This document shows, one piece after another, positions 1 to 58,703 of a stretch of 58,703 nt of DNA. Made by a program: the position numbers and the translations under genes. Below the pieces are notes generated by a model that was not told the DNA's origin, did not search any database, and saw nothing but the letters and a program-made list of their open reading frames with translations. Location: the NCBI GenBank assembly GCA_004292755.1, contig RDXE01000045.1:1-58703 (forward strand). The letters run 5' to 3'. This DNA comes from Alphaproteobacteria bacterium. Lineage in GTDB: Bacteria > Pseudomonadota > Alphaproteobacteria > Elsterales > Elsteraceae. Each line of letters starts with the position of its first letter. Positions within the stretch are counted from its first letter, which is position 1.

Positions 1-31
1 TACCTCAGCCGCAGCCTGTCCAGCCGCGCGC

Positions 32-1105
32 CTACTCGCTGGTGGAGAAGTCGCCCGGCGCGCCCATCAAGCGATCGGCCACACCGGCGGCGTTCTGGCG
101 CACAGCCCGTTCAATCGCCGCCGCCGTGTCGGGATGCTCGCGCAAGAACGTCTTTGCATTCTCACGGCCCTGCCCGATCCGCTGCCCATCGAAGGAGAAC
201 CAAGCCCCGGACTTGTCGACAATCCCGGCCTTCACGCCGAGGTCAATCAACTCGCCAGTCTTGGAGACGCCTTCACCATACATGATGTCGAACTCCACCA
301 CTCGAAACGGCGGTGCCATCTTGTTCTTCACCACTTTGACCCGCGTCTGGTTGCCAACCACTTGGTCGCGATCCTTGATCGCCCCAATCCGGCGGATATC
401 CAGACGCACCGAGGCATAGAACTTCAGTGCATTGCCGCCCGTGGTGGTCTCGGGGCTGCCAAACATCACCCCGATCTTCTGGCGGATCTGGTTGATGAAG
501 ATCACAAGGCAGCGCGAGCGGCTGATTGACCCCGTCAGCTTGCGCAGCGCTTGGCTCATCAACCGGGCCTGCGCACCGACTTGCGCCTCACCCATCTCGC
601 CCTCCAGCTCGGCCCGAGGCACGAGGGCGGCCACCGAGTCGATAACCAGCAGGTCAATCGCGCCGGACCGCACGAGTGTGTCTGCAATCTCCAGCGCTTG
701 CTCACCGGCATCGGGCTGCGAGATCAGCAGCTCGTCAATGTTGCAGCCGAGCTTGCGCGCATAGCTGGGGTCAAGCGCGTGTTCGGCGTCGACAAAGGCA
801 CAGGTCCCACCAGCCTTTTGCGCCTCAGCAATCGCGTGCAGCGCCAGGGTGGTTTTGCCAGAGGATTCCGGCCCGTAAATCTCGATGATTCGGCCACGCG
901 GCAGACCACCGATGCCGAGGGCGATGTCGAGGCCGAGCGAGCCAGTCGACACCACGTCCGTGTCATCCGCTTGTGGTTTGGCGCCGAGCTTCATGATCGA
1001 ACCCTTGCCGAAGGCACGTTCGATCTGTCCGAGGGCGGCTTCCAGAGCCTTGGTCTTATCCATGTTGCCCGAGTTCTCGATGAGGCGGAGTTGTGCCGCG
1101 GTCAT
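32..1105 (-). CDS. recA: RecA recombinase
   Basis: RecA forms filaments on single-stranded DNA, catalyses homologous strand exchange and triggers LexA self-cleavage in the SOS response. The 357-residue product shows the classic N-terminus ([20 protein letters not shown]) and a Walker A GPESSGKT at about residues 78-85. It also has the DNA-binding loop region [16 protein letters not shown] and an acidic-ended C-terminus, at full family length. The first ATG is preceded by AAGGGG. The internal ATG at 1063 (MDKTKAL) is the start used by many relatives and cannot be excluded. The gene stands alone, with the flagellar operon ending just upstream, and an SOS box lies about 90 bp before the start. 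Confidence 0.98.
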
Positions 1106-1191
1106 GGTGAGCGCCCCTTATTTCATAGCCGACCCGCCTGCGCAACGCAGCGGACAGCGCTCACTGTACCCATTTCGTTCCTGATGGCAAG

Positions 1192-1206
1192 GAACAATTT
1201 TAGAAC
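1192..1206 (-). promoter_or_regulatory. LexA (SOS) box of recA, alphaproteobacterial type
   Basis: The minus strand reads GTTC-TAAAATT-GTTC. This is an exact match to the direct-repeat GTTC-N7-GTTC LexA operator known from Alphaproteobacteria. It sits about 90 bp upstream of the recA start in the only gap between recA and flhB. A second overlapping symmetry, GTTCC-N9-GGAAC (1177-1195), shares its edge. LexA binding is inferred from the motif and the gene. Confidence 0.8.
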
Positions 1207-1213
1207 ATTCGCC

Positions 1214-2287
1214 TCAGCGGATCGCAGCCCGCTTCAAGCGCATGACGTAGCCAATCACCTCAGCCGTCGCCTTGTAGAGATCGGGTGGAATTTCCTGATC
1301 GACCTCAACCAAGCTGTATAGATTGCGAGCCAGTGGCGCATTTTCGACGACTGGAACAAAATTCTCGTAAGCAATATCACGAATACGCTTGGCAACCATG
1401 TCGGTCCCCTTTGCAACAACCAAGGGGGCCCCCATGCTGGACTGATCATATTTTAGCGCCACAGCATAGTGCGTTGGGTTTGTCACCACCACAGTCGCCC
1501 CTGGCACGGCAGCCATCATACGCTTGCGGCTTTTTTCTTGACGAAGCTGCTTCAGGCGCGCCTTAACGTGGGGGTCACCTTCTTGTTGCTTGTACTCTTC
1601 TTTGACCTCCTGCTTCGTCATTCGCAGGTTTTTCAGGTATTCGTAGCGCGCGTAGAGATAGTCGCCAATCGAGATGACCGCGACGACGGCCGTCACCACG
1701 GCCATCAACTTCACCAGCAACCAGAACAGTGAATCCAGGGAATCGCCAATCTCACTGCTGACGTACCGCTCGATTCCAACCAGCTCAGGCCACAACAAAA
1801 ATGTTACCACTGCACCAACAATGGCCATCTTAATGACGCCCTTGACCGTTTCAAATACCATCCGCAGAGAAAACAATCGTTTGAACCCAGCGATCGGATC
1901 AATGCGATCAAGTTTTGGTTCCAATGGGTCTGTGGTCCAGATCAAGCCATGGGTCGCGATGTTAGAAGCGATACCAATGATCACAAACACAGCCAACGGT
2001 ATTGCCATCACCAGTGCAAGATTAATCGTCTGCTCAACCATCAACGACTGGAAGCTAAGATCGTCAATGCGGATCAAGTGCGATTTTTCAACAAAAACGC
2101 GCCCCCACAACGTCACCCATTGCGCCATCAACGCGCCGCCAAATCCCAGCATCAAGGTCGCCGCCAGCAGCATCATAAAGCTGCCGATGTCCTTCGACTG
2201 GATGACGTTACCGCGCTCGCGCGAGTCTTCGATTTTTTTGCCAGATGGCTCTTCCGTTTTGGAATCTGGATCGTTGTCGTCCGCCAT
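1214..2287 (-). CDS. flhB: Flagellar export gate switch protein FlhB
   Basis: FlhB is an inner-membrane component of the flagellar type III export gate, and its self-cleaving cytoplasmic domain switches substrate class from hook to filament. The 357-residue protein has a charged N-terminus, four hydrophobic segments between about residues 30 and 205, and a basic linker. The autocleavage motif NPTH lies at about residues 270-273 (VVVTNPTHYAVALKY). Cleavage between Asn and Pro is known for the family. It is the last gene of the flgB-flgC-fliE-fliQ-fliR-flhB operon, starting 4 bp after fliR ends. A divergent operon carries a second protein resembling its C-terminal domain. Confidence 0.97.
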   Translation of the reverse strand: MADDNDPDSKTEEPSGKKIEDSRERGNVIQSKDIGSFMMLLAATLMLGFGGALMAQWVTLWGRVFVEKSHLIRIDDLSFQSLMVEQTINLALVMAIPLAVFVIIGIASNIATHGLIWTTDPLEPKLDRIDPIAGFKRLFSLRMVFETVKGVIKMAIVGAVVTFLLWPELVGIERYVSSEIGDSLDSLFWLLVKLMAVVTAVVAVISIGDYLYARYEYLKNLRMTKQEVKEEYKQQEGDPHVKARLKQLRQEKSRKRMMAAVPGATVVVTNPTHYAVALKYDQSSMGAPLVVAKGTDMVAKRIRDIAYENFVPVVENAPLARNLYSLVEVDQEIPPDLYKATAEVIGYVMRLKRAAIR

Positions 2288-2291
2288 CGCC

Positions 2292-3065
2292 CTACCTCGG
2301 TGCGAACATGCTGCTGATCACGGTGGCATAGTATTCCAGGAACACCAGCATCATGGAAGAGCTGACCAGCACCAGCAACAGCAAGCCAAGGCCAATCTGC
2401 AGCGGCAAGGTGATGAAGAAAATCTGAATCTGGGGCATCAGACGAGACACCAGCCCGACGCCGACATACATCACAGTGATGAGAATCAAGAACGGTGACG
2501 AGATTTGCACACCGATCAAGAAGGCCTCGCCAATCAAGCGGACAACGAACTCGGTAAAATCTCCCACCGGCGGCAATTGCCCAGGCGTCAGAACACCATA
2601 GGTCGCTGCCAGTGCGCGGATGGTTAAATGGTGCAGGTCGGTTTGGAACATCAACACCATCGCCATCACGGCGAGGTAGACCGAGGGCAAGGCACCCTGG
2701 GTTGAGATCATCGGGTTGAACACAGTGGCACTGGCAAGACCAGATTGAAACGCCACCAGCGTGCCTGCTAACTCCAGCGCACTCATCACCAGGCGAGTGG
2801 CGGTGCCAAAGACAATACCAACCAGAATCTCGCCAATCAGCAAGACGGCAAGATCAAGGGGACCAGCTGGCATTGGTGGCAGCGACGGCGCGATCACCGG
2901 CGTCATTACCAACGCGGTCCCAAGCGCTATCACCAGCCGTGCGCGGGCCAAGACAAAGCTTTCACCAAAGCCGGTCATAAAGGTGAACGCCGTGCCGATC
3001 CGGGCAAAGACCAAGATAAAGTGGAACAGCTGGCCAACCAGCAATTGTTCCAGCCACGATGGCAC
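2292..3065 (-). CDS. fliR: Flagellar export gate protein FliR
   Basis: FliR assembles with FliP and FliQ into the helical export gate at the centre of the flagellar basal body. The 257 residues are almost wholly hydrophobic, with several membrane-spanning stretches. Conserved family features include the FARIGTAFTFMTGFGE region near the N-terminus and GEAFLIGVQISSPFLI in the second half. Translation starts at GTG (PSWLEQLLVG), with AAAGG about 7 bases upstream, 10 bp after the fliQ stop. Tight packing with fliQ and flhB indicates co-translation of the gate subunits. Confidence 0.95.
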   Translation of the reverse strand: MPSWLEQLLVGQLFHFILVFARIGTAFTFMTGFGESFVLARARLVIALGTALVMTPVIAPSLPPMPAGPLDLAVLLIGEILVGIVFGTATRLVMSALELAGTLVAFQSGLASATVFNPMISTQGALPSVYLAVMAMVLMFQTDLHHLTIRALAATYGVLTPGQLPPVGDFTEFVVRLIGEAFLIGVQISSPFLILITVMYVGVGLVSRLMPQIQIFFITLPLQIGLGLLLLVLVSSSMMLVFLEYYATVISSMFAPR

Positions 3066-3075
3066 AGGAGCGCCT

Positions 3076-3342
3076 TTAACCGAGCGAGATGATGCGATCC
3101 ATCACCCGCTCGGTGAAGGTGGTCAGGGTGCGCAGCATGAACGGCAGCAGCACCAGCAGCCCAATAAAGATCACGACGATCTTTGGCACAAAGGTGAGGG
3201 TCATTTCCTGAATCTGAGTCATCGCCTGGAACAGGGCAATGATCAAACCGACCACCATGGCAATCAGCATCAGCGGCGCTGCCACTTGCAGCGTCACCAA
3301 CACAGCCTCGCGCGCAACTTCAAGCGTGATTGCCTCGTTCAC
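3076..3342 (-). CDS. fliQ: Flagellar export gate protein FliQ
   Basis: This small gate subunit has 88 residues and two transmembrane hairpin segments (about residues 13-38 and 50-70). It carries the family-typical sequence VGLIIALFQAMTQIQEMTL between them. FliQ wraps around the FliP/FliR core and takes part in opening the export channel. Length and sequence are fully typical. It lies between fliE and fliR in the operon, with 30 bp to fliE and 10 bp to fliR. Confidence 0.96.
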   Translation of the reverse strand: MNEAITLEVAREAVLVTLQVAAPLMLIAMVVGLIIALFQAMTQIQEMTLTFVPKIVVIFIGLLVLLPFMLRTLTTFTERVMDRIISLG

Positions 3343-3372
3343 CCATCACCCTCCGCAGGATGTGCCGTCCGG

Positions 3373-3696
3373 TTAGATGGGCATCCGCATGATGTCTTGG
3401 TAGGCGGAGACCACGCGGTCACGGATCGAGACCACGGTTTGCAGGGTCACTTCGGCGTTGGCAACAGCAGTCACCACTTCCGCCAACTCTGCTTTGCCAT
3501 TGACAGCCTGACGGCTCATCGTTTCGGCAGCGAGGCCAGTGTTGTAGGCGGTTTCAGCACCTTGCTGCACCAGTTCGCCAAAGCTGGCAGGGCCAGCCGA
3601 GAAGGGCGAAGCCGTCGGCGCCATCGGCTCCGGCTGGGGTGTAGCGGCGCGGGCCGTGTTGGAATAGGCAGCGATTGCGCTGTTGATGGAGCTCAT
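3373..3696 (-). CDS. fliE: Flagellar hook-basal body protein FliE
   Basis: FliE is the adaptor between the MS ring/export gate and the proximal rod, and is exported through the type III gate. The 107-residue protein has a low-complexity Ala/Ser/Thr-rich N-terminus. Its helical C-terminal half carries family landmarks: FGELVQQGAETAY, GKAELAEVVTAVANAEVTLQ and the terminal RDRVVSAYQDIMRMPI. There is no signal peptide, as expected for a flagellar type III substrate. It sits between flgC and fliQ, the usual alphaproteobacterial order. Confidence 0.95.
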   Translation of the reverse strand: MSSINSAIAAYSNTARAATPQPEPMAPTASPFSAGPASFGELVQQGAETAYNTGLAAETMSRQAVNGKAELAEVVTAVANAEVTLQTVVSIRDRVVSAYQDIMRMPI

Positions 3697-3728
3697 GGGT
3701 CAGCCTCCTCAGGCGAACAGGGGGGCGA

Positions 3729-4145
3729 TTAGCCGCGCAGGATGTCGAGCGTGCGCTGGGCCATCGACCGAGACGTTTCGATCACCGTCAGGTTGGCTTC
3801 GTAGGAGCGCTGAGCCTCCCGCATGTCCGTCGCTTCGATCAAGCTGTTGACATTGGGGGTCAGCACATAGCCGTCCTGGTTGGCGGCGGGGTGGCCCGGC
3901 TCGAACCGCAGCTCAAAGTCAGATTGATCCGGGCGGATGCGGTCCACACGAACAGTCTGCGCTTGCAGCTCCCGATCCAGGGCATTCTTGAAAGTAACGG
4001 TCTTGCGGCGATAGGGCTCCCCACCTGGGGTTTGGGAGGTGCTATCGGCATTGGCCAGATTCTCAGAGATCACCTTGATGCGCGCGCCTTGAGCCTTCAT
4101 GCCCGAGGCTGCCACCTGCATCGCTGTGCGAAGATCGCTCGACAT
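3729..4145 (-). CDS. flgC: Flagellar proximal rod protein FlgC
   Basis: FlgC is a proximal rod subunit of the basal body. The 138-residue sequence begins with the axial-protein signature, including ASGMKAQGARIKVISENLAN at about residues 13-32. It ends with the helical SYEANLTVIETSRSMAQRTL motif that packs in the rod. It contains the NVNSLIEATDMREAQRSYEAN stretch in shortened form typical of FlgC and has no cleavable signal. It is encoded 24 bp downstream of flgB in the same operon. Confidence 0.96.
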   Translation of the reverse strand: MSSDLRTAMQVAASGMKAQGARIKVISENLANADSTSQTPGGEPYRRKTVTFKNALDRELQAQTVRVDRIRPDQSDFELRFEPGHPAANQDGYVLTPNVNSLIEATDMREAQRSYEANLTVIETSRSMAQRTLDILRG

Positions 4146-4169
4146 ACCTGCCCTCCTTCCAGCCCAACT

Positions 4170-4571
4170 CTAGCGAACGGCAACCGCCATGCGCATCATG
4201 TCCAGGTACTTGCGATAGAGTGCCGACGTCGTGCCAAATTCGCCTTGGGTCTCGGCCAATTTCAGCATCTGGTCTTCGAGCACCACACCATTGCCGTCCG
4301 GCGCGGTTTCGAACGGGCGCCGATCCTTGTCGACAACAAAGCGGGGCTGCGGTGAGGCTGGCGGCAAATGACCCGCCTGGGTCATCGCCGGGCGCACGCG
4401 CTGCTGCTCCATCCGGTACACTTCAGCGAAGTTCACCGGCTTCAAATCGGACGGGCGATAGTTCGGCGTGTCAGCATTGGCGATGTTCTGCGCCAGCACC
4501 TTCTGCCGCTCCGTAAGGTAGCCCATGCGGTCCTGCATCATGCGGAACAGCGGCTGACGGGCGAGATCCAT
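4170..4571 (-). CDS. flgB: Flagellar proximal rod protein FlgB
   Basis: FlgB is the first axial rod protein above FliE. The start at MDLARQPLFRMMQDRMGYL gives 133 residues, the usual size, and has GGAG 9 bases upstream. A longer frame from 4661 lacks such support and would add 30 atypical residues. The N-terminus has the FlgB signature QKVLAQNIANADTPNYRPSD. The C-terminus has LYRKYLDMMRMAVAVR. As first gene of the operon, its 5' region contains a 14-bp palindrome that may be an operator. Confidence 0.94.
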   Translation of the reverse strand: MDLARQPLFRMMQDRMGYLTERQKVLAQNIANADTPNYRPSDLKPVNFAEVYRMEQQRVRPAMTQAGHLPPASPQPRFVVDKDRRPFETAPDGNGVVLEDQMLKLAETQGEFGTTSALYRKYLDMMRMAVAVR

Positions 4572-4596
4572 GGCGGCAGACTCCGGACAAACCTTC

Positions 4597-4610
4597 GTGA
4601 CGATCGTCAC
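4597..4610. promoter_or_regulatory. Perfect 14-bp palindrome upstream of flgB
   Basis: GTGACGATCGTCAC is a perfect palindrome 26 bp before the flgB start, in the 221-bp gap between two divergent flagellar operons. Such symmetry suits a dimeric regulator or a leader hairpin. No known factor is recognised, and no sigma-54 -24/-12 pair of correct spacing was found in this gap. Confidence 0.35.
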
Positions 4611-4792
4611 AATACCTGCCTCCGCCCCGCCGCGAAAGAGGCAAATTTTGCCGAGATGCACGATTTTTCAATGGGTTTCAGGCGATCCTTCGCACGGCAC
4701 ACGCAGTCTCTTGCATCAAGACGCAGAAACCGCAACAATTCAAACGCTTGCAGGCGACGGTTGATGCTGTCTGCAGGCAGAAGGGACAGCCG

Positions 4793-5095
4793 ATGACCGA
4801 GGACAGCGAACCTGAGCGCCGACAGCGTCGCCCGATTGCGGTTGCGGTCAAGCATGAGTGGGGCGAAGTGCCAACGGTTGTCGCCTCTGGCAAAGGTGCC
4901 CTGGCAGAGAAGATTTTGGAAATAGCCTTCGCCACTGGCATCAAGGTGCGCGAAGATGCCGACCTTGCGCAGTTGTTGCAGGCGGTGGAACTGGATGCCC
5001 CGATCCCGCTCGAGGCGTTTGAGGCAGTCGCAGAAATCCTGAACTATCTTTATGCTGCGAATGCAGCTGCTGGCCCTGGACGACGTCAACCATGA
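4793..5095 (+). CDS. FlhB C-terminal-domain-like protein (FlhX/YlqH type)
   Basis: The 100-residue protein resembles only the cytoplasmic domain of FlhB. It includes IAVAVKHEWGEVPTVVASGKGALAEKI in shortened form, followed by AFATGIKVREDADLAQLL and AVELDAPIPLEAFEAVAEIL, which match FlhB segments after the cleavage site. The NPTH autocleavage motif is absent. Proteins of this kind (FlhX, YlqH) are known near flagellar genes; in Campylobacter FlhX can partly replace the cleaved FlhB C-domain. The start has AAGGGA 7 bases upstream. The gene leads an operon with an unknown gene, fliO and fliP and overlaps the next gene by 4 bp, so a role at the export gate is inferred. Confidence 0.85.
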   Translation: MTEDSEPERRQRRPIAVAVKHEWGEVPTVVASGKGALAEKILEIAFATGIKVREDADLAQLLQAVELDAPIPLEAFEAVAEILNYLYAANAAAGPGRRQP

Positions 5096-5496
5096 CCTCC
5101 CCGCCCGATCCCCCCTCTGACGCCACACACTCGCCCCAGACGGCGCCACCTGTTCCAGACCCAGGCACCACTGAGGCACGGGCTCAGCAGACGGCGGTTG
5201 ATCCCCGTGCCGTTCTTGCGGCGCTGGATCGTTTGGTTGGCGATATTGAAGGCTTGGGCAAGCGGTTGGCGGACGGGATGCCGGTCAACTGCGCCGGGCT
5301 GGACGCCAAAGTTGCCGTGCTGTGTCAGGTGGCCGAGCAGATGGCCAGCCGTGACGCAGAACCTATCGTCGCCCGGCTGGCCAAGCTGGTAGCGGCACTC
5401 GATGCGTTGGGGGAGCGTTTGCAACGCACCGGCGCCCTAGAGCCACGGGTTGGGGCGCGCGCCGTTGCTGGCGCCTACGCCGCCCGCTCAGGCTAG
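5092..5496 (+). CDS. Hypothetical protein in the flhX-fliO-fliP operon
   Basis: This 134-residue protein is not recognised. The first 40 residues are Pro/Thr/Ala-rich and probably disordered. Residues 40-115 are Leu/Ala-rich and predicted helical (PRAVLAALDRLVGDIEGLGK, then LAKLVAALDALGERL), possibly a coiled coil. There is a single cysteine (VNCAGLD) in addition to one in VAVLCQV. There is no membrane segment or signal peptide. The start overlaps the preceding stop as ATGA, and fliO begins 21 bp after the stop, so co-expression with export-gate genes is likely. A cytoplasmic export-apparatus accessory role is only inferred from position. Confidence 0.7.
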   Translation: MTSPPDPPSDATHSPQTAPPVPDPGTTEARAQQTAVDPRAVLAALDRLVGDIEGLGKRLADGMPVNCAGLDAKVAVLCQVAEQMASRDAEPIVARLAKLVAALDALGERLQRTGALEPRVGARAVAGAYAARSG

Positions 5497-5517
5497 CCGC
5501 TACGGAGACCGCACGTC

Positions 5518-5871
5518 GTGGACCTGATCAATCTGTTCCAGTATCTTGCAGCCCTGGCCCTCGTCTTGGCGCTGCTGGTCGGCCTTGCCTGGGTGGTGCG
5601 CCGGGCTGGCTTCGCCCAAGTGACCCGCCCTGCCCGCGGCAAGCGCCGGTTGGAGGTGCTGGAAGTGCTGCCGCTGGACCCCAAACGGCGCTTGATGTTG
5701 GTGCGGTGCGATGCCGAAGCGCATCTGCTGCTTCTAGGTCAGGACGGCGATCTGGTGATCCAACGCGGCATCGCCCACCCCCGGTTTGAGCTGCCGAGCG
5801 CTGACGCCAGCGCCTTGAAACCCCTCGACAAGCAGAGTGACAAACCTGCCGAGGCAGAGGTGTCGCCATGA
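5518..5871 (+). CDS. fliO: Flagellar biosynthesis protein FliO
   Basis: FliO is a small membrane scaffold that promotes FliP/FliR gate assembly. The 117-residue protein starts at GTG with GGAG upstream. It has a single N-terminal transmembrane helix (about residues 8-28) and a basic patch (RPARGKRRLEVLEVLPLDPK). The cytoplasmic beta-rich region RRLMLVRCDAEAHLLLLG is characteristic of FliO. The C-terminal tail is charged and low-complexity. It overlaps fliP by 4 bp, the standard coupling for these genes. Confidence 0.92.
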   Translation: MDLINLFQYLAALALVLALLVGLAWVVRRAGFAQVTRPARGKRRLEVLEVLPLDPKRRLMLVRCDAEAHLLLLGQDGDLVIQRGIAHPRFELPSADASALKPLDKQSDKPAEAEVSP

Positions 5872-6629
5872 GCCGTCGCCGCTGGGGCCTGATTGCCGCT
5901 TTGGGTGGCGTGATGCTGACTGGTGCCTGGGCATGGTTCGCCCCGGCTGCCGTGGCGCAGAGCCTGACGCTGGACTTGGGCGATGGTGGCGGGTCCACCA
6001 CCGCCCGTATCGTGCAGCTGATGGGCTTGCTGACGGTTCTGTCGCTGGCACCGTCCATTCTGGTGATGGTGACATCGTTCACCCGCATCGTGGTGGTCTT
6101 GTCGTTCTTGCGCACCGCGATTGGTGCCCAGCAGGCACCACCAAACTCCGTGCTGATCAGCCTCGCGCTGTTCCTGACGGCGTTTATCATGGCCCCCACC
6201 TTAGAGGCGGCCTATCAGAATGGCATTCGGCCCTTGATCGCGGAGGAGATCTCGGAAGGCGAGGCGTTCACACGCACGGTCGCCCCGTTCCGGGAATTCA
6301 TGCTGTCCCACACCCGCGAGCGCGACATCCGGCTGTTCCTTGATCTCAGCCGCTCCGGTCCCGTTGCAACGCCGGCCGACACGCCGCTGCAAGTGTTGAT
6401 TCCCGCTTTCATGATCTCGGAGCTGCGGCGCGCGTTTGAAATCGGTTTCTTGCTGTTCCTGCCGTTCCTGATCATCGACATGGTGGTGGCATCCATTCTG
6501 ATGGCCATGGGCATGATGATGCTGCCGCCCATCATCATCAGCTTGCCGTTCAAGCTGATCTTCTTTGTGCTGGTCGATGGCTGGTTCCTCGTCGCTGGCA
6601 GTTTGGTGCAGAGTTATCGCCTGCCCTAA
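5868..6629 (+). CDS. fliP: Flagellar export gate protein FliP
   Basis: FliP forms the pentameric core of the flagellar export gate. The 253-residue protein has a cleavable signal peptide (hydrophobic residues about 8-27, ending AAVAQS), which is normal for FliP. Conserved sequences follow: FTRIVVVLSFLRTAIGAQQA, PPNSVLISLALFLTAFIMAP, then MISELRRAFEIGFLLFLPF and MMLPPIIISLPFKLIFFVLV. It is the last gene of the four-gene plus-strand operon and converges with a GGDEF-domain gene 50 bp downstream. Confidence 0.97.
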   Translation: MSRRRWGLIAALGGVMLTGAWAWFAPAAVAQSLTLDLGDGGGSTTARIVQLMGLLTVLSLAPSILVMVTSFTRIVVVLSFLRTAIGAQQAPPNSVLISLALFLTAFIMAPTLEAAYQNGIRPLIAEEISEGEAFTRTVAPFREFMLSHTRERDIRLFLDLSRSGPVATPADTPLQVLIPAFMISELRRAFEIGFLLFLPFLIIDMVVASILMAMGMMMLPPIIISLPFKLIFFVLVDGWFLVAGSLVQSYRLP

Positions 6630-6679
6630 CTGCTCCGGTCCCACCAACTGAGGTGTTGGCGTGATCAGCCGTGCGGCTG

Positions 6680-8338
6680 TCAGAGGCTGGGATCTGTCTC
6701 GTCGACAGGTTGGGCGCGGGTGGTCGAGACGACGACGCGCCCGCCTCCCGCCACCTTGGCCTCGTGCATTGCCGCGTTGGCCTGGCGCAGGAGACTGGAG
6801 GCCGTTTCCGCATGCAGCGGAAAGGCGGCGATGCCGATGCTGACACTGATTGTCACCGGGGTGCCGACCAGACGGAATGGCTCCGCCAGGGAGACGCTAA
6901 ACCGGCTCGCCGCGCGCTGCGCTGCCTGCTCCCCCTCATCCAGGCGTGAGCCGCCGCGCAGCAGCACCACAAACTCATCCCCGCCAACACGGCCAACAAG
7001 GTCGGCACCGCGCGCGACCTTCCGCAGTCGACCCGCCACTTCCCGCAGCATCTGATCGCCAATCCCGGTGCCGTGACGGTCATTGATGGCCTTGAACTGA
7101 TCAAGACCCATGTAGACCACCCAGACCGAGCGACCCTCCCGCCGGGCCAGATCGATCTCTCCCGCCAGAAGCTCTTCCAGCGACCGTCGATTGTGCAGGT
7201 TGGTCAGCGCGTCATGGCGGGCGTCTTGCTCGGCCATCGTCTTGAGCCGTGCCAATTCATCCCGTTCGCCCGACAAGTCTCGGGTCAATGCCCGCAGCTC
7301 TGCCTCCAGCTGGCGACGCTGGGTGACGTCCAGCATCCAGAGCGCGATGGTCTGACCGCCGACATGCTCAAAGCGCGACAGATGGACAACGGCGTAGATC
7401 GGGCTGCCATCGGGGCGCTGCAGGACGACTTCCAGGTCGCGCACGGGGGCGGTGATGGTTTGGCGCACAGCATCGCGCACCATTTGGGGCACCGTAAACA
7501 GCCGCTCCGGCGTCACGGTTGCCATATCCTCCACCTTCAAGCCCATCACCTGCAGGAAGCGCTTGTTGACGTATCGGAACGCCGTCAACTCGGGCACCAC
7601 CAGGGCCAGCGGCATCGGCCCATCGTCCAGCAATGTGCTCATGCTTGTTTCGGAGAATCGCTGGGAGGATCGACAGGCACCGATGACGAACAAGTTGTGG
7701 CGACGCGCGCAATCGAGCCGTCGGCTCGCGTCCGCCCCCAATGGCATGACCGCAGGCCAGTGGGGAAAGCCCGGCAATCCCGTGTTCGCGACCAGGAAGC
7801 CTTCGATCACGCCATCACGCCCGCGGATCGGACGGATCAATCGTGTCCAGGTGCGGGTGGCGAACTGCGGGGCGGTGATGTTTTCAGTGTACAGCACACG
7901 CCCGGTCTCGGCACTCGCGCGGTAACCAGCCAGATAGTAGGAGGCGATTGCCGTCCGCGCCACCCAGTCGCCCTGGCGCATGCCTGTCAGGTTGACACGG
8001 CTGGCCGCCTGAATGCCCGCTCCATAATGCTCGTAAAAAACGTCCGCACCGTCATCCACGATGCGCAGAACCACCAGTTGCTCCAGCAGGGTCGCATGCT
8101 CCGCCTTCAGTTGGGCGAGGCAACCATCCACCCCCGCCTCCAGCAGCTGGGTCGGCAGGCGCGAAATGGCAATCAGCACGGGATCGGGCAAATCGGCGGG
8201 ATCGGGATCCCAACAGACGTACAAGGCCTCGGGGTCAAGCGAGGGCGAGATCGATCCAACATTTGCAGACCAGTCTGCGATCATGCGCGCCTGGATGCGC
8301 GCGATGACGGCAGATGCGGCGGGGGTCAGAGAGGTCAT
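6680..8338 (-). CDS. PAS-PAS-GGDEF diguanylate cyclase
   Basis: This is a probable c-di-GMP synthase of 552 residues. The N-terminal third (about 60-185) looks like a PAS-type sensor (FYEHYGAGIQ, NLTGMRQGDW). A second PAS domain (about 235-350) ends in ALWMLDVTQRRQLEAELRAL. A short coiled linker leads to a C-terminal GGDEF domain that begins DALTNLHNRRSLEELL. The active-site motif is intact (GRVGGDEFVVLLRGG). The product-inhibition I-site RxxD is present as RGAD exactly five residues before GGDEF, predicting feedback control. No transmembrane segment is visible, so it is likely cytosolic. Nearness to flagellar genes suggests a motility input; the ligand is unknown. Confidence 0.93.
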   Translation of the reverse strand: MTSLTPAASAVIARIQARMIADWSANVGSISPSLDPEALYVCWDPDPADLPDPVLIAISRLPTQLLEAGVDGCLAQLKAEHATLLEQLVVLRIVDDGADVFYEHYGAGIQAASRVNLTGMRQGDWVARTAIASYYLAGYRASAETGRVLYTENITAPQFATRTWTRLIRPIRGRDGVIEGFLVANTGLPGFPHWPAVMPLGADASRRLDCARRHNLFVIGACRSSQRFSETSMSTLLDDGPMPLALVVPELTAFRYVNKRFLQVMGLKVEDMATVTPERLFTVPQMVRDAVRQTITAPVRDLEVVLQRPDGSPIYAVVHLSRFEHVGGQTIALWMLDVTQRRQLEAELRALTRDLSGERDELARLKTMAEQDARHDALTNLHNRRSLEELLAGEIDLARREGRSVWVVYMGLDQFKAINDRHGTGIGDQMLREVAGRLRKVARGADLVGRVGGDEFVVLLRGGSRLDEGEQAAQRAASRFSVSLAEPFRLVGTPVTISVSIGIAAFPLHAETASSLLRQANAAMHEAKVAGGGRVVVSTTRAQPVDETDPSL

Positions 8339-8404
8339 GGCGCGTCATCCTGTTGGGACGACCCGGCCCACGCAACCCAAAAACCCGCCGCACTACAATA
8401 GGGT

Positions 8405-9199
8405 CTAGTGATTGAGGATCTGGCTGAGGAACAGCTTGGTCCGTTCTGAGCGCGGGTTGGCGAAGAACTCAATCGGCTCGTTCATCTCAACGATCTCGCC
8501 GCGGTCCATAAAGATGATCCGGTCGGCGACGGTGCGCGCAAACCCCATCTCGTGGGTGACGCACAGCATGGTCATGCCGTCCTCGGCCAGAGTGATCATC
8601 ACATCCAGCACTTCCTTGATCATCTCTGGGTCGAGCGCCGAGGTCGGCTCATCGAACAGCATGATCTTGGGGTTCATGCACAAGGAACGAGCAATTGCCA
8701 CGCGCTGTTGCTGCCCACCGGACAGCTGGCCCGGGTACTTCTTCGCCTGATCCGGAATGCGCACGCGCTCCAGATAGTGCATCGCAACCTTTTCGGCTTC
8801 CGCCTTCGGCATCTTGCGCACCCAGATTGGCGCCAGCGTGCAGTTCTCCAGCACAGTCAGATGCGGGAACAGGTTGAATGACTGGAACACCATGCCGACT
8901 TCACGGCGGATTTGATCGATGTTCTTGATATCGTTGGTCAACTCGATGTTGTCGACCGTGATCTTGCCGCGTTGATGCTCTTCCAGGCGGTTGATGCAGC
9001 GGATCAAGGTGGATTTGCCCGAGCCTGAGGGACCGCAGATCACGATCCGCTCCCCCTTGTGGACCGACAGGTTGACGTCTTTCAGGACGTGAAACTCACC
9101 GTACCACTTGTGAACCCCCGCCAGATCAATGACCACTTCGGCGCTGGCGATGTCACGCTTGGCCCGACGGGCCGGCTGGGCAACTGCTGCCTCGGACAT
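8405..9199 (-). CDS. aapP: Amino-acid ABC transporter ATP-binding protein (AapP type)
   Basis: This is the ATPase of a polar amino-acid importer, 264 residues. It shows Walker [10 protein letters not shown] at about residues 56-64, a Q-loop [17 protein letters not shown], the signature [15 protein letters not shown], Walker [15 protein letters not shown] and the switch His in VTHEMGFAR. The insertion [15 protein letters not shown] and the C-terminus FLSQILNH are typical of AapP/BztD. The start is the ATG after GGGGAGAGAG; an upstream in-frame extension to 9349 has no homology-like content. Its usual partners aapJ, aapQ and aapM are not adjacent: the next gene upstream is a Fur-family regulator. 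Confidence 0.93.
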
Positions 9200-9398
9200 A
9201 TCACTCTCTCCCCTGCGCTGCCTGCATGAGCGACAGCAACAAAACTGCGAACCCCTGCGGTCGACTGACGCGCCGCCTGATGGTCGCCCCTCGCAAAGCC
9301 CGCGCCAAACCGACGCGGCACTCCCCGCGCCCGTTATGGCAGAACACAACGGTCAGTCCAAGCGTTGGGATCGGGTTGATTGGTCGGGCTCGCTGCCA

Positions 9399-9884
9399 TC
9401 ACCGGCAGGCTTGGCACAGACCCACCAGTTCCACGGTCTGGCTCTCCACGATGAAACCCATCCCCTCGCCTGCCTCCCTGGCACGCGCGGCGATGCCAGC
9501 ATCGGCGATTTCAATCACGGTTTGGCATTTGCGGCAGATCAAGTGTTGGTGAGCATGGGGTTCGCCCGGATGCACACAGCCAACGAAGGCATTCAGCGAG
9601 GCGAGCCGGTGGACCAGCCCTTGCGCCATCAAGAATTCCAGCGCGCGGTAGACCGTTGGTGGGGCCGCGCTATGGCCATCGCCCTTCAGTTTTTCCAGCA
9701 GCGCGTAGGCACCAACAGGGGCATGGCCTTGCCAGACCAGCTCAAGCACGCGGCGGCGCAGCGGCGTCAAGCGCACACCACGAGCCGCACAGACAGCATC
9801 GGCTGATTCCAGAGCAGTCCGAATGCAGTGGCTGTGATCGTGCTGGGGGAAAGGCAGTGTCAAAGGATTGGCGGCAACCGACAT
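9399..9884 (-). CDS. zur: Zur-like Fur-family zinc-responsive repressor
   Basis: The 161-residue Fur-family protein has a winged-helix N-domain ([20 protein letters not shown], then [20 protein letters not shown]). The C-domain carries a structural zinc site of two CxxC pairs (LICRKC at about 117-120 and GLCQAC at 157-160) and a His-rich [13 protein letters not shown] sensor region. This arrangement and the tail are typical of Zur rather than Fur. The start was placed at MSVAANPLT, where the family N-terminus begins, although its ribosome site is weak. It is divergent from hisI with only 27 bp between the starts. Zinc as effector is inferred from family features. Confidence 0.85.
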
Positions 9885-9911
9885 GCATGCGATAACACCA
9901 CGGGAGGGCCC

Positions 9912-10283
9912 ATGGAGAACACTGAAATCGTGGATGCTGACCGTCTGATTGCCGACGTCCAATTCGACGATCGCGGCCTTGTGCCAGCAATCGCCCAGGA
10001 TCATCAGACCGGTCGCGTCCTGATGATGGCTTGGATGAATGCGGAGTCACTTGCCGAAACAGTGCGCACTGGCCGCGTGGTCTATTGGTCACGCTCCCGC
10101 AAGGCGCTGTGGCGCAAGGGGGATACCTCGGGGCACATCCAGCGGCTGGTCTCGCTGCAGCTCGATTGTGACGGCGATACGCTTTTGTTGCAGGTGGATC
10201 AGACCGGTCCCGCCTGCCACACGGGGCGAACCGCCTGCTTCTTCCGCAGCCCGACCGCCACTGGCTGGGAGATTGTCGACTGA
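9912..10283 (+). CDS. hisI: Phosphoribosyl-AMP cyclohydrolase HisI
   Basis: HisI opens the adenine ring of phosphoribosyl-AMP, the third step of histidine synthesis. The 123-residue monofunctional enzyme shows the family core: [34 protein letters not shown], the Mg/Zn-binding acidic DCDGDTLLL, and the cysteine ligands in [13 protein letters not shown]. There is no fused HisE domain, as usual in alphaproteobacteria. GGGAGG lies just before the ATG, while an upstream in-frame extension to 9828 overlaps the divergent zur gene and is unlikely. No other his genes are nearby. Confidence 0.96.
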
Positions 10284-10297
10284 CTGCGGGTCCGCCT

Positions 10298-11470
10298 TTA
10301 TCCACCCGCTGCGGCCAGCCACGCGACGGCTGCCTTGCCCGCGTGGCGACCAGTCGCCCAGCAAGCCGTCAGCAGATAGCCGCCCGTGGGGGCATCCCAG
10401 TCCAGCATCTCCCCACAACAGAACACACCGGGCCGGTCGCTGAGCATCAGATCGGCTGTCAGGGCACTTTGCGGCACGCCGCCGGCACTGGAAATCGCGC
10501 GCTCCAGCGGGCGCATGCCGATGACCGTCAAGGGCAAAGCTTTCAGGTGCCGGGCAACAGCCTCGGCCTCCATCGGCAGCGGGCCCGCCTCACGGGCAAG
10601 CGCAGCACGCACACCTGTGAGGCCCACCGCTTTGCGCAGCCGGTTGGTTGTGCTGTCCCGCGGCGCACTCGCGCGCCAGCGGCTGGCAATCGCCGCGGCG
10701 GTTAGATCGGGCAGCAGGTCGAGCGTGATCGACGCCGGACCAGCGGCAAGCGCCGACCGGATCGCGGCCCCCACGGCATAGACGGCACCCCCTTCCAGTC
10801 CGTTTGCCGTCACCACAGCCTCCCCACGGGCTGTGAGGGGGCCAATGCTCAGAGCCAGGGGTTTGATCGGCTGACCCGCCAGAGCAGCCAGCACCGGTGA
10901 CCACGCCACATCAATCCCAGCGTTGGATGCGACCAGCGGCCGATGCGGCAGCCAGGCCTGCCACCCTCCATCGGAGCCGAGGCGCGGCCAGGACGCCCCA
11001 CCGCAGGCCAGCACCACCACTCGTTCTGGTTGCGCGACACCGTCAATCAGGGCACGCCCGTCGCTCGCGAATCCAGTCCAGCGCTGTCCGGTGCTGATCG
11101 AGACACCCAGGCCCGCCAGCCGCCGCAACCACGCCCGCAACAAGGGAGATGCCTTCAGGCCCACCGGAAACACCCGACCGGAGCTGCCCACGAAGGTGGC
11201 AATACCCAACTCAGCGCACCAGGCACGCAGGGCAGCGGGTGGAAACGCCTCAATCAGCGGCGCAAGCCAACCCGCAGCATCGCCATAGCGGGGGAGAACG
11301 CAGTCCAACGGCTCGGCGTGCGTCAGGTTCAACCCACCCCGCCCTGCCATCAGCAGTTTGCGGCCAACGCTTGGCATACGCTCCACCACCCGCACCGGCA
11401 CCCCTGCCGAGGCGATCACCTCAGCTGCCGCCAGCCCTGCTGGTCCTGCCCCAACCACCAGTACCGCCAT
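10298..11470 (-). CDS. FAD-dependent flavoprotein, HI0933/YhiN family
   Basis: This is an NAD(P)/FAD-dependent oxidoreductase-like protein of 390 residues. It starts with a Rossmann dinucleotide fold VLVVGAGPAGLAAAE, followed by the family motif GRKLLMAGRGGLNLTH. Near the C-terminus it has the second FAD motif GVFCCGEMLDWDAPTGGYLL and ends WATGRHAGKAA. This matches the HI0933/TIGR03862-type flavoproteins, whose physiological reaction is not established. The start has a strong AAGGAGG 7 bases upstream. It converges with hisI, leaving 14 bp, and is divergent from the lyase gene. Confidence 0.9.
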   Translation of the reverse strand: MAVLVVGAGPAGLAAAEVIASAGVPVRVVERMPSVGRKLLMAGRGGLNLTHAEPLDCVLPRYGDAAGWLAPLIEAFPPAALRAWCAELGIATFVGSSGRVFPVGLKASPLLRAWLRRLAGLGVSISTGQRWTGFASDGRALIDGVAQPERVVVLACGGASWPRLGSDGGWQAWLPHRPLVASNAGIDVAWSPVLAALAGQPIKPLALSIGPLTARGEAVVTANGLEGGAVYAVGAAIRSALAAGPASITLDLLPDLTAAAIASRWRASAPRDSTTNRLRKAVGLTGVRAALAREAGPLPMEAEAVARHLKALPLTVIGMRPLERAISSAGGVPQSALTADLMLSDRPGVFCCGEMLDWDAPTGGYLLTACWATGRHAGKAAVAWLAAAGG

Positions 11471-11645
11471 GCAGCCCTCCTTCACGCCGCGACCCTCGTG
11501 GACTGGGCCCCGAACCGCTTCGGTCTTCGGCACCACCCTCAGTCCAGAAGCGAGAGGGTGGCATGCACCAACCGGGCGCGTCCGCTCTCCCGATCCAGCA
11601 CCGCGCCGTGCTATCCCGGCAACGCAGTCCTTGGGGGGAGCCCGA

Positions 11646-12797
11646 ATGCCCTACGATTTCGACACGATCTACGACCGCAGCGCCACCGGCAGCTACAAAT
11701 GGACCAAGTACCCAGCCGATGTGCTGCCCATGTGGGTCGCCGACATGGATTTCCGCGTCGCGCCAGTGATCGAAGCGGCCGTGCGGCGGCGGGCGGATAC
11801 CTTGATCTATGGCTACACCCACCCGCCGATGGCGCTGCGCGAGCAAATCGTCGCCGACATGGCGGAACGCTACGCTTGGCACATCAAGCCCGAGGACATT
11901 TTGTTCATGCCGGGCGTGGTGCCAGGCTTCAACCTCGCCATCGATGCCAATTTAGAATCAGGCGATGGGCTTGCGATCCAGGTGCCCGTCTATCCGCCGA
12001 TTTTCCGCGCGCCGCAGCGCTGGCGGATGACGCCGGTGGAAGATGGCTTCGTCGACAATGGTGGCCCCGGCTGGCAGGTTGATTTCGACAGCTTTGGCCG
12101 CGCCATGGGTCAATCCAAGGCGTTCCTGCTGTCCAATCCGCACAATCCGCTGGGTAAAGTGTTCACCCAGCAGGAACTGGAGGCGATGGCGACCGCTTGC
12201 CTTGCCAATGGTACCTTGATTTTGTCGGACGAGATTCACTGCGACCTGCTGTTCACCGGACAGCGCCATATCCCGATGGCGAGCCTTGCGCCCGAAATCG
12301 CCCAGCGCACGATTACGCTGATGTCGGCTGGCAAGACCTACAACATCGCCGGGCTGAAGGCCTGCTGGCTGATCATCCAGAACCAGGAGCTGCGGACGCG
12401 CATGGCGAACGCCATCGCAGGCGTTGCCGATGGCGTCAATATGTTCGGCCTGGATGCCACGCTGGCTGCGCTGAAGGATGGTGGCGACTGGAAGCAAGCG
12501 CTGATGGTCTATCTGGAGGCCAACCGCGACCATCTGGCGATGCGCGTTGCCCGCGACCTGCCCGGCGTCAGCATGAAGCTGCCCGAAGCCACCTACCTTG
12601 CTTGGCTTGATTGCCGCGCCCTCGGCCTGCAGGAGGAGGCGTATGACTTCTTCCTGCGTGAGGCCAAGGTTGGCATGAACCCCGGCCTGGACTTCGGCCC
12701 GCAGGGTGCCGGTCACGTCCGCCTAAACTTCGGCTGCCCGCGCGCAACGCTGGATCAAGCCCTCGACCGCATGGCTGCGGCGATCCAGCGCCGGTAA
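11646..12797 (+). CDS. PLP-dependent C-S lyase, MalY/PatB family
   Basis: This is a fold-type I aminotransferase-like enzyme of 383 residues. It has the family N-terminus (LPMWVADMDFRVAPVIEAAV) and the substrate loop YGYTHPP. The PLP phosphate region follows (LLSNPHNPLGKVF), with PLP Asp/Tyr in LILSDEIHCDLLF, the Schiff-base Lys about residue 230 in SAGKTYNIAGLK, and the carboxylate Arg in HVRLNFGCPR. Members cleave C-S bonds of cystathionine or cysteine conjugates to pyruvate, ammonia and a thiol. The ATG lies 8 bases after GGGGGAG. It appears monocistronic, ending at a hairpin before the convergent universal stress gene. Confidence 0.92.
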   Translation: MPYDFDTIYDRSATGSYKWTKYPADVLPMWVADMDFRVAPVIEAAVRRRADTLIYGYTHPPMALREQIVADMAERYAWHIKPEDILFMPGVVPGFNLAIDANLESGDGLAIQVPVYPPIFRAPQRWRMTPVEDGFVDNGGPGWQVDFDSFGRAMGQSKAFLLSNPHNPLGKVFTQQELEAMATACLANGTLILSDEIHCDLLFTGQRHIPMASLAPEIAQRTITLMSAGKTYNIAGLKACWLIIQNQELRTRMANAIAGVADGVNMFGLDATLAALKDGGDWKQALMVYLEANRDHLAMRVARDLPGVSMKLPEATYLAWLDCRALGLQEEAYDFFLREAKVGMNPGLDFGPQGAGHVRLNFGCPRATLDQALDRMAAAIQRR

Positions 12798-12815
12798 CCA
12801 CAGCACCAATGGCGG

Positions 12816-12833
12816 CCCGGCACCAGCGCCGGG
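12816..12833. terminator. Bidirectional hairpin between convergent genes
   Basis: CCCGGC-ACCAGC-GCCGGG forms a 6-bp GC stem with a 6-base loop in the 58-bp gap between two convergent genes. No T-tract follows, so it may only stabilise or pause transcripts. Confidence 0.45.
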
Positions 12834-12855
12834 TCGCCAGCGGTCAGCGGCTGAG

Positions 12856-13668
12856 TTAGTGGGCCATGAGAACGGGCACGGTCATGTGGCGCAGCAGATC
12901 GCGCGTTGCCCCGCCCAGGACAAGTTCACGCAAGCGGCTGTGGCCATAGGCACCCATCACGACGAGGTCGGAGCCAAGGTCGGCGATGGTCGACAGCAGC
13001 GTGTCGCCGATGCCTGAATTGTCCGCGACGACACGCTTGGCGACCGCTGGCACGCCATAGCCCTTCAGGTATTCCAGCAACTCCGGCACCCCACCAATGG
13101 GCGCATCGCCCGTGTCGATGGAAATCACCGTCACGCTGTCTGCCTTGGTCAACAGTGGGATCGACTCGCGCACCGCCCGGAAGGCCTCCCGCGTGTCGTT
13201 CCATGCCACCGCGACGGTGCTGCCCAGCGTCGCCTGCAAACCGATGTAGGGAATCGACAACAGCGGCGAGGCGATGCGGAACACCAGTTCATCCGCGATA
13301 CCTTCCCGCGCGAGCGCGGCGTCGGCCTCTGGATTGGCTTGGGCGATGATGGTGAGGTCGACCGCGCGGGACGCACGGGCAATCGCAGCCACTGGGTCGC
13401 CATCAACCACGCTGCACGACCCCTTCAGACCCTGGGTTGCGAACGCCGTCTTGGCCTCCACCACCCGACGCTCAATGGCTGATTGCCAAGCATCAATCAC
13501 CGAGGATGGGACATCGCCGAGGCCGGCCATCGGCATCACCAGCGGCTCGCGGATGTGCAGGCCATGGACCGTGGCATCAAAGGCATGAGCCAGGGTTCCC
13601 GCCGCTGCCAGCACATGGGCCGAGGCCGCGGCATCGATAACATGGGCCAGGATCGAACGGACGGTCAT
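12856..13668 (-). CDS. Tandem universal stress protein (UspA family)
   Basis: The 270-residue protein is about twice the single-domain Usp length and consists of two Usp folds. The first (1-145) begins RSILAHVIDAAASAHVLAAA. The second (about 150-270) carries the ATP-binding pattern G-x2-G-x9-G (GAYGHSRLRELVLGG) and the usual ending LLRHMTVPVLMAH. The first domain lacks an evident nucleotide motif, a common division of labour in tandem Usp proteins. The start has AAGGA 10 bases upstream. It is divergent from an APH-kinase fusion gene, and the two families are often neighbours. A cytosolic stress or persistence role is inferred. Confidence 0.93.
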   Translation of the reverse strand: MTVRSILAHVIDAAASAHVLAAAGTLAHAFDATVHGLHIREPLVMPMAGLGDVPSSVIDAWQSAIERRVVEAKTAFATQGLKGSCSVVDGDPVAAIARASRAVDLTIIAQANPEADAALAREGIADELVFRIASPLLSIPYIGLQATLGSTVAVAWNDTREAFRAVRESIPLLTKADSVTVISIDTGDAPIGGVPELLEYLKGYGVPAVAKRVVADNSGIGDTLLSTIADLGSDLVVMGAYGHSRLRELVLGGATRDLLRHMTVPVLMAH

Positions 13669-13713
13669 GTTCGGTTATCCTTCTCAAAGGGACCACAAAG
13701 GCGCTGATCACAC

Positions 13714-15282
13714 ATGCAGACGAACGACCAATCCCAGGCGCTCGCCTGCCTCGCAGCGGCGGTCGACCCGATGGGTCAGCCCCCGCAGCGCATCGACACC
13801 GTAGGCGCCGTGCTGTTCTGCACACGGCAGCGGGTTTTGAAACTGAAGCGCGCCGTGCGCTACGCGTTCCTGGACCATCTCGGCGTGGATGCGCGCCGGA
13901 CGGCCTGCGTAGCCGAGCTTCATCTGAACCGTCGGACGGCACCAGCACTCTATCGCGGCGTGCGCGCACTTCTGCCATCGGCGAATGGCGCAGTGATGAC
14001 GCCACTTGATCCCACTGGGGACCAGGCCTACCCCGACGCCATCGACTGGGTGGTCGAAATGGCATGGTTTGAGGCGACGTTCGACGAGCTTGCCCTGAGT
14101 GGAACCTTGACCCTGGGGCTGCTGAAAGCCGCTGTCGATCCGATCGCGGCCTTCCACCGGGCCTTGCCGCCAGTGGCCGGTGATGGCGCTGCCGCCGTGG
14201 CACGGGTGGTCGAGATCAATCGCCGTGCGTTCAACGATCTGCCCCCCGGTGCGCTGGACCCAGCAGCAGTCGCGGACCTGCTGGCGACCACCGACCAGAC
14301 CCTCGCAACCGTGCGCACCATCCTTGACCATCGCTGCGACCGCGGCTGGATGCGCCACTGCCATGGCGATTTGCACCTTGGCAATCTGTGCCTGTTCGAC
14401 GGCGAGCCGCTGGCGTTTGATGCTTTGGAGTTTTCTGTCGATCTGGCGACGACAGACGTGCTGTACGACATCGCGTTTCTGGTGATGGACCTGATCCATC
14501 GGGGCATGGCGGAGTATGCCGCGTGGACGCTGAACCGGTGGTGCGATCTGGTACCAACGGGAGGCGATGCGTTTGCGGTTTGGCCGCTGTTCCTCAGCCT
14601 GCGAGCCGCCGTGCGCGCCCATGTTGAAGCGCGGCGCGGCGGTGATCACGCGGTGGCGGCGGAAGACTACCTCACCCTTGCGCGCAAGGCCTTGCAGCCC
14701 CCAACACCGGGACTGGTCGCAGTTGGCGGCTTTTCCGGGACAGGCAAAACCCAACTGGCGTTGCGCCTTGCCCCTGCCCTGACCGGTGCGGGGAGTGCGC
14801 GGCATCTGCGCTCGGACGTGGTGCGCAAGCAACTGGCTGGCGTCAGCCCCGAGACCCGCCTGCCAGCCGACGCCTATCACGCCGCTGCCAGTGCTCAGGT
14901 GTTTGCCACTCTGGCCGACAGCGCGGCCGAGGTGCTTCAGAGTGGCTGGCCCGTGGTGGTTGACGCGGTGTTCGCCCGCGAAGACGAACGCAGCCTGCTG
15001 GAAGGGGTTGCGGCCAAGGCGGGCGTGCCGTTCCACGGCTTGTGGCTGGAGGCCCCCGTCGCACTGCGCCAGGAGCGCTGCGCCACGCGACATCACGATG
15101 CCAGCGACGCCGATGGCGCCGTCACCGCGCGGCAGGAGGGGTATGACCTCGGTACCCTCACTTGGCAGCGCATTGATGCGACGGGCACGCCAGACAGTGT
15201 GCTGACCAACGCTCTGACGGCGCTGGGCCTGCATCTCGTCGGTCCTCCCACGCCCGACTGCTCGCCAAGGCAGGTGTCGTGA
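13714..15282 (+). CDS. Fused aminoglycoside phosphotransferase-like / P-loop kinase protein
   Basis: This two-domain protein of 522 residues belongs to a family annotated as bifunctional aminoglycoside phosphotransferase/ATP-binding protein. The N-terminal domain has a kinase-like catalytic loop HGDLHLGN at about 217-224 and the metal region FDALEFSVDLATTDVLYDIA. The C-terminal domain has a Walker A GGFSGTGKT at about 338-346, followed by LRSDVVRKQLAG, as in gluconate/shikimate-type kinases. The substrate is unknown, and drug resistance should not be assumed. It lies divergent from the universal stress gene with 45 bp between starts. A hairpin follows the stop. Confidence 0.88.
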   Translation: MQTNDQSQALACLAAAVDPMGQPPQRIDTVGAVLFCTRQRVLKLKRAVRYAFLDHLGVDARRTACVAELHLNRRTAPALYRGVRALLPSANGAVMTPLDPTGDQAYPDAIDWVVEMAWFEATFDELALSGTLTLGLLKAAVDPIAAFHRALPPVAGDGAAAVARVVEINRRAFNDLPPGALDPAAVADLLATTDQTLATVRTILDHRCDRGWMRHCHGDLHLGNLCLFDGEPLAFDALEFSVDLATTDVLYDIAFLVMDLIHRGMAEYAAWTLNRWCDLVPTGGDAFAVWPLFLSLRAAVRAHVEARRGGDHAVAAEDYLTLARKALQPPTPGLVAVGGFSGTGKTQLALRLAPALTGAGSARHLRSDVVRKQLAGVSPETRLPADAYHAAASAQVFATLADSAAEVLQSGWPVVVDAVFAREDERSLLEGVAAKAGVPFHGLWLEAPVALRQERCATRHHDASDADGAVTARQEGYDLGTLTWQRIDATGTPDSVLTNALTALGLHLVGPPTPDCSPRQVS

Positions 15283-15312
15283 CATTTTTTCCCCCTGTCC
15301 CGGCATAGCCTA

Positions 15313-15328
15313 GAGGCGGCTGCGCCTC
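15313..15328 (+). terminator. Hairpin downstream of the kinase fusion gene
   Basis: GAGGCG-GCTG-CGCCTC makes a 6-bp GC stem with a tetraloop 30 bases after the stop codon. No T-run follows, so a weak or Rho-assisted terminator is inferred. Confidence 0.4.
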
Positions 15329-15335
15329 GGCGACC

Positions 15336-15349
15336 TTGATCTTGATCAA
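15336..15349 (+). promoter_or_regulatory. Perfect FNR-type anaerobox upstream of the repeat-protein gene
   Basis: TTGAT-CTTG-ATCAA matches the FNR/FnrL consensus TTGAT-N4-ATCAA at all ten fixed positions. It lies about 145 bp before the start of the 878-residue repeat protein, a plausible distance for an activator site with a long leader. An almost identical box (same flanking ATGC) follows that gene. Binding by FnrL or another Crp/Fnr member is inferred. Confidence 0.7.
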
Positions 15350-15493
15350 TGCTGAACCGAAAGAGTGGGATCGGTTGCTTGCAGAGCGGGGTCGTCGGCA
15401 CTACTCTGGCGCTGGAAGAGGCAGAATGCCCTTCGCGCGTCCAGTCCTGGCTGATTGGCGCAGACGACAGTTGACGGAAAAGGACCGCAAGCG

Positions 15494-18130
15494 ATGAGCG
15501 CGATCACTGGATTGTTCAGCCGAGCCACCACCAGTGTGTCTGGCTCTCCTCTGAGTGGAGCCCAGGCGGGTCAGGAAGTTGGCAAGCAAACCGCCGAACG
15601 CACCCAGCTGGAGACCGCGCGGCGCCAGATCCTACAAGGGTTACGGCAAATCACGGCCGCCCAGCGGCTGGTTGGCACACCGCCCTCCCAAGTCACGGTG
15701 GATGGGCGCATCAGCCTAACGCCGTCAACACTGTTCCAACGGATTGATCAGGCCGCCTCCTCCAAGACGCAGGAGGTGGATCAAGCGCTCACCGGGTATT
15801 CCACGGCCGTGCGGGAGTTGCGCTCCCGGCTGAGCACGCTGCCGCAGTTCACCCGGTCCTTGGTGATCAACGACCCTGCCGGTCTAACGGCGGCGCGTCA
15901 GGCACTGGCCCGCTATGCTGCCACCAGCGGTGATGACCGTATCCTGGAGGCGGGACGCGGCGCGCCATCCACGCGGGTTGACCTGAGCAATCAAACTGCG
16001 CGCCAAGAAACGCGGGTGCTGTTGAGCGATCTGGCGGCCGAGTTGGAAGCCGCCCGTGAAATCTACGCAGGCGAGCTGGCGAGCATTGAATTGCGTCTGG
16101 CCGGTGCCACGGGTGCCTTGGCCGCTGCGCGATCAGGGCAACCGCAGAACGGCTTGTTCAACACGGGATCGAACGCAGACATTGGCATCACCTTCGCGGA
16201 CCGCCGCCGCGACGTGAAGGTGAAAGAGCAGCTGATGGAGTTCCACAAGCAGCTCTCCCGCATTGGTCAAGTCATCGGTGATCCCGTCGAGCCGCTGAAC
16301 GCTGCGCGGGCCTTCTCTGTCTTTCCAACCACAATGCAAGATTGGTTGGATCGCGCACAGTTGGAAGACAATGCGCAGTCGGATTTCCGTGCGGAAGCAA
16401 TCCAGGAGTTCAACCGGCTGCGCACGCAGATCATCGACGGTATCAAAGCATTGACCCCGGTGACGGGTAAATCTCTGGTTGATCAGGACTCGATTTCGAA
16501 GTTGGTGGCAAAGCTGAAAGTGTATGCCGACACTTCGCCCATCGAGCGCCGCGACCCCAATGCGTTGGGTGAAGCCTATGCCCGCACCAATACGTCCGGT
16601 ACCACCGGCGACGCCCAAGCTGGCAAGCTGGACTTCAGCAAGTTCGGCGACGCGGCCGGTACCACGGCCGAGCGGTCAGAAGCGCGGCGGCTGTTGAACG
16701 AAATGACGATGCTGACCCGCGAGTTGCAGACCGCGGTCAACACCGAACTCGTGAGTGTCAACACCCGGATCACGGCCTCCGATGCCACGTTGACAGCGCT
16801 GACCGGCGGAGGTGGACGCATTGGCTCGGCCGTTGGTGTCAGCGCTGCCTTTGCGACCGGCAAGCGTCTTGTCAGCGCGACCGTCAAGGGCCTGGATCGC
16901 TTGATTGAGTTGGTGGGCACCCCCAACCCGTCCTTGACCGGCCAATCGGCACCAGTCCGCCAAGTCACCACCTTGCAAGATGCGATCACCAACACGGCCA
17001 CTGAGGAACTGCGCACCAAAGCAGCGAGCCAGTACAACGAGATTCTGGGCGAAATTCGCAAGCAGCTGGGTAAGCTTGGCAATGTTCCCGCGTCCCTGCT
17101 GCAAGACGGCGATCTCGCGACCACGCTGATGAACACGGTCAGCAGTTTTTCGGGTGGCCTGTCGGCCGATCGCTTGAGAGAGGGGCGGATCGCGTTCCAG
17201 CAGAACGAGACTGGTGACTTCTTTGACCTCAGCCGCCCTGGCGATGTCGATGGCACCACCTTCCAGCGCAGTCAGGCCCGTCGCGCCGCCAATGCCTTCT
17301 ACAACGCGCTGGTCCAGGCACGTACCCAGCTGGATCGCGAGTTGGTGTCACTGACCATCCAGGCTGACATTGCAGAAGCCCAGGCAAAGGCCGCGATCTC
17401 TGCGCTGGCGGGTGGCGCGGGCAGTGCCGTGACGGGGATCGCCGGTGCCGTTGCAACTCAAGGCTCCCCGGTTGCGGGTGGGCGCGGCCAAGTGGTCGGC
17501 TATCTGCAGGAAGTGACCAAGATCCAGCAGGCGATTGGTCAAGCGCCGGGCGCACCAGACAAGGCCGGGCGCAAGCGGACAGCGGCGTTCACCGCCTTCC
17601 AAAGTGTTGATCTGGCAGCCGATGAAAGCCGCCGGGGGCGCGCACTCAGCAGCTTCAACAGTGCAGTGTCAGACGCGCAAACTGGCGCTGCCAAAGCGCG
17701 CCGGGTCGGTGGCATCAACATCATCGACCGTGATGGGTTGGAGCGGGCCCGCACGACTTTTCAGACCACCATCAACGGCTCCACCAGCACGGACCGCATC
17801 CAACGCACGCCAGATGCCAGCGGCAACCCGCGCGCACCGCTGGAGGTCAGTGACCTGCGCCTGCGCCGCGCGGTCTCCGGGGAGTCGGGTGGCTTATCCC
17901 TCGCCAAGGAGGGCAACAACGTGGGCAATGATGGCGGCCGCTCCGAAGCACGCCGGAGTTTGAGCCAAACCTTGGCAGTCACTCGCGAGTATCGCACCCG
18001 CCTGATGCGGGAGTTGTTCAACCAGGACAGTGCCAGCGCCGCCTCGCGCTTCAACTCCGCAATCGCCAGTGCCGCCTATACGCGGGCGCTTGCGGATGAC
18101 GCACCATCCTTCTCAAGCGGACGGTTTTGA
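15494..18130 (+). CDS. Large cysteine-free protein with four ~200-residue internal repeats
   Basis: This gene product is not recognised. Its 878 residues contain no cysteine and one tryptophan; Ala, Ser, Thr, Gln and Arg dominate, and helix is predicted throughout. Four degenerate repeats run at about 40-225, 243-440, 457-650 and 665-862. Each has an amphipathic helix ending in VGxP/IGxP, a second helix pair, then (I/L)-x-D-x-(D/A)-(G/S)-L, an acidic loop, and a closing R-S-(E/Q)-ARR helix (positions 394, 592, 816; variant TARQETR at 169) leading to a RELVSL-like end. No signal peptide or membrane segment is seen, and the C-terminus is SSGRF. Cys-free helical proteins are common among surface or flagellar-type exported proteins, but export is only inference. 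The start has AAGGA 9 bases upstream. Confidence 0.85.
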   Translation: MSAITGLFSRATTSVSGSPLSGAQAGQEVGKQTAERTQLETARRQILQGLRQITAAQRLVGTPPSQVTVDGRISLTPSTLFQRIDQAASSKTQEVDQALTGYSTAVRELRSRLSTLPQFTRSLVINDPAGLTAARQALARYAATSGDDRILEAGRGAPSTRVDLSNQTARQETRVLLSDLAAELEAAREIYAGELASIELRLAGATGALAAARSGQPQNGLFNTGSNADIGITFADRRRDVKVKEQLMEFHKQLSRIGQVIGDPVEPLNAARAFSVFPTTMQDWLDRAQLEDNAQSDFRAEAIQEFNRLRTQIIDGIKALTPVTGKSLVDQDSISKLVAKLKVYADTSPIERRDPNALGEAYARTNTSGTTGDAQAGKLDFSKFGDAAGTTAERSEARRLLNEMTMLTRELQTAVNTELVSVNTRITASDATLTALTGGGGRIGSAVGVSAAFATGKRLVSATVKGLDRLIELVGTPNPSLTGQSAPVRQVTTLQDAITNTATEELRTKAASQYNEILGEIRKQLGKLGNVPASLLQDGDLATTLMNTVSSFSGGLSADRLREGRIAFQQNETGDFFDLSRPGDVDGTTFQRSQARRAANAFYNALVQARTQLDRELVSLTIQADIAEAQAKAAISALAGGAGSAVTGIAGAVATQGSPVAGGRGQVVGYLQEVTKIQQAIGQAPGAPDKAGRKRTAAFTAFQSVDLAADESRRGRALSSFNSAVSDAQTGAAKARRVGGINIIDRDGLERARTTFQTTINGSTSTDRIQRTPDASGNPRAPLEVSDLRLRRAVSGESGGLSLAKEGNNVGNDGGRSEARRSLSQTLAVTREYRTRLMRELFNQDSASAASRFNSAIASAAYTRALADDAPSFSSGRF

Positions 18131-18131
18131 T

Positions 18132-18145
18132 TTGATCGGGATCAA
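18132..18145 (+). promoter_or_regulatory. Second perfect FNR-type anaerobox
   Basis: TTGAT-CGGG-ATCAA again matches the FNR consensus fully. It starts one base after the stop codon of the repeat-protein gene and about 90 bp before the next start, so it may drive the conserved small gene downstream. Confidence 0.7.
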
Positions 18146-18236
18146 TGCCGAGGGCACCCGTCTCGGCATCTCCTAATCCCAAGCGTCGGTCGCGGGTGCT
18201 TGCCTCCTGCACCGATGCGCGATTGGGAGGACAGAG

Positions 18237-18599
18237 ATGACCCTTGCGACAATTCGTTTGGAGCTTGCCCGCAATCCGGGATTTCCCGATGGCTCAGCAG
18301 ATCATGGCTACGAGCTTCATGCACCATTGACGGCCGATGGTCACCTAGACCTGGACGCCTATCCAGCGTTGCGCAAACGCTGCACCGTCCGCCGGTTCTG
18401 GGCGGGTCATGAGGAGCATGGCGTGCTGCATCGCACCGCCAACCACGCCTGGGCGTTCAGCTATGCCGAGGGCGAAGATGATGACGAGGCGATCTTCAAG
18501 CTGGAACAGCATCGGTTCGTGCCCGGCGACTACGTCACCATTAAGGAGCATGATGGCGGTGCAATGACCTTCAAGGTAACCCAGGTCCGCGTCGGCTAA
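18237..18599 (+). CDS. Conserved hypothetical protein (alphaproteobacterial)
   Basis: The 120-residue cytosolic protein begins MTLATIRLELARNPGFPDGS and contains CTVRRFWAGHEEHGVLHR, an acidic stretch GEDDDEAIFKLEQHRFVPGD and a beta-rich end TFKVTQVRVG. I recall similar proteins as conserved hypotheticals in Alphaproteobacteria, without a known function. GGGAGG lies 7 bases before the ATG. A perfect FNR-type box lies about 90 bp upstream, suggesting control by oxygen together with the preceding repeat-protein gene. Confidence 0.8.
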   Translation: MTLATIRLELARNPGFPDGSADHGYELHAPLTADGHLDLDAYPALRKRCTVRRFWAGHEEHGVLHRTANHAWAFSYAEGEDDDEAIFKLEQHRFVPGDYVTIKEHDGGAMTFKVTQVRVG

Positions 18600-18689
18600 G
18601 GCGATCCTTAACTGCGCAGCCGTCGCTGGCGTCCTTGACGACGGACGGGCGGAGCGCCAACGGTGCGCCACCAAGTCTGAGAGGGCGCC

Positions 18690-19439
18690 ATGCGGCTGTT
18701 GTTGATCAATCCCAACCTCACCGAAGCGGTGACGGAGCGATGCGCGGCCACGGCCCGGACGGTGGCCAGCCCCGGAACCGAGATCGTCGCCGTCACGGGC
18801 GAAGTCGGGGCAGCGATCATCAACAGCCGAGCCGAGGATGCCATCGCGGCCCACGGGCTGTTAACCCTGCTTGCCCAGCACGCGCCAGAGGCCGATGCAG
18901 TGCTGCTCGCAGTGTCCTACGACACGGCCCTGCTGGCCGCACGGGAATTGGTGTCGATCCCCGTGGTCGGCATGACAGAAGCCGCGATGACAACGGCATG
19001 CCTTGTTGGCGCACGCTTCGGCTTGATCGTGTTCGGAACCCCCTGGGTGTATCGGGAACTGGTGCGCGCCCAGGGGTTTGAGGCGCGCTTTGCAGGCATC
19101 CGCTCCCTCGACGCCGCTGCCACCACGGCGTTGAGCGACCCCATGGCAACCGAGCGCGCCGTGCTGGCAGCCGCGACCGACCTTGCGACAGTCGACGGTG
19201 CGGATTGCGTGGTGCTGTGCGGCGCTGCCCTGGCAGGGATGGGTCAGCGTCTGGCGGCGGAAACACCGGTTCCGTTGGTCGATGGCATAAGTTGCGGCGT
19301 GCCCCTGTGCGAGATGCTGGTCCGGCTCGCCCTGCCCGCACCGCGTCTCGGCAGTCTGGTCAGCCCGCGCAACCGCCGCACGGCGGGTCTCCATCCCGCT
19401 CTGGCTGCCGCCCTCGCAACGCCTGAACCAAAGCGGTAG
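18690..19439 (+). CDS. Asp/Glu/hydantoin racemase family protein
   Basis: The 249-residue protein matches the Asp/Glu racemase superfamily, which inverts amino-acid or hydantoin stereocentres with two cysteines and no cofactor. The N-terminus is LLLINPNLTEAVTERC. The first putative catalytic cysteine lies in MTTACLVGARFGLIVFGT, and the second in VDGISCGVPLCEML, at the usual spacing in two pseudo-symmetric halves. It is closest in look to hydantoin racemase (HyuE-like), but no hydantoinase genes are nearby, so the substrate is open. GAGGG precedes the ATG. It may be read with the gene upstream, 90 bp away. Confidence 0.85.
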   Translation: MRLLLINPNLTEAVTERCAATARTVASPGTEIVAVTGEVGAAIINSRAEDAIAAHGLLTLLAQHAPEADAVLLAVSYDTALLAARELVSIPVVGMTEAAMTTACLVGARFGLIVFGTPWVYRELVRAQGFEARFAGIRSLDAAATTALSDPMATERAVLAAATDLATVDGADCVVLCGAALAGMGQRLAAETPVPLVDGISCGVPLCEMLVRLALPAPRLGSLVSPRNRRTAGLHPALAAALATPEPKR

Positions 19440-19496
19440 CGAGCTGCCTCCTATCTACAATTGAGCCTGCGCGGGCGATCCCCTATCCTGGTCGGA

Positions 19497-19925
19497 ATGG
19501 GGGAGACACCAGCACCGCTGAGCAGACAGCGCCGCGTTCGTGCGGTGGTCTTGGTCGTCTATGCCATTGCTGCCCTGCTGGCGGGATGGCTGCACGCCAG
19601 CCACGACCAAGGTCCCGTCAGTGCCGCCGCTCATGGGGCGGACCATGGGTCCAATCACGACGCCATCGCAGCAGTCACCGCGGCTCTGGCACATTCCATT
19701 TGTGGCAACGAGGGTGAGCCTGCCTCTGACCATTCTGGCAGGGGCGGCGTGCGGGTATGCGATGGCTGTCTGGTCGGCCAGAGCCTGCTGCCGACACCCC
19801 TCGACAGCACGATTGGTCCGCAGGCCCCTGTTCTCCGTGTGGGGTGGTCGCTGGCGGCGCTTGCTGTGTGCGGCGGCGCTCATCCGCAAGGCGCCTGCGC
19901 CCGCGGCCCACCCGCTCTGATGTGA
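19497..19925 (+). CDS. Membrane-anchored Cys/His protein, DUF2946-like
   Basis: The 142-residue protein has one N-terminal transmembrane segment (VVLVVYAIAALLAGWLHAS) followed by a His-rich stretch (HGADHGSNHD). It then has cysteines in HSICGNEG and CDGCLVGQSLLPTP, and an ending ARGPPAL. Small proteins with this CxxC...RGPPA layout are grouped as DUF2946 and often lie near metal-transport genes. The ATG after GGTCGGA was chosen; a TTG at 19461 would add 12 residues. The next two genes are also exported and His- or Cys-rich, suggesting a shared metal-handling role, which is inference. Confidence 0.65.
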   Translation: MGETPAPLSRQRRVRAVVLVVYAIAALLAGWLHASHDQGPVSAAAHGADHGSNHDAIAAVTAALAHSICGNEGEPASDHSGRGGVRVCDGCLVGQSLLPTPLDSTIGPQAPVLRVGWSLAALAVCGGAHPQGACARGPPALM

Positions 19926-20026
19926 TGTAGGGCCAACCGCACGCGCCATGCGGCGGTGACGGTCCCGCTTGCCGATCCGCGAATCGGATCGGCGTCCAAG
20001 ACCCCATCATGAGAAAGGGTGAGGCC

Positions 20027-21439
20027 ATGACCTCCCATCGTTTGTGCGCGGCTGCTGTTGCAGCGGCCGTCAGTTTCGCTCTGCCCAGTTTTGCCAACGA
20101 GCCAATCAACGCCCGCGCGCTGGTGGCAGCCGCAGCCGATGCAGCCGCCATCTATGACCTCGACACTGGGCAGGAGTTGGCGCGGATTGCACTCTCCTCC
20201 TCGGTCACCGATCTGGCAGTGACACGGGCTGGAATCGGCCTGATCAATGACACCGGCGCTCACCATGTGGTGGTGGTAGACCTTACCACCGCCCGTGAAA
20301 TCACCCGCCTGCCCGCCTCCCGCCTTGGCGGCAGACGCCCGGTTCATCTCTACCTGTCTCCGGTGATTGCCGGGCAGCAGATCGCTGTCGTGCTGAACGA
20401 TGGCGCTGGGCATGGCAGCCATGGCGCGGAGCCGCCGACCGATTCGACTGCCACGCTGATCGACGTGACCGTCGGCTCGCCCAGCTACCTGACGGCCGTG
20501 GGCGAGGTGCGACTGGGCCATGGGCACCACAAAGCCGCCTTCTCCCCAACCCTGCCGCGCATGGTGATCTCCAACATCAGTGACTGCACCAACGTGCTCA
20601 CGGTGGTGGATTTCGCCAATCCAGCCGAGCCTCAAGTCATCCACCAGTTCGCCCCAGCAGCGTTTGGACTGGACGGCAGCACGCCGATGCGGCGCTGCGA
20701 CGCATCGGGCCGCAACGGCGTTTCGCTCGCGCCCCATGGTGTCGCGAGTTCCGCCGCCAGCGGTCTGGTGTTCCATCATCTGACTGGTACCGGCCAGATT
20801 GCCGCGATTGATCTCAGCCAGACCCCGCCCGCGCTGTCAGTGGTCCAGACGGCCGGCACAGGCGGCGCATCGATCAAGGATCTGCCGGGCGGTGCCGTGA
20901 TCGTGGTGCCCCAACGAACCCCGCGGGAATTGGGGCTGCGCGGCGGTGGTCAACGCTGTCAGGTTGGCCAGCTCGCCGTGCTGGATGCCGTACGCCCAGC
21001 TCTGTTGGCCCAGCAGCCGATACTGTCGGGTGGTCCGGACTGTTCTGACAGTCTGGCCGGGCGAGCAGACGCCTATGCCGCGCCCGGATACGCGATTGCC
21101 CCGGATGGCCGTCATCTATTCGTGCAATTGGGGACACTTGGCGGTGTGCGCGAGGCCCGCTCGCGGGAGATCGCCGTGTTCGACTTGGGCCAACCTGCCC
21201 GTCCCCGCCAGTTGCCATCCATTCAGATTGGCGCTGGCGATGGCACCCGCGACCATGCCGTGACCGGCGATGGCCGCTTCCTTCTGGTGCCCAACAGCCT
21301 GGATGCCACTGTGTCCGTGGTCGCCATCGCCACCCGCACCGTGGTCAAAACCCTTCCAACCCTGCCCCGGCCAAGCCGGGTCGGCACCTTTGGGGCAGCT
21401 GGACCATCAAAGCCCGTTGGCCCGCCCTCCCTCAACTAA
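20027..21439 (+). CDS. Exported beta-propeller protein, possible metallochaperone (AztD-like)
   Basis: The 470-residue product starts with a signal peptide (RLCAAAVAAAVSFALPSFAN, cleavage expected after SFA) and is then beta-rich with repeated blades, as in YVTN/WD-type propellers. His-rich loops GAGHGSHGAEPP and LGHGHHKA could bind metal. The stretches GRRPVHLYLSP and PHGVASS recall the periplasmic zinc chaperone AztD, but the match is by eye and weak. Four to six cysteines may form disulfides. The start is the ATG preceded by AAAGGGTGAGG; an ATG 18 bases earlier is less likely. It is followed within 16 bp by another small exported protein. Confidence 0.7.
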   Translation: MTSHRLCAAAVAAAVSFALPSFANEPINARALVAAAADAAAIYDLDTGQELARIALSSSVTDLAVTRAGIGLINDTGAHHVVVVDLTTAREITRLPASRLGGRRPVHLYLSPVIAGQQIAVVLNDGAGHGSHGAEPPTDSTATLIDVTVGSPSYLTAVGEVRLGHGHHKAAFSPTLPRMVISNISDCTNVLTVVDFANPAEPQVIHQFAPAAFGLDGSTPMRRCDASGRNGVSLAPHGVASSAASGLVFHHLTGTGQIAAIDLSQTPPALSVVQTAGTGGASIKDLPGGAVIVVPQRTPRELGLRGGGQRCQVGQLAVLDAVRPALLAQQPILSGGPDCSDSLAGRADAYAAPGYAIAPDGRHLFVQLGTLGGVREARSREIAVFDLGQPARPRQLPSIQIGAGDGTRDHAVTGDGRFLLVPNSLDATVSVVAIATRTVVKTLPTLPRPSRVGTFGAAGPSKPVGPPSLN

Positions 21440-21455
21440 TTCGAGAGATCGGATC

Positions 21456-21767
21456 ATGAGCCGTCACCTGCTCGCCCTCGTCGTTGCTGGCGGGATTCTA
21501 GCAACCCCCGCCACCGCCTGCTCGCCTGAGGAGCTTGATCAACTGATGAGTTCGGTCTGTCTGGAGGCGATCGGCGCCAGCCGCGTGCTGCTGGCCGATC
21601 ACAGCGCGCGACTGGCCGAACCACAGCTTCTGGGGCTCCAACGCCAATTGGCGGATGCAACCCATGCTTGCGAAGCTGACAATGACCAGTTGACCGCTGC
21701 CGCTGCCGCAGTCCGGGTCGCCTTCGCCATGGGGCGGATCGTGGGTCCCGCCGTCAGCCAGGAATAG
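21456..21767 (+). CDS. Small exported cysteine-containing protein
   Basis: The 103-residue protein has a clear Sec signal peptide (LLALVVAGGILATPATA, cleavage before CSPEE). A mature helical domain with cysteines follows at CSPEE, SSVCLE and THACEA. The residue at -3 of the first cysteine is not Leu, so a lipoprotein is unlikely. The family is not recognised. It lies 16 bp after the propeller gene, sharing an exported, Cys-containing character, and the unit ends at a strong hairpin. A periplasmic partner of the propeller is inferred. Confidence 0.65.
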   Translation: MSRHLLALVVAGGILATPATACSPEELDQLMSSVCLEAIGASRVLLADHSARLAEPQLLGLQRQLADATHACEADNDQLTAAAAAVRVAFAMGRIVGPAVSQE

Positions 21768-21802
21768 ACCGCGGCGAACCCTGGACCGGGGCACCGGGCT
21801 GA

Positions 21803-21840
21803 GATCGGTTTCGGGTCGCAACTGCGCCCCGAAACCGATC
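21803..21840. terminator. Strong bidirectional hairpin between convergent genes
   Basis: GATCGGTTTCGGG and CCCGAAACCGATC are perfectly complementary 13-bp arms around a 12-base loop. They lie between the exported-protein gene and the convergent hydroxylase gene. There is no long T-run, but the stem is the strongest in the window. Confidence 0.7.
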
Positions 21841-21862
21841 GAACCCAGCCGCAGCCGAGCGT

Positions 21863-22627
21863 TTACGCAATGCGCTTCACCCAGGCGTCCGGCCAATGGG
21901 TTGGCATGCGGGTGTGGTCAAGCGCGCTTTCGTTGAAATGGAAGCCCGGTCGCTCCAGCACAAAATCGCTGCGTCCGGCCAGAAAGCCGCGCACGGCTTC
22001 GACGGCATTGTCGGTCTCCCACCCGGCTTGACCGCGCGGGACATCGGCTAGGCTTTGCATCAGCCCATCGGTCGCAACGATGTAGCTGCCAGGCGAGACG
22101 AAGCCGCAATAGGCCTCCAACTCGGCGCGGACATGATCGCGGTAGTGGTTGCTGTCCAAGATCACCAGCACGGTCTTGGCATCGCCGAGGCGCTGGCGCA
22201 CCGTCTCGACGGTCTCCGGTGCAATCGAGCTCCCGATCACCAGCTCAATGGCACCACCCAGCGGATGCTGCTCGATGGCGGCGCGATTGTGCGGGCGCAC
22301 CTCGATATCGATGCCGATCACCCGGCCGCCATTGCCGATGGCCTTCAACAGGCTGGCGTAGAAGATCAAGGAACCGCCATGGGCGACGCCCGTCTCGATG
22401 ATCAAGTCGGGCTTTAGCTGCCAGATCACCTCCTGCATGCGGATCATATCTTCCGGCAGCTGAATCACCGGGCGACCGAACCAGGTAAAGGTGTAGGAAT
22501 ACTTCTCGTTCCAGCCGACCTTGACCCAAAGGTCAGACAACAGCTCAAACGCCTCGCGCGAGTAAAGCGGCAGTAGGGCGCCATCACGCTCCACAGTTTG
22601 GGCAGTGGTATCGATGGTGAGCTTCAT
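21863..22627 (-). CDS. Cephalosporin hydroxylase (CmcI) family protein
   Basis: The 254-residue protein belongs to the CmcI-type family, a SAM-methyltransferase-like Rossmann fold found in antibiotic and surface-sugar clusters. Visible motifs are the SAM-site-like LIIETGVAHGGSLIFYASLL, the acidic strand VIGIDIEVRPHNR, and the metal-site region VLVILDSNHYRDHV. In glycan loci such proteins often act as sugar O-methyltransferases, although the family name implies hydroxylation. The start has GGGAGG upstream. It is the last gene of the deoxysugar cluster, 117 bp after the preceding methyltransferase gene. Confidence 0.85.
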   Translation of the reverse strand: MKLTIDTTAQTVERDGALLPLYSREAFELLSDLWVKVGWNEKYSYTFTWFGRPVIQLPEDMIRMQEVIWQLKPDLIIETGVAHGGSLIFYASLLKAIGNGGRVIGIDIEVRPHNRAAIEQHPLGGAIELVIGSSIAPETVETVRQRLGDAKTVLVILDSNHYRDHVRAELEAYCGFVSPGSYIVATDGLMQSLADVPRGQAGWETDNAVEAVRGFLAGRSDFVLERPGFHFNESALDHTRMPTHWPDAWVKRIA

Positions 22628-22744
22628 GCTGGCCTCCCGGTGGATTGCCCCAGATGGCCGAGTCCATTGGGGGCGACCCACATCACGGTGTGTATAGGGA
22701 TTGATTCAAGACGGATTTGGGACTTACGCCCTTCATTCAGACCA

Positions 22745-23920
22745 CTAGCCATCGAGGATGTCCGCGGTGATGCCCAGGGCTGCCACGTCGGCGGCGATCT
22801 CGGCGCGATAGTTGGGGTTCATGATCACGATTTGGCGCGGTGCCAGCATCGGCAGCGCTGCGGGAGCATAGACTGGGTGGCCGGACACCGGCACAAACCG
22901 CCCCTGCTTGCCGGGGTTCATGTCGATCAGTCCCGCAATCAGCGTGGCATCAGGGTCGATGGTGGTGGCGAAGGTCACGCCCTTGGCGCCGGCCCCCCAC
23001 ACCACTGTGGGCGAGCCCCGCTGCAGTTGAGCCTGCCAGTGGGCGATCTCGGCCGTGACGGCTGCCGCATAGCGCATCGCGGCCTGACCATCGCCCGCCG
23101 CTCTTGGCACGGGGACCGGTGCGCCCGCCCGCGCCTCTGCCCACAGATACTGGCCGTCAAACACGCAGTCCATCTGATCGACGATGAAACCACCGGCCTG
23201 GAGTGTTGCGTGCAGCGTGTCCGCAGTGAAGTAATTGCAGTGCTCATAGAACACGTCCTGCAGGACGGTCCCAGCAAATATCCAGTCGACGGTTGGCGTC
23301 TCAACAAACAGCCGGGCCTCGCTTTCGGTCCCCAGAGCCGCGCGGATCGCTGCAATAAAGCCGACGGGGTCAGACACGTGCTCAATCACATGGCGCGAGA
23401 CAACAGCATCGACGCCACCTGGAACTGATGCAGCGGCTTGGCGGTCAAACAAGCTTGCCTCGAACCGAACACCGGGTTCGGGTTCTCGCGGGCCGCGATA
23501 AGCGGGGTCGAAGCCCAGGGCCGCGCGCAGCCGCCCTGGGCCGCGCTGCGCCAACCGCCGGACAAAGCCGCCCTGCCCACAGCCAACCTCCAGCACGGTC
23601 GCTCCCACCGGCAGCGCACCGATGACGCGGTCCGCCATGGCATCAAGGTGGCGGGCGAAGGTGCGCGACAGGCTTTGATCGTTCTCGTAGTCAGCGCCAT
23701 AGGCGATCAGCTGAGGGTTGAAGGCGTGATTGTGGGTGAAGCCACAGTCGCCACACCGCAGCAGCGCCAAATCGCCCCGCGGTGCGGCACGGGCCGCTGC
23801 TGCGGTTGCCAGCAGCGCGTTTTGGAACACTGGCACACCGGTGCGCTCCAACACCGGAGTCAGTGCTTGGCTGCCGCACAGTGGGCAGGCTGCTGGAGAC
23901 GCGACCGAGGTCTGGGTCAT
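22745..23920 (-). CDS. Sugar C-methyltransferase-like SAM enzyme
   Basis: The 391-residue enzyme has an N-terminal zinc-binding unit (CPLCG and CGDCG) and a class I SAM fold with VLEVGCGQGGFVRRL and VSRHVIEHVSDPVGF. Its C-terminal Rossmann-like domain VVWGAGAKGVTFATT...IDMNPGKQGRFVPVSG is typical of the TylC3/NovU-type C-methyltransferases. Such enzymes methylate carbon 3 of NDP-4-keto-deoxysugars. The start codon overlaps the upstream stop as ATGA, so it is co-translated with the epimerase/reductase gene. It is the second enzyme of this family in the cluster. A distinct substrate is likely, and O- rather than C-methylation cannot be excluded. Confidence 0.85.
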   Translation of the reverse strand: MTQTSVASPAACPLCGSQALTPVLERTGVPVFQNALLATAAAARAAPRGDLALLRCGDCGFTHNHAFNPQLIAYGADYENDQSLSRTFARHLDAMADRVIGALPVGATVLEVGCGQGGFVRRLAQRGPGRLRAALGFDPAYRGPREPEPGVRFEASLFDRQAAASVPGGVDAVVSRHVIEHVSDPVGFIAAIRAALGTESEARLFVETPTVDWIFAGTVLQDVFYEHCNYFTADTLHATLQAGGFIVDQMDCVFDGQYLWAEARAGAPVPVPRAAGDGQAAMRYAAAVTAEIAHWQAQLQRGSPTVVWGAGAKGVTFATTIDPDATLIAGLIDMNPGKQGRFVPVSGHPVYAPAALPMLAPRQIVIMNPNYRAEIAADVAALGITADILDG

Positions 23921-24777
23921 GGCTGCCCCCGCCACCAGGTCACGACGTCAGCCAACCCCTGCTCCAAGCTGACTGCAGGGCGAAAGCCAACCTCCCGCCG
24001 CAATCGGACAATGGAGGCGACCAGCCGCTCCGGCTCCCCAGTGCGGGCAGGCAGCGCCCCCACAGCCACGGCTGGCCCCCCCGCAGTCGCGGCCGCCCGG
24101 GTTGCGAGTTCCTTGATTTGCATCGGGCGGCCATCCCCGATGTTGACCGGTCCGGTCACACCCGACACCGCCAAGGCCGCAATGGCAGCGCCAGCGTCGC
24201 GACTGTCCAGGAAGCAGCGCCAGCCAGTGCCCGGCCCCAGTGGCGCGGCCTTGCCAGCCAGCGCCGCCCGGATGACTGACGGCACCAGACGGCGCGGATC
24301 CTCGCCTTCGCCAAAGCTGAAGAACACCCGTGCCCACGCATCCTTGGGTCCCAGCATCCCGGCCAAGGCGGCCTTCGCCTGGCCATAGCGGGTGGCCGGA
24401 CGGATCGGTGTGCGTGCTTCATCGGCGTCGCTGACGGCCAATGCGGGGGCGGTCCAATCATACTCCGCACAGCTGCCGACGCCGACGATGCGCTTGGTTC
24501 CCGCGGCGCGGAGGCGCTGCACCAGATCGCGCATTGCTGCCAGCCATTGGTCGTTCTCCGGCGCCTCCCAATAGGCGCCGTGCTCCGTCACCCAAGCGGT
24601 CAGCACCGCCACCTCCGGTGCCAGGGCCGCCACGGCCGCCCGGCCATCCTCGGTCAGCAGGTCAGCTGACACGTCAGCACCGCGCCGGGCAACGCCGATG
24701 GCGCCTCGGTCCGCCAACGCGCGACAGACATGGCGGCCAAGAAACCCAGTCGCCCCCGTGACCAAGATGCGAGTCAT
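23917..24777 (-). CDS. NAD-dependent epimerase/dehydratase (sugar 4-ketoreductase-like)
   Basis: This extended SDR has 286 residues. Its nucleotide-binding motif ILVTGATGFLGRHVC is at the N-terminus, with an active-site Ser region GVGSCAEYDWT and the YxxxK pair in RYGQAKAALAG. A C-terminal substrate domain ends LEQGLADVVTWWRGQ. In a CDP-deoxysugar operon it most likely reduces the 4-keto group at the end of the pathway. The ATG overlaps the rfbC-like stop by 4 bp, and an in-frame extension upstream lies inside that gene. The substrate stereochemistry cannot be read from the sequence. Confidence 0.88.
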   Translation of the reverse strand: MTRILVTGATGFLGRHVCRALADRGAIGVARRGADVSADLLTEDGRAAVAALAPEVAVLTAWVTEHGAYWEAPENDQWLAAMRDLVQRLRAAGTKRIVGVGSCAEYDWTAPALAVSDADEARTPIRPATRYGQAKAALAGMLGPKDAWARVFFSFGEGEDPRRLVPSVIRAALAGKAAPLGPGTGWRCFLDSRDAGAAIAALAVSGVTGPVNIGDGRPMQIKELATRAAATAGGPAVAVGALPARTGEPERLVASIVRLRREVGFRPAVSLEQGLADVVTWWRGQP

Positions 24778-25304
24778 GGCTGCCACTCCGGCAGGTCCAA
24801 ATCGCGCGGGCTGAGGGCGACAGGCGGCAGGGGCCACGGGATCGCAAGGCGCCGATCATCAAAGCGCACGCCCCGCGCCGCACCACCAACATACTCCGGT
24901 GAAATGCCGTATAGCAGCTCGCTGTCGGCTTCCAAGGTTTGGAAGCCGTGTGCGCAACCGGGCGGGATGTAGAGGGCACGACCCGTGGTCGCCGATAGTT
25001 CCACCGCCACATGCTGCCCGCGGGTGGGCGAGCTGGCGCGCAGATCGACCGCAACGTCAAACACCCGGCCTCTGGTGCAACGGACCAGCTTTGCTTCCTG
25101 GTGTGGGTCGGCCTGCCAATGCAGCCCACGCAGGGTGCCTGCCAATCGATTGAACGACACCGACCACTGCCGGTCGCAGGGCTGCAGCCCATGAGCAGCA
25201 AACTCAGCTGCGTCATAGCTGCGGGCGAAGTAGCCGCGCTCATCCTCGCGCCGGTCCAGATCCACGATCCAGACACCCTCCAACGCTGTGGCGGTGAAGA
25301 TCAC
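24774..25304 (-). CDS. rfbC: NDP-4-keto-6-deoxysugar 3,5-epimerase (RfbC family)
   Basis: This cupin-fold epimerase has 176 residues. It has the family signature stretch DERGYFARSYDAAEFAAHGL, the catalytic His in TLRGLHWQADPHQEAKLVRC, DVAVDLRASSPT, and YIPPGCAHGFQTLE with the second conserved His. The GTG start overlaps the upstream stop as GTGA, giving a normal N-terminus VIFTATALEGVW. Although called dTDP-rhamnose epimerase in many genomes, the neighbours are CDP-glucose enzymes, so a CDP-sugar substrate is inferred. Confidence 0.9.
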   Translation of the reverse strand: MIFTATALEGVWIVDLDRREDERGYFARSYDAAEFAAHGLQPCDRQWSVSFNRLAGTLRGLHWQADPHQEAKLVRCTRGRVFDVAVDLRASSPTRGQHVAVELSATTGRALYIPPGCAHGFQTLEADSELLYGISPEYVGGAARGVRFDDRRLAIPWPLPPVALSPRDLDLPEWQP

Positions 25305-26533
25305 GGGTGAACCGCCACCGTCGGCACCGGCGTGACGAACTGTCCACCCCAGGCGCGGATGCCAGACATCTGGTCCATGATCTCCGCCTTCAGGTTCCAC
25401 GGCAGGATCAACAGATAGTCCGGTCGGGTTTCCATCACTCGCTCCGGCGCGAAGACGGGAATCCGGCTGCCGGGCAGCAGGGTGTTCTGCTTCACGGGAT
25501 TGCGGTCCACCACATAAGCGACGTCGTCCGCGGTGACCCCGCAGAAGTTCAACAGCGTGTTGCCCTTTGCGGCCGCCCCATACCCAACCACGGACTTACC
25601 AGCACGCCGAGCATCGGCCAGGAACTCCATCAACGCATGGCGGCAATGGGCCACGCGGTGACCGAAGCTGTGATAGACCTCGCTGTGGTGCAAGCCAGCA
25701 GCGGCCTCGTCACCCCGAACGGCAACCAAACCCGGCGAGGTGCCAGCCCCGCCCTTGCGCCCCCACACCCGCAAGGAGCCGCCATGGGTGGGCAGGCGCT
25801 CGACATCGAACAGGCCCAAACCGTGGCGGGCCAGCGCAGGCTCCAGTGCTGCCAGCGATAGGTAGGAGAAGTGTTCGTGATAAATCGTGTCGAACTGCAC
25901 GTCCTCAATCAAGCGCAGCAGGTGTGGAAACTCGAACGTGAACACAGATGACGCGTCTTTGAGGGCAATGGCGACACCGCCCAGGAAGTCATTCAAGTCG
26001 GGCACATGGGCCAGCACATTGTTGCCCAACAGCAAATCTGCCGCGCGCCCCTCCGCCACAAGACGGCGGGCAGTGTCGCGCCCGAAGAAGGCGACATCCG
26101 TTGGCACGCCCTTCTGCTCCGCCACGGCAGCGACATTGGCTGCAGGCTCAATGCCAAGAACAGGAATGCCATGGGGCAGGAAGTGCTGCAGCAAATAGCC
26201 ATCGTTGGACGCAATCTCCACCACCAGCGAGCTGCTGGACAGCCCAAGACGGGGGATCACGGCTTCAACGTACCGGCGGGCATGCTCCACCCAACTGGTG
26301 GAGTAGGACGAGAAATAGGCATAGTCGCTAAACAAGTCTGCAGGCGGCATATCGTAATCGACCTGCACCAGCCGACAGACATCGCACACCACGGTGCGCA
26401 GCGGAAACGCTCGATCCGGCACGTCCGCCCGCTCGACCGGGACATAGGCATTGGCCGAGGGCATAACGCCCAAATCGACAAAGGTTTCCGTGCAGGTGCC
26501 ACCGCAGGACCGGCAGCGGTGCGGGCTGGTCAC
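25301..26533 (-). CDS. NDP-sugar C-3 methyltransferase
   Basis: The 410-residue protein has the three parts of TylC3/NovU-type enzymes. These are a zinc-binding N-terminus (CRSCGG and CDVCRLVQVDYD), a SAM domain (LVVEIASNDGYLLQHF, LGNNVLAHVPDLNDF, FEFPHLLRLIEDVQFDTIYH), and a C-terminal domain with GYGAAAKGNTLLNFCGV, VVDRNPVKQNTLLPGS and LLILPWNLKAEI. The HEHF that follows DTIYH is the usual catalytic His/Glu region. It should add a methyl branch to the 4-keto-6-deoxy sugar made by RfbG. Start and stop overlap both neighbours by 4 bp. Confidence 0.92.
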   Translation of the reverse strand: MTSPHRCRSCGGTCTETFVDLGVMPSANAYVPVERADVPDRAFPLRTVVCDVCRLVQVDYDMPPADLFSDYAYFSSYSTSWVEHARRYVEAVIPRLGLSSSSLVVEIASNDGYLLQHFLPHGIPVLGIEPAANVAAVAEQKGVPTDVAFFGRDTARRLVAEGRAADLLLGNNVLAHVPDLNDFLGGVAIALKDASSVFTFEFPHLLRLIEDVQFDTIYHEHFSYLSLAALEPALARHGLGLFDVERLPTHGGSLRVWGRKGGAGTSPGLVAVRGDEAAAGLHHSEVYHSFGHRVAHCRHALMEFLADARRAGKSVVGYGAAAKGNTLLNFCGVTADDVAYVVDRNPVKQNTLLPGSRIPVFAPERVMETRPDYLLILPWNLKAEIMDQMSGIRAWGGQFVTPVPTVAVHP

Positions 26534-27594
26534 GAGGCCATCCTTTCCTCATAGCGCATGATTTGCGTGAGGCTGAGGGTGCGCAGATTGGCACCCTCGC
26601 CTTGGGCCAACGCCCAGTCCACCGTCCAGCCGACAGCCTCAGTGACCGACAGCCGAGGCTGCCAGCCCAACTGGGTTTGGGCCAGCGAGGGATCAAGGGC
26701 CAAGCGCTTGGCCTCGGGCGGGCCGGGTTCGCCGTCTTGCTGCCATTGACCGCGTCCAAGCGCCGCCAACGCCAACTCGATGACTTGGCGCACACTCCAC
26801 ACCCCCTCCCGGTCGGGTCCGAAATTGACGGCGGGGGGGGAGCGACCAGTGACCATTTGTTGGGCCAGCAGCAGATAGCCAGCCAGTGGCTCCAGCACAT
26901 GCTGCCAGGGCCGCGTCGCTTCCGGGTTGCGCAGCAAAAGGGGCGTTCCGGCCCTCACAGCGCGAAACAAATCCGGCAGCAGGCGATCTTCTGAAACATC
27001 ACCCCCGCCAATCACATTGCCTGCCCGCGCGGTGGCGAGTGCCATACCCTGGCGGTCGCCGACAGCCGTTCGCCAGCTCGCCACCAACAGTTCACAGGCT
27101 GCCTTCGAGGCGCTGTAGGGGTCCTTGCCACCCAACGGATCGCCCTCCACAAAGGCGCGACCGCGGTCATCATTGGCGTAAACCTTGTCGGAGGTGACCA
27201 CCACGGTCGCTCGCGGTGATGGGACAAGGCGCAACGCATCCAACAGATTGGCCGTGCCCTGAACGTTGGTCGCAAAGGTCTCCACTGGCTCGCGGTACGA
27301 CCGGCGCACCAAGGCCTGAGCGGCCAAATGGAACACAACCTCGGGCGCGATGGCGGAGACCACTGGTGCGAGGGCCGACCGGTCGCGAATGTCGATCCAG
27401 TGGCTGGACGCGACGCGTGGCAGCACCGCCTGCCACAGGCCTGCCGCCGAGCCAGCCGGTGTTTCAGGCGGCAGGGCGATGCCATGGACCTCTGCCCCCA
27501 GCCGTTCCAGCCAGAGGGCAAGCCACGCGCCTTTGAAGCCCGTGTGGCCGGTCAGCAGCACGCGCCGCCCGACCCAAAAACTGCGATCAATCAC
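26530..27594 (-). CDS. rfbG: CDP-glucose 4,6-dehydratase
   Basis: The enzyme converts CDP-glucose to CDP-4-keto-6-deoxyglucose. The 354 residues show the diagnostic [19 protein letters not shown] at about 11-29, the catalytic Thr-Ser-Asp-Lys strand [11 protein letters not shown], the YxxxK pair in [13 protein letters not shown], and [16 protein letters not shown]. The GTG start gives [11 protein letters not shown], matching the family N-terminus (MI..FW.GKRV), and overlaps rfbF by 8 bp. A GTG 27 bases earlier is possible but fits less well. It acts directly after RfbF. Confidence 0.95.
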
Positions 27595-28363
27595 TCCAGG
27601 TCTTCCATGGTGCGCGGCCACTGTCCCAGGCCGCTTCTAACAGTTCGCGCTCACGAAGAGTATCCATCGGCTGCCAAAAGCCCCGATGGCGCCAGGCCGC
27701 AAGTTGCCCTTGTCCAACCAAGCGCTCGATTGGTTCGCGCTCCCACGCGGTGTCGTCGCCATCAATCTCGTCAATCACCTGGGGCGACAGCACAAAGAAA
27801 CCACCATTGATCAGGCCGCTCTCCCCCGGCGGCTTTTCTTCAAAGGCGACGATGCGATCGCCGTCCAGAACAGCTGCACCGAAGCGCCCCGGTGGCTGCA
27901 CCACGGTCATGGTAGCCTTCAAACCATGGGCCTGATGGAAGGCAATCTGCCCCGTGACGTCGACATCACCCAAGCCGTCGCCATAGGTTAGGCAGAAGGC
28001 CTCGTCCTGGGCGACAAAGCGTTTAATGCGACGAACGCGACCGCCCGTCATGGTGTCCAAACCGGTGTCGACCAGCGTCACGCGCCATGGCTCGGTGCGA
28101 TTGTCATGATACTTTTTATAGTTGGTCGACAAATCAATCGTCACATCAGCGCCATGCAGAAAGTAATTGGCGAAATACTCTTTAATCATATATCCCTTGT
28201 ACCCAAGACATACGATGAAATCATTGATGCCATGGGCGGAATAGATCTTCATAATGTGCCAGAGGATTGGCCTGCCTCCGATCTCGATCATCGGCTTCGG
28301 CCGTAGATGAGACTCCTCACTGATGCGCGTGCCACGACCGCCAGCCAGTATCACCGCCTTCAT
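27587..28363 (-). CDS. rfbF: Glucose-1-phosphate cytidylyltransferase
   Basis: RfbF makes CDP-glucose from CTP and glucose-1-phosphate. The 258-residue protein shows the nucleotide-binding loop [20 protein letters not shown], the sugar-site [37 protein letters not shown], the metal-site [11 protein letters not shown], and the ending [20 protein letters not shown]. All are diagnostic for RfbF rather than RmlA. AAGGAG lies upstream of the ATG. It is the first gene of the sugar operon and is separated from the flagellar-side genes by a strong hairpin. Confidence 0.97.
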
Positions 28364-28393
28364 GGCACTCTCCTTCTTGACCCGCCAGTCTTG

Positions 28394-28431
28394 GACGACC
28401 GCGCGGCGAGGATGCCGCCGGCGCGGTCGTC
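28394..28431 (-). terminator. GC-rich hairpin between the flaF-side genes and the rfb operon
   Basis: GACGACCGCGC pairs perfectly with GCGCGGTCGTC (11 bp) around a 16-base loop that can itself pair GGCG with CGCC. It lies 12 bases after the stop of the small unknown gene. There is no T-tract. It may terminate that unit or attenuate read-through into rfbF. Confidence 0.6.
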
Positions 28432-28442
28432 GAACACCGGAC

Positions 28443-28748
28443 CTAGGCCTTTGCGATGCGATCAAGGATAGACCGCGTCACATCCAGCGTTTGCTCTGCC
28501 TGACCCGCCTTGCCCGCACCGTCTTCGATGCGCGCACGCACATAGGCCTCAACCTTGGCGGTGTCGATCGGGTGAGTGGCGTGGACAGCAGCCAGCATCG
28601 CTTCCAGCGAAATGATGTGACCAGCCATGATTTCGACGTGCTGGAACATCTGGTTGAACGCTTTCACGATCTCTGTCTGGAACTCGGTGACCTTCTTGTC
28701 GACATTGCCGACTGCAGCCACCATCGCGTTGTTGTTTTCGTCGCTCAT
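28443..28748 (-). CDS. Small helical hypothetical protein
   Basis: This 101-residue cytosolic protein is not recognised. It is predicted to be almost wholly helical with heptad-like spacing ([20 protein letters not shown], then [19 protein letters not shown]), so a coiled-coil oligomer is likely. It has no cysteine and no membrane segment. AGGAAG lies upstream of the ATG. It follows the dioxygenase gene by about 100 bp on the same strand, downstream of flaF/flbT, and ends at a strong hairpin. A flagellar or glycan-related role is inferred only from position. Confidence 0.7.
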
Positions 28749-28846
28749 CGCTCTGATCTGCTTCCTGTTTGAGGCACGGGGGAAGTACTCAGCGAACCAA
28801 CAAGACCGGGCTAGGCAGGTGTGCCCGCCAAAAGCCTCACCGTCGC

Positions 28847-29644
28847 TCAGTACGGGGTGGGATTGAAGTGGTCACACATGCGTATCTCAATGCTCAGGCG
28901 GGTCTGACTTGCCGCAGGCGGCATGTAGGTGCGGTGAATGGTGTGCTGATTGAACAACACCACGTCACCGGGCGCCAGAACCGGTCGGTAGCACTCTGAC
29001 CCAAACCGAGAAAATACTGTCTCCTCATCGACCTCAACAGTCGGATGGAGAGAATCGCTTCGGCTGGTCAACGACAGCAGCTCGTCCGTTGCAACTGGAA
29101 CCAGTTCTAAACTAGCCGCGTCCTGGCCGCAGGCAATCAACGGGACCCATAGATTGACGAACGAGGCATGAACGTAGTTCGCGACATCTTGATGAAACGG
29201 CAACACACTGGTGCGTGCCTTTGGACGCTGCCGCCGCGCCACCATCAACTGTTGAACTGTGTCACACTCGCTTGTTTGAAAGTACGCCTGCATCGCATGA
29301 TAGACTGGAGACGCCTTTACTGCGGCTTCGATCACTCCGTGCGGGTGAAACCCCAAAGGGGCAATCATTTCGAGTATCTCGCGATACAGAACGAAATCGC
29401 GCTCGACAAAATCTGCGCGGAATTGGTTGAGACCCGTATACCCGAAAAACTTCGATCGCGCGTCTGCTAGGTCGAATCCCATCGAGACGCAGAATTTCAA
29501 ATAGTCAATAAACTCAGGGGGAAACACCGAGCGTAGAACACAAACACCGGTTCCACGCATTATTTCTCCAGCCTCTCGAACATCAGCCCCTGGAGCAAAG
29601 TCCAGATAGCTGAACAAGTCATTGGATGCGGCAACCTCGCTCAT
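28847..29644 (-). CDS. PhyH-type Fe(II)/2-oxoglutarate dioxygenase
   Basis: The 265-residue protein has the double-stranded beta-helix iron site of phytanoyl-CoA dioxygenase-like hydroxylases. The HxD pair is in VLPFHQDVANYV, the distal His is in LFNQHTIHRTYMPP, and the 2-oxoglutarate Arg is in QTRLSIEIRMCD. Such enzymes hydroxylate small molecules, lipids or sugars using oxygen. Its ATG overlaps the flaF stop as TGATG, so translation is coupled to flagellin regulators. The target could be a flagellin side chain or a glycan precursor; this is inference. An alternative GTG start lies one codon earlier. Confidence 0.85.
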   Translation of the reverse strand: MSEVAASNDLFSYLDFAPGADVREAGEIMRGTGVCVLRSVFPPEFIDYLKFCVSMGFDLADARSKFFGYTGLNQFRADFVERDFVLYREILEMIAPLGFHPHGVIEAAVKASPVYHAMQAYFQTSECDTVQQLMVARRQRPKARTSVLPFHQDVANYVHASFVNLWVPLIACGQDAASLELVPVATDELLSLTSRSDSLHPTVEVDEETVFSRFGSECYRPVLAPGDVVLFNQHTIHRTYMPPAASQTRLSIEIRMCDHFNPTPY

Positions 29645-30093
29645 CACACCGCCCCAGACTCTTGGGATGCTGGGTCTTTGGCGTCCGGCAGTGGCTCCGG
29701 ATCAGGCACATCTTCTTCGCGAATGCCGCCAGTCGCTTGGGTCAAGCCCTGCGCGATGTTCCGATTGATGGAAATCAAAATGTCCACCTTGTGCGGCAGC
29801 CGATTTTGCAACAACGCACTGGTGTGTTTGTCAACAAAGGCGAACAGATTGAGGAGATTGACTTTCACCTCATCTGGTAGCGGATTGTTCGCGTCTGAGA
29901 TGTCGGTTGCCAGCGTACCCCAAAGCTTTAAGTTCAGCACCAACGTCTGATCAAACAGCTGCCGACGCACCGGCGGCTGGCGGATCACATTCATCCGTTT
30001 GACGGATTCAATCAGCGCTCGTGCCAGCGTTTCCTGCGGATTCCCGCCGATCTTCTGCGTCTTCACGTACGCCTGATAGCTGGGCTGTCCCAT
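29644..30093 (-). CDS. flaF: Flagellar biosynthesis regulator FlaF
   Basis: FlaF is needed for flagellin secretion/synthesis in Alphaproteobacteria and acts with FlbT on flagellin mRNA. The 149-residue protein shows the family pattern AYVKTQKIGGNPQETLARAL near the N-terminus. NLKLWGTLATDISDANNPLP and EVKVNLLNLFAFVDKHTSAL follow. The last 40 residues are acidic/proline-rich and longer than usual. AAAGGA lies before the ATG. The start lies inside flbT, giving an 86-bp out-of-frame overlap, and the stop overlaps the dioxygenase start. Confidence 0.9.
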   Translation of the reverse strand: MGQPSYQAYVKTQKIGGNPQETLARALIESVKRMNVIRQPPVRRQLFDQTLVLNLKLWGTLATDISDANNPLPDEVKVNLLNLFAFVDKHTSALLQNRLPHKVDILISINRNIAQGLTQATGGIREEDVPDPEPLPDAKDPASQESGAV

Positions 30094-30472
30094 GATCCAG
30101 GATCCTTTGCTCGTGCTGGATGAGTTTGCGGCAGACTTGCAAGGCAGCATAGAAATCAGCCGCCTCAACCAAGCGGTTGATCTCAAGCACCAAGTCCACG
30201 CTGCTTGGACTGGCGGCAATGAATTCAGCCAGGATTTGACGAAACAGCGCCAGACGCTGTTCACGCTGTTCCTGGCTGATGTAAATCATTTGGATCAAGA
30301 AAAAGATCCGTCGCGCGGGAGTCGTTGCATGCTCCTCACGCATGATATCTTTCTGGCGCAGCAACGAAGCTGTATTGTGGACAGCCAGTTCGCACCGACC
30401 GCCACAATTCTCGATCACAGCGCCATTGATCAGGATCTTTTCGTGCGGCTTTAAGGAAAGCTTCAGTGGCAT
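30008..30472 (-). CDS. flbT: Flagellin mRNA regulator FlbT
   Basis: FlbT binds flagellin mRNA leaders and represses or adjusts their translation in Alphaproteobacteria. The 154-residue sequence begins with the family hallmark LKLSLKPHEKILINGAVIEN. NTASLLRQKDIMREE, TPARRIFFLIQMIYISQEQR and the helical LVEAADFYAALQVCRKLIQHE follow. The start with AGGG upstream gives the expected N-terminus. Its final 28 codons are also read in another frame as the beginning of flaF. It is first in the flbT-flaF-dioxygenase unit; the flagellin genes themselves are not in the window. Confidence 0.93.
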   Translation of the reverse strand: MPLKLSLKPHEKILINGAVIENCGGRCELAVHNTASLLRQKDIMREEHATTPARRIFFLIQMIYISQEQREQRLALFRQILAEFIAASPSSVDLVLEINRLVEAADFYAALQVCRKLIQHEQRILDHGTAQLSGVREDAEDRRESAGNAGTSAD

Positions 30473-30897
30473 GGCGGCGACCCTACACCGTGACGGCCCG
30501 TCCCGGACCACACGCCGGACCAACCAAGCCTCCCGTTGACCCTATCACCCTCGCCTGCTGGCACACCACTGGGTGCACGCGCGGCAGGCCCGCGAAGACC
30601 GAACAGGGTGGAGGGGAGGAGAGCGAGCCACATATCGCCCTGTATGCCGCCACGGGGCGCGTTTTGGCGATTGGAACACCCACCTCGGCGCGGCCAAATC
30701 TGACCGCTGCCGACCGGCGCGAACGCCGCACGCCCCCACGCCCCCCGCGGGCGAGCTGAACCGCTGCCGCGCCTCGCCAGCGAAGGGGGTGAGTCGAACA
30801 GGTCAGGCATCCGGGCTTCTCCCGCGGGTCAGTTCCGACGCAGGATTAACACACCCAGCAAAGCCTTTGAAGATACAATATGGTTTAGCCCGTACGC
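30473..30897. other. 425-bp intergenic region between flbT and the Amt-chemoreceptor gene
   Basis: Both flanking genes are on the minus strand. The short open frames here have no recognisable content and no good ribosome site. The part next to flbT must hold its promoter. The part next to the fusion gene (30840-30897) is noticeably AT-richer (TTTGAAGATACAATATGG) but contains no clear hairpin. I saw no RNA gene. Confidence 0.5.
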
Positions 30898-33342
30898 TTA
30901 CGCAGCGCGCGGCACTGGGTCCGCATCCCCCGTAACACTGCCGAAGGATTGCAGCGCTTCGGCAATCCGGATCGCAGCCGACTGGACAGCCGCCGCCGCG
31001 TCGGTCAACTGACCAGCAGCGGAGGCCACGGCCCGCGCCACATCGCGATTCTGCGTCGCCTTGGCCTCCAGACCGCTCAGTTCAATGGCGGCATCCTGCT
31101 GCCCAGAGGCGGCAGCACGGGCCGAACCAGCGATCCGCTGCACCAGGGCAACCAGGGCCTCGGTGGTTTGGGCGTCGGCTGTCATGCGCGCGCGAACCTC
31201 AGCGAAGCGCTCGGCTTCACCACCCACAGCACCGGCCGCGTCTCGGCTGGCAACCTGCGCGTCTGCAATGGCGACCAGCACGGCGGCCAAGGTCTCGCGC
31301 GCCGCACCGGCACCGTCGCGGAAGGCGCCAATGGTGCGCTCAATGTCATCCGTCAGCCGCTGGGTTTCGAAGGCAAGGCGCTTGACCTCCCCCGCCACCA
31401 CAGTGAAGCCGCGCCCAGCCTCGCCTGCACGCGTGGCTTCAATGGTGGCGTTCAGTGCCAGCATGTTGGTTTGATTGGCGATGCCACGGATGGATTGGGC
31501 AAAGCTGCCAATCTCCGCGGTCAAGGCCTCCAACTTGGCGAGTGCCGCGGTTGCAACTTCTGCCTGATCCCGACACACATGGGTCGAACGCTCGGCATCA
31601 ACCGACCGGTTGGCCGCCTGGGCCAGCGTCTGAGTGGCGCTGGCAACCGTGTCCGCACTGACCGCAACACTGGCGGAGGTGGTTTGAATCCGCCCCTCGG
31701 CCGCTGCCAGTTGCTCGGCCACCAAATGCTCTTCCGCCGCGCGTCGGATTTCATCCACAGCTAGGCTGGACAGCTGAGCGGCGGCGGCAGTTGCCGCACT
31801 TTCTGCCCCGCCCGCCTCCCGACTGAGCTTGGTTGCAAGCTCCGTCAAGGAGCGCGCCTCGACCATCAGCCCCGCCGCCCAGCGACCGGTGACAGAGACC
31901 ACATCCTCCAGTCGATCCAGGAAACGATTGACCTCGCTGCCAAGCTCCCCCGCTTCGTCACCACCCTCGGCTGCGAGGCGCTGGCGCAGGTCCAACGTGC
32001 CAGACGCGAGGTTGCGAAAGGCGTGGTTCAAATCATCGAAGCCAAGCTTCGTGCGATGTTCGGCAATGTTAAGGCCGATCATTTCGTCCTCGGGTGGCAC
32101 GCGGATGCCGCCCAGCTTGTGCCAACAGGCAAAGAACAGCCAAGCACAGCCGAAGGCCCAGACGAAGGCCGTGACCGCGCCAACCGCTTGAACTCCCAGC
32201 TGGCTCCAGCGATCAACACCGTTCAGCGCAGCCTCCGGCATCACCACTGCCAGCATCAAGGTGCCAAGGGTGCCACCGACACCATGCACCGCGACCGCAC
32301 CAACAACATCGTCAATCCGCAGATGCCGCTCCAACCAGTCTTGCGCCAGCGGCACAACAACTCCGGCGACTGCACCGATGATCACTGCACCCACGGTGTC
32401 CACCACCGCACAGCCTGCCGTGATGGCAACCAGACCACCCAACAGGCCGTTGATCACCCGGTCCGGGCGGTAGTACCCGTCGAGTACCCGGCCCAGCATC
32501 ATGCCAACCACTCCGGCCACACCACCGGCGATCATGGTGTGGGCAATGATCGGGCCGATTTCCGGCTTGGCGGCGGTGGTGGAGCCGCCGTTGAAACCAA
32601 TCCACCCGACGAACAACACCAAGGCGCCGGACGTGGCGAGCACCGGGCTGTGTCCCTGGATTGAGCGCGGAGTCCCATCGCTGGTGAACTTGCCAATCCG
32701 AGGGCCAATCACCAGCACACCGGCGAGTGCGATCCAGCCGCCGACCGCGTGAACAACGGTGGAGCCCGCAAAGTCAATGAACCCCATCGCGGCCAGCCAG
32801 GGTTGGTTGTCCGTCGCCAACAGATTACCCCAAGCCCAATGGCCGAAGATCGGATAGATCAAGCCGGATACCAGCAGGGTTGCGCCCAAATAAACCCCAA
32901 ACTTCATCCGTTCTGCCACTGCACCAGACAGAATAGTCGCTGCAGTGCCGCAGAACACCAACTGAAACACAAAGAATGCGAGCGGCCAGGAGTCGCCACT
33001 GTCGTTCAGCACAAGGCCAGAGGTGCCAATCAGGCCACCCCAGCTGTTACCAAACATCAACCCGAAGCCAACCGCCCAAAACACCACGGTGGCAATCACC
33101 ATGTCGGCGATGTTTTTCTGCGCGACATTGATTGAGTTCTTGGAGCGCGCAAGCCCAGCTTCCAGTAACAGAAACCCAACCTGCATCAGCAGCACCAGAC
33201 CGGCGGCCAGCAGCATCCAGACGAAGTCCATCGTCTTTTGCAGCTGGGCGAGCGTGAGTGTTTCTTCCGCTCCAGCTGGCAGAGCCAACAGGCACGTGAC
33301 CAACCCCGCTGGCACCCCCAACGCCAATCGCCTTGCGCGCAT
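30898..33342 (-). CDS. Ammonium transporter fused to HAMP-like and chemoreceptor signalling domains
   Basis: The 814-residue protein joins two known modules. Residues 30-410 form an Amt/Rh channel with a signal-like N-terminus. It keeps key residues: FFVFQ gate phenylalanines near 123-126, Asp190 (GFIDFAGS), the twin pore histidines His198 (VVHAVGG) and His353 (VAVHGVGG), and FNGGSTTAA. Residues about 440-480 resemble HAMP ([20 protein letters not shown]). Residues about 500-800 form an MCP coiled coil whose hairpin tip [20 protein letters not shown] is canonical. It should sense or move ammonium and signal to CheA/CheW. Amt fusions to histidine kinases and GGDEF domains are described; this pairing is rarer. 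The start has GGAGGA 6 bases upstream. Confidence 0.95.
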
Positions 33343-33428
33343 CGTTTCCTCCAGTATCACGGTTCAGGTTTGGTCTCTGCCGCCCGACTCGCTGGGTTTC
33401 TAGCAGCTTGGTTCATGTTACGAAAGTG

Positions 33429-34394
33429 TCACGACGCTTGTGCGCGGGGAGATTCCAGGGCTGCTATGGTGGCGTCGTCGAGGGTGAGAGCCACGGCTCC
33501 TGCCGCTTCGGCAATTTGCTCGGGTCGGGTCGCACCCATGACAGGTGCCACCACCTGGGGCTTGGAGAACAGCCACGCCAGCGCGATCTGGACCGGCGAG
33601 CAGCCATAGGCGGCCGCAGCCTCAACCACTGCGGCGGCTGTTGCCCAATCGACTGCCGAGTATTCTTGGCGGCGGGCGATCAGGTCGGTGCGCGCGCGCT
33701 CCGTCGCACCGCCCTGGGGATCGCGGTTGCCCGCCAGAAAACCGCGCGCCAAAGGACTGTAAGGGATCAGGCCGACCCCGTAGTGACGGCAGGCGGGGAT
33801 CATCTCCTGCTCCTCCTCCCGCGCGATCAGATTGTAGAGATTCTGCATGGAGATGAATGGCTCCAGCCCCTTTGCCCTGGCGGTTGCCGCCAAATCAGCA
33901 AACCGCCAAGCTGGCATGGTGGAAGCGCCGAGGTGGCGCACCTTTCCAGCGCGCACGAGGTCGGTCAGGGTTGCCAACACCTCCTCCGTCGGGGTGACAT
34001 CGTCAATCCGATGGAGTTGGTAAAGATCGATGTAGTCTGTGCGCAGGCGCTTCAGTTGGCGGTCAATACTCGCCAGAATGTGCTTGCGCCCGATACCGCC
34101 ATGATTGGGCCGATCGGCGATGGCGATGCCCACTTTGGTGCCAATCACCACCTCATCCCGGCTGACCATCGACAGCAATTCAGCGCCGATGATGCTTTCA
34201 CTCATGCCCGCATTGTAGGTGTCGGCTGTGTCGAAGAAATTGATTCCGGCATCCAGAGCAGCCTTGAAGAACACACGGCTCTCCTCCGGGCCAAAGGCAC
34301 CCCAGGCCCGGCGCCCGGCTGCCCCCCAGGAATTGCCACCAAGGCAGATGGCGCTGACCATCAAGCCGCTGGTTCCCAATGGACGATATCGCAT
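33429..34394 (-). CDS. Aldo/keto reductase
   Basis: This NADPH-dependent TIM-barrel oxidoreductase has 321 residues. It begins MRYRPLGTSGLMVSAICLGG and has the catalytic Asp/Tyr in NFFDTADTYNAG. A conserved Lys lies in EVVIGTKVG, the active His in DLYQLHRID, and the cofactor-binding end is PVMGATRPEQIAEA. It resembles the YajO/Gfo-type general AKR branch acting on aldehydes or sugars; the substrate is unknown. GAGGGG lies upstream of the ATG. It is divergent from an MFS gene and 86 bp upstream of the Amt-chemoreceptor fusion on the same strand. Confidence 0.92.
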   Translation of the reverse strand: MRYRPLGTSGLMVSAICLGGNSWGAAGRRAWGAFGPEESRVFFKAALDAGINFFDTADTYNAGMSESIIGAELLSMVSRDEVVIGTKVGIAIADRPNHGGIGRKHILASIDRQLKRLRTDYIDLYQLHRIDDVTPTEEVLATLTDLVRAGKVRHLGASTMPAWRFADLAATARAKGLEPFISMQNLYNLIAREEEQEMIPACRHYGVGLIPYSPLARGFLAGNRDPQGGATERARTDLIARRQEYSAVDWATAAAVVEAAAAYGCSPVQIALAWLFSKPQVVAPVMGATRPEQIAEAAGAVALTLDDATIAALESPRAQAS

Positions 34395-34762
34395 GCTGCC
34401 CCCCTCGGTTCGATCGCCTGCACCCGGCGCTGCAGGCTGCGCCGAGAGGTCGATGGCTGCCAAGGCGCAATCGCCGCAGGTGCGTCGGGCCTTGACACGG
34501 GGGCGGAGGCAGGCTATCCGACTGAGACCTAAAATTAGGTTGTTCCCCTCGCGTGTTCTCATGATTTCGCTTCTGACCAAGCATCACTCTCTGCGGCACC
34601 TGACAGTTGGCGGGTTGCGTCTGCTTGACGTCATCAAGACCGAACCCGGGTAGCGTCGCCCCCCTCCCTTCTGAATCATCACTCTCTCCAACGGGATTGA
34701 TCTACGCGCGCCTTAGATTTGGCGCGTGATCGCACCCGTTTGTCTGGTGTTTGAGGCTTATC
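34395..34762. other. 368-bp divergent intergenic region with two inverted repeats
   Basis: It separates the aldo/keto reductase from the MFS gene and must hold both promoters. ACCTAA-AA-TTAGGT (34527-34540) is a perfect inverted repeat suited to a dimeric regulator. CGCGCC-N8-GGCGCG (34707-34726) could form a leader hairpin about 37 bases before the MFS start. No coding content or RNA gene is recognised. Confidence 0.5.
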
Positions 34763-35929
34763 ATGTCTGTTATGACTGCCGAGACTACGGTCCCGGCGGT
34801 GCCGATGCCGTTTGTCTGGCGCGTGACTGCGGTTGGACTGGTGTCGGCCTTTGCCGCGATGTTGGTGTATCCAGCTGCGGTTGCCGCCCTTGCTGCGCGT
34901 GGTGTCAGTGCCAGCGCGATTGGATTGTTCGCTGTTCTGCAGCCAGCCGCGATGATCGCGCTGATCCCCTGCATGCCGTGGGTGGAGCGGCGGATCGGCC
35001 GGATCGCCGCCATTCGCCTCGCCCTGGTGATGGGGGCGGCTGCCATCGCCGTGATGGTGGCGAGCGACAGTGTTGGGCTGTGGTTGCTCGCCTCCATGCT
35101 GATGGGGGTGCAGTTCGCGGTCCACTGGACCTCGATCGACACGGCGCTGTCGGAGAATGTGCCCAAGCACAAGGCGGGCCGCGTGATTGGGCTGTACCAG
35201 ACGCTGCTCGCGGCCGGGGTGGCCGCAGGCCCGGCCGTGGTGACCCTGTTCGCCCTGCCGTTTCAGGCCGCCGCCCTGGTCGGCTGTGCGCTGATCCTGG
35301 TCAGCCTTGGAGCCACCCTGGGTGAGGTTGGCACCCGCATCGACGCCGCCGCCGCGGCCTTGCGGCGCCCCACACTGTCCCCTGCCCGCTTTGCCCGCAC
35401 CCATGCCGGGTTGGCGGCAGCAGCCGTGCTGGCTGGCATCTTTGAAGTTGGCACCTCGGCGATGGCGACAGTCCACGCCCTGCATCTTGGCTTCAGCGCC
35501 CCGGCGGCTGTGTTTGCAGCGGCCGTGATTGCGGGCGGCAGTCTGGTGGCCCAGCTGCCCGCGGGCTGGTTGGCCGACCGTGTGGGTCTACCCACCTTGA
35601 TGCGCGCCTGCGGCCTTGGCATGGCGGCCTCAGCGGCTGCCCTGCCGCTGGCGGATAGTGCACCTCTGGTGTTCTGGGTGTTGACAGCGCTGTGGGGTGC
35701 CTTTGGCGGGGCCTTGCAAACCCTGGTCTATCTCAGCGTTGCCAAGTCACGCGACCCCAGCGCCGTTGGCCCTGCGATGGCCGTGCTGGCGATTGGCTGC
35801 ACCCTCGGCTCCCTCATCGGCCCCGGCCTCGGCGGCATCGCCATGGACCTCTCGCCCTCCCTCGGCCTCGCCCTCGCCCTCACCCTCAGCGCAGCCGTGC
35901 TGACGGTGGTGGTGGGGCGGCGGCGGTGA
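34763..35929 (+). CDS. MFS transporter
   Basis: This major facilitator protein has 388 residues and about 12 hydrophobic segments. The loop 2-3 motif is degenerate (PWVERRIGRIAAIR). A charged central loop (PTLSPARFARTHAG) divides two halves, and the second half repeats the pattern in GWLADRVGLPTLMRACG. A short family member without periplasmic domains, it probably exports or imports a small molecule, which cannot be named. The ATG at 34763 has GAGG 6 bases upstream; an ATG three codons later is also possible. It converges with the three-gene ATPase cassette, 23 bp away. Confidence 0.85.
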   Translation: MSVMTAETTVPAVPMPFVWRVTAVGLVSAFAAMLVYPAAVAALAARGVSASAIGLFAVLQPAAMIALIPCMPWVERRIGRIAAIRLALVMGAAAIAVMVASDSVGLWLLASMLMGVQFAVHWTSIDTALSENVPKHKAGRVIGLYQTLLAAGVAAGPAVVTLFALPFQAAALVGCALILVSLGATLGEVGTRIDAAAAALRRPTLSPARFARTHAGLAAAAVLAGIFEVGTSAMATVHALHLGFSAPAAVFAAAVIAGGSLVAQLPAGWLADRVGLPTLMRACGLGMAASAAALPLADSAPLVFWVLTALWGAFGGALQTLVYLSVAKSRDPSAVGPAMAVLAIGCTLGSLIGPGLGGIAMDLSPSLGLALALTLSAAVLTVVVGRRR

Positions 35930-35952
35930 GGGAGGCAGATTGGTCGAGCGGA

Positions 35953-37452
35953 TCAGGTCTGCGGTGCGACGCCACCTTTTTTCAGGAGCGCCGCACCGAT
36001 ACGAAAGAGATCGGGCATGTCGTAGCGGCCATCGGTTCTGCTGGTCAGGACGCCCATTCTGATCAAGCGATCTGCCAGCTCAGCTTCTCTGTTTGACCAG
36101 TCGTCTCGCCCAGCCGAACTCATCGAAACGGGAGACAAAGTCTTTGCTCTTTCTGCAATTCTGATAACCGCGGGTACCGTGGTGTTCTCCGCCCAGGCGT
36201 GAAAGAACACCTGCGGCACCGCTGGCACTCGAAGACCCGCCAATGGTTGGAGCACGCGCTTGATCCAAGGGTACTCGGTGGCGAGTTGATCAATTCGGAC
36301 TTTCGAGGCCTCTCGCAGCCCTTCGCGAATGGCCTGCGGCAGCAGGATCAGGCCACCAGCGCCACGAGACTGAGACAGTTCTGCCGCCCTCTGCATCAAG
36401 ATTAAGAAGCTACGTGGTGTGACATCTCCCAAACCGTCCGCAAGATGATTGTACGGCCAGTCAAAGGTTTTACCCTTTCTAGGACCACCGCCCATAAAGG
36501 AACCAGCCATCGCTTCGAACAGTGTTCGTTGTAACATCTCATTCTTGGAGAGCGTCCAGTCTCCAAGATTTCCTGGTTTTTCAGGGAGATTACCCAAGTT
36601 TAAAAGCTTAATGAAACGGCCAAAAGCTCCCCGTGCCTGTTCATCAAAAGCCAATCTAGAGAACATGAGTCCGAAAAGATCAGCCTGCTTCCAATCAAGC
36701 TTTGCTGAACCGCTACGCAACTTCGGTAGTTCCACGAGACGTAGGTTGAGCTCACTCAATTGGTCAGGCCGCATAAACAGTTTGGCTCGGATCATCTCGA
36801 AACCACGCAATTCCCAGACCACCCGCATAAGTGCATCGATGAGTGCGCTTAACCTGGACCAATCCTCTGAAATCGAGTCCAATGCGTCAAAAACAATGAG
36901 AACTGTCTGCTTTTGTTTAGCGAGTTCATCATCAACCTTGACCATCACATCAGCCCATTCCTCGGGGTCCGCCAAATAATCAAGAGTCTTTGTGAGTGAT
37001 CTTTCTTCATCAGGTTTTACTACCTGGAGGGCAGCTCTCACTATCACAGCTCGCCAAAAAATCTCTGCCGTCTCATGCTCCCGTCCGCTTGGAATTAACT
37101 TGTCAACTTCCAATCTTGACACACCAGCTTTCGCCACACCGCCAAACCCGATTTTAACTTGAAGCCGATCAAGACCCAAGCGTGGATAGAGACGAGCAGC
37201 AAGAACCCGAGTATCTTCATTGCATAAAACGCTTGCCCAGAAGCTCTTTCCCGCACCACGCGCGCCCAGAACTAAGGTTGTTGCTGGGTCTAGCGCTTTG
37301 CTATGAGCCGTGGGTGCAAAAATATCCTCAGGCTTAGCTCTATCTTGGCCAACAATCGTAGTCGACGCACTAGGATCAAATCCTGAAATAGTCGCACGTA
37401 TCGCAGTGATATCTTGTAAGTCGGGAGTGAAGCTTTTCAAGTGAGTGCTCAT
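35953..37452 (-). CDS. P-loop NTPase of the HEPN/KGGVGR cassette
   Basis: This large NTPase of 499 residues belongs to no family I can name. Walker A is LGARGAGKSFW at about 63-72 and Walker B is TVLIVFDALDS at about 183-193. The rest is mostly helical, with conserved-looking RSFLILMQRAAELSQSRG and a C-terminal winged-helix-like end (ELADRLIRMGVLTSRTDGRY). This layout resembles STAND-like or AAA-type regulators with a helical sensor part. It is the third gene of a unit whose starts and stops overlap by 4 bp. Base composition is lower in GC than the surrounding genes, suggesting transfer. Function unknown; a conflict or defence role is inferred. Confidence 0.8.
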   Translation of the reverse strand: MSTHLKSFTPDLQDITAIRATISGFDPSASTTIVGQDRAKPEDIFAPTAHSKALDPATTLVLGARGAGKSFWASVLCNEDTRVLAARLYPRLGLDRLQVKIGFGGVAKAGVSRLEVDKLIPSGREHETAEIFWRAVIVRAALQVVKPDEERSLTKTLDYLADPEEWADVMVKVDDELAKQKQTVLIVFDALDSISEDWSRLSALIDALMRVVWELRGFEMIRAKLFMRPDQLSELNLRLVELPKLRSGSAKLDWKQADLFGLMFSRLAFDEQARGAFGRFIKLLNLGNLPEKPGNLGDWTLSKNEMLQRTLFEAMAGSFMGGGPRKGKTFDWPYNHLADGLGDVTPRSFLILMQRAAELSQSRGAGGLILLPQAIREGLREASKVRIDQLATEYPWIKRVLQPLAGLRVPAVPQVFFHAWAENTTVPAVIRIAERAKTLSPVSMSSAGRDDWSNREAELADRLIRMGVLTSRTDGRYDMPDLFRIGAALLKKGGVAPQT

Positions 37453-38753
37453 TTGTACAACGCCATCTGTTCATCAACCCAATCCAGAACCTCTCCAAAG
37501 GTTGACTGCACGAGTCGTTCATCCAGTTGGGTTCTATTCATAACTGGATTGAAGTTACGGTAGCGCTCATCATTCAGGATACGTAACATGGGCGCTGATT
37601 CCTTCGGTTGCGGGGCGCTTGCGTCACTGTCTGCCCAATCTAACTCCAAATCATCTGGCCCAAGCGACTCAGAACTTGAGCCCCCCCCCTCGTCCCGGTT
37701 CCAAAGGACATTGAAGCGCTCCTCCGCGGCTTTGGCGTCCCCAGGGTCCGCTTTGGCCTGAACAAACCAAACATTGTCCTCCCAACGGGAGCCTGCGAGA
37801 ACACGATCACGGATGTGTGCCAACAGGAAGCCATAGCCTTGAAATGTCTGAGGTTCATTGATCCCAAAGAGGAGCACCTTTGCCCCAAGCCCGAGAACGG
37901 GTGTTGCGGTTGTCTCGTGCAACCCAGCACGCCCATCGATCAGCACGACGTCAAAGTCACCAGTTGCCTCAAAGCTTTCGATCATGTCCCGGACCTGATC
38001 GCGGAAGGCAAAACGGGCACCGTCGCGGATATCCTCAAGACTTGCACGAGCGATCTTAGCGAGGGCGTCTGCGGGGTTGTCTAGTGTTTGGCTTCCAAAG
38101 GCAGGAACCACAGCAACACCGTCCAAAAGCGACGACCTGCCAATACAATCGGCACGAAACCGAGTATCAATCTGAGACAGCCTGTTCTCGATCAGCCAAT
38201 CCACCACACCGTAGAGAGGCAATTCCTTCTCTTCCAACAGCGTTGCGCCAAGACCGGGAGCTTCCAGATCAAGATCCACAGCAAGCACGCGGTGACCATT
38301 CTTGGCCAGATGCGCTGCGATGATAGAGAGCGCTGTCGAACGGCCAACTCCACCTTTGATACTGACAAAGGCAAATCGAGGAATCTGGTTCGCCTCAAGA
38401 ACGGGGGGCGCCATCCAGTCTGCCCCGACAATCCGGCGATCCAACAGTCGAAGGGTCACTCCATCAATCGTGAGACTTGCAACGGACGTCGCCTCTTCGA
38501 CAAGCCGCAAGACGCCAGGCGCATCGCGTCCGCGAACCGGTTCATCAGGCCGGGCGTAGGGACCAAGGCGTGCGATCACTGCGCGGTTCAAGCCGTCGAG
38601 GTCTTCGTTTGGCGCGTCGAGGATAACGCCGAGGCGGCCTTCAAAATCGCGGATCACAATCGGCTGCGCTGCCGCCAAATCCCCGGGATAGTCGGCTCGC
38701 AAAACAGCGACCAACGCGGGCAAGCTGGTGTCGAAGCGGATCGGGTTCTTCAT
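37449..38753 (-). CDS. ParA/MinD-like ATPase with KGGVGR variant loop
   Basis: The 434-residue protein has a deviant Walker A KGGVGRST at about 133-140. The signature first Lys is kept, but the usual P-loop Lys is Arg. The fold continues with AVDLDLEAPGLGATLL, the Walker B-like DVVLIDGRAGLHETT and VLLFGINEPQTFQGYGF. An N-terminal 110-residue domain precedes it, and an acidic linker (DEGGGSSSESLGPDDLELDW) and a C-terminal domain follow. ATPases of this type are named KGGVGR-motif variants, with no settled function. They use dimeric ATP switching for positioning or regulation. It overlaps its two neighbours by 4 bp each. Confidence 0.88.
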   Translation of the reverse strand: MKNPIRFDTSLPALVAVLRADYPGDLAAAQPIVIRDFEGRLGVILDAPNEDLDGLNRAVIARLGPYARPDEPVRGRDAPGVLRLVEEATSVASLTIDGVTLRLLDRRIVGADWMAPPVLEANQIPRFAFVSIKGGVGRSTALSIIAAHLAKNGHRVLAVDLDLEAPGLGATLLEEKELPLYGVVDWLIENRLSQIDTRFRADCIGRSSLLDGVAVVPAFGSQTLDNPADALAKIARASLEDIRDGARFAFRDQVRDMIESFEATGDFDVVLIDGRAGLHETTATPVLGLGAKVLLFGINEPQTFQGYGFLLAHIRDRVLAGSRWEDNVWFVQAKADPGDAKAAEERFNVLWNRDEGGGSSSESLGPDDLELDWADSDASAPQPKESAPMLRILNDERYRNFNPVMNRTQLDERLVQSTFGEVLDWVDEQMALYK

Positions 38754-39142
38754 AGCAACGTCGCCAAAGCAGTGTCCGCATCAGAGCGCCACATCTCCAA
38801 CATTTTGTCGTCGGGACAGGTTCCATCACTGTAGCGGATATCGATAGCCCAACCTCTTAGGTAACTATCTTCGGCAAATCTTACGAGCCCGCCATCAAGA
38901 CGGCCAGAAAGCTCGTCTCGGAGTTTTTGCTTGATTGCAGGAAAGTGCGCAAAGGCGGCGCCGTCTCGGCTATCCTTGGTCCAATGTAAACTGCGGTAGC
39001 GTGCCTTGACCGCGCACTCAGCAGCAATGCCGTAAAGATACCCTGCGGTTGTCCGGTCACGCACAGGGCCTGTGTTGAGCCGCTCGGCGGCAGCCCAATT
39101 TCGATTGGCAGACTTGATTAAGTCCGGACTGAACTGACTCAT
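38750..39142 (-). CDS. HEPN-like domain protein, first gene of the cassette
   Basis: The 130-residue helical protein looks like a HEPN-type domain. The helix GYLYGIAAECAVKARYRSLH resembles the ALE/AE..LKA helix of that family. R59-D60-x5-H66 (RDGAAFAHFPAIKQ) fits the R(N/D/H)-x4-6-H motif that forms the RNase centre in active members. Many HEPN proteins are toxin ribonucleases in anti-phage or toxin-antitoxin systems. No nucleotidyltransferase (MNT) antitoxin gene is adjacent; two ATPases follow instead. The ribosome site is weak, and a perfect inverted repeat lies 25 bp upstream. Assignment is by eye. Confidence 0.65.
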   Translation of the reverse strand: MSQFSPDLIKSANRNWAAAERLNTGPVRDRTTAGYLYGIAAECAVKARYRSLHWTKDSRDGAAFAHFPAIKQKLRDELSGRLDGGLVRFAEDSYLRGWAIDIRYSDGTCPDDKMLEMWRSDADTALATLL

Positions 39143-39166
39143 GTCACTGTCTTAGTCCCTGGCGCT

Positions 39167-39181
39167 ACGCTTGCCAAGCGT
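39167..39181. promoter_or_regulatory. Perfect 15-bp inverted repeat before the HEPN cassette
   Basis: ACGCTTG-C-CAAGCGT has two perfect 7-bp arms around one base, 25 bp upstream of the first cassette gene. The position suits an operator for a dimeric repressor, as in many self-controlled toxin or defence units. No repressor gene is adjacent. Confidence 0.5.
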
Positions 39182-39238
39182 GGAGCCGTCAGTTGCAGGC
39201 TCTCGTGGCTCTAGGAACCACTCAGAAGATCACACCCC

Positions 39239-40303
39239 TCACTCAAACACCAATTCCCCACCGTCCACTGGCTCGAAGAAGCGGGCCACCATCTCTGGCG
39301 TCACCTCTGCCAGAGTGGCGGGGGTCCAGCGGGGGGAGTTGTCCTTGTCGATCAGCAGGGCGCGGATGCCTTCGGCGAAGTCGCCTGCTGCCATCGCGTG
39401 TTGGCTCATGCGGAATTCCATCTGGAGGATGGGTTCAATCTCCTGTCCGGCTCCGCGGCGCAGTTGCTCGGACGTGATCGCCATCGACAGGGGGGATTTT
39501 GTGGCGAGGGTGGCCAGCACCTCCTGCGCCCAGGGGTCTGGGTCGGTCGCCAAGGCGTCGAGAATCGCGGGCACGGTTGCATGGCTGAAGCAGCGGTCGA
39601 TAGTGGCGCGCCGCTGGGCCAGTGGTGCATCGGGGAACGGGGCGGTGAACCGGCTGAGGATGGCGTCCACGCCTGCTGCGTCGGCCGGGGCCTCGGCCAC
39701 CAGGGCTGCAGCTAAGTCCGCATGGGCGGCGCGAGGGACGAAGTGGGTGGCATAGCCGATATAGCCGCAATCCCCTGCCCCCAGCCGCGCCCCAGTCAAG
39801 GCAAGGTAGAGGCCGATGGCACCGGGGCAGCGCGGCAGGAACCACGCGCCGCCAACATCGGGAAACAGCCCGATGCCGGTTTCTGGCATGGCGAACAGCA
39901 CATGCTCGCTCACCACCCGGTGCGAGCCATGGACCGACAGGCCAACCCCGCCCCCCATGCTGATGCCATCGATCAGCGCGACATAGGGCTTCGGGCAGCG
40001 GTGAATCCGGCAGTTCAGGCGGTACTCCTCAAAGAAGAAATCCCGCCCCATGGTGGCGCCCGGCTGGCTGAGCGAGAGGGCGACCGCACGCACATCGCCA
40101 CCGGCACAGAAGGCGCGCTCCCCCTCGGCTGTGATCAGCACCAGACGCACCGCGGGGTCCGCAATCGCAGCCGCCAGCGGCGGGTCGATCACCCGGATCA
40201 TGTCAAGCGACAGCGCGTTCAGCGCCTTTGGCCGGGTCATTTCAATGTGGCAGGTGCCGCCCTTGCGGCTGACGCGGACATCGGAGTGGTTGGTCTGGAT
40301 CAT
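39239..40303 (-). CDS. 3-hydroxyisobutyryl-CoA hydrolase-like enoyl-CoA hydratase family protein
   Basis: The 354-residue crotonase-fold enzyme is of HIBCH length, longer than plain enoyl-CoA hydratases. It shows oxyanion-hole motifs FCAGGDVRAVAL and DGISMGGGVGLSVHGSHRV and the HIBCH-typical FAMPETGIGLFPDVGG with the catalytic Glu. The C-terminal part ends RWTPATLAEVTPEMV. It removes CoA from 3-hydroxyisobutyryl-CoA in valine breakdown. The ATG overlaps the stop of the acyl-CoA dehydrogenase gene by 4 bp, and that pairing supports the valine-pathway reading. Confidence 0.92.
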   Translation of the reverse strand: MIQTNHSDVRVSRKGGTCHIEMTRPKALNALSLDMIRVIDPPLAAAIADPAVRLVLITAEGERAFCAGGDVRAVALSLSQPGATMGRDFFFEEYRLNCRIHRCPKPYVALIDGISMGGGVGLSVHGSHRVVSEHVLFAMPETGIGLFPDVGGAWFLPRCPGAIGLYLALTGARLGAGDCGYIGYATHFVPRAAHADLAAALVAEAPADAAGVDAILSRFTAPFPDAPLAQRRATIDRCFSHATVPAILDALATDPDPWAQEVLATLATKSPLSMAITSEQLRRGAGQEIEPILQMEFRMSQHAMAAGDFAEGIRALLIDKDNSPRWTPATLAEVTPEMVARFFEPVDGGELVFE

Positions 40304-41445
40304 GGGGTATCCTGCAACAAGCGCCTGGCGATGATCAGGCGCATGATTTCGTTGGTGCCTTCAAGGATTTGGTGAACGCGCAGATCGCGCAAGTAGCGCT
40401 CCACCTGATACTCGCGGATGTAGCCATAGCCGCCATGCAGTTGCAGGGCTTGGTTCACGATCTCAAAGCCCGCATCGGTGGCAAGGCGCTTCGCCATCGC
40501 GCACCACACAGTGGCCTCCGCATGGCCGGTATTGAGCGCCCAGGCCGCCCGATGCAGCATCAGGCGTGCGGCCTCCAACTCCGTCGCCATGTCGGCCAAA
40601 CGGAATTGCAGCGCCTGGAACTCAGCCAAGGGCTTGCCGAAGGCGCGGCGCTGGCGGACATGGTCAAGGGCGCGCTCCAACGCCGCCCGTGCACCACCCA
40701 GGGAACAGGCGCCGATGTTCAAGCGCCCGCCATCCAGCCCCGCCATGGCAATCTTGAAGCCCTGCCCCTCTGCACCAATCCGATTGGCGACCGGCACCAC
40801 GGCATCATCCAGCATCACCATCGCCGTGGGTTGGGAGTTCCAGCCAAGCTTTACCTCCGGCTTGCCGAAACTCAGGCCCGGCGTGTCCTTCTCCACGGCC
40901 AGACAGGTGATGCCGCGGGCACCCGCCTCGCCGGTGCGCGCCATCACGAGGTAGAGGTCGGACGCTCCCGCACCAGAGATGAACGCCTTGGTGCCGGTCA
41001 CCCGATACACATCGCCATCGCGCACCGCACGGGTGGTCAGCGCTGCGGCGTCCGACCCCGCCCCCGGCTCGGTCAAGCAATAGCTAGCGAACCAGCGCAT
41101 GTCGGCCAGCGGGGGAATCAGCCGGGCGTGCTGGTCGGGCGTGCCGAACCGGTCGATCATCCAGGCGCACATATTGTGGATCGACAGGTAAGCCGCCGTG
41201 GAGGGACAGGCAGCCGCCAATTCCTCAAACACCAGCGCCGCTTCCAGCCGGCCAAGGCCGGTGCCGCCGCTATCCTCCCGCACATAGATCGCGGCCAGGC
41301 CAAGGGCAGCAGCCGCGCGCAGGGTATCGACAGGAAAGGTCTTCGCCTCATCCCAGTCCGAGGCGTGGGGGGCGATTTGCTCGGCGGCAAAGCTGCGGCA
41401 CATCTCGCGGATCTGCAGGCGATCCTCGTCTAGCGCAAACTCCAT
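40300..41445 (-). CDS. Acyl-CoA dehydrogenase, probably isobutyryl-CoA specific
   Basis: This FAD-dependent acyl-CoA dehydrogenase has 381 residues. It has the FAD/substrate motifs CLTEPGAGSDAAAL and FISGAGASDLYLV, the central RAFGKPLAEFQALQFRLADM, and the catalytic-base region QALQLHGGYGYIREY followed by HQILEGTNEIMRLIIARRLL. Coupling with an HIBCH-like hydrolase points to isobutyryl-CoA in valine breakdown; other short branched acyl-CoAs are possible. The start has GGGAGGGAG upstream and gives the normal N-terminus (FALDEDRLQIREMCRSFA). It is divergent from the moxR operon. Confidence 0.93.
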   Translation of the reverse strand: MEFALDEDRLQIREMCRSFAAEQIAPHASDWDEAKTFPVDTLRAAAALGLAAIYVREDSGGTGLGRLEAALVFEELAAACPSTAAYLSIHNMCAWMIDRFGTPDQHARLIPPLADMRWFASYCLTEPGAGSDAAALTTRAVRDGDVYRVTGTKAFISGAGASDLYLVMARTGEAGARGITCLAVEKDTPGLSFGKPEVKLGWNSQPTAMVMLDDAVVPVANRIGAEGQGFKIAMAGLDGGRLNIGACSLGGARAALERALDHVRQRRAFGKPLAEFQALQFRLADMATELEAARLMLHRAAWALNTGHAEATVWCAMAKRLATDAGFEIVNQALQLHGGYGYIREYQVERYLRDLRVHQILEGTNEIMRLIIARRLLQDTP

Positions 41446-41613
41446 CGCTGCTCCCTCCCAAGGCCAGTGGGCTGCGGGCTGGGATGCCCGTGCGCTGGCG
41501 TGTTGGCGCAGGAGAGTAGCGAAGGCCACCCCAGCACTCCACCCCGCAGGCAGGGGTTGCACACACCGCAGTGCGCTGCCCCTTGGCGGCGACCGCCGGG
41601 CGGCATACTGGTT

Positions 41614-42540
41614 ATGGTGATGATCGCACTTCCCTCCTCGGTCGATGCCACTGTCGACCTGCTCGAGCGCGGCCGCTATGTCGCCGACCGCAGCTTGGCT
41701 ACGGTTTTGTTCCTGTCCCTCAAGCTTGGTCGCCCGCTGTTTTTGGAGGGCGAGGCTGGCGTCGGCAAGACAGAGATCGCCAAAGTTCTAGCAGAAACGC
41801 TGGGGCGGCGGCTGATCCGCCTGCAGTGTTACGAAGGCCTTGATGCCGCCTCGGCCTTGTATGAATGGAACTATCCGGCCCAGATGCTCGCCATCCGGCT
41901 GGGCGAACTGGCCGGGCGCGGCCAGCCGCACTTGGCCGCTGATATCTACTCCGACCGGTACTTGATCCGCCGCCCCCTGCTGCAAGCGCTGGAACCCGAC
42001 CCGGCTGGTCCCCCTGTGCTGCTGATCGACGAGTTGGATCGCACCGACGAGCCGTTTGAAGCCTTCCTGCTGGAGCTGTTGTCGGACTTCCAGGCCACGG
42101 TGCCAGAGCTGGGCACCATCCGGGCCCCGGCTCCGCCGATTGTGCTGGTGACCTCCAACCGCACGCGCGAAATCCATGACGCGTTGAAGCGGCGCTGCCT
42201 GTATCACTGGGTCGATTACCCCTCAGCCGAGCGGGAGTTCGAGATTTTGCGCCTGAAGGCACCCGAAGTGCCTGAGGCACTGACGGCCGAAATCGTCGGC
42301 TTCGTGCGCGCCTTGCGCGGGCAAGACCTGTTCAAGAAGCCAGGCGTGGCCGAAACCCTGGATTGGGCCCACGCGCTGTTGCAACTGGACGCCATTCCCT
42401 TGGACCGTGCGGTGGTGGAAAGCACGCTCGGCGTGCTGCTGAAGTATCAGGATGACATCGCCAAAATGCAGGGGTCGGAGGCCTGGCGCTTGCTAGAAAC
42501 AGTGCGGGCCGAACTGGCGGCCAAGCCGCTGGGTCGATGA
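41614..42540 (+). CDS. coxD: MoxR-family AAA+ ATPase (CoxD-like)
   Basis: This AAA+ chaperone ATPase has 308 residues. Walker A is LFLEGEAGVGKTEIAKVLA, followed by IRLQCYEGLDAASALYEWN. Walker B is PVLLIDELDRTDEPFEAFLL, and the sensor strand is IVLVTSNRTREIHDALKRRC. This subtype (CoxD/MoxR) matures aerobic CO-dehydrogenase-like molybdenum enzymes, inserting or remodelling the active-site cluster together with a VWA partner. The next gene is that partner and overlaps by 4 bp. Two ATG codons 6 bp apart compete as start. It heads a seven-gene operon with all-overlapping or near-contiguous genes. Confidence 0.9.
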   Translation: MVMIALPSSVDATVDLLERGRYVADRSLATVLFLSLKLGRPLFLEGEAGVGKTEIAKVLAETLGRRLIRLQCYEGLDAASALYEWNYPAQMLAIRLGELAGRGQPHLAADIYSDRYLIRRPLLQALEPDPAGPPVLLIDELDRTDEPFEAFLLELLSDFQATVPELGTIRAPAPPIVLVTSNRTREIHDALKRRCLYHWVDYPSAEREFEILRLKAPEVPEALTAEIVGFVRALRGQDLFKKPGVAETLDWAHALLQLDAIPLDRAVVESTLGVLLKYQDDIAKMQGSEAWRLLETVRAELAAKPLGR

Positions 42541-43706
42541 GCGGCAGGCTTGCCCACAACATCATTGGATTCTGCCGCCTGCTGCGCGCTGCCGGGCTCA
42601 GCATCGGGCCAGGGCGTGCCCTGTCAGCCGTGCGGGCAGCGGCAGCCGTGGGGCTGACGCGCCGGGATGACTTCTACTGGGCCCTGCACGCCAGCCTGAT
42701 CACCCGCCGCCAGGATCGCGCGGTGTTTGATCAGGCGTTCCATCTGTTCTGGCGCAACCCGCAATTGATCGAGCGTGCGGTCGGCCTGTTGCTACCCACT
42801 TTGCGCACCGATGAGATCAAGGAGCGCCAAGCAGTTGCCGCCCGGCTGGCCGACGCTCTCGCAAGCCATCGAGCGTCCGAGGCCCCTCAGCAGCAGGAGG
42901 TGGAGGTGGATGCCGCCCTCACCACCTCAGACCGGGATGTGCTGCAAACCCGCGACTTCGACCAGATGAGCGCCGCGGAGTACGAGGAGGCCAAGCGTCA
43001 GGTGCGGCAAATTCGCTTGGCCTTTCCACCCGTGCAGACGCGCCGCTGGCGGCCCGGTGGTGGCAGTGGGCGGATCGATGCCCGGCGCACCCTACGCCTT
43101 GCCGTGCGCACCGGTGGTGATCCCGTGCGCCTGGCCTATCGCCAGCGGGCGGAGCGACCGCCGACTGTTGTGGTGTTGTGCGACATCTCCGGCTCGATGG
43201 GGCGCTACAGCCGGATCCTGCTACACTTCATGCACACGCTGATGACCGACCGGGACCGCGTGCATGCCTTCTTGTTCGGCACCCGGTTGACCAACATCAC
43301 CCGCGCGCTGCGCACCCGCGATGTCGATGACGCTGTGCTGCGTGCCGCGGCCGAAGCCAATGACTGGGCTGGCGGCACACGGATTGGCCAGACCCTGCAC
43401 GAGTTCAATGCTCGCTGGTCGCGCCGGGTGCTTGGCCAAACCGCCACCGTGTTGTTGATCACCGACGGTCTTGACCGTGACGCTGGCGAGGGGTTGGCGC
43501 GTGAGGCGGAGCGGCTGTCCATGTCCTGCAAGCGGCTGATCTGGCTGAATCCGCTGTTGCGCTGGGATGGGTTTGAACCAAAGGCCCGTGGCGTGCGCGC
43601 GCTGCTGCCCCATGTTGATGAGCATCGGCCCGTGCACTCGCTTGCCAGTTTGGCAGACTTGGCGCGGGCCTTGACCAGCCCCGCTGACCAGACTGTCCGC
43701 CGATGA
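42537..43706 (+). CDS. coxE: VWA-domain protein CoxE-like
   Basis: The 389-residue protein has a helical N-terminal half and a C-terminal von Willebrand A fold. The metal-dependent adhesion site is intact (VVLCDISGSMGRYSRILLHF), followed by FLFGTRLTNITRALRTRD, GGTRIGQTLHEFN and VLLITDGLDRD. CoxE partners the MoxR ATPase CoxD in activating molybdenum hydroxylases. Start and moxR stop overlap as ATGA. The MIDAS probably docks the client or ATPase; this is from family knowledge. Confidence 0.92.
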   Translation: MSGRLAHNIIGFCRLLRAAGLSIGPGRALSAVRAAAAVGLTRRDDFYWALHASLITRRQDRAVFDQAFHLFWRNPQLIERAVGLLLPTLRTDEIKERQAVAARLADALASHRASEAPQQQEVEVDAALTTSDRDVLQTRDFDQMSAAEYEEAKRQVRQIRLAFPPVQTRRWRPGGGSGRIDARRTLRLAVRTGGDPVRLAYRQRAERPPTVVVLCDISGSMGRYSRILLHFMHTLMTDRDRVHAFLFGTRLTNITRALRTRDVDDAVLRAAAEANDWAGGTRIGQTLHEFNARWSRRVLGQTATVLLITDGLDRDAGEGLAREAERLSMSCKRLIWLNPLLRWDGFEPKARGVRALLPHVDEHRPVHSLASLADLARALTSPADQTVRR

Positions 43707-43716
43707 GGATGCAGTC

Positions 43717-44043
43717 ATGACCCAAGATTCCGAAGACGTCCTGCTCACCGCCCGTCAGTGGCTGGACGACGGCAAGAGTGTCGCCCTTGCGACGGTGATT
43801 GAGACCTGGGGCTCCTCCCCCCGTCCTGCTGGCAGTCGTCTGGCGATTGATCAGGATGGGCGGCTCGTCGGCTCCGTCTCCGGCGGCTGCATTGAAGGGG
43901 CCGTGGCCCGGCGCGCCTCCCAAGTGATCGCCGATGGAGAGCCGTGCTTGATGGAGTTCGGTGTCGCCGATGAGCAGGCATGGTCGGTCGGCCTTGCCTG
44001 TGGTGGCCGCATCCGGCTGTTCGTGGAACGGATCGAACCATGA
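43717..44043 (+). CDS. XdhC/CoxF-family N-terminal domain protein
   Basis: The 108-residue protein matches the short N-terminal domain of XdhC/CoxF proteins, with TVIETWGSSPRPAGSRLAI, VGSVSGGCIEGAVARRA and the conserved Cys in VGLACGGRIRLFVE. XdhC binds molybdenum cofactor and delivers it, sulfurated, to xanthine-dehydrogenase-type enzymes. Here the protein is split into two genes: this one and the next, which carries the Rossmann-like part. A 4-bp overlap couples them, implying a complex. Confidence 0.9.
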   Translation: MTQDSEDVLLTARQWLDDGKSVALATVIETWGSSPRPAGSRLAIDQDGRLVGSVSGGCIEGAVARRASQVIADGEPCLMEFGVADEQAWSVGLACGGRIRLFVERIEP

Positions 44044-44729
44044 GACGGCGTCTGCTGGACCGTCTGCTGGCGGCCCGCGCTGCGGGTCAACCAGTCGCGC
44101 TGGTGACCGATCTTGGAACGGGTCAACAGGCGCTGGTCTATCCCGACGCAATTGAAGGCGAGACCGGGCTGTGGGACGAGGACCTGGCCCTTGCTCGCCA
44201 GATGCTGGCGGAGGATCGCAGTGGCTTGGTTGGCGAGAGCCTGTTTGTCCAGGTGAACAACCCCCCGCTGCGGCTCGTGGTGGTGGGGGCGGTTCATATT
44301 GCCCAGGCGCTGGCTCCGCTCGCCAGCCTCGCGGGCTATGCCGTCACTGTGATCGACCCGCGCGGGACCTTTGCCACAGAGGCCCGCTTTCCCGGCGTTG
44401 CCCTGTCAACCGATTGGCCGGATGAAGCGCTGACAGCCCTACAGCCAGACGCGCGCACCGCCATCGTCACCCTTACTCACGATCCGAAGCTGGATGATCC
44501 AGCTTTGGAAGCAGCGCTGGGCAGTGCGGCGTTCTACATTGGCGCGCTTGGCTCAAAGAAGACCCACGCCAAGCGGCTGGAGCGTCTGCGCAGTGCTGGG
44601 TTTCAGGACAACGCCCTGTCCCGCATCCACGGCCCGCTTGGCCTTGCCATCGGCGCCAAGACCCAGGCCGAGATTGCCGTCTCCATCCTGGCCCAGGTGA
44701 TCGCCGCCCGGCGGGGGTCGCTGCCATGA
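44040..44729 (+). CDS. XdhC/CoxI-family Rossmann-domain protein
   Basis: The 229-residue protein supplies the C-terminal half of an XdhC-type Moco chaperone. It has a Rossmann fold LVVVGAVHIAQALAPLASLA leading to TVIDPRGTFATEARF, then AIVTLTHDPKLDDPALEAAL, FYIGALGSKKTHAKRLERL and RIHGPLGLAIGAKTQAEIAV. These are hallmark sequences of the XdhC_C domain. An N-terminal 70-residue stretch precedes it. Overlapping ATGA junctions on both sides tie it to the XdhC N-domain and MocA-like genes. It should protect or insert Moco into the unknown client hydroxylase. Confidence 0.92.
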   Translation: MRRRLLDRLLAARAAGQPVALVTDLGTGQQALVYPDAIEGETGLWDEDLALARQMLAEDRSGLVGESLFVQVNNPPLRLVVVGAVHIAQALAPLASLAGYAVTVIDPRGTFATEARFPGVALSTDWPDEALTALQPDARTAIVTLTHDPKLDDPALEAALGSAAFYIGALGSKKTHAKRLERLRSAGFQDNALSRIHGPLGLAIGAKTQAEIAVSILAQVIAARRGSLP

Positions 44730-46336
44730 GAGTGGGGGAGGAGGATGCCGTCACAGCCCTCGGCACGCTGTTGCTGCACAGCCTCTCACTCCCCACCCGC
44801 GTGTTGAAAAAAGGCCGCCGCCTTGCGCAAGAAGATATCGCGGACATGGTGGCGGCGGGCATCACCCGCGTGATGGTCGCTCGTCTGGACGCCGATGATG
44901 TGCCGGAGGATTTGGCAGCCTCCCAGATTGCTGAGGCGCTGGCAGGTCGGGGGCTCACGGTGCAGGCGCCATTCACGGGGCGATGCAATCTAGTGGCTCC
45001 GACCGCAGGCGTGGTCACGCTCGATCGTGCGGCGGTCAACCAGTTGAATAGCATTGATGAGGCGATCACGCTGGCAACCGTCGCGCCGTTTGACGTGGTG
45101 ACGGCCCGCCAACTGGTGGCGACGGTAAAGATCATCCCCCTGGCCGTGCGCCGGGCCAGTGTGGAGCAAGCTTGCGCTGTCGCAGCGTTGGTCGCCCCCA
45201 CCCTGCACCCGTTCCGCTCGCACCAGGTGGCGCTGCTGCAAACCGAATTGCCAGGGACACGCACCAGCGTGCTCGATGCCACGGCGCGGGTGATTGCCGA
45301 GCGGGTTGGTCGCCTTGCCGGCAGTGTGATGACGGAGCGACGCGTTCCCCACACTGTCGCGGCAGTAGCGGCTGCGCTGGCCGAGCCAGCCGTGGCCGCG
45401 GCGGACATGGTATTGATGGTCGGCGCCTCTGCGGTGGTTGACCGGGCGGACATCCTGCCCGCAGGTCTGGTCCGCGCTGGCGGCACGATCGACAGCTTTG
45501 GCATGCCGGTGGACCCTGGCAACCTGCTGCTGCTGGGCGCGCACCAAGGCCGCCCCGTGTTGGGCATGCCCGGCTGTGTGCGCTCTCCCAAGCTCAACGG
45601 CGCTGACTGGGTGTTGCAGCGCCTCGCGGCAGGGCTCACCGTTGGACCGCAGGACATTGCACAGATGGGGGTGGGTGGCTTGCTGAAAGATGTGCCAGCC
45701 CGCGGCCAATCGCGGGAGGGGGCGGGTGTGGCGCGCGCACCACTGGTGGCTGGCGTGGTGCTTGCTGCTGGTCGCTCCAGTCGCATGGGCCGCAACAAGC
45801 TGCTGATCCCAATTGAAGGCGAGGCGATGGTGGCCCGCGTGGTCGACACGCTGCTGGCCGCCGCTGTTGCTGAAGTGGTGGTTGTGGTCGGTCACGAGGC
45901 GGACGCGGTGCGTCAGGCCCTGGTGGGCCGTCCCGTGCGGTTTGTCGACAACCCCCACTATGCCGACGGGCTTGCGACCTCGGTCCGGGCGGGTCTGGCC
46001 AGCCTCGCCAGCGATGTTGATGCTGCCGTGATGGCGTTGGGCGACATGCCGGGCATCGCAGCCCCAGACATCGACCGACTGATCGCTGCGTTCGCCCCGG
46101 CTGAGCGCCGCAGCATCATCATCCCGACCCATCACGGCCAGCGCGGTAACCCAGTGATGCTGGCACGCGCCTTGTGGCCCCAGGCCATGGCCGTTGAAGG
46201 CGATGTCGGCGCGCGCCCGGTCATCGCTGCCAACCCGGATCACGTGGCGGAGGTTGCGATTGACCATGCGGGCGTGCTGCTCGACCTCGACACCCCCTCC
46301 GCCCTCGCCCGCTATGCTGGAACCCCGGCCCCATGA
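44726..46336 (+). CDS. Molybdopterin-binding / MocA-like cytidylyltransferase fusion
   Basis: The 536-residue protein has two parts. Residues 1-330 resemble a molybdopterin-binding domain (VLKKGRRLAQEDIADMVAAG, LMVGASAVVDRADILPAGL, VLGMPGCVRSPKLNGADWVL). Residues 345-536 form a MobA/MocA-type nucleotidyltransferase (VVLAAGRSSRMGRNKLLIPI, AVMALGDMPGIAAPDIDRLI, RGNPVMLARALWP). MocA attaches CMP to molybdopterin to form the cytosine dinucleotide used by CO dehydrogenase/xanthine-oxidase relatives. Such fusions are known in cox-type clusters. It overlaps both neighbours by 4 bp. Confidence 0.9.
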   Translation: MRVGEEDAVTALGTLLLHSLSLPTRVLKKGRRLAQEDIADMVAAGITRVMVARLDADDVPEDLAASQIAEALAGRGLTVQAPFTGRCNLVAPTAGVVTLDRAAVNQLNSIDEAITLATVAPFDVVTARQLVATVKIIPLAVRRASVEQACAVAALVAPTLHPFRSHQVALLQTELPGTRTSVLDATARVIAERVGRLAGSVMTERRVPHTVAAVAAALAEPAVAAADMVLMVGASAVVDRADILPAGLVRAGGTIDSFGMPVDPGNLLLLGAHQGRPVLGMPGCVRSPKLNGADWVLQRLAAGLTVGPQDIAQMGVGGLLKDVPARGQSREGAGVARAPLVAGVVLAAGRSSRMGRNKLLIPIEGEAMVARVVDTLLAAAVAEVVVVVGHEADAVRQALVGRPVRFVDNPHYADGLATSVRAGLASLASDVDAAVMALGDMPGIAAPDIDRLIAAFAPAERRSIIIPTHHGQRGNPVMLARALWPQAMAVEGDVGARPVIAANPDHVAEVAIDHAGVLLDLDTPSALARYAGTPAP

Positions 46337-47538
46337 GTGACTGGCGCACCTGGTTCCCGTTTCTGGCGGAGCCGCAGCCGCTCTCCCCCCATTATCTGGA
46401 CAATGCGGCCACCACTCAGATCGTGCGCCCCGCCCTTGATGCGCTGATCCGGGCGGAGGTTCAACTGCGCGCCAATGTTCACCGTGCGGTGCACGCCCGC
46501 GGCGAGGCTGCAACCCAGGCTTTGGAGCAAGCGCGCACAGCCATCGCGGCGGCGTTCGGTGTCGTCGCGGAGGAGATCATCTTTACCAGCGGCACCACCC
46601 ATGCGCTGAACCTGCTGGCCAACGGCTTGGGCGCTGGATTGCAACCTGGCGACCAAGTGGTGGTGTCCGCCCTTGAGCATCACGCCAATCTGCTGCCCTG
46701 GCAGCAGTTGGTTCGCACCTGCGGCATTCGCCTGGTGGCGGTGCCGGTTGACGGCGATGGCACCCTATCGCTGACAGCCTTAGCGCAGGCGATCACCCCG
46801 CGCACACGTGTGGTCGCCCTCGGCCACGCCTCCAATGTCACGGGGGCCGTGCTTGACGTGGCGGCTGTCCGTGCGATGAGCGCGGCCGTTGGGGCCAAAC
46901 TGGTTCTGGATGGCGCCCAAATGGCCCGCCATGGCCCCGTCGATCTGATGGCCCTCGGGGTTGATGCCTATGCCTGCTCCGGTCACAAACTGTTCGGGCC
47001 AACCGGCATCGGCGTGCTGTGGGCGAAGGCTGACCTGCTGGCCACTCTGCCGCCGCTGCTGGTTGGCGGTTCGATGATCCGACAGGTCACCCTCGACAGT
47101 GCCACCTGGGCCGATCCCCCGCGGCGGTTTGAGGCTGGCACACCCCCAATTGCCGCCGCGATTGGCCTGGGCGCAGCCCTGCAGTGGTTGGCGACCCAAG
47201 ACCATGCCGCGATGTTGGATCATGAAGCCCGGCTGACCCAGCGCTTGCTGGAGGGTCTGGCCCAGATCTCCGCGGTTCGGGTATTGGGGCCGGGGGTCAA
47301 TGGCGCCCGCATTGGCGTGGTCTCACTGGAGGTGGCAGGGGCCCACCCGCACGATGTCTGCCAAATCCTCGACCGCCACGGTGTCGCCGCCCGCGGCGGA
47401 CACCACTGCTGCCAGCCGTTGATGGCGGCGCTTGACCTGGACGGCACGACGCGCCTGTCCACGGCACCCTATACCAGTCAGGCCGACATCGACGCGGCAC
47501 TTACCGCCATCGACGATGCCGTGAGAACCCTCACATGA
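46333..47538 (+). CDS. Cysteine desulfurase, SufS/NifS type
   Basis: This PLP enzyme has 401 residues. It starts with HYLDNAATTQIVRPALDALI and has the substrate His in VSALEHHANLLPWQ and the PLP Asp in KLVLDGAQMARHG. The PLP Lys is in ACSGHKLFGPTGIGV, and the catalytic Cys is in AARGGHHCCQPLMAAL near the C-terminus. It takes sulfur from cysteine as a persulfide. In this operon the sulfur is probably for the Mo=S ligand of the client enzyme rather than general Fe-S assembly; that is inference. ATGA overlaps join it to the MocA-like and SufU-like genes. Confidence 0.93.
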   Translation: MSDWRTWFPFLAEPQPLSPHYLDNAATTQIVRPALDALIRAEVQLRANVHRAVHARGEAATQALEQARTAIAAAFGVVAEEIIFTSGTTHALNLLANGLGAGLQPGDQVVVSALEHHANLLPWQQLVRTCGIRLVAVPVDGDGTLSLTALAQAITPRTRVVALGHASNVTGAVLDVAAVRAMSAAVGAKLVLDGAQMARHGPVDLMALGVDAYACSGHKLFGPTGIGVLWAKADLLATLPPLLVGGSMIRQVTLDSATWADPPRRFEAGTPPIAAAIGLGAALQWLATQDHAAMLDHEARLTQRLLEGLAQISAVRVLGPGVNGARIGVVSLEVAGAHPHDVCQILDRHGVAARGGHHCCQPLMAALDLDGTTRLSTAPYTSQADIDAALTAIDDAVRTLT

Positions 47539-47954
47539 GCGACGATCTCTACGGCGCAGACTTGATGGCTCTCGCCCGCGATGGCCGCCACGCGGCACCA
47601 CCCGCCACCACGCCTCCGCCAGAGGACCTTGTGGAGGTGCGCGCAGACAACCCGCTGTGCGGTGACCGGGTACTGCTGTTTGCCCAGCGCGAGGGGCAAG
47701 ACGGCTTGGCAACCCTCACCCACCGTGTGCGTGGCTGCGCCGTCTGCAAAGCCGCCACCACGTTGGTGTGCGCCGCCATCCCCGCCAATCGCACACGCCT
47801 GGATGCGCTGGAGGCCGAGGTGCGCGCCATGCTCGACGGCGGCCCGGTCCCCCCTACCTTCTCCCCTCTCGCCCCAGCCGCCCGCCATGCCAGCCGGCAC
47901 GCCTGCGTGCTGCTGCCGTTCGAGGCACTGCGCAGGGTGTGGGCCGAGGGTTAG
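47535..47954 (+). CDS. SufU/IscU-like sulfur acceptor or scaffold
   Basis: This IscU-fold protein has 139 residues and the three ligand cysteines of SufU: VRADNPLCGDRVLL, RGCAVCKAATTL (an extra Cys within the motif) and RHACVLLPFEALRRVW. In Gram-positives SufU accepts persulfide sulfur from SufS via zinc. Its presence beside a dedicated desulfurase suggests the same relay for molybdenum-cofactor sulfuration or a Fe-S cluster of the client. It overlaps the desulfurase gene by 4 bp and is the last gene of the operon. Confidence 0.9.
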   Translation: MSDDLYGADLMALARDGRHAAPPATTPPPEDLVEVRADNPLCGDRVLLFAQREGQDGLATLTHRVRGCAVCKAATTLVCAAIPANRTRLDALEAEVRAMLDGGPVPPTFSPLAPAARHASRHACVLLPFEALRRVWAEG

Positions 47955-48042
47955 GCCGTCCCACCAACAAGGGGCTGGGTCTTGACGGCACGCCAGACAC
48001 TCGGCACATCCACAATTGCAGGCGTCCCAAGGTGATCGCGGG

Positions 48043-49101
48043 TCAAGTATGCTCGCCCCGTTCGTGGATGATGTTGGCGCGGCCAACGATCAAGTCATCG
48101 ACCGGGCCGATACGCTTGATGTCTTTGTCCTTGTAGGGAAGTGAGTGCAGGACATAGCGCATGGCGTTCAGCCGGGCGCGCTTCTTGTCGTCGCTCTTGA
48201 TCACCGTCCATGGGCTGTCAGCCGTGTCAGCTGAGAAAAACATCGCCTCTTTGGCACGGGTGTAGTCATCCCACTTGTCCAGGCTGGCGACATCGATTGG
48301 GGACAGTTTCCACTGCTTCAGCGGGTGGGCGCGGCGCTCCTTGAAGCGGCGCCGCTGCTCGGCACGGCTGACGGAGAACCAGAATTTGATCAAGTGAAGC
48401 CCTGAGCGGACCAAATTGCGCTCAAACTCCGGCGCTTGGCGCAAGAACTCGCGATACTCGTCATCCGTGCAGAATCCCATCACCCGTTCGACGCCAGCGC
48501 GGTTGTACCAGGAGCGGTCGAACATCACGATCTCGCCCATAGTCGGCAAATGGCTGACATAGCGCTGAAAGTACCACTGCCCGCGCTCAACTTCGCTTGG
48601 CTTCTCAAGTGCCACCACGCGGGCACCGCGGGGATTAAGATGCTCCATGAAGCGCTTGATGGTACCGCCCTTGCCTGCTGCATCGCGCCCTTCAAACAGG
48701 ATCACGACTCGCTGTCGGGCCTCTTTGACCCATTGCTGTAGCTTCAGCAACTCCGTCTGCAGGACGAATTTCTCAGCCTCATAGTCCTTGCGCAGCATTT
48801 TGTACTTGTAGGGATAGCCGCCGCTGCGCCAGTCGTCGGCCAATTCATCACTGGTTTTGCGCGGGCGACCGGGCGGCTTGGGCAAACCCAGGCTCTCGCT
48901 GAGCCGCAAAGCATCGTCGGGAGCCGCACCGCTGATGATGGCCGCCACACCCTCAGCCGCCTCGAGGGTACCAGCGGCAGCAATGTCGGTAACCGCCGCG
49001 ATTTCCGCCTGTTGGGCTGCGACGACGCGTTCGCGCGCCAGGGCGTCTTCAATGGTCGACGCAGAGGATGGCATGGGGACGCCCGGCTGCTTGGTGGTCA
49101 T
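48043..49101 (-). CDS. ppk2: Polyphosphate kinase 2, class I
   Basis: PPK2 transfers phosphate between polyphosphate and nucleoside diphosphates, mainly making GTP or ATP from polyP. The 352-residue single-domain enzyme shows Walker A VVILFEGRDAAGKGGTIKRF, then GQWYFQRYVSHLPTMGEIV, the lid/Walker B region MFDRSWYNRAGVERVMGFC, and RFKERRAHPLKQWKLSP. An N-terminal 90-residue helical extension is present. The ATG with GGGAGAA upstream was chosen over a GTG six codons earlier. The gene stands alone, convergent to the cox-type operon. Confidence 0.95.
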   Translation of the reverse strand: MTTKQPGVPMPSSASTIEDALARERVVAAQQAEIAAVTDIAAAGTLEAAEGVAAIISGAAPDDALRLSESLGLPKPPGRPRKTSDELADDWRSGGYPYKYKMLRKDYEAEKFVLQTELLKLQQWVKEARQRVVILFEGRDAAGKGGTIKRFMEHLNPRGARVVALEKPSEVERGQWYFQRYVSHLPTMGEIVMFDRSWYNRAGVERVMGFCTDDEYREFLRQAPEFERNLVRSGLHLIKFWFSVSRAEQRRRFKERRAHPLKQWKLSPIDVASLDKWDDYTRAKEAMFFSADTADSPWTVIKSDDKKRARLNAMRYVLHSLPYKDKDIKRIGPVDDLIVGRANIIHERGEHT

Positions 49102-49365
49102 CGCGTGTGTTTCTCCCACAGGTCAGAGCCGTCGGCGCGGCTACCGCCCCGATTGGACGACGGCAGTCCAAAAGCCTAGCAAATCAGCATCGCACGGTGG
49201 TGTCGTCCGTCCAACCCTGGGACAGTCTGTCACAGAATTGCAACGCTTAGGTCCTGGGAGGGGCTGGTACTGCGCCGTGAGGCCGATCGATCACCCAATC
49301 CCCACCCCCTCGCCAGACCTCATCCAACCTGCTATCGTTTCCTCGCAAGCGATTGAGAGGACACC

Positions 49366-49593
49366 GTGAGCACAGGCCGGGTTGGCGATCGTGGATTTGC
49401 CGGTGGGGATGTGCGGGTCGGCCCGTCCGCCCGTCAGCCGGATCGGGAGCGGGCATCGCCATTGGATGTGGTGCCGTCCGGGTTTCGGGCGCGCATCCCC
49501 TCTCCGCAGCAGATCTTGAGCTTGCTGAAGGATGGCGTGTTGCAGTTGCCAGCACGGTACTTCCGAGGATACTTCCTCGACGTCCTGGTGTGA
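49366..49593 (+). CDS. Small hypothetical protein, coupled to next gene
   Basis: This 75-residue product is not recognised. Its N-terminal half is Gly/Arg-rich and probably disordered. The C-terminal half is amphipathic (IPSPQQILSLLKDGVLQL, then PARYFRGYFLDVLV). The GTG start has GAGAGGA 5 bases upstream, and codon use is consistent with coding. The stop overlaps a possible GTG start of the following membrane protein as GTGTGA, which supports reality of both. Function unknown. Confidence 0.5.
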   Translation: MSTGRVGDRGFAGGDVRVGPSARQPDRERASPLDVVPSGFRARIPSPQQILSLLKDGVLQLPARYFRGYFLDVLV

Positions 49594-49841
49594 TCGCAGG
49601 CGGGATGCGGCGCGCGCGGGTGTTGAGCGGGCCAGTGGCGTGGACCGCAGCCGGTATCCTGCTGCTGGTCCTTGGCGGCTCGCCCCTAGCCATGCTGGTC
49701 GCCGCACAGCAATGGCTGCTGGCCGTGCTATGGATGGTCATTGTTGGAGCATTTCTAATAGCGCTTCATCGCGAGCGCTTCGCTCTTGCCGTGCTGGCAC
49801 TGCCGCCTGCTGTGTTGGTTCTGCTTCTGGCGATGGACTAA
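49590..49841 (+). CDS. Small integral membrane protein
   Basis: This hydrophobic protein of 83 residues has three predicted membrane segments: WTAAGILLLVLGGSPLAMLV, WLLAVLWMVIVGAFLIAL, and LAVLALPPAVLVLLLAM. Basic residues between them (HRERF) suggest a cytoplasmic loop. The GTG overlapping the upstream stop fits coupled translation; an ATG five codons later (MRRARVLSG) is an alternative. No family is recognised. It lies just upstream of a CheB-type receiver gene. Confidence 0.5.
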   Translation: MIAGGMRRARVLSGPVAWTAAGILLLVLGGSPLAMLVAAQQWLLAVLWMVIVGAFLIALHRERFALAVLALPPAVLVLLLAMD

Positions 49842-49941
49842 CCTCAGGCAAAGGGTTGCAGCGGCTGGAAAAACCGCGGACACTTCGGCCCGGACCCGAC
49901 CGGTAGGGCCACCCAGAGCCAGGACGGAAGGCGGAGGACGG

Positions 49942-50352
49942 ATGCCCAAACGAGTGCTGCTGGTCGATGACAGCGGCATGATGCGCGCCCTCGTGAAGCG
50001 CATCGTGATGTCCGATCCTGACTTCGTCGTCGTTGGCGAGGCGGAGAACGGTTGGATTGCAATCGACAAGGTAAAAACAACCAAACCCGACGTGGTCCTG
50101 CTGGACATCGAGATGCCGAAAATGAACGGCCTTGATGCCATGAAGAGGGTGCGGCTGTTGAGCAGTGCCAAGGTCGTGATCTTGTCCTCGGTTGCGCAAA
50201 TGGGATCCGCTGTGGCGCTGGAAGCGCGGCGCGCAGGCGCCTTTGCAGTGATTGCCAAGCCATCCGGTGCCGTTAGCTTGAACATCAAAGAGGCGCGGGG
50301 TACGGAAATCATCCGCACGTTGCGTCAGGCCTGCGACCTGCCAATCGAGTAA
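49942..50352 (+). CDS. Stand-alone response-regulator receiver of CheB type
   Basis: The 136-residue protein is one receiver domain with all phosphorylation residues: the acidic pocket LLVDDSGMMR, phospho-acceptor Asp in DVVLLDIEMPKMNGLDAM, Ser in VVILSSVAQMGS, and Lys in FAVIAKPSGAVSLNI. The IEMP, SSVAQ and KPSG...SL(N/D)I sequences are typical of the receiver half of CheB methylesterase, but the esterase domain is absent. It may act as a phosphate sink or signal through protein contact in chemotaxis. GGCGGAGG lies upstream of the ATG. It converges with fliJ-fliI. Confidence 0.9.
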   Translation: MPKRVLLVDDSGMMRALVKRIVMSDPDFVVVGEAENGWIAIDKVKTTKPDVVLLDIEMPKMNGLDAMKRVRLLSSAKVVILSSVAQMGSAVALEARRAGAFAVIAKPSGAVSLNIKEARGTEIIRTLRQACDLPIE

Positions 50353-50395
50353 CGGCTGGCTGGCGCTTTGGCCAACAGCACGGGCTAAGCCAACG

Positions 50396-50821
50396 TCAGC
50401 CCTCGGACTGGCGTTGCCGGTACTGCTCCAGTGCGATGTCATCCAGCCGTATTTGCTCCTTGCGCGCAAACTCGGCTTTGGCGCGAGCCACACGATTGGC
50501 CTGCGCCACTTCCAGCTTCTTCAAATCCTGGTAGGCGATCGACACCTCTTCGGCTGCGGCAGCGACACGGATCGCCATCTCCCGAATCGAAGCTTCCAGG
50601 TCCCGCCGCCGATTGATCGCTGCCTTCGCGAAGGCCCCGTAGGCGAAGGAGACTTCCTCATCGCGCGCAGCGACTGCTTGTTCCTTCACCACTGTGTCTG
50701 CAAGGTCGAGGACTGCATCCTCCAGCTGAGCTTTCAGGGTTTCCAATTCAGCCAAGCGGCGGCGCTTTTGGTCCAACTCCCACGTGCGCAGACGGATCAG
50801 CGTTGGCAGCCCCTTCGCCAT
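50396..50821 (-). CDS. fliJ: Flagellar export chaperone FliJ
   Basis: FliJ is the coiled-coil stalk of the flagellar ATPase ring and a chaperone-escort factor. The 141-residue protein is an uninterrupted helical hairpin rich in Ala, Glu, Arg and Lys (LIRLRTWELDQKRRRLAELE, then LEVAQANRVARAKAEFARKE). It has no cysteine and no membrane segment. Its position 5 bp downstream of fliI, and the alphaproteobacterial length, support the call, since primary sequence of FliJ is poorly conserved. Confidence 0.88.
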   Translation of the reverse strand: MAKGLPTLIRLRTWELDQKRRRLAELETLKAQLEDAVLDLADTVVKEQAVAARDEEVSFAYGAFAKAAINRRRDLEASIREMAIRVAAAAEEVSIAYQDLKKLEVAQANRVARAKAEFARKEQIRLDDIALEQYRQRQSEG

Positions 50822-50826
50822 CGCGA

Positions 50827-52170
50827 CTACTCAGCCGCCTTCGCCTGAGGTACTCGGCCAAGGATTTCGGCCAGAGTCTGGTAGCCCTCCGCGAGGGAGG
50901 TGCGCTCGTCCTTCCCCTGCGAGAGGAAGGCATCCAGCATCGGGTAATAGTGGATCGCCTCGTCCGTGCGCGCATCCGAGCCACGACGGTAGGCGCCCAG
51001 GCGGATCATCTCCGCCATATCCTCATAGGCCGCAATCAGGCTGCGGGCTTGGAGCACGATGCGGTTTTCGTCGGGATTGTTGCAGCCCGGCATGGTGCGG
51101 CTGATGGACCGCAAGATGTTCACAGCAGGATAGCGCCCACGCTCGGCAATCGCGCGCTCCAACACAATGTGACCATCGAGGATACCGCGTACGGCGTCGG
51201 CGACGGGCTCGTTCATGTCGTCGCCCTCCACCAGCACGGTGAACAGACCCGTGATGTTGCCTTGTCGGCCAGTGCCCGGCCCTGCCCGCTCCAGCAGCCG
51301 CGGCAACTCCGCAAACACCGTCGGCGTATAGCCTTTGGAGGCTGGCGGCTCACCCACCGACAAGCCGATCTCGCGCTGGGCCATGGCGAAGCGGGTCACG
51401 CTGTCGATCATGCACAGCACTTGGCGGTTCTGATCGCGGAAATACTCCGCCACCGTCATGGTGGTGTGGGCGGCAAGCTTGCGCATCAGCGGCGGCTGAT
51501 CGGAGGTGGCAACCACCACGACCGAGCGTGCCAACCCCTCCGGGCCCAAGTCATCATGCAGGAAGTCCTGCACCTCGCGACCGCGCTCACCCACCAGACC
51601 CACAACCGAGACGTCAGCCGAAGTACCGCGCGCGATCATCGACAGCAGCACCGACTTACCCACGCCCGACCCTGCAAAGATGCCCATCCGCTGGCCCATG
51701 CAGCAGGTGAGGAAGGTATTCAGTGCCTTCACACCCAGGTCGAGCTTGCCTTGCACGCGCCGTCGTTGATGGGCGGGCGGTGGCGAGGCCCGCAAGGCAT
51801 ACCCAATCGGACCGGAGATCAATGGTGGGCCGCCATCCAGGGGATTGCCCATCGCGTCGATCACCCGGCCGAGCCAAGAATGGTGCGGGTAGAGCACGGG
51901 CTGACCACCCGTTGCCTCCACCCGGTTGCCAAGGCCGATCCCGTCCAGCGTGCCAAACGGCATCGCGAGCGCCTTATCCCCTTTGAATCCAACGATTTCC
52001 GCGGGTACCCGACGGTCCCCACGGGCGATCATGGTCACCCGGTCGCCCACCGACAGGGCCCGACCGATGCCCCCGATCTCCGCCATCATGCCCAGCACGC
52101 CAGTGATGCGACCGTACAGCAGATGGTCGGGAACCCGCTCAAGATCGGAGACGAGATGATCACTCAGCAT
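50827..52170 (-). CDS. fliI: Flagellum-specific ATPase FliI
   Basis: FliI is the type III export ATPase, related to F1-beta. The 447 residues show Walker A MGIFAGSGVGKSVLLSMI, GLVGERGREVQDFLHDDL, Walker B VLCMIDSVTRFAMAQREIGL, the YTPTVFAELPRLLERAG stretch, VLVEGDDMNEPVADAVRGIL and GHIVLERAIAERGRYPAVNI. The start is the ATG giving MLSDHLVSDLERV, with GGGGGTT upstream. An open frame continues far upstream but overlaps the divergent CtrA-like gene and has no FliI character. It is transcribed with fliJ. Confidence 0.96.
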   Translation of the reverse strand: MLSDHLVSDLERVPDHLLYGRITGVLGMMAEIGGIGRALSVGDRVTMIARGDRRVPAEIVGFKGDKALAMPFGTLDGIGLGNRVEATGGQPVLYPHHSWLGRVIDAMGNPLDGGPPLISGPIGYALRASPPPAHQRRRVQGKLDLGVKALNTFLTCCMGQRMGIFAGSGVGKSVLLSMIARGTSADVSVVGLVGERGREVQDFLHDDLGPEGLARSVVVVATSDQPPLMRKLAAHTTMTVAEYFRDQNRQVLCMIDSVTRFAMAQREIGLSVGEPPASKGYTPTVFAELPRLLERAGPGTGRQGNITGLFTVLVEGDDMNEPVADAVRGILDGHIVLERAIAERGRYPAVNILRSISRTMPGCNNPDENRIVLQARSLIAAYEDMAEMIRLGAYRRGSDARTDEAIHYYPMLDAFLSQGKDERTSLAEGYQTLAEILGRVPQAKAAE

Positions 52171-52296
52171 GGACAGAACCCCCGGACGTCTCGCTAAGTG
52201 TAACGGATTCCACGCAGATTCCCAAGGCTTGCCGAAGCCCCCGTGAAAGCCGTAGGAAAGCCATGGTGGTGGTGGCAATGCAACGGAGGGCAGGCC

Positions 52297-52968
52297 ATGC
52301 GAGTCCTGTTGCTGGAAGATCGCGCGATCCAGGCGAGCAGCCTGACGATGATGCTGGAAACCGCAGGGCATGAGGTGGCGCCCACGGGTCTGGCAGAGGT
52401 GGAAGCCCATCCAGATCGGCTGGGTCGGGTTGATTTGGCACTGGTTGATCTGGCCGCCCACGGCCAGGGGGCGGCCCAGCGCGTGGCGCGACTGACTGCA
52501 GCGGTGCCACGTTTGCCCGTGTTGGTGCTGTCTGATCGGCAGACGCTGCCAGCCGATGTGCGGGCCCTCGGCATTGGGGAGGATCGTCACCTGCCCCGCC
52601 CGTTCGACAAGCGCGGGCTGCTGGCGCGCATGCAGGGCTTGGTCAAGCGTGGTCGCGAGCGGGTCGACCAGGCAATCCGCGTCGGTCGGTTGAGCATCCG
52701 TCTGGACGCACGCCAGGCCGATGTCGACGGCCAACCGCTGCCCTTGACGGGCAAAGAGTTTGCAGTGTTGGCGCTGCTGGCAGAAAAGCGCGGCATCACC
52801 CTGACCAAGGAGATGTTCTTGAACCATCTCTATGCGGGACGACCCGAGCCAGAGCTGAAGATTATCGACGTGTTTATTTGCAAGCTTCGCAAGAAGATTG
52901 CAAAAGCAACTGGCGGACCAACCTATATCGAGACTGTGTGGGGTCGCGGGTACGTGATGCGGGGATAG
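52297..52968 (+). CDS. CtrA-family response regulator with degenerate receiver
   Basis: The 223-residue protein is an OmpR/CtrA-type regulator. Its DNA-binding domain is almost that of CtrA: LTGKEFAVLALLAEKRGITL, TKEMFLNHLYAGRPEPELKI, IDVFICKLRKKIAKATGG and YIETVWGRGYVMRG. The receiver (1-105) has drifted. The acidic triad reads E7-D8-R9 instead of EDD, and the conserved Lys is Arg (LPRPF, about 101). Asp51, the CtrA phosphorylation position, remains (ALVDLAAHG), but the region around it is unlike CtrA. It may act without phosphorylation. It is divergent from fliI-fliJ, and CtrA controls flagellar genes in this class. GGAGGG precedes the ATG. Confidence 0.88.
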   Translation: MRVLLLEDRAIQASSLTMMLETAGHEVAPTGLAEVEAHPDRLGRVDLALVDLAAHGQGAAQRVARLTAAVPRLPVLVLSDRQTLPADVRALGIGEDRHLPRPFDKRGLLARMQGLVKRGRERVDQAIRVGRLSIRLDARQADVDGQPLPLTGKEFAVLALLAEKRGITLTKEMFLNHLYAGRPEPELKIIDVFICKLRKKIAKATGGPTYIETVWGRGYVMRG

Positions 52969-52997
52969 GGTTCGACATCCCGCGTGCAAGGCGGCAC

Positions 52998-53027
52998 GGG
53001 GGCAAGGCGGCATCAGCGTTTGCCCCC
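52998..53027 (+). terminator. Hairpin after the CtrA-like gene
   Basis: GGGGGCAA and TTGCCCCC are perfect 8-bp arms around a 14-base loop, 30 bases after the stop. There is no T-run. It also lies directly before the next start and could limit read-through into the exporter gene. Confidence 0.6.
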
Positions 53028-53054
53028 CTCCGCCCAATCTTCTAGGCTTTGGGG

Positions 53055-54290
53055 ATGACCATCGCCGCTTCGGGAGGGGGGGCACGCGGCAACGCTGACG
53101 CCCCCGCCACTCCCCCTGCCCGCCCCTCCACGCTAGTGTTGATCGCGATGGCCGCGATCGGCCCCGCAGCCCTTAACATCTTCATCCCCTCCATGCCCGG
53201 CTTGGTGCGGGAGTTCCAGACCGATCACGCAACAGTACAGCTGACGCTGACGCTGTATCTGTTGGGCTTGGCCGCGGCCCAGCTGGTGTATGGCCCTGTG
53301 TCTGACCGCTATGGCCGACGGCCCGTGGTGTTGGTCGGTATCGCGTTGTACGTCGCGGGTATGTTGCTGGCCCTGGCCGCGGTGAGCATCGAGATGCTGA
53401 TTGCGGCGCGGGTGTTGCAAGCAGTTGGCGGCTGTGTCGGCCTAGTGATTGGGCGGGCCATTGTGCGCGATGTCTGGCCGCGCGATCAGGCCGCGTCGGT
53501 GCTGGGCTTGGTCACGGCTGCCATGGCGGTGGCACCCGCGATTGCGCCCTCCCTGGGCGGGGCGCTGGATGGCTGGCTTGGCTGGCGCGCGGGCTTTGTG
53601 CTGATGGCGATTGCCGGGGCTGGCGTATGGCTTGCCTGCCTCACCCATCTGCCCGAGACGGCACCACGGCAGACCCAGGCCGCCAGCATCCGCGGCCTTG
53701 CCCGTGGTTATGCGACCGTGCTGCGCAGCCCTGTGTTTCTGGGATATGCGGGCTGCTCGGCGTTCTGCGCCTCGGCCTTCTTCGGCTTCCTGGCCGGTGC
53801 ACCCTTTGTGGTGGTGGAGTTCCTGGGCCACCCTCCCGTGGTCTATGGCGCCGCGTTTGCGCTGATCTCGATCGGCTATATGGTCGGCAATGGAATGGCA
53901 TCCCGCTTGTCCGTCCGCCTCGGTGCGCCAAGGATGGTGGCTCTCGGCACCAGTTCGACTGTGCTGGGCTGCGCGCTGATGGTGGCACTCGCAGCCAGCG
54001 GCCAATACGGCCTGTTTTACTTGTTCGTGCCGATGATGCTGGTGGCTATCGGCAACGGCATGTTGCAACCGAATGCGATCTCCGCAGCCGTCGGCATCGA
54101 CCCTGCCTATGCTGGCACAGCTGCAGGCGCGGCTGGCTGCATCCAAATGATTCTGGGCGGTGCCGCCACTCAAGTGGTTGGCCTCCTGCATGGCGACGGC
54201 GGACCGCTGCCGATGGTCTCCGTGATGCTCACCGGCGCTGTGATCGGTGCCGCCTTTTTCTGGGGTGTCGCCAAACGGGCGGATCGGTGA
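53055..54290 (+). CDS. Bcr/CflA-family MFS drug-resistance-type exporter
   Basis: The 411-residue membrane protein has 12 hydrophobic segments and the MFS loop 2-3 motif GPVSDRYGRRPVVLVG. Bcr/CflA hallmarks are the N-terminal IGPAALNIFIPSMPGLVREF, QLTLTLYLLGLAAAQLVYGP, RVLQAVGGCVGLVIGRAIVRD and GLLGGALDGWLGWR-like GGALDGWLGWRAGF. Members export small molecules; the substrate here is unknown. The ATG was preferred to a TTG two codons earlier. It stands alone between a hairpin and hemB. Confidence 0.92.
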   Translation: MTIAASGGGARGNADAPATPPARPSTLVLIAMAAIGPAALNIFIPSMPGLVREFQTDHATVQLTLTLYLLGLAAAQLVYGPVSDRYGRRPVVLVGIALYVAGMLLALAAVSIEMLIAARVLQAVGGCVGLVIGRAIVRDVWPRDQAASVLGLVTAAMAVAPAIAPSLGGALDGWLGWRAGFVLMAIAGAGVWLACLTHLPETAPRQTQAASIRGLARGYATVLRSPVFLGYAGCSAFCASAFFGFLAGAPFVVVEFLGHPPVVYGAAFALISIGYMVGNGMASRLSVRLGAPRMVALGTSSTVLGCALMVALAASGQYGLFYLFVPMMLVAIGNGMLQPNAISAAVGIDPAYAGTAAGAAGCIQMILGGAATQVVGLLHGDGGPLPMVSVMLTGAVIGAAFFWGVAKRADR

Positions 54291-54367
54291 GGCGGCGCCG
54301 CTACTGCATCGCCCATTCCGTGACACAAGTTTGACGGCACCCCTGCCATGGTCCTAGCGTGGCGGCT

Positions 54368-55411
54368 ATGCACTCGCTCGCTGGTTTTCCGCACACCCGT
54401 CCGCGTCGCTTGCGTCAGCATGGCGCTGGTTTTCCGCACACCCGTCCGCGTCGCTTGCGTCAGCATGGCTGGAGCCGTGCCTTGGTGGCGGAGGTGCGGC
54501 TTGGGCCGCAGGATTTGATCTGGCCACTGTTCCTGATTGAGGGGGAGAACCGCGTCGAGCCCATCGCCACCATGCCGGGGGTGGAGCGGTTGACGGTTGA
54601 TCGCGCCGTTGCAGCCGCACGGGACGCGCAGGCGCTGGGCATTCCTCTGCTGGCGCTGTTCCCAGCCACGCCGCCTGCGTTGAAAACCGAAGATGGCCGC
54701 GAGGCGCTGAACCCTGCCAACCTCGTCTGCACGGCAGTGCGCGCAATCAAGGCAGCCGTACCCGACATCGGCGTGATGTGTGACGTCGCCCTCGACCCCT
54801 ACACCACCCACGGCCATGACGGGCTGTTGATTGATGACCGCATCGCCAATGATGCAACCGTCGCCGTGCTGGTGCAGCAGGCCCTGGTGCAAGCCGAGGC
54901 GGGGGCCGACGTGATTGCGCCGTCGGACATGATGGATGGCCGCATCGGTGCGATCCGTCAGGCGATGGACCGGGCGGGTCATGAGCAGGTGCTGATCATG
55001 GCCTATGCCGCCAAGTATGCCTCGGCTTTCTATGGGCCGTTTCGCGATGCCGTCGGCTCGTCGGGCACGTTGAAGGGGGCGAGCAAGTCCACCTATCAGA
55101 TGGACAGCGCCAACACCGACGAAGCCTTGCGTGAGGTCGCCCTCGACTTGGGCGAGGGCGCCGACATGGTGATGGTGAAGCCAGGCCTGCCCTATCTGGA
55201 CATCGTCTCGCGGGTGAAGCGAGAGTTTGCCCTGCCCACCTTCGCCTATCAGGTCTCTGGCGAGTACGCGATGATCGAAGCCGCTGCCGCTGCCGGGTGC
55301 CTCGACCGTGATCGCGCGATGCTGGAGGCTCTGCTCTGCTTCCGCCGCGCGGGCGCTGACGGCATCCTCACCTACGCCGCACATCGAGTGGCGGCGGCGT
55401 TGGCGCGCTGA
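54368..55411 (+). CDS. hemB: Delta-aminolevulinic acid dehydratase (porphobilinogen synthase)
   Basis: HemB condenses two 5-aminolevulinates to porphobilinogen in haem synthesis. The 347 residues show the two active-site lysines in MAYAAKYASAFYGPFRDA and MVMVKPGLPYLDI, and GVMCDVALDPYTTHGHDG. That site has Asp/Ala in place of the zinc cysteines, so it is a magnesium-type enzyme, as in other alphaproteobacteria. The N-terminus contains FPHTRPRRLRQHG twice, from a perfect 45-bp duplication; most family members have it once. The ATG is the likely start, but its ribosome site is weak and a GTG lies three codons earlier. Confidence 0.95.
   Translation: MHSLAGFPHTRPRRLRQHGAGFPHTRPRRLRQHGWSRALVAEVRLGPQDLIWPLFLIEGENRVEPIATMPGVERLTVDRAVAAARDAQALGIPLLALFPATPPALKTEDGREALNPANLVCTAVRAIKAAVPDIGVMCDVALDPYTTHGHDGLLIDDRIANDATVAVLVQQALVQAEAGADVIAPSDMMDGRIGAIRQAMDRAGHEQVLIMAYAAKYASAFYGPFRDAVGSSGTLKGASKSTYQMDSANTDEALREVALDLGEGADMVMVKPGLPYLDIVSRVKREFALPTFAYQVSGEYAMIEAAAAAGCLDRDRAMLEALLCFRRAGADGILTYAAHRVAAALAR
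54380..54469 (+). repeat. Perfect 45-bp tandem duplication inside hemB
   Basis: Two identical 45-bp units (54380-54424 and 54425-54469) sit head to tail near the start of hemB. Each encodes 15 residues including FPHTRPRRLRQHG, keeping the frame. Complete identity means a recent slippage or recombination event, or possibly an assembly artefact. Confidence 0.9.
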
Positions 55412-56405
55412 GGCCCAGGGCTGCCAGCCAAGCGAAGGTTTGGCGGTCACTCCACGCCTCGGGTGACCCTGCGGCATGAAAGCCAACATGCCCGCCATCG
55501 CGTGCCACCAGCACGGTGAGTCCCGTCGCTGGGGACAGCGCGTGGTAGGCATCGGCTGGGATCCAGGGGTCGGTCTCCGCATGGATCAACAGGGCTGGGC
55601 ACTGGATGGTGGGCACCAACGGTGCGGCCGAGCAGCGGGCATAGTAATCCTCCGCCCCGTCGAAGCCGTGCCGGGGAGCGATGAAGCGATCATCGAACTC
55701 CCACACGGTGTTGGCGCTGGCGATGGCGGCAGCCTCTGCGGGCGACCAGGGCATTGCCGCAGCTTTCATCCGCCCCAGCAGCCAGCGGTGATAAAGCCAG
55801 TTGCGTGGCGCCAGAAAACGCTTGCTCGCCGCCCTTAAGTCAATCGGTGCCGAGACCGAGACCACCGCCCGCACCCGGCTCTCTGAGGAGGGCTCAGCCG
55901 CCAGCTTCAGCACTTGATTGCCCCCGAGGGAGATGCCGTGCAGCACCACCCCCGGTGCGACAAGGTCAGCGGCGGGGTCAGCGGCGAGGGCCTGCAGCAC
56001 ACTGGCCAAATCCTCCACCCGACCGGCATGATAGGTCCCCCGACAGAGCGGCGCCGACGGCCCCGCCCCGCGCAGATTGACCCGCACGACGGCATGCCCG
56101 CGCAGCACAGCCGCCCGCGCCGTCGCAATCACCGGCGGCGAGCCCTCACACCCGGTTAAGCCATGCACCAGCACCAGGGTTGGGTGGCGCTGCTGCGCTG
56201 GCCGATCAATCGCCACCACCAGGGCGTCGCCATCCCCTAGGGGGACAACCCGCCGCTCGGTCCCCGGCCCGACGACCTGCGGTCCCGGCTTGAGAACTTG
56301 GCGCAACGTCTGGAGATCACCCCCGATCCACGGGAAGCGAGGGCGGAAGGGGAGACGGGAAACTGACACTGCGGAGGATGACGCCAAGCGAAGAACTCCC
56401 GACAA
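55368..56405 (-). CDS. YheT-type alpha/beta hydrolase
   Basis: The 345-residue protein is an alpha/beta-hydrolase of the YheT/ABHD1 group. It has LVLVHGLTGCEGSP, the nucleophile elbow VLHGISLGGNQVLKLA, the acid LLIHAETDPWIPADAY and the catalytic His in ARDGGHVGFHAAG, so the triad Ser-Asp-His is complete. YheT-like proteins hydrolyse esters; the natural substrate is unknown. The start is uncertain. The frame opens at a TTG, and another TTG six codons later has GGGAG 8 bases upstream. Its 3' end overlaps the convergent hemB by 44 bp. Confidence 0.88.
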   Translation of the reverse strand: MSGVLRLASSSAVSVSRLPFRPRFPWIGGDLQTLRQVLKPGPQVVGPGTERRVVPLGDGDALVVAIDRPAQQRHPTLVLVHGLTGCEGSPPVIATARAAVLRGHAVVRVNLRGAGPSAPLCRGTYHAGRVEDLASVLQALAADPAADLVAPGVVLHGISLGGNQVLKLAAEPSSESRVRAVVSVSAPIDLRAASKRFLAPRNWLYHRWLLGRMKAAAMPWSPAEAAAIASANTVWEFDDRFIAPRHGFDGAEDYYARCSAAPLVPTIQCPALLIHAETDPWIPADAYHALSPATGLTVLVARDGGHVGFHAAGSPEAWSDRQTFAWLAALGLSAPTPPPLDVRRR

Positions 56406-56463
56406 ACGCGAAAAGCGCTTATGGATACAGGTTATAGCTTAGAGGCTTTACTTCCAGGGCAAA

Positions 56464-56492
56464 TTGCAGATTTCTCGATCAGTGATTATGTT
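56464..56492 (+). promoter_or_regulatory. Candidate sigma-70 promoter for the nuclease-like gene
   Basis: TTGCAG, a 17-bp spacer and TATGTT lie 24 bp before the start codon, in an AT-rich stretch. The match to TTGACA/TATAAT is four of six at each box with ideal spacing. It is a prediction from sequence only. Confidence 0.4.
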
Positions 56493-56515
56493 CGCGTCAC
56501 ACACTGGAGGGTCCG

Positions 56516-57322
56516 ATGCTGACTATGATGCGCAAAAATTGGCTCTTGAAGGATTTGATTTCCATATCCGAGCATAAAGAAATCCCTGATAGCCAAGATA
56601 CATCGGCTTCACACAATGAAGTACTATGGCATCTTGACGTCGATGACGATAACCATGACCGATACATCTCAGATCTGGATGATCTCAAATCTTGCGGCCT
56701 CATCACGAAAACTGGAGGAGGCGGAGGTGGTGTTTGGAAATGGCGTGCTTCGCAGCTCAAAGACGCAATAATCGATCCAAATTCGAAACACGAATCGTAT
56801 TTCTATCCTGTGATTGAAGAGAATTTACCAGTTTTCCTGCAGGAAATTGAACCTGAACGCCGTTATGCAGTAGCCAATATCTCTTCAAAAGGTCGTAGAG
56901 ATACAGGAGGACACTTTTCCAGACCAGACTTGATTGCAGTAGGTTTGTGGGAAAGTGTTCTGACCGGCGCAAAAGAACCATTTGTACATACTGTTGAGGT
57001 AAAAATACCAAAAGGGGTCTCTGTAAAAGCTGTAGCAGAAGCTGCGGTGCATCGTCTTCTAGTACCATCAAACTATCTCTTTATTTGTAATATGACACAC
57101 CCTGAATTCTCTAACCACAAGGAAGAGGACCGAATCCTCCAAATGTGCCGAGAACATGACGTTGGCCTAATACTCGCCCCGGATGTTGAAGATGTTGACA
57201 CTTGGGAGGAGTTAGCGTCACCAGCGGCTTTCTTCTACTCGGCGGCAATGGAGCGATGGTTGCTAGAGCAGACCGAAATCCACCCAAAGCTCAGAAAACT
57301 CGGTCTAAACGTCCCCAAGTAA
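56516..57322 (+). CDS. PD-(D/E)xK nuclease-like protein on an AT-rich island
   Basis: The 268-residue protein is not assigned to a named family. Residues 30-66 look like a winged helix (NEVLWHLDVDDDNHDRYISD, then LKSCGLI), followed by a poly-Gly stretch. A nuclease-like core follows with Asp138 (FSRPDLIAVGLW) and Glu161-x-Lys163 (HTVEVKIPKG), the D...ExK arrangement of restriction-type enzymes. Base and codon use are strikingly AT-rich against the flanks, marking recent acquisition. GGAGG lies 5 bases before the ATG. No methyltransferase partner is adjacent. A DNA-targeting or regulatory role is inferred. The 3' end overlaps the convergent gene by 18 bp. Confidence 0.7.
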   Translation: MLTMMRKNWLLKDLISISEHKEIPDSQDTSASHNEVLWHLDVDDDNHDRYISDLDDLKSCGLITKTGGGGGGVWKWRASQLKDAIIDPNSKHESYFYPVIEENLPVFLQEIEPERRYAVANISSKGRRDTGGHFSRPDLIAVGLWESVLTGAKEPFVHTVEVKIPKGVSVKAVAEAAVHRLLVPSNYLFICNMTHPEFSNHKEEDRILQMCREHDVGLILAPDVEDVDTWEELASPAAFFYSAAMERWLLEQTEIHPKLRKLGLNVPK

Positions 57323-58633
57323 CCCCACCCCCCACTCCCCCGGCCGTTCCTGGCGACGGATCGTCACACTTGCGTACCACGGTGTTGTCGTCCCCCGCAG
57401 TCCCCAGCGCCAGCAGCTGTCGAAGCGGTTGAGCAGCACGGCCGGGCGGCCGAGGGCGCCGGCCACGTGGATTGCGGCCGTGTCGACGGAAACGATGGCG
57501 TCCAGCGCCATCATCAGGGCGGCAGTGTCCGCGAAGTCGCGCACGGGGCCGGGGACGGGGTGGATCGGGGCGCCGCGGGGCACGGGGCGGTCGGGTTGCA
57601 GGGCGACCCAGCTGATCCCCTCCTGCGGCAGACGACTCAAGGCCGCGGTCGGCAAGGAGCGGCGGCGGTCAAGGGCGGCGAGCAGGGGGGAGCCGCCATG
57701 GCTGCTGCCCGCCCACACCAATCCAACCCGTCGGCCCGGCAGATGGGCAAGGCGATCGCGCCAAGGTGCAACCTCCCGCTCCGCCACAGACAGGTAGGGG
57801 GCTGGCGGCACCGTTTCCGGTGTGGTGGCAAAGCGATGGGGCAAAGACATGATATCCAGCCAGACATCGTGGGGCGGCAGAGCGTCCAGTCCGCTCACAT
57901 CCGCCAGCGGAGCGATCAAGCGATGAAGCGGCGGGGCCGCTGCCACGCTCACGATCATGCCTGCGCTGGTCAGCAGCGGCAGGTAGCGCAGCATCTGGAT
58001 CGCGTCACCAAAGCCTTGCTGAGCCAGCAACACGAGGCGCTGGCCCGCACGCGGCGTGCCATCCCACACCGGCGTGGCGGGCTTTAAGGCGTGGGCATAG
58101 CCTGCACTGTCCAGCCGAGCCTCGAATTCTTCAAACCCCTCAACCCAGCGCCCGCTTGCCACCAGTGCGGCCGCCAGCAGAAGGCGCACAGGCACCAGCG
58201 TTGGCGCCAGCGCCACCGCCCGTTGCAGCAATGCCACCGCCTGCTCGCCATCGCCACAAGCCAGTGCCGTCTGGCCAGCATTGGCCAGCAGGCCGACGTC
58301 CGCGCTCGCGGCCAGGTCACACCGGGCAAAGAGGGTCTGCGCGTCTAGAAACCGAGCCTCTGCCGTGGCAAGCGACCCCGCAGCCGCAGCAAGGTTGGGC
58401 AGGTCCGGCTCATGCTCCAACAGCCAATCGAGATCCAGACGGGCACTGTGCAACCGGCCCGCAGCATGCTCACGCACAGCGCGGTGCAGGACGGCGATCA
58501 GCAGCCGTCGCCGCTCCTCAACGGCGATTGCATCATCGGCATGGTCGCGCAGATGCCGATCAAACCGCGCGAGTGCACCGTCCGCCATCCCGTTGGCAGC
58601 CAGACGCCGGGCCTCGGCCAAATCCTCGCTCAC
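57305..58633 (-). CDS. TPR-containing glycosyltransferase-like protein (GT9 fold)
   Basis: The 442-residue protein has helical tetratricopeptide-like repeats (about 1-170: ARRLAANGMADGALARFDRH, ACGDGEQAVALLQRAVALAP). A C-terminal domain like ADP-heptose transferases follows, with VLLAQQGFGDAIQMLRYLPL, RRVGLVWAGSSHGG, DAIVSVDTAAIHVAGALGRP and the Trp-rich end CWRWGLRGTTTPWYASVTI. TPR-GT9 proteins of this kind are frequent near flagellin or surface-glycan genes in alphaproteobacteria and may glycosylate protein. The GTG was taken as start, with AAGGA 9 bases upstream; an adjoining TTG is possible. Cytosolic, no signal peptide. Confidence 0.88.
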   Translation of the reverse strand: MSEDLAEARRLAANGMADGALARFDRHLRDHADDAIAVEERRRLLIAVLHRAVREHAAGRLHSARLDLDWLLEHEPDLPNLAAAAGSLATAEARFLDAQTLFARCDLAASADVGLLANAGQTALACGDGEQAVALLQRAVALAPTLVPVRLLLAAALVASGRWVEGFEEFEARLDSAGYAHALKPATPVWDGTPRAGQRLVLLAQQGFGDAIQMLRYLPLLTSAGMIVSVAAAPPLHRLIAPLADVSGLDALPPHDVWLDIMSLPHRFATTPETVPPAPYLSVAEREVAPWRDRLAHLPGRRVGLVWAGSSHGGSPLLAALDRRRSLPTAALSRLPQEGISWVALQPDRPVPRGAPIHPVPGPVRDFADTAALMMALDAIVSVDTAAIHVAGALGRPAVLLNRFDSCWRWGLRGTTTPWYASVTIRRQERPGEWGVGLLGDV

Positions 58634-58639
58634 CAACAG

Positions 58640-58703
58640 CTATCCTTCACGCGCAAGCCATTGGACCACCGCGGTGATTTGGTCCGGCGCCACCAGGGCT
58701 GGG
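58640..58703 (-). CDS. 3' end of an unidentified gene, cut by the window edge
   Basis: The last 20 codons and stop of a minus-strand frame enter from the right edge, reading PALVAPDQITAVVQWLAREG. It ends 6 bp before the glycosyltransferase start, and the AAGGA ribosome site of that gene lies within its final codons, suggesting one operon. The fragment is too short to name. Confidence 0.45.
   Translation of the reverse strand, partial: PALVAPDQITAVVQWLAREG

Follow-up and report, generated by a model that had tools for sequence, protein, structure and literature searches.

A cysteine-free protein of four repeats

What might a bacterium use a large, Cys-free repeat protein for, when the protein matches no known family and is encoded close to flagellar genes? 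This question is raised by an open reading frame in a 58,703-nucleotide stretch of an Elsteraceae genome (contig RDXE01000045.1; hereafter the window). The frame lies at 15494..18130 on the plus strand, starts with ATG, and encodes 878 residues without a single Cys, exactly as a preliminary description made from the letters alone had reported. At the Cys content of the other window proteins (1.18%), approximately 10.4 Cys would be expected in a chain of this length. The chain consists of four degenerate repeat units, all on the plus strand: unit 1 (15494..16108, residues 1-205), unit 2 (16109..16783, residues 206-430), unit 3 (16784..17383, residues 431-630), and unit 4 with a C-terminal tail (17384..18127, residues 631-878). 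Residues 1-24 of unit 1 have no predicted structure and may represent a candidate export signal.

The fourfold repeat, which had also been claimed in that description, was examined by pairwise alignment of the units with 500 composition shuffles per pair. The alignment scores exceeded the shuffle maximum for units 2-4 (127 vs 68), 2-3 (121 vs 61), 1-4 (91 vs 70), 1-2 (88 vs 63), and 3-4 (88 vs 85), and the score of the weakest pair, 1-3 (68), was equalled by one of the 500 shuffles. Leave-one-out HMMs found the omitted unit with E-values of 1.5e-6 (unit 1), 2.7e-18 (unit 2), 4.5e-16 (unit 3), and 2.4e-15 (unit 4), the best E-value among 999 shuffles per unit being ~0.04. The four ~200-residue repeats are real. 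Of the motifs that had been read in them, the closing motif was found as RSEAR at residue 394, RSQAR at 592, and RSEAR at 816, and as RQETR at 170, one residue away from the position of 169 given before. The opening VGxP/IGxP is present at 60, 261, and 474, but unit 4 carries IGQAP, so that this motif holds for three of the four units.

A weak sigma54-like site, CGGCACTACTCTGGCG (15396..15411, plus strand), lies ~98 nt upstream of the start codon and is within chance. It resembles a site 96 nt upstream of the flagellin gene flaC35, and the pattern has three matches in the genome at no more than one mismatch, two of which had defined the pattern. Shuffles and other genes were equally similar, and a promoter element common to the repeat gene and flaC35 was rejected as not significant.

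Distribution of the family

The preliminary description could not assign the protein, and our searches gave the same outcome. A Pfam scan at E-values up to 10 returned only a sub-threshold match to WWC1, no family in NCBIfam or PHROGs matched, and a sequence search of the PDB gave no convincing match. Neither Flagellin_N nor Flagellin_C was matched in Pfam, and by the same models no D0 N- or C-terminal segments, which form the filament core, were recognised. The Pfam scan also revealed no C-terminal Flg_hook domain, and identity with FliK was ruled out, as the FliK of this genome, with its Flg_hook domain, is encoded on contig C2. A 476-residue protein at 20009-21439 was considered as a paralog and showed no similarity.

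Among 60 genomes, one relative of the last 125 residues was found, in the one further genome that represents the genus (hereafter the sister genome). It is a C-terminal fragment with 56% identity, broken off at a contig end, and corresponds to a portion of unit 4 and the tail. When 385 genomes of the class were searched with a profile, only the genome itself and one further match (G222; E 1.9e-4) were recovered; the latter is antisense to a histidine-kinase gene and was dismissed as chance. A scan of contigs from 84,980 species gave no more than the relative already found in the sister genome, which is a MAG with the label Alphaproteobacteria bacterium, and nothing related was found in the viral contigs, phages, and plasmids scanned. 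Because these searches gave only the genome itself and the sister relative, the family is restricted to one genus as far as these collections show.

Composition and the flagellin-handling island

The repeat protein contains no Cys, one His, and one Trp, and its combined Ser, Thr, Asn, and Gln content is 27.4%. The axial proteins of the genome that we compared (two flagellins, FlgK, FlgL, FlgE, a second hook-like protein, FlgD, and FliK) are all Cys-free, contain 22-38% of these four residues, and have little His or Trp. In contrast, the 28 cytosolic-type proteins of the window contain 11-18%, and their Cys, His, and Trp sum to at least 2.0% vs 0.23% in the repeat protein. Because its composition groups the repeat protein with the axial rather than the cytosolic-type proteins, we propose that it is exported, and this is the strongest support for the view that it is most likely a substrate of flagellar export. 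No signal-peptide-like or transmembrane hydrophobic stretch was seen in the protein, nor were RTX motifs (GGxGxD repeats), although type I export is also possible without RTX. Type I secreted surface proteins can share a Cys-free, Ser/Thr/Ala-rich composition, and for this reason the export route is one that we infer.

The abundance of flagellar genes in this region, pointed out in the preliminary description, was borne out: flhB, fliR, flgC, and fliP are located at 1.2-6.6 kb of the window, and FlbT and FlaF at 29.6-30.5 kb. The FlbT-like gene (30011..30472) and the FlaF-like gene (29644..30111; flagellin export chaperone family), both on the minus strand and both assigned by sequence reading, belong to a minus-strand block at 21.9-30.5 kb that also encodes a PhyH-like protein, a nucleotidyltransferase, a CDP-glucose-dehydratase-like enzyme, C-methyltransferases, an epimerase, and an RMNT_CmcI methyltransferase. 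The sugar-nucleotide, epimerase, and methyltransferase genes of this conserved island (21863..28465, minus strand) probably serve a flagellin or surface glycan. Caulobacter flagellins are bound by FlaF, which acts as an export chaperone, by FlbT, which acts as a regulator, and by FlmG; FlbT also binds the regulatory flagellin FljJ, which is itself exported (PMC7591256).

In the sister genome, the FlbT/FlaF/glycan block is present in identical order with 44-90% identity. The relative of the repeat protein there directly adjoins the RMNT_CmcI gene in convergent orientation, whereas three extra genes separate the repeat gene from the glycan genes in the window. Beyond FlbT, the sister genome has argG (by sequence reading), and the window has a gene for an ammonium-transporter/MCP fusion. 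Because the association is shared by both genomes despite their differing flanks, it is suggestive, from two genomes, that the repeat gene stays with the FlaF/FlbT and glycan island while its surroundings change. The fusion protein (30898-33360, minus strand) combines an ammonium transporter domain, HAMP, and methyl-accepting chemotaxis domains in a single chain and is possibly an ammonium chemoreceptor. A 101-residue protein encoded at 28443-28748 (minus strand) has 62% identity to its counterpart in the sister glycan block; among the PHROGs, it weakly matches tail tape-measure proteins.

Predicted fold and comparison with flagellin D1

An AlphaFold2 model of the full-length protein without relatives had a pLDDT of 41 and was unusable for fold search, but its helix pattern repeats. 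The structure of one unit, whose prediction had been recommended before, was modeled from a slightly shifted copy of unit 2 (residues 222-440), and the input included the sister fragment and the remaining units. The model is a helical bundle (pLDDT 69, pTM 0.66) with a disordered loop between helices, which lie at 4-40, 60-69, 75-97, 110-121, and 171-217, and the long helices reach a pLDDT of ~90. In a Foldseek search of the PDB, Caulobacter flagellins occupied ranks 2-6 and 9 with weak E-values of 0.06-0.17, and a viral structure library gave no significant match. In VIA-align, the D1 domains of flagellin and FlgL accounted for over half of the 50 rows and covered the whole unit, with Z-scores of ~11-12.7, 155-172 aligned residues, and 2.4-4.0 A (mostly 2.5-3.1 A). 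Designed bundles and four-helix bundles of sensors equalled the flagellin Z-scores (the top row had 12.9), and a Z of ~12 is attained by helical bundles without kinship. The repeat units may thus have a helical D1-like fold, as predicted from one unit.

Sequence-based tests of kinship with flagellin D1 gave weak signals. In a profile-profile alignment (hhalign), the best match was flagellin ND1b with the following FNGxxLL loop (score 17.5); its probability was 0.6%, and one of 200 column shuffles was as good or better. With a flagellin D1 HMM, none of 1000 shuffles was as good as unit 2 and 19 of 1000 were as good as unit 3, and ND1b was followed by CD1 in the correct order in units 2 and 3 but not in units 1 and 4. 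A semiglobal profile test gave z values of 0.9-2.9 per unit and a summed z of 3.35 forward vs 0.85 reversed. This test has little power because FlgL, a known D1 protein, scored only 0.4-1.3, below an unrelated GGDEF segment (2.6). Taking these results together, kinship of the repeat units with flagellin D1 is possible.

The one-unit model aligns to flagellin residues ~47-231 (Caulobacter FljK/L/M/N, Shewanella, and Bacillus; Z ~12, ~160 residues, 2.5-2.8 A), and the repeat protein further resembles flagellin in the weak collinear HMM match and in being Cys-free and rich in Ser, Thr, Asn, and Gln. It differs from flagellin in its four tandem modules and in lacking any D0, Flagellin_N, or Flagellin_C match. 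FlgL/HAP3 proteins likewise have a D1-like core (Bacillus cereus FlgL, Z 12.1; Vibrio parahaemolyticus hook-associated protein, Z 11.6) and an axial composition; however, the repeat protein has four units, and the genome encodes its own FlgL and FlgK. Another genus of the same family has, in two genomes (G005 and G007), a Cys-free protein of ~300 residues at a flagellin/FlbT locus (L030:8706-9677, plus strand; L031:11270-12175, minus strand). These proteins are confined to their genus among the 385 genomes, have near-zero His and Trp, and show a weak local match to flagellin ND1b. They are one third of the length of the repeat protein, and no four-unit architecture was seen in them; kinship between the two was not detectable (hhalign probability 0.3%).

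Proposed role and alternative explanations

The explanation that we tentatively put first is a lineage-specific flagellar export substrate, associated with the filament, in which four D1-like modules follow one another in tandem and D0 is missing. The protein would leave the cell through the flagellar export apparatus, after being handled by the nearby FlaF and FlbT, and might be glycosylated by the products of the linked island. Each module would be laid out as the D1 core of flagellin and FlgL, with a long N-terminal helix, shorter helices, an acidic loop, and a long C-terminal helix, and the variable acidic loop would sit where flagellins carry D2/D3. Four such modules in tandem would form one rod-like chain, which could match several neighboring flagellar subunits. 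As it has no recognisable D0 terminal segments, the chain would not form the core of the filament in the manner of flagellin; a likelier task would be to decorate, cap, or bridge either the filament or the hook-filament junction. Export route, flagellar position, and glycosylation are putative features of this model. That the genome encodes its own flagellins, FlgK, FlgL, and FliK elsewhere argues against a need for an axial substitute. A more specific version, in which a D0-less single-chain tetramer of D1-like domains is exported by the flagellum and forms a multi-subunit tile along or around the filament, appears unlikely.

The preliminary description had thought of a type III-exported filament protein. 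Axial composition, linkage to FlaF, FlbT, and glycan genes, and the D1-like one-unit model speak for this idea, while our sequence tests leave homology to flagellin no more than possible, and a type I or cytosolic role takes up part of the probability. A flagellum-associated or flagellar-exported protein might also be made of generic helical bundles that have no kinship with flagellin D1, for example, as a spacer, cap, or junction molecule. Composition and FlaF/FlbT linkage fit such a protein equally well, the bundle Z-scores are unspecific, and the hhalign probability and the overlapping controls of the semiglobal test agree with it; the predominance of flagellin/FlgL D1 domains in VIA-align, with coverage of the whole unit, and the collinear D1 HMM alignments in two units make it somewhat doubtful.

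Departing further from our proposal, a surface or S-layer-like protein secreted by a type I system would be consistent with the composition and the lack of a signal peptide, and the linked glycan genes could make a surface polysaccharide. We regard this as improbable in view of the all-helical prediction, the FlaF/FlbT linkage, and the absence of RTX repeats, and no type I export partner was recognised among the window genes scanned. Least probable of all, and quite unlikely, is a protein that stays in the cytosol as a flagellin mimic or scaffold, where it would bind FlaF/FlbT or glycosyltransferases and tune flagellin export, by analogy with FljJ-FlbT in Caulobacter (PMC7591256). The flaF/flbT linkage, the possible D1-like units, and the binding of flagellins by Caulobacter FlaF, FlbT, and FlmG would suit it, but the composition is that of exported rather than cytosolic proteins, and FljJ is itself exported.

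The repeat protein is a new, lineage-specific protein with a putative function. We found no relevant description of tandem flagellin domains in the open literature searched, and the D1-like multi-subunit tile, if true, would be a type of building block for flagella that is undescribed there. If the units of the filament-associated substrate that we favor are D1-like, tandem duplication of flagellar axial domains within one chain is possible, and the protein would make it possible to test how one polypeptide fills or bridges several adjacent subunit positions. The alphaproteobacterial FlaF/FlbT pathway for flagellin, in which the handling of substrates is still under study, would also gain an accessory specific to this lineage. 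Should the link to D1 fail, the protein would still represent a new family, restricted to one genus, of probable flagellar substrates.

Other flagellar components of the genome

The genome encodes one FlhA, two flagellins, FlgK, FlgL, and FliK, with FlgK and FlgL on contig C1. We considered the repeat protein as a substitute for a missing FliD cap and dropped this idea as uninformative, as FliD_N is absent from this genome and also from the Caulobacter control. A second, distant FlbT-like match with one in-frame stop was found at L027 (contig C1:51223-51657), and the sister genome likewise has a second FlbT-like match (L028). The FlgL frame (L016:2598-5684, minus strand) is unusually long, encoding 1029 residues without Cys. 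In both flagellins (L014:4761-6005 and L015:3216-4430), a Ser/Ala-repeat middle region, SVASIASVASIAS..., replaces the ordinary D2/D3 domains.
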